The position numbers were made by a program, and so were the translations under genes. Positions 1-11,499 of a stretch of 11,499 nucleotides of DNA are shown here, piece by piece. The notes under the pieces were generated by a model, which was given only the letters and a program-made list of their open reading frames with translations, had not been told where the DNA came from and did no database searches. Source of the stretch: Actinomycetota bacterium (lineage in GTDB: Bacteria > Actinomycetota > Thermoleophilia > Gaiellales > Gaiellaceae). Location of the stretch: positions 1 through 11,499 of the forward strand of contig VGCB01000027.1 of NCBI GenBank assembly GCA_016870235.1, written 5' to 3'. Every line of letters starts with the position of its first letter. Position 1 is the first letter of the stretch.

Positions 1-126
1 GAGGTCGGCGCGCACGGAGGCCTCCTGGTCGACGGGCTACACACACCGCCGACCTTCGACACCCGGATACGTGCTCCCTACACGGTGCTCACGGGCCTGC
101 CCGTGAATTACCGATCAACCATCTAG
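1..126 (+). CDS. 3' end of an unidentified gene (partial)
   Basis: Frame 1 is open from the window edge to a TAG at 124-126 and gives 41 residues, ending in TVLTGLPVNYRSTI. I do not recognise the family. The fragment could be the C-terminus of a real upstream gene, since the first half uses mostly G/C-ending codons. The last third uses A/T-ending codons more often (ata, cgt, gct, aat, cga, tca) than the other genes here, so chance or a decayed tail is possible. A short palindrome (90-105) lies inside it. If real, it lies in the same orientation as egtB, 90 bp upstream. Nothing in the fragment identifies it as egtA or egtC. Confidence 0.3.
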   Translation, partial: EVGAHGGLLVDGLHTPPTFDTRIRAPYTVLTGLPVNYRSTI

Positions 127-216
127 CGGGTCGGCGGCAGGCCGCGAAGTACGGTTTCCCGTAGAGGTCGGCCTACCGCGGCCTGGCCCCCACCACGCTC
201 GGCATCATCAGGACGG

Positions 217-1371
217 ATGCCGCAGCCCGCCCCGCACACGACCGCGACGATCGCAGCGGAGCTCGACCGGGCGCGCCTGCTCACCCACGAGCTGCTGGCT
301 CCCCTCGACGACCAGGCCCTGACCGCCCAGGTGTCGCCGCTGCAGTCGCCGCTCGTCTGGGACTACGCCCACATCGCCTACCTCGAGGAGCTGTGGCTTC
401 TCCGCCGCGTCGGCGGTTCCGATCCGCTCGACGGCCGTTTCGACGACCTCTACGACGCGTTCGCGCACGCCCGGTCGGAGCGCGGCGGTCTGCCGATCCT
501 GCGGCCGGATCGCGCCCGCGCCTACGCCGCGGAGGTGCGCGGGCACGTCCACGACCTCCTCGAGCGCGTCGAGCTCGACGAGGGCGACCGGCTTCTTCGC
601 GACGGATTCGTGTTCGGCATGATCGCCCAGCACGAGCTCCAGCATCGAGAGACGATGCTGCAGACGCTCGGTCTCGGCTCGGAGCCCTACGAAGTAGCGC
701 CGGCAGTGGCTGTCCCCGCGTCCGGCGGCGTCGTCCGGGTCGACGGAGGCACGTTCAGGATGGGAGCCGACGGCGAGCCCTGGGCCTACGACAACGAGCT
801 GCGATCGCACGAGATCCGGCTCGAGGGCTTCGCGATCGACCGGTTCCCGGCGACGACCGGCGCCCTCGCCGCGTTCGTCGCCGACCGGGGCTACGAGACC
901 CGCTCCCTCTGGACCGAGGCAGGCTGGACGTGGCTCCAGGAGGAAGGAGCGGGAGCACCGCTCGGTTGGGTGCGCGACCAGGGAGGCTGGGCGCGCTGCC
1001 GGTTCGGCCGGCTCGAGCCGCTCGACCCCGACGCCGCCGCCGAGCACCTGAGCCACCACGAGGCCGATGCGTACGCGCGCTGGGCCGGCGGTCGACTTCC
1101 GACCGAGGCCGAGTGGGAGCGGGCGGCACCCCTCCTCGACGGCGTCGGGGCGACGTGGGAGTGGACGTCCTCGACGTTCGGGCCGTATCCCGGCTTCGAG
1201 GCGTTCCCCTACCGGGAATACTCGGAGGTGTTCTTCGGCGACGACTACCGGGTGCTGCGGGGCTCGTCCTGGGCGACCGACTCGCTCGTGGCTCGCCCGA
1301 CGTTCCGTAACTGGGACTACCCGCAGCGACGCCAGATCTTCGCCGGGGTTAGGGTGGCACATGACGTGTGA
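217..1371 (+). CDS. egtB: Ergothioneine biosynthesis protein EgtB (iron-dependent sulfoxide synthase)
   Basis: The 384-residue product should join a cysteine-containing thiol to C2 of the hercynine imidazole ring with oxygen, giving the sulfoxide precursor of ergothioneine in the cytosol. Residues 10-155 form the DinB-like four-helix domain. The three expected iron-binding histidines are visible: H52 in WDYAH, then H139 and H143 in HELQHRE. Residues about 168-384 form the formylglycine-generating-enzyme-like (FGE-sulfatase) domain, with GGTFRMG (177-183), RLPTEAEWE (293-301), WEWTS (314-318), VLRGSSWA (346-353) and the C-terminal RNWDYPQRRQIFAGVR. The stretch between RLPTEAEWE and WEWTS is only about 12 residues, shorter than I expect for FGE folds. 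ATG 217 is the first start in frame, with AGGA (210-213) only 3 nt upstream. The 3' end overlaps egtD by 11 bp, so the two are probably cotranscribed. Family assignment is firm; the thiol substrate (gamma-glutamylcysteine or cysteine) is not settled. Confidence 0.92.
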   Translation: MPQPAPHTTATIAAELDRARLLTHELLAPLDDQALTAQVSPLQSPLVWDYAHIAYLEELWLLRRVGGSDPLDGRFDDLYDAFAHARSERGGLPILRPDRARAYAAEVRGHVHDLLERVELDEGDRLLRDGFVFGMIAQHELQHRETMLQTLGLGSEPYEVAPAVAVPASGGVVRVDGGTFRMGADGEPWAYDNELRSHEIRLEGFAIDRFPATTGALAAFVADRGYETRSLWTEAGWTWLQEEGAGAPLGWVRDQGGWARCRFGRLEPLDPDAAAEHLSHHEADAYARWAGGRLPTEAEWERAAPLLDGVGATWEWTSSTFGPYPGFEAFPYREYSEVFFGDDYRVLRGSSWATDSLVARPTFRNWDYPQRRQIFAGVRVAHDV

Positions 1372-2353
1372 GACGGTGCCGCGGGTCCGGATCGACCGGG
1401 TGTTCGCCGACGACGACCGTCGCTCTGCACTGCACGACGAGACGTTCTGGAGCCTTCGCGAGACCCCGAAGCAGCTGTCGCCGAAGTGGCTCTACGACCA
1501 CGAGGGGTCGCTGCTCTTCGACCGGATCACACGACTGCCCGAGTACTACCCGTTCCGAGCGGAGCGGTCGATCATCCTCGAGCGCGCCGCCGAGATCGCC
1601 GGGGCGACGGCCGCGGAGACGCTCGTCGAGCTGGGCTCGGGCACCTCCGAGAAGACGCGGCTCCTTCTCGATGCGCTCGTCGCCGCCGGCACGCTGAGGC
1701 GGTTCGTGCCGCTCGACGTCAGCGAGGAGATCCTCCGGTCGAGCGCCGCGGCCATCGCCGAGCGGTATCCGGAGCTCGCGGTGCACGCCATCGTCGGCGA
1801 CTTCGAGCGGCACCTGGCCGCCATCCCGCCTGGGCGGAACCGGCTTGTGGCCTTCCTCGGGTCGACGATCGGCAACCTCCACCCGGAAGGACGCTTGCGG
1901 TTCCTCGCCCGCGTCGCCGCGATTCTCGACGAGGGCGACACGCTGCTCCTCGGAGTCGACCTCGTCAAGCCTGCCGACCGTCTCCGCGCCGCCTACGACG
2001 ACGCCCTGGGCCTCACCGAGCGGTTCATCCGCAATGGACTTACGGCTGTCGATCGCGAGCTCGGCTCGTCGTTCTCGTCTGCCCCGCTCGACTACGAGGC
2101 GACCTGGGATCCGGTGCGCTCCTGGATGGACATCTCGTTCCGGGCCCGCGAGGCGATCCGGATCCCGGTGCCCGTCCTCGAGGTCGAGGTCGAGCTGGCG
2201 GCGGATGAGCAGCTACGGATGGAGGTGAGCACGAAGTTCACGCGGGCCGCCGTCGAAGAGGAGCTCACCGCCGCCGGTCTGCGGCCGACTGCATGGTGGA
2301 CGGACGGGCCCGGCGACTTCGCGCTCTGTCTCGCCGTCCCCGCCGCAGGCTGA
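1361..2353 (+). CDS. egtD: Histidine N-alpha-methyltransferase EgtD
   Basis: This SAM-dependent enzyme trimethylates L-histidine to hercynine, the first step of ergothioneine synthesis. The 330-residue length is typical. The SAM site is visible as ELGSGTSEKTR (90-100), D119 in PLDVS and D147 in GDF. The histidine pocket is complete: Y45 in KWLYD, Y62 in LPEYYP, N172 in GSTIGN, and E288 and S290 in MEVSTKF. These match Mycobacterium smegmatis EgtD Y39, Y56, N166, E282 and S284 with a constant offset of six, a strong sign of conserved function. The frame is open far upstream, but ATG 1361 is chosen because family homology begins just after it and because it gives the usual overlap with the egtB stop. 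GGGTGG-like sequence precedes it. EgtD feeds EgtB directly, so the pair supplies the core of the pathway. Confidence 0.95.
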   Translation: MTCETVPRVRIDRVFADDDRRSALHDETFWSLRETPKQLSPKWLYDHEGSLLFDRITRLPEYYPFRAERSIILERAAEIAGATAAETLVELGSGTSEKTRLLLDALVAAGTLRRFVPLDVSEEILRSSAAAIAERYPELAVHAIVGDFERHLAAIPPGRNRLVAFLGSTIGNLHPEGRLRFLARVAAILDEGDTLLLGVDLVKPADRLRAAYDDALGLTERFIRNGLTAVDRELGSSFSSAPLDYEATWDPVRSWMDISFRAREAIRIPVPVLEVEVELAADEQLRMEVSTKFTRAAVEEELTAAGLRPTAWWTDGPGDFALCLAVPAAG

Positions 2354-2361
2354 ACCGACCT

Positions 2362-2378
2362 GCGCCCGGAAAGGGCGC
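2362..2378. terminator. Hairpin between convergent egtD and usp
   Basis: GCGCCC (2362-2367) pairs perfectly with GGGCGC (2373-2378) around a GGAAA loop. It fills most of the 26 bp between the egtD stop and the stop of the opposite-strand stress-protein gene. There is no T-tract on either side, so termination in both directions is inferred from position and pairing only. Confidence 0.4.
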
Positions 2379-2379
2379 G

Positions 2380-2800
2380 TCAGGGAAGCGGAACCGCGAG
2401 CACCGGCACCGTCGACTGGTGCAGGAGCTTGAACGGCACGGAGCCGAGGATCGCACCCCGAATCGGCCTCTCGCTCCACGTGCCGACGACGATCATGGCC
2501 GCATCTCGCGCCTCGGCGACGCGGACGACCCTCGGCCGGCCGCTCCTCGAGGACGAGCCGCTCGGCGGCCACGCCCTGCGCCTCTGCCGCCGCGAGTGCC
2601 TTCGCCGTCCGCTCCTCGCCGATCTCCATCAGGGCCTTGCGATGCTCGCGGTACTCCTCGCCGACCGACCGGCCCGGCGGCTCCGCGGCGTAGACCACGA
2701 CAAGCGGCGACCCGAGCGACAAGGCGAGCCGGATCGCCTGCGCGAGCGCGGCTTCGGCACATTCGGAGCCGTCGTAGCCGAGGACGATCTCGCCGCTCAT
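2380..2800 (-). pseudogene. Universal stress protein (UspA family), frameshifted
   Basis: Reading from ATG 2800 gives a clear UspA start: MSGEIVLGYDGSECAEAALA, then a strand PLVVVYA and helices through EERPAEG at about residue 91. There the frame is lost. The rest of the family reappears in another frame as VRVAEARDAAMIVVG, then GTWSERPIRGAILGS, then STVPVLAVPLP and TGA at 2382-2380. The interval is 421 bp, one more than a multiple of three, so about two bases are missing or one is extra near 2525-2533. Repaired, the protein would be about 140 residues, the normal Usp length. The ATP-loop signature G-2x-G-9x-G(S/T) would be intact except that the second glycine is serine. ATG overlaps the permease stop (ATGA). 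Unrepaired, translation runs out of frame past the family end. This is either a recent pseudogene or a sequence error. Confidence 0.8.
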
Positions 2801-4308
2801 GCCGCCTCGCTCGGCTCTGCCTGCGCTGGGACGGTCATCGCATCGACCGACTCGAACGGCTTGCGGCCGAAGAACCGCTCGTTCCCCGCCAGACGCCAGA
2901 CGACGAGGAGGATGAGCCCGAGGATGAGGAACCCGAGCCCGATCGCCAGGGGCACGCCCATGCCGAGGATCGACTGTCCGGAGTACGACGCATCGGGATC
3001 GGCGAGATCGATCGCCGACTTGATGCAGAGGTACCCGAGGATGACGGAGCCGACGAGCGGTGCGATCCCGATGAACACGAGGTTCTTGACCGAGTGCAGG
3101 AGCCGGTGCCGGTAGAAGATCGCACACGCGATGCCGGTGAGCGCGTAGTAGAACGCGATCATCAGCGACAGCGCCGACAGCGTGTCGAAGAGGAAGTTCT
3201 CGGAGGCGGCGTTGACGGGCACGTACCAGGCGATGGCGAGCGCCGCGATGACGACGGTCGAGAACCACGGCGTCCGGAAGCGAGGATGGATCCGCGCGAA
3301 GAGTCCGGGCAGCGCGTTCTGCCTCGCCATCGAGAACGACGTGCGCGAGGCGGGGATGATCGTCGTCTGCGTGGAGGCGAGCGCCGACGTGACGATCGAG
3401 AGAACGACAAGCTTGTCCCACGGGCTGCCGAGAACGTCGGCAGCGAGGAAGCTGAAGATCGCGTCGTCGTCGTCGAAGTCGGCGAGCGTCTCGAGACCCG
3501 CGAAGGAGACGACGGCGGTCGAGACGAGGAGGTAGGTGACGACGAGGACGATGGTCGAGACGACCGCGGCCATCCCCGGCGCCCGCGTGCCGTCGCGAGT
3601 CTCCTCGGTGAGGTTGACGGCGCTCTCCCAGCCCCAGTAGATGAAGACGCCGATCAGCATCGCCGAGACGAGCGCCGAGAAGCTCGAGACCTCGAACGGC
3701 GAGAACCAGCTGCCGCTCGGCTTCACCGACCCCTCGCGCCCGTCGCCGGAGAACACCTTGACGATGGCGACGATCGCGAAGAGGAGCAGGGCACCGACCT
3801 GGCCGATGATCATCACCGACTGCAGGCGCGCCGAGACCTCGGTGCCGATGATGCAGATCGCGGTCATGATCACGATCGCGGCGACGGCGAGCACCATCAC
3901 CGCGGTCTTCGAGCCCGCGGCGCCGTCCCAGCCGAAGAGGAGGTAGAAGTAGCGCGCGCCGACATCGGCGAGCGAGCCGATGACCAGGATCCCCGTCGTG
4001 CAGATCGCCCAGCCGCCGATCCAGCCGAACCACGGCCCCATCGTGCGCGTGATCCACGAGAAGCTCGTGCCCGCGTCCTGATCCGCCTTGTTCATGTAGA
4101 AGAACGCGGCCGCGATCAGGAACATCGGGACGAAGGAGGCGAGGAGCGCGCCCGGCGCCTGGAACCCGACCACGACCGTGACCGTTCCGATCACCGCGGC
4201 GAGCGAGTACGCCGGCGCAGTCGACGCCAGCCCGATCACGAGCGCGTCGAGGAACCCGATCGCGTTGTGGTCGAGCTCGGGCTCCGCCCTCGTCCGTTCG
4301 GCTGCCAT
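2797..4308 (-). CDS. APC-family amino acid permease
   Basis: The 503-residue product is an integral membrane transporter of the amino acid-polyamine-organocation superfamily, probably a proton-coupled importer. About twelve hydrophobic segments can be placed, near residues 18-45, 48-72, 90-113, 134-156, 162-184, 208-230, 246-270, 298-318, 348-366, 374-398, 408-430 and 448-472. The unwound first-helix motif appears as GLASTAPAYSLAAVIG, and the conserved end of helix 6 as YWGWESAVNLTEETRDG. HPRFRTPWFS is the usual loop before helix 9. The start at ATG 4308 is backed by GGGAGG (minus strand, 4320-4315). The stop overlaps the stress-protein start by 4 bp; APC permeases are often paired with, or fused to, a Usp domain. 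Substrate cannot be read from the sequence. The divergent saccharopine-dehydrogenase-family gene hints at lysine or a polyamine, but that is only contextual. Confidence 0.9.
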   Translation of the reverse strand: MAAERTRAEPELDHNAIGFLDALVIGLASTAPAYSLAAVIGTVTVVVGFQAPGALLASFVPMFLIAAAFFYMNKADQDAGTSFSWITRTMGPWFGWIGGWAICTTGILVIGSLADVGARYFYLLFGWDGAAGSKTAVMVLAVAAIVIMTAICIIGTEVSARLQSVMIIGQVGALLLFAIVAIVKVFSGDGREGSVKPSGSWFSPFEVSSFSALVSAMLIGVFIYWGWESAVNLTEETRDGTRAPGMAAVVSTIVLVVTYLLVSTAVVSFAGLETLADFDDDDAIFSFLAADVLGSPWDKLVVLSIVTSALASTQTTIIPASRTSFSMARQNALPGLFARIHPRFRTPWFSTVVIAALAIAWYVPVNAASENFLFDTLSALSLMIAFYYALTGIACAIFYRHRLLHSVKNLVFIGIAPLVGSVILGYLCIKSAIDLADPDASYSGQSILGMGVPLAIGLGFLILGLILLVVWRLAGNERFFGRKPFESVDAMTVPAQAEPSEAA

Positions 4309-4449
4309 CGCGCGCCTCCCGCCGCAGTTGACGGGTGGACGCTACTTCGCAGCGGGGCAAATGGCCAGAACGTCGTCGCGGGGGGACTGGAGTCCGTCCC
4401 GCCGTCGCCCGACTGGGCGCGGGAGCACCGGAATCCGATAGAAAGAGCC
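4309..4449. promoter_or_regulatory. Divergent intergenic region, permease / saccharopine-dehydrogenase-family gene
   Basis: These 141 bp separate two divergent starts and must hold both promoters unless transcription comes from elsewhere. On the minus strand, GGGAGG at 4320-4315 is a clear ribosome binding site for the permease. On the plus strand, only a weak purine run (GAAAGAG, 4441-4447) precedes ATG 4450. A TTGACG at 4328-4333 looks like a -35 box but has no matching -10 at a proper distance. No operator repeat was found by eye. Confidence 0.3.
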
Positions 4450-5676
4450 ATGCGCATCCTCGTGATCGGAACGGGAGGCGTCGGCGCGGCCTTCGCCCGA
4501 ATCGCCGCCCGCCGCTCGTTCTTCGAGCACTGCGCGCTGGCCGACTACGATGCGGGCCGCCCGGCGAAGGTCGTCGCGAACCTCGGCGACGACCGCTTCA
4601 GCGCGCACCGGATCGACGCCTCCAGACAGGACGAGATCGTCGCCCTGATCCGCGCGACGAAGGCCGACGCCGTGCTCAACTCGGTCGACCCGCTGTTCAA
4701 CGTGCCGATCTTCGACGCCTGCGGTGAGACCGGCGTCACGTACCTGGACATGGCGATGACGCTGTCGGAGCCACACCCGACGAAGCCGTTCGAGGAGGTC
4801 GGCGTCATGCTGGGCGAGCACCAGTTCGCGCAGGCGGACGCCTGGGCGGAGCGCGGGCAGCTCGCGCTCGTCGGGATCGGGATCGAGCCCGGGGCCGCGG
4901 ACGTGTTCGCACGCCTCGCCGCCGACGACCTCTTCTCGGAGATCGACGAGGTCGGGATCCGCGACGGCGCGAACCTGGTCGTCGAGGGCTACGACTTCGC
5001 GCCGACGTTCTCGATCTGGACGACGATCGAGGAGTGCCTGAACCCGCCCGTGATCTGGGAGCGCGACCGCGGGTGGTTCACGACCGACCCGTTCTCCGAG
5101 CCGGAGGTGTTCGACTTCCCCGAGGGGATCGGCCCCGTCGAGTGCGTCAACGTCGAGCACGAGGAGGTCGTCCTGATCCCGCGCTGGGTCGACTGCAAGC
5201 GGGTGACCTTCAAGTACGGCCTCGGCGACGAGTTCATCGAGGTGCTGAAGACCCTCCACAAGCTCGGGCTCGATCGGAAGGAGAAGATCCGCGTCAAGGG
5301 CGTCGAGGTCGCGCCGCGCGACGTCGTCGCCGCGTCGCTCCCCGATCCCGCGACCCTCGGCGACAAGATGACGGGGAAGACCTGCGCCGGCACGCTCGTC
5401 ACCGGCCGCGGCAAGGACGGCGCGCCGCGACGCGTCTACCTGTACCACGTGGTCGACAACCAGTGGTCGATGCGCGAGTACGGCTCGCAGGCGGTCGTCT
5501 GGCAGACCGCCGTCAACCCGGTCGTCGCCCTCGAGCTGCTCGCCTCGGGAGCGTGGAAGGGCGCCGGGGTCCTCGGCCCCGAGGCCTTCCCGCCCCATCC
5601 GTTCCTCGATCTGCTCGCCGAGCACGGCGTCCCGCACGGGATGCTCGAGCTCGAGTGCGGCCGCTCGGACCCGTAG
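4450..5676 (+). CDS. Saccharopine dehydrogenase family NAD(P)-dependent oxidoreductase
   Basis: The 408-residue protein begins directly with a Rossmann fold. MRILVIGTGGVGAAFA carries the dinucleotide motif G7-x-G9-x-x-G12, and an acidic strand end at ALADYDAG (D32, D34) probably contacts the adenosine ribose. VLNSVDPLFNVPIFDACGETGVTYLDMAM (residues about 75-103) is the conserved part of the saccharopine dehydrogenase / carboxynorspermidine synthase family. The C-terminal two thirds (about 125-395) form the substrate and dimer domain, with YLYHVVDN near the end. The frame stays open for about 2.1 kb upstream, antisense to the permease, but homology starts only at ATG 4450. Exact substrate is unknown: lysine catabolism, carboxyspermidine-type polyamine synthesis or another amino acid conjugate are all possible. 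It is divergent from an amino acid permease, which fits amino acid or polyamine metabolism. Confidence 0.85.
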   Translation: MRILVIGTGGVGAAFARIAARRSFFEHCALADYDAGRPAKVVANLGDDRFSAHRIDASRQDEIVALIRATKADAVLNSVDPLFNVPIFDACGETGVTYLDMAMTLSEPHPTKPFEEVGVMLGEHQFAQADAWAERGQLALVGIGIEPGAADVFARLAADDLFSEIDEVGIRDGANLVVEGYDFAPTFSIWTTIEECLNPPVIWERDRGWFTTDPFSEPEVFDFPEGIGPVECVNVEHEEVVLIPRWVDCKRVTFKYGLGDEFIEVLKTLHKLGLDRKEKIRVKGVEVAPRDVVAASLPDPATLGDKMTGKTCAGTLVTGRGKDGAPRRVYLYHVVDNQWSMREYGSQAVVWQTAVNPVVALELLASGAWKGAGVLGPEAFPPHPFLDLLAEHGVPHGMLELECGRSDP

Positions 5677-5806
5677 GGCTGTTCCGACCACGGCCGACGG
5701 CCGCACGTGGCCGCTTTGCGGCGAGAGCGCCCATGTCGGAAGAGCGAGCGGACGTCCTTCGGCGACCGGGCAATTCGCCAGGATGCGGATGGTGCCCCCC
5801 TTGGCG

Positions 5807-7126
5807 TCAGCGACCGAGCGTGTGGCGAAGGGCGGCCTCGAGCCGGGGATAGGCGAATCGGAAGCCCGACGTCTCGAGCCGCGTGGGCAGCACGTGCTGA
5901 CCGGCCAGGAGCACCTCTCGCGCGAGCTCGCCGAACGCCATCCGTGCGGCGGCCGCCGGTAGGGGAGCGACGCACGGCCGGCGGAGGACGCGCGCCAGCG
6001 TCCGCATCGCGTCCGCGTTGGTGCAGGCCTCCGGGGCCACGGCGTTGACGGGGCCGTCGAGCCCGTCCGTCGTGATCGCGTGGAGCACAGCGGCGGTCAG
6101 GTCGTCGAGCGAGATCCAGCTCCACCACTGCCGCCCGCTGCCGACACGACCGCCGACGCCGGCTCTGAACACGGGTAGAAGCCTCGGGAGAACGGCCTCG
6201 AGCACGACGCCGATCCGCAGGTTGACGACGCGGATGCCGGCGTCGTGGGCAGGCGCGCACGCGGCTTCCCAGGCGTCGCAGACGCCGGCCAGGAATCCCG
6301 AGCCGCGCTCGCTCGCTTCGTCGAGCGGCTCGTCGCCCCGGTCGCCGTAGAAGCCGATCGCCGACGCAGACACGAGCACGGACGGCCTGTGCTCGAGCGA
6401 CGCAAGCGTCTTGGCGAGGAGCTCGGTGCCCCTGACGCGGCTCTCGACGATCTCGCGCTTCCGCGCCTGCGTCCATCGCCGTCCGATCGGCTCGCCCGCG
6501 AGGTGAACGACCGCGTCGACACCTGCCAGTGCTTCGGCCTCGAGGAGCCCCGCGCCAGGATCCCAGACGATCCCTCCGGGCTGCGGCCGGCGTGAGACGG
6601 TGATCACATCGTGCCCACCGGTCCGAAGAAACGCCGCCAGTGACCGCCCGATCAGGCCGGTGCTGCCCGTGATCGCCACGCGGAGCGGAGCCTTCGCATC
6701 GGTGTGCCGCCGGAGATCGTCGGCCAGCCTGCGGTCGCGGTACGCGAAGGTGCGCGCGAGCGTGCGCTCGGCGTAGCGACGTCCCAGAAGGCTTCCGAAC
6801 AGTCCGAAGGGGAGCCGGTAGGTGATCTCGTCCTCGAGCGTCGAGGTCTCGCCGGTCGTCGGGACGAACCGGTGGACATGCTCCCAGGACGCGAACGGAC
6901 CGGACTCCTGGCGGTCCGCGAACTGCCGATTCTGCTCGTACGAGTGATGGACGGCGACCCAGCGCCGCCTCAAAAGCCCATGGTGCAGTTCGATCACCGC
7001 GCGGTCGCCGTCACGGATCGTGCCCCGGCGCTCGATCTCCCGAACACGCTGCCACGGTGGCGCGAGCCGCTCGAACGCTCCGGGCCGTTCGTGCCAGGCG
7101 AACGCGACGTCCGCCGGAACCGGCAA
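5807..7126 (-). CDS. SRPBCC domain fused to TIGR01777-type (YfcH-like) NAD(P)-binding epimerase family protein
   Basis: Two domains are visible in 439 residues. Residues 1 to about 143 form an SRPBCC/START-like ligand-binding domain (FAWHERPGAFERLAPPW, then EDEITYRLPFGLFGSLLG). Residues 147-439 form an SDR epimerase-like domain of the TIGR01777 family, with LRVAITGSTGLIGRSLAAFL as the nucleotide loop (GxTGxIG), VVHLAGEPI, and SASAIGFYG in place of the usual catalytic region. The family's reaction is poorly defined. The listed start is a TTG with no clear ribosome binding site. In the same frame the sequence upstream reads STHTFRQRSPLPVPAD, which looks like the missing first beta strand of the SRPBCC domain, so the true protein is probably longer. 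No ATG, GTG or TTG exists upstream in this frame back to the preceding gene. The nearest ATG (7170-7168) is out of frame. The stop is convergent with the saccharopine-dehydrogenase-family gene. Confidence 0.86.
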   Translation of the reverse strand: MPVPADVAFAWHERPGAFERLAPPWQRVREIERRGTIRDGDRAVIELHHGLLRRRWVAVHHSYEQNRQFADRQESGPFASWEHVHRFVPTTGETSTLEDEITYRLPFGLFGSLLGRRYAERTLARTFAYRDRRLADDLRRHTDAKAPLRVAITGSTGLIGRSLAAFLRTGGHDVITVSRRPQPGGIVWDPGAGLLEAEALAGVDAVVHLAGEPIGRRWTQARKREIVESRVRGTELLAKTLASLEHRPSVLVSASAIGFYGDRGDEPLDEASERGSGFLAGVCDAWEAACAPAHDAGIRVVNLRIGVVLEAVLPRLLPVFRAGVGGRVGSGRQWWSWISLDDLTAAVLHAITTDGLDGPVNAVAPEACTNADAMRTLARVLRRPCVAPLPAAAARMAFGELAREVLLAGQHVLPTRLETSGFRFAYPRLEAALRHTLGR

Positions 7127-7200
7127 CGGCGACCGCTGTCTGAACGTGTGAGTGCTGACCGAAGCTCCATGTGCAAGGGGTGACGCCGCCCGGAAGTCCC

Positions 7201-7233
7201 GGCGGCGGGAGGACGCTGTCTCCTCCCGCCGCC
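7201..7233 (-). terminator. Strong GC-rich hairpin after the two-domain fasciclin gene
   Basis: GGCGGCGGGAGGA (7201-7213) pairs perfectly over 13 bp with TCCTCCCGCCGCC (7221-7233), leaving a 7-nt loop. It starts 8 bp past the stop of the minus-strand fasciclin gene. There is no T-tract, as is common in high-GC actinobacteria. Confidence 0.72.
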
Positions 7234-7241
7234 ATGGACGT

Positions 7242-7739
7242 TCAGCCGAGCAGACCTGCCTTCTTGAGAGCGTCGGCGACGCTCTTGGGGACGATCACCT
7301 TGTCGATCGCGTGCACGACGCCGTTGGACGCGGCGATGTCGGCGCGCCTGACGATGGCGCGGTTGAGGCCGGCGGAGTCGGCGAGCTGGAGCTTGCCGCC
7401 CTTGATCGAGAGTGCGATCTGCCCGTTGGCGTTCTTGCCGAGAAGAGTCGGCACCTTGCTGCCCTGCTCGGCGGCGGCGATCGCGTCGGCCGCGACGACC
7501 TTGGAGCCCAGCACGTGGTACTGAAGCACCTGGACGAGCAGCTTCTTGTTCTTCGGATCCGTCAGCGCGGCGGTCACACCGGGCACCGCCTTCTCGAGCG
7601 CGGCAAACGCGTAGTTCCGCGGTGCGAAGACGGTCAGCTGCGCATCGGGGCTCCCGAGCGCACCGACCAGGCCCGCGGCCTGGACCAGCGAGACGAGCGT
7701 GGAGAAGTTCTTGTTGCCGGCGGCGACCTCGACGATCGA
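7242..7739 (-). repeat. FAS1-domain duplicate, copy A
   Basis: The second FAS1 domain of the long gene aligns without gaps to the single-domain gene at a fixed offset of 1198 bp. The stretch 7513-7597 shows only about four differences from 8711-8795. At protein level, the segment from LEKAVPGVTAALTD through QVLQYHV is identical in both. Confidence 0.8.
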
Positions 7740-8330
7740 GGGGCCCTTGACAAGGCCGGCCTTCTGGAGCGCGCTGACGAGGCTCTTCGGGACGAGGACG
7801 GTATCGATGACGTGAATGACGCCGTTGCTCGCGGCGACGTCCGCGGTTGTCACGATCGCCTTCGAGAAGCCGGCCGAATCGGTGATCTGGATGCTCGAGC
7901 CCGAGAGCGCGAGCGCCAGCTGGCCGTTCGCGTCGCCGCCGAGCAACGTCGGCACCTTCGACCCGGCCCGGGCCGCATCGACCGCAGCAGGCGACTTGAT
8001 CTCGCTCCCGAGGACGTGGTGCTTGAGCACCTGCTCGAGCAGCGGCTTGTTCGCGGGATCGGTGAGAGCCTTGGTGACGCCGGGAACGGCGGCCTCGAGC
8101 TTCGTGAACGCGTCGTTCGTCGGCGCGAACACGGTGAGCTTCGCGTTGGCGTTGGAGAGGGCGCCGGCGAGACCGGCGGACTGGACGAGCGACACGAGCG
8201 TCGAGAAGCTCGGGTTGCCCGCGGCGACGTCGACGATGGTGCCACCCGCCTGCGGGCGGGCACTCGCACTGACGGCGACTGCGAGGACGGCGACGAGAGC
8301 CGCCGCGAGAACGGCAATACGGGTCTTCAC
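7242..8330 (-). CDS. Secreted protein with two fasciclin (FAS1) domains
   Basis: The 362-residue product has a Sec signal peptide (MKTR then a hydrophobic run to about residue 20, with likely cleavage after SASA at 24) and no lipobox cysteine, so it should be secreted rather than lipid-anchored. FAS1 domain 1 covers about 31-194 (LTVFAPTNDAF as H1, HHVLG in the YH position, VIHVIDTVLVP as H2). Domain 2 covers about 197-361 (LTVFAPRNYAF, YHVLG, VVHAIDKVIVP). FAS1 domains mediate adhesion or protein and carbohydrate contacts; the ligand here is unknown. GTG 8330 is chosen because AAGGAG (minus strand, 8343-8338) sits 7 nt upstream and the signal peptide follows at once. It lies 109 bp downstream of a single-FAS1 gene in the same direction and may be read from the same promoter. 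Relatives MPT70/MPT83 of M. tuberculosis are controlled by SigK. Confidence 0.93.
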   Translation of the reverse strand: MKTRIAVLAAALVAVLAVAVSASARPQAGGTIVDVAAGNPSFSTLVSLVQSAGLAGALSNANAKLTVFAPTNDAFTKLEAAVPGVTKALTDPANKPLLEQVLKHHVLGSEIKSPAAVDAARAGSKVPTLLGGDANGQLALALSGSSIQITDSAGFSKAIVTTADVAASNGVIHVIDTVLVPKSLVSALQKAGLVKGPSIVEVAAGNKNFSTLVSLVQAAGLVGALGSPDAQLTVFAPRNYAFAALEKAVPGVTAALTDPKNKKLLVQVLQYHVLGSKVVAADAIAAAEQGSKVPTLLGKNANGQIALSIKGGKLQLADSAGLNRAIVRRADIAASNGVVHAIDKVIVPKSVADALKKAGLLG

Positions 8331-8358
8331 TGGAGATCTCCTTCGCGAGGGGGTGTGT

Positions 8359-8385
8359 GGCGGGAGGGCGCACGGCCCTCCCGCC
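8359..8385 (-). terminator. GC-rich hairpin between the two fasciclin genes
   Basis: GGCGGGAGGGC (8359-8369) and GCCCTCCCGCC (8375-8385) form a perfect 11-bp stem with a 5-nt loop, 54 bp after the stop of the upstream single-FAS1 gene and 28 bp before the start of the two-domain gene. It may terminate the first transcript or act as a leaky terminator or processing stem inside a two-gene operon. It shares the GGCGGGAGG core with the hairpin at 7201-7233. Confidence 0.6.
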
Positions 8386-8439
8386 CTGCCGGGCCGACCT
8401 GCCGCCGAGGCGTGAGGTACTCCGACGACTGCGCCCCGG

Positions 8440-8937
8440 TCAGCTGATCAGGCCAGCCTTCTTGAGCGCGGCCGCGATGCTCTGGGGCACGATCACCTTG
8501 TCGATGACGTGAACGACGCCGTTCGACGCGGCGAGGTCGGTCTTCGTCACGGTCGCCATGTTGAGCCCGGCGGAGTCCGCGATCATGACCTTGCCACCCT
8601 TGATCGAGAGCCCGATCTGCCCGTTCATGTTCTTGCCGAGAAGCGTCGGGACCTTCGCTCCCTTCTTGGCAGCGGCGACCGCGTCCTTCGCCATCACGGT
8701 GGAACCGACGACGTGGTACTGAAGCACCTGAACGAGCAGCTTCTTGTTCTTCGGATCCGTCAGCGCGGCGGTCACGCCGGGGACGGCCTTCTCGAGGCTC
8801 TTGAACGCGGCGTTCGTGGGAGCGAAGACGGTGAGCTTCGCCTTGCCGTCGGAGAGCGCCCCGACGAGCCCGGCGGTCTGCACGAGCGAGACGAGCGTCG
8901 AGAAGCTCTTGTTCCCGGCGGCGATGTCGACGATCGT
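8440..8937 (-). repeat. FAS1-domain duplicate, copy B
   Basis: Partner of 7239-7739 at a constant 1198-bp offset with no gaps, down to both stop codons. Similarity is uneven: the middle of the domain is almost identical in DNA, and the edges differ more, as expected for an older duplication with possible local gene conversion. Confidence 0.8.
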
Positions 8938-9027
8938 TCCCTCTGCAGCCGGACGGGCGCCCGCGGTGCCTGCGACGGCGGCGCCCGCGACGGCGGTCAC
9001 GGCCAGTAGTGCGAGTAGCTTCCTCAT
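8440..9027 (-). CDS. Secreted single-domain fasciclin (FAS1) protein, MPT70-like
   Basis: The 195-residue product has a signal peptide (MRKLLALLAVTAVAGAAVAG, likely cut after AGA near residue 24) and one FAS1 domain from about residue 30 to 194. H1 is LTVFAPTNAAF, the YH motif is QYHVVG, and H2 is VVHVIDKVIVP. There is no lipobox cysteine. Size and layout match the secreted mycobacterial protein MPT70 (one FAS1 domain behind a signal peptide). ATG 9027 has a near-perfect ribosome binding site, AAAGGAGG (minus strand, 9040-9033), 5 nt away. The gene is divergent from the ECF sigma factor across 119 bp, and a candidate sigma-specific promoter ends about 30 nt upstream of the start. It is likely under control of that sigma factor and cotranscribed at least partly with the two-domain gene downstream. 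Confidence 0.94.
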   Translation of the reverse strand: MRKLLALLAVTAVAGAAVAGTAGARPAAEGTIVDIAAGNKSFSTLVSLVQTAGLVGALSDGKAKLTVFAPTNAAFKSLEKAVPGVTAALTDPKNKKLLVQVLQYHVVGSTVMAKDAVAAAKKGAKVPTLLGKNMNGQIGLSIKGGKVMIADSAGLNMATVTKTDLAASNGVVHVIDKVIVPQSIAAALKKAGLIS

Positions 9028-9057
9028 CTTGTCCTCCTTTTGTCGATGTTTCTGCTT

Positions 9058-9084
9058 CTACGGAGCCACCGCGAGAGCGGATGA
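9058..9084 (-). promoter_or_regulatory. Candidate SigK-like promoter for the fasciclin genes
   Basis: On the minus strand TCATCC (9084-9079), a 15-nt spacer, then CCGTAG (9063-9058). The -35 matches 5 of 6 and the -10 matches 4 of 6 positions of the mycobacterial SigK consensus as I recall it (CCATCC and CCGAAT). The -10 ends about 30 nt before ATG 9027, leaving room for the ribosome binding site. Spacer length equals that of the sigma gene's own candidate promoter. Confidence 0.5.
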
Positions 9085-9100
9085 CGAACTGGGAGAAGAA

Positions 9101-9127
9101 GCATCCGTCGACCATCGGGAGCCGAAT
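9101..9127 (+). promoter_or_regulatory. Candidate autoregulatory promoter of the ECF sigma gene
   Basis: GCATCC (9101-9106), a 15-nt spacer, then CCGAAT (9122-9127). The -10 is identical to the recalled SigK consensus and the -35 differs by one base. The start codon at 9147 lies 20 nt past the -10, so the leader is short, with GGTGG (9135-9139) as ribosome binding site. It also supports 9147 over the more upstream in-frame starts, which would lie before this promoter. Confidence 0.58.
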
Positions 9128-9146
9128 CAGTTACGGTGGAAAGCGC

Positions 9147-9725
9147 ATGCGAGACCGACTGGAAGGAGCGTCCGACACGGCGCTCGTCCTCGCTGTCGCG
9201 GGTCGCAGCGATGCCGCTCTCCGGGAGCTCCATCAGCGACACGCAGGAGCGCTCGTGGGGCTTTCCCGACGCGTCACCGGCAACGCCGACCTTGGCGCGG
9301 AGGTGGTGCAAGAGGTCTTCGTCCGCCTCTGGGAGACGCCCTCGCGCTTCGATCCCGACCGCGGCTCGCTTCGCTCCTTCCTTCTCGCTGACGTCCACGG
9401 CCGCGCCGTCGACCTCGTCCGCGCCGAGACCGCGCGCCGGCGCCGTGAGGAGCGCGACCAGGTGGAGCAGATGAGGATCGAGCTCGATACCCCAGAGGAC
9501 GAGGTGGTCGCGATGGCGGCGTCGGCAGAGTTGCGTGACGCGCTCGCATGCCTGGCCGCGGACGAGCGGCGACCGATCGAGCTGGCGTACTTCGGCGGGC
9601 ACTCCTACCGCGAGGTCGCGGCGATCCTCGGAGAGCCGGAGGGCACGATCAAGAGCCGCATCCGCCGCGGCCTGACCCGCCTTCGCGCGTCGCTCGCGAT
9701 GCCGGAGCACAGGGTGGCCGGATGA
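9147..9725 (+). CDS. ECF RNA polymerase sigma factor, SigK-like (ECF19 type)
   Basis: The 192-residue protein has only sigma regions 2 and 4. Region 2 spans about 22-98, with ELHQRHAGALVGLSRRVTG, the acidic core-binding stretch AEVVQEVFVRLWETPSRFDPDRGSLRSFLLADVHGRAVDLVR (45-92) and a basic tail ETARRRREE. Region 4 spans about 128-183, with the helix-turn-helix HSYREVAAILGEPEGTIKSRIRRGLTRLR, which should read the -35 box. ATG 9147 is preferred over in-frame ATG 9081 and the 9009 start because homology begins here, GGTGG precedes it, and a matching promoter lies just upstream. It is translationally coupled (ATGA) to an RskA-like anti-sigma factor and is divergent from FAS1 genes, the known SigK target family in mycobacteria. 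A single cysteine, C135, is present at the start of region 4; no second C-terminal cysteine is seen. SigK-type assignment rests on partner and targets; subgroup search was not possible. Confidence 0.93.
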   Translation: MRDRLEGASDTALVLAVAGRSDAALRELHQRHAGALVGLSRRVTGNADLGAEVVQEVFVRLWETPSRFDPDRGSLRSFLLADVHGRAVDLVRAETARRRREERDQVEQMRIELDTPEDEVVAMAASAELRDALACLAADERRPIELAYFGGHSYREVAAILGEPEGTIKSRIRRGLTRLRASLAMPEHRVAG

Positions 9726-10438
9726 CGACGCTGGCCCACGAGGAGATGCAGGAGCTGCTCGGCGCCTATGCTCTCGATGCTGTCGACGGATCCGAGCGAC
9801 GAGCGTTCGAGCAGCATCTCGGTGATTGCGCCGACTGCCGCGACGAGGTCGCGCGTCATCGTGAGACGCTCGCGCTCCTCGCGATCGACGAGGACGTGCC
9901 GGAGGCGATCTGGGAGGACATCGCCACGCGGATCGCGATGCCGCGCGCCGACGAGTCCGCACGCCTCGAGCACGGGGGCGCGAGGGTCATCCGCTTCCCT
10001 CTCCGGCGTGTCACCGCCTGGGTCGCCCCGGCCGCTGCTGCGGCAGCCGCCGTCGCGATCACCCTCGGCGTCACCGGCGGCGACGACCTCGGGAAGCCCG
10101 TGCACGACGCCGCCGTCGAGTCCCTCTCGCAGGAGGCCGACGTCGCGGGCACGGTTGCGCTGTACCGGCCCGACCAGCCGAACGGCCGGATCGTGATCGA
10201 CCTCCGCAACGTCCCGCCGCCGCCCGCCGGGCACCACTACGAGGTCTGGATCCTGCGGCCCGGCGCCGACGTCGAGATGGAGGCGATCGGCGCCTTCACG
10301 CCCCACAACGGGGTCGCGCGGATCGAGCTGTCGCTTCCGGGCCCGGGCGAGTACGTCGCCCTCGACATCTCGGTCGAGGAGAACGGCGGCCCGCCCGAGC
10401 ACTCGGGGACGAGCCTGGCCCGGGCGGTCCTGCAGTAG
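9722..10438 (+). CDS. Zinc-type membrane anti-sigma factor, RskA-like
   Basis: The 238-residue protein should hold the upstream sigma factor inactive at the membrane. Residues 1-55 form the cytoplasmic zinc-associated anti-sigma domain (HEEMQELLGAYALDAVDG, then H32-x3-C36-x2-C39). One membrane helix runs from about 98 to 118 (an alanine-rich run ending VAITLGVTG). Residues about 125-238 form the extracytoplasmic RskA-type domain (GTVALYRPDQPNGRIVIDL, HHYEVWILRPG, PPEHSGTSLARAVLQ), presumed sensor side. ATG 9722 overlaps the sigma stop by 4 bp, the usual coupling that keeps sigma and anti-sigma in balance. In M. tuberculosis RskA is cut by regulated intramembrane proteolysis (Rip1); whether that holds here cannot be seen. 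The stop is followed by a strong hairpin at 10448-10474. Confidence 0.93.
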   Translation: MTTLAHEEMQELLGAYALDAVDGSERRAFEQHLGDCADCRDEVARHRETLALLAIDEDVPEAIWEDIATRIAMPRADESARLEHGGARVIRFPLRRVTAWVAPAAAAAAAVAITLGVTGGDDLGKPVHDAAVESLSQEADVAGTVALYRPDQPNGRIVIDLRNVPPPPAGHHYEVWILRPGADVEMEAIGAFTPHNGVARIELSLPGPGEYVALDISVEENGGPPEHSGTSLARAVLQ

Positions 10439-10447
10439 CCGGAGGGC

Positions 10448-10474
10448 CGGCGGGCGGCCACGGGCCGCCCGCCG
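10448..10474. terminator. Bidirectional hairpin terminator between anti-sigma and PPOX genes
   Basis: CGGCGGGCGGCC (10448-10459) and GGCCGCCCGCCG (10463-10474) form a perfect 12-bp stem with an ACG loop. It starts 10 bp past the anti-sigma stop and lies 11 bp from the stop of the convergent gene, so it can serve both. Confidence 0.7.
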
Positions 10475-10484
10475 ACGCGCCTGC

Positions 10485-10889
10485 TCAGTCCTCGAAGCCG
10501 AGCCCGTCGACCCGCTCGGGCGTGATGCGGACGCTGACCCGCGTCTCGGTCGGCGAGCGCCACGGGTAGACGTCCTCGCCGAGGTACTTCTTCGCGAGCC
10601 GGTCGATCTGGGCGTCAGCGCCGTCCTCGGTCAACGCCGCCGTGCCGCTGATCGCGAGCCACTCGTAGGAGTTCGTCGGGTTGACGACGGCGAGAGAGAT
10701 CCGCCCGTCCGCCTGGAGGTGCCTGTCCTTCGCCCGCCCACGCGCGGTGTTGAACGAGACGCCCGACTCGTCGGCATCGACCCAGACGATGGTCGAGTGG
10801 GGAGAGCCGTCGGCGCGAAGCGTCGTCGCGATGGCGGGGAACGGGTTGTCGCGCAGGAACGCGGTCTGGGCGGCCGAGAGCTGTGCCAT
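10485..10889 (-). CDS. Pyridoxamine 5'-phosphate oxidase-family protein, likely F420-dependent (TIGR03618-like)
   Basis: The 134-residue product is a small split-barrel flavin/F420-binding protein. FLRDNPFPAIATTLRADGSPHSTIVWVD (11-38) is the conserved opening of the actinobacterial PPOX class. FNTARGRAKDRHLQADGRISLAVV (46-69) supplies the phosphate-binding arginines and lysine, and EWLAISGTAALTED (76-89) follows. The C-terminal segment VSVRITPERVDGLGFED is typical. ATG 10889 is chosen over an upstream in-frame ATG at 10922, because AGGAG (minus strand, 10901-10897) sits 7 nt before 10889 and family homology begins there. F420 rather than FMN use is inferred from similarity of length and motifs to actinobacterial F420 enzymes. 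Substrate is unknown. It stands alone between two hairpins, so it is probably transcribed singly. Confidence 0.88.
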   Translation of the reverse strand: MAQLSAAQTAFLRDNPFPAIATTLRADGSPHSTIVWVDADESGVSFNTARGRAKDRHLQADGRISLAVVNPTNSYEWLAISGTAALTEDGADAQIDRLAKKYLGEDVYPWRSPTETRVSVRITPERVDGLGFED

Positions 10890-10956
10890 GGACGGTCTCC
10901 TCGAGTCGAGTTGTGGGGTCATGGGAGGGCAACGGCTGACCGCCGCCCTTTCATCC

Positions 10957-10978
10957 CGGCCTCGCCGACGCGGGGCCG
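10957..10978 (-). terminator. Hairpin after the BMP-family gene
   Basis: CGGCCTCGC (10957-10965) pairs with GCGGGGCCG (10970-10978) over 9 bp including one G-T pair, with a CGAC loop. It lies directly past the stop of the minus-strand BMP gene. No T-tract. Confidence 0.5.
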
Positions 10979-10979
10979 C

Positions 10980-11499
10980 TCAGAGCTTCGTCGGGATCCC
11001 CTCGATCTCCCCCTTCGCGATCTGCTCCTCGATCGCCTCGGTCGCGGCGACGTCCTCCTCGTTCGCGTCGGGGCTGGCGGTGCCGAGGCCGACGCCTTGC
11101 TGGTCGAGGCCGTACGTCGTGTTCCCGCCGCCCGTCCAGGAGCCGTCGATCACCGACTGGATCGTCAGGAACACCGCGGCATCGACGCCCTTGAGCGCGC
11201 TCGTGAGGATGTGGGAGCCGAGGAACGACTGGTCGCCGTCGACGCCGATGCCCCAGACCTTCTCGTCCTGGGCGGCGCTCAGCGCCCCGAGCCCGCAGCC
11301 GCCGGCGACCTGGAAGACGACGCCCGAGCCGCGGGCGATCTGGTCGAGGGCGATCTCCTTGCACTTGGCCTGGTCCTCCCAGTCGTTCGAGTAGCCCCAC
11401 AGCACCTTCGTCCCCGGCACCGCCTCCTCCGCCCCGGCCCGATAGCCGGCGAGGAAGCGGTCGACCGGCGGCTCCTTGAACCCGCCGACGGCGCTGATC
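10980..11499 (-). CDS. BMP-family ABC transporter solute-binding protein (C-terminal part, runs off the window)
   Basis: About 172 codons of the C-terminal part are present; the frame stays open to the window edge, starting ISAVGGFKEPPVDRFLAGYR, so the N-terminus and signal peptide are outside. The segment VLWGYSNDWEDQAKCKEIA, then GSGVVFQVAGGCGLGALSAAQ, then VWGIGVDGDQ and HILTSALKGVDAAVFLTIQ is the standard order of the BMP/PnrA family. These are periplasmic-type substrate-binding proteins of ABC importers, often for purine nucleosides. The aspartates of VDGD are in the position of the ligand-binding aspartate. A GTG at 11420-11418 is internal to the open frame and is not the start. The permease and ATPase genes of the transporter are not in the window. 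Substrate is inferred only from family. Confidence 0.9.
   Translation of the reverse strand, partial: ISAVGGFKEPPVDRFLAGYRAGAEEAVPGTKVLWGYSNDWEDQAKCKEIALDQIARGSGVVFQVAGGCGLGALSAAQDEKVWGIGVDGDQSFLGSHILTSALKGVDAAVFLTIQSVIDGSWTGGGNTTYGLDQQGVGLGTASPDANEEDVAATEAIEEQIAKGEIEGIPTKL

What the first reader, a model, noticed from the sequence alone, without database searches (positions are those of the whole stretch)
7242..10438. A sigma / RskA-like anti-sigma / FAS1 module outside Mycobacterium
Seen: an ECF sigma gene coupled to an RskA-like membrane anti-sigma gene, directly divergent from two secreted FAS1 genes. Known: in M. tuberculosis, SigK with anti-sigma RskA controls the FAS1 proteins MPT70 and MPT83. 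The same three families sit together here, apparently in a non-mycobacterial actinobacterium. Inference: this is an ancient self-contained envelope-response unit in which the regulator and its effectors stayed linked.
Basis: partly seen in the sequence, partly recalled or inferred. Interest (0 to 1): 0.75.

Follow-up and report, generated by a model that had tools for sequence, protein, structure and literature searches.

The report
Chimeric sigma switch beside FAS1 genes
An uncultured actinobacterium carries a membrane-controlled gene switch beside two genes for secreted FAS1 (fasciclin) proteins; the arrangement is of a known kind, but here the switch looks assembled from two different ancestors, its outer sensing part sharing a history with the FAS1 genes.

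Summary
Confirmed: two secreted FAS1 genes diverge from an ECF sigma gene overlapping a membrane anti-sigma gene. A sigK-rskA-mpt83 (FAS1) cassette outside Mycobacterium is already in print (PMC7509140). The window sigma is sister to SigK but below the SigK family cut-off (144 of 226 bits) and lacks its two cysteines. Of 80 fetched relatives of the sigma, 1 has adjacent FAS1. In the class best matching the window, 14 of 25 FAS1-bearing genomes have an ECF sigma gene beside FAS1, of other ECF lineages. The anti-sigma is chimeric: its zinc-type cytoplasmic domain resembles the sigma relatives' (44% against 17%), its SOD-like outer domain a FAS1-linked type (52% against 16%), with three histidines found in that type and not in the canonical one. 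Sigma and outer domain conflict in topology tests (p-AU 1.2e-5 and 7.5e-5). Both divergent genes carry a CATCC-N15-CCGWA promoter like that of the sigma's relatives; in the other lineage FAS1 carries that lineage's TGATCC-N16-CGTA (9 of 9 loci). Best reading: an autoregulated switch in which a FAS1-linked input half was joined to a SigK-like output half. FAS1 as the sensed partner is testable, not shown.

The parts
7242..8330 (-). Secreted protein with two FAS1 domains (362 aa), signal peptide by eye, no lipobox cysteine
   Evidence: Pfam PF02469 181.8 bits; N-terminus seen
8440..9027 (-). Secreted protein with one FAS1 domain (195 aa), signal peptide by eye, no lipobox cysteine
   Evidence: Pfam PF02469 100.8 bits
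9057..9083 (-). Candidate promoter of the FAS1 genes: -35 CATCC (9083-9079), 15 bases, -10 CCGTAGA (9063-9057)
   Evidence: on a pattern prompted by the window and recovered by an unprompted dyad count in relatives; sequence
9102..9128 (+). Candidate promoter of the sigma operon: -35 CATCC (9102-9106), 15 bases, -10 CCGAATC (9122-9128)
9147..9725 (+). ECF sigma factor, SigK-like (192 aa)
   Evidence: tree
9722..9955 (+). Anti-sigma, cytoplasmic sigma-binding domain (residues 1-78) with zinc-type motif H6, H32-x3-C36-x2-C39
   Evidence: Pfam zf-HC2, RskA_N; residues counted
10025..10075 (+). Anti-sigma, predicted membrane helix (residues 102-118)
   Evidence: AlphaFold2 model, lower confidence here
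10091..10438 (+). Anti-sigma, outer sensor domain (RskA_C, residues 124-238, stop included in the coordinates) with H171, H172 and H227
   Evidence: Pfam RskA_C, model, fold, residues

Best explanation
A self-contained, autoregulated envelope switch. At rest the zinc-type cytoplasmic domain of the single-pass membrane anti-sigma holds the SigK-like sigma. A signal outside the membrane, read by the SOD-like RskA_C sensor domain, frees sigma, presumably through proteolysis of the anti-sigma as for RskA. Sigma then transcribes from two back-to-back promoters of one type: its own operon and the secreted FAS1 genes. The module is an evolutionary chimera: the output half (sigma plus cytoplasmic anti-sigma domain) is of the SigK/Acidimicrobiia kind, the input half (sensor domain) and the FAS1 genes are of a lineage in which FAS1 usually sits beside an RpoE-like ECF, and the -35 element before FAS1 fits the local sigma. 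Shown by sequence: gene order, domains, conflicting histories of sigma and sensor, promoter-like elements. Inferred: inhibition, release, promoter use, direction of the exchange, the signal.
For: Gene order and domains. Sigma groups with the Acidimicrobiia-type relatives (support 100), that group beside SigK + L163 (96); placing it with the RpoE-like type B rejected, p-AU 1.2e-5. Window cytoplasmic domain hits 79 of 80 relatives' loci, its sensor 0 of 80. Median identity: cytoplasmic 44% to relatives (14), 17% to type B (11); sensor 16% and 52%. Sensor at the sigma's tree position rejected, p-AU 7.5e-5; window group + type B supported 97 in the sensor tree. H32, C36, C39 in 21 of 21 full-length homologues, 14 of 14 cytoplasmic-type, 0 of 22 type B; H172, H227 in 21 of 21, 0 of 14, 22 of 22. 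FAS1 tree puts the window on the type B side of a 97% split. FAS1 beside ECF sigma in 14 of 25 genomes. Dyad CATCC-N17-CGAA upstream of 34 of 80 sigma genes, 2 on the reverse strand; the window has both promoters face to face in the 119-base gap. TGATCC-N16-CGTA once per type B locus, before FAS1, 9 of 9; 4 in 1.68 Mb of control strand; the same as the published RpoE promoter.
Against: No expression or binding data. FAS1 is beside the pair in 1 of 80 relatives of the sigma. Looser topology tests of the sensor were not significant (p-AU 0.0501; 0.13). The short cytoplasmic domain does not settle its own tree: joining type B is not rejected (0.075) and the sigma's exact position is (0.017). Sensor-type genes without FAS1 exist: 3 of 12 strong and 14 of 17 weak matches, 4 of these 14 cut by a contig end before a sigma gene. 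The window's promoter spacing is one base shorter than the commonest in its relatives. Several type B loci are close relatives, so 9 of 9 is not nine independent cases. The class of the window is inferred.
Confidence: 0.7

Rival explanations
1. An ancient sigK-rskA-FAS1 cassette inherited as one block; the sensor domain only changed fast and the resemblance to the FAS1-linked type arose within the block.
For: The sigma is sister to SigK. L163, whose sigma passes the SigK cut-off (244 of 226 bits), has FAS1 beside it, and so do L161 and L073, the deepest branch of the window sigma's group. The cytoplasmic-domain tree is undecided.
Against: Sigma and sensor topologies conflict; the window FAS1 falls across a 97% split from the FAS1 of L161, L073 and L163, which carry a lipobox-like cysteine the window FAS1 lacks (by eye); 79 of 80 relatives have no FAS1 beside the pair.
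Confidence: 0.15
2. The sensor reads a metal or an oxidant rather than FAS1, and FAS1 is only one of several secreted outputs of such switches.
Against: A shared fold shows no function; Foldseek had no match at E 1e-3; metal binding and closeness of the histidines were not tested; in the class 9 of 12 strong sensor matches do have FAS1 beside sigma.
Confidence: 0.35
3. FAS1 and the sigma pair are neighbours by chance or for reasons other than regulation.
For: No expression data; the close relatives of the sigma mostly lack adjacent FAS1.
Against: 14 of 25 adjacency at 105-239 bp with no other detected ECF sigma in 224 kb of flank; lineage-matched promoter elements before FAS1.
Confidence: 0.06

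Closest known systems
mpt83-sigK-rskA cassette (M. tuberculosis SigK/RskA regulon, Yersinia enterocolitica, Rhodococcus; PMC7509140)
   Same: SigK-like ECF sigma, RskA-like membrane anti-sigma in one operon, FAS1 gene adjacent, candidate sigma site before FAS1
   Different: Sigma below the SigK family cut-off and without the two cysteines; zinc-type motif in the anti-sigma; outer domain of another RskA_C type; FAS1 without lipobox; FAS1 divergent and present as two genes
RpoE-ChrR (ECF11) of Rhodobacter sphaeroides
   Same: The sister module (type B) has an RpoE-grouping sigma (support 91) and the RpoE-type promoter TGATCC-N16-CGTA before FAS1; a FAS1 gene is in the R. sphaeroides photooxidative stress table
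   Different: The window's own sigma is not of this lineage and its -35 is CATCC; the type B anti-sigma outer domain is RskA_C-like; I did not compare it with ChrR
RskA-type anti-sigmas of Acidimicrobiia relatives (loci L001-L080)
   Same: Same sigma clade and same kind of cytoplasmic domain
   Different: Canonical outer domain (TYQLW type), FAS1 adjacent in 1 of 80

Membership tests
SigK (NCBIfam PRK09646 / NF007228) | Score above the curated cut-off of 226 bits | tested here: not met
   144.4 bits, best family but below cut-off; L163 as yardstick 244 bits
SigK (ECF18/ECF19 of PMC7509140) | Cysteines 133 and 183 (there 94% in ECF18, 56% in ECF19) | tested here: not met
   A132 and S182 align to them in the alignment (offset of 17 in the chain numbering inferred); figures
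ECF19 with AS19-1 anti-sigma | Anti-sigma helix motifs HTLAGAYALDAL and LDDERAAFERHL | tested here: inconclusive
   Window has HEEMQELLGAYALDAV and GSERRAFEQHL: similar by eye (motifs from PMC7406223); no ECF-group HMM was at hand
RskA anti-sigma | RskA_N and RskA_C domains above Pfam cut-off | tested here: met
   RskA_C 54.7 (cut-off 29.4), RskA_N 33.7 (27.0); also NCBIfam NF052375 anti-sigma factor 123.6 (100)
RskA anti-sigma | M. [quoted passage not shown]
   Window has H-x3-C-x2-C; present in 21 of 21 full-length homologues
mpt83-sigK-rskA cassette | FAS1 gene adjacent to the sigma/anti-sigma pair | tested here: met
mpt83-sigK-rskA cassette | Lipid-anchored FAS1, described as the ancestral form | tested here: not met
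   No lipobox cysteine by eye in either window FAS1; statement from PMC7509140
mpt83-sigK-rskA cassette | SigK binding site before FAS1 | tested here: inconclusive
   A CATCC-N15-CCGTAGA element is there; the published SigK consensus was not found in the library and is only recalled
mpt83-sigK-rskA cassette | Anti-sigma controls sigma and sigma drives FAS1 in cells | not testable with these tools
   Needs a reporter assay

The most novel reading that the evidence does not exclude
The secreted FAS1 protein, or what it binds, is what the anti-sigma's outer domain reads, possibly through a metal or oxidant at H171/H172/H227. Sensor plus FAS1 would then be an exchangeable input cartridge that evolution plugs onto different sigma/cytoplasmic-domain output cartridges, re-tuning only the -35 of the FAS1 promoter. 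That would offer a candidate for the unknown signal of SigK/RskA.
Probability: 0.22. Interest if true: 0.8.

Novelty: new variant of a known kind. Interest (0 to 1): 0.52.

Why it matters
The signal that starts the SigK/RskA cascade is unknown (PMC7509140, discussion read), and what bacterial FAS1 proteins do is unclear (my own knowledge). Here a sensor domain and its FAS1 neighbours appear to have changed sigma partner together, which points to sensor plus FAS1 as the functional unit and gives direct tests: sensor-FAS1 binding, metal content and promoter specificity. It is also a worked case of an anti-sigma factor joined anew at the membrane with a matching promoter change.

Tried and rejected
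Whole genome of the window: none held. Rfam: no match. Sigma search in the class of G121: 0 of 349 genomes at 1e-45; in a phylum sample 8 of 396 at 1e-40. So the exact chimeric type was not found in a held genome; beyond the window it is known here only from protein records. Contig lengths shared between hit lists (I entered the lengths of 23 of 120 sigma, 41 of 120 FAS1 and 21 of 120 anti-sigma hits listed) give 12 shared lengths, the window's own included; on short contigs (1743, 2868 and 3595 bases hold sigma and FAS1; 3759 holds FAS1 and anti-sigma) this implies closeness, on long ones it does not, and equal length is not proof of one contig.

The first sensor topology tests used constraints too loose to tell 'within' from 'next to' the relatives and were not significant; the specific one was. 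Type C promoters: only a partial dyad (CAACC-N17-CGTA, 4 of 7, and 3 of 7 on the reverse strand), not used. L163, L161 and L073 have no match to CATCC-N14..17-CCG[AT] before FAS1 or sigma. Foldseek: no match at E 1e-3; VIA-align ranked Cu,Zn superoxide dismutases first. Plasmid search with SigK: 407 records matched; none was opened. Literature: 'ECF19' with 'fasciclin' 0 papers; 'ECF sigma factor', 'fasciclin', 'anti-sigma' 3 papers, listing only; a search on anti-sigma domain swaps 0 papers. The library is open-access only, so this does not show absence from print.
Full report
Observation. Neighbours with Pfam hits (EgtB-like, amino-acid permease, saccharopine-dehydrogenase-like, epimerase, PNPOx-like, Bmp-like) look unrelated. 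No genome is held for the window. Relatives of its FAS1 and anti-sigma include records named Gaiellales bacterium (P0189; P0258), and its saccharopine-dehydrogenase-like protein is 80% and 77% identical to that of G121 and G185, against 71% or less in the rest of a 198-genome phylum sample except a 133-residue fragment at 74%.

What is known. PMC7509140 (outline, passages and sections 11 and 13 read) describes a mpt83-sigK-rskA cassette with a SigK site conserved even in Yersinia, and mentions Rhodococcus. So sigma, RskA and FAS1 together outside Mycobacterium is in print. That paper puts M. tuberculosis SigK in ECF18 and the Yersinia one in ECF19; PMC7406223 (passages) puts M. tuberculosis RskA in anti-sigma group AS19-1.

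The sigma. NCBIfam ranks SigK first but far below cut-off (144.4 of 226 bits); the nearest solved structure is SigK 4nqw. In a tree of 70 sequences it sits with the relatives, mostly Acidimicrobiia by record title (100), and that group is beside SigK + L163 (96). The SigK cysteines are A132 and S182 here. 80 of 80 have an anti-sigma by my HMM. 1 of 80 has FAS1 beside the pair (L073) and one more has FAS1 about 4 kb away (L080). 62 of 80 have at least 1 kb upstream and 2 kb downstream of sigma. FAS1 exists somewhere in 18 of 48 of these genomes by Pfam model, and in 3 of 10 others by protein search at 1e-10.

FAS1 linkage in the matching class. FAS1 at 1e-20: 25 of 249 genomes. With 3-11 kb fetched around each, 14 of 25 have an ECF sigma gene 105-239 bp from FAS1, none further away by my HMM: 9 in one direction with FAS1 first, 5 divergent (L140, L143, L150, L151, L153). 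These sigmas fall in at least two other lineages: type B with R. sphaeroides RpoE (91) and type C. In a phylum sample 9 of 246 genomes had FAS1 at that cut; 3 of the 9 have an adjacent sigma (L161, L163, L168). Of six further FAS1 loci fetched from genomes of the sigma's relatives (18 of 48 and 3 of 10 had FAS1), L173 has a sigma about 150 bp away and L172 about 700 bp.

The anti-sigma is chimeric. The homologue search scored 205 proteins, 120 listed. 21 are full-length: the window's own and 20 at 46-63% identity over 96-100%. Then 28 (P0262-P0289) match at 41-63%, 27 of them over only 40-63% of the query. The other 71 score much lower, some over short stretches at 45-66%, some over most of the length near 30%. 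Which half is shared is shown elsewhere: on fetched loci the window's cytoplasmic domain hits 79 of 80 relatives and its sensor 0 of 80 (two of the 80, L051 and L057, are cut before the outer domain). Median identities: cytoplasmic 44% to relatives (14 of the 80 used), 17% to type B (11); sensor 16% and 52%. Residues counted on an alignment of the window and 56 of the 120 listed homologues: H32, C36, C39 in 21 of 21 full-length, 0 of 22 sensor-only and 14 of 14 of the rest; H6 in 21, 0 and 10; H172 and H227 in 21, 22 and 0; H171 in 21, 21 and 0.

Topology tests. Sigma joined to type B: rejected (delta lnL 48.4, p-AU 1.2e-5). Sensor at the sigma's position, beside L006 and L017: rejected (109.1, 7.5e-5). 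In the sensor tree the window group plus type B has support 97, with type C 100. Against: looser sensor constraints were not rejected (0.0501; 0.13), and for the 72-column cytoplasmic domain the sigma's exact position is rejected (0.017) while joining type B is not (0.075), so its assignment rests on identity and the zinc residues. FAS1 tree of 73 domains, midpoint-rooted: window FAS1 lies on the type B side of a 97% split and its nearest directly sigma-linked FAS1 from the loci is L140; L161, L073, L163 are on the other side. So are three type C FAS1 and four unlinked FAS1 of the class, so the split is no clean class boundary. By eye the FAS1 of L148, L155, L212, L161, L073, L163 and L168, all on that other side, have a lipobox-like cysteine; those of the window and type B have not.

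Does FAS1 follow the sensor? Sensor search in the class: 29 of 249 genomes at 1e-7. Of 12 strong matches (1e-23 or better) 9 have FAS1 beside sigma; of 17 weak ones 3 do, and 4 of the other 14 end at a contig edge before a sigma gene. The strong exceptions G566, G554 and G185 form one sigma branch; the gene before sigma in L206 and L208 codes for another secreted-looking protein (by eye). So the link is strong, not exclusive.

Promoters. An unprompted dyad count upstream of 80 sigma genes (79 relatives and the window; one relative dropped for a short upstream stretch) put CATCC-N17-CGAA first: 34, and 2 on the reverse strand. The looser CATCC-N14..17-CCG[AT], prompted by the window, is in 42 of 80 (8 on the reverse strand) against 1.9 expected from genomic windows. 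The window has four such matches in 11.5 kb; two are in the 119-base gap, one facing each gene. Their spacing is one base shorter than the relatives' commonest. In type B, TGATCC-N16-CGTA occurs once per locus, just before FAS1, 9 of 9 (several loci closely related), against 4 in 1.68 Mb of control strand. It equals the published RpoE promoter TGATCC-N15-GCGTA (PMC5036791, passage; PMC4336711, passages). So FAS1 carries CATCC here and GATCC in type B, with the same distance to CGTA: a -35 matched to the local sigma lineage. This is the best evidence for direct control, still without an experiment.

Conclusion. A known kind of module in a new, chimeric variant: SigK-like output half, FAS1-linked input half. 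Control of FAS1 by the local sigma is likely, conflicting histories of sigma and sensor are well supported, and FAS1 as the sensed partner is an open, testable idea.

Noticed in passing
window 217-2353, plus strand: EgtB-like gene (DinB_2 + FGE-sulfatase) followed by what looks like EgtD, an ergothioneine pair; EgtD named from the translation only.
   Followed up: no
L208 2282-3610: A secreted repeat protein (recalled as DUF4397-like) lies directly before a sensor-type sigma in place of FAS1, a possible alternative partner of the same sensor.
   Followed up: partly
L100 57-2776: Two sigma/anti-sigma pairs of the window's sigma type in tandem.
   Followed up: no
anti-sigma outer domain, window 10091-10435: The RskA_C domain models as a Cu,Zn-superoxide-dismutase-like barrel.
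   Followed up: partly
PMC7074977 (passage): R. capsulatus RpoE/ChrR is reported to be closer to SigK/RskA than to R. sphaeroides RpoE/ChrR, and RSP_1409 (FAS1) has no homologue there: a possible parallel case of a replaced sigma pair.
   Followed up: no
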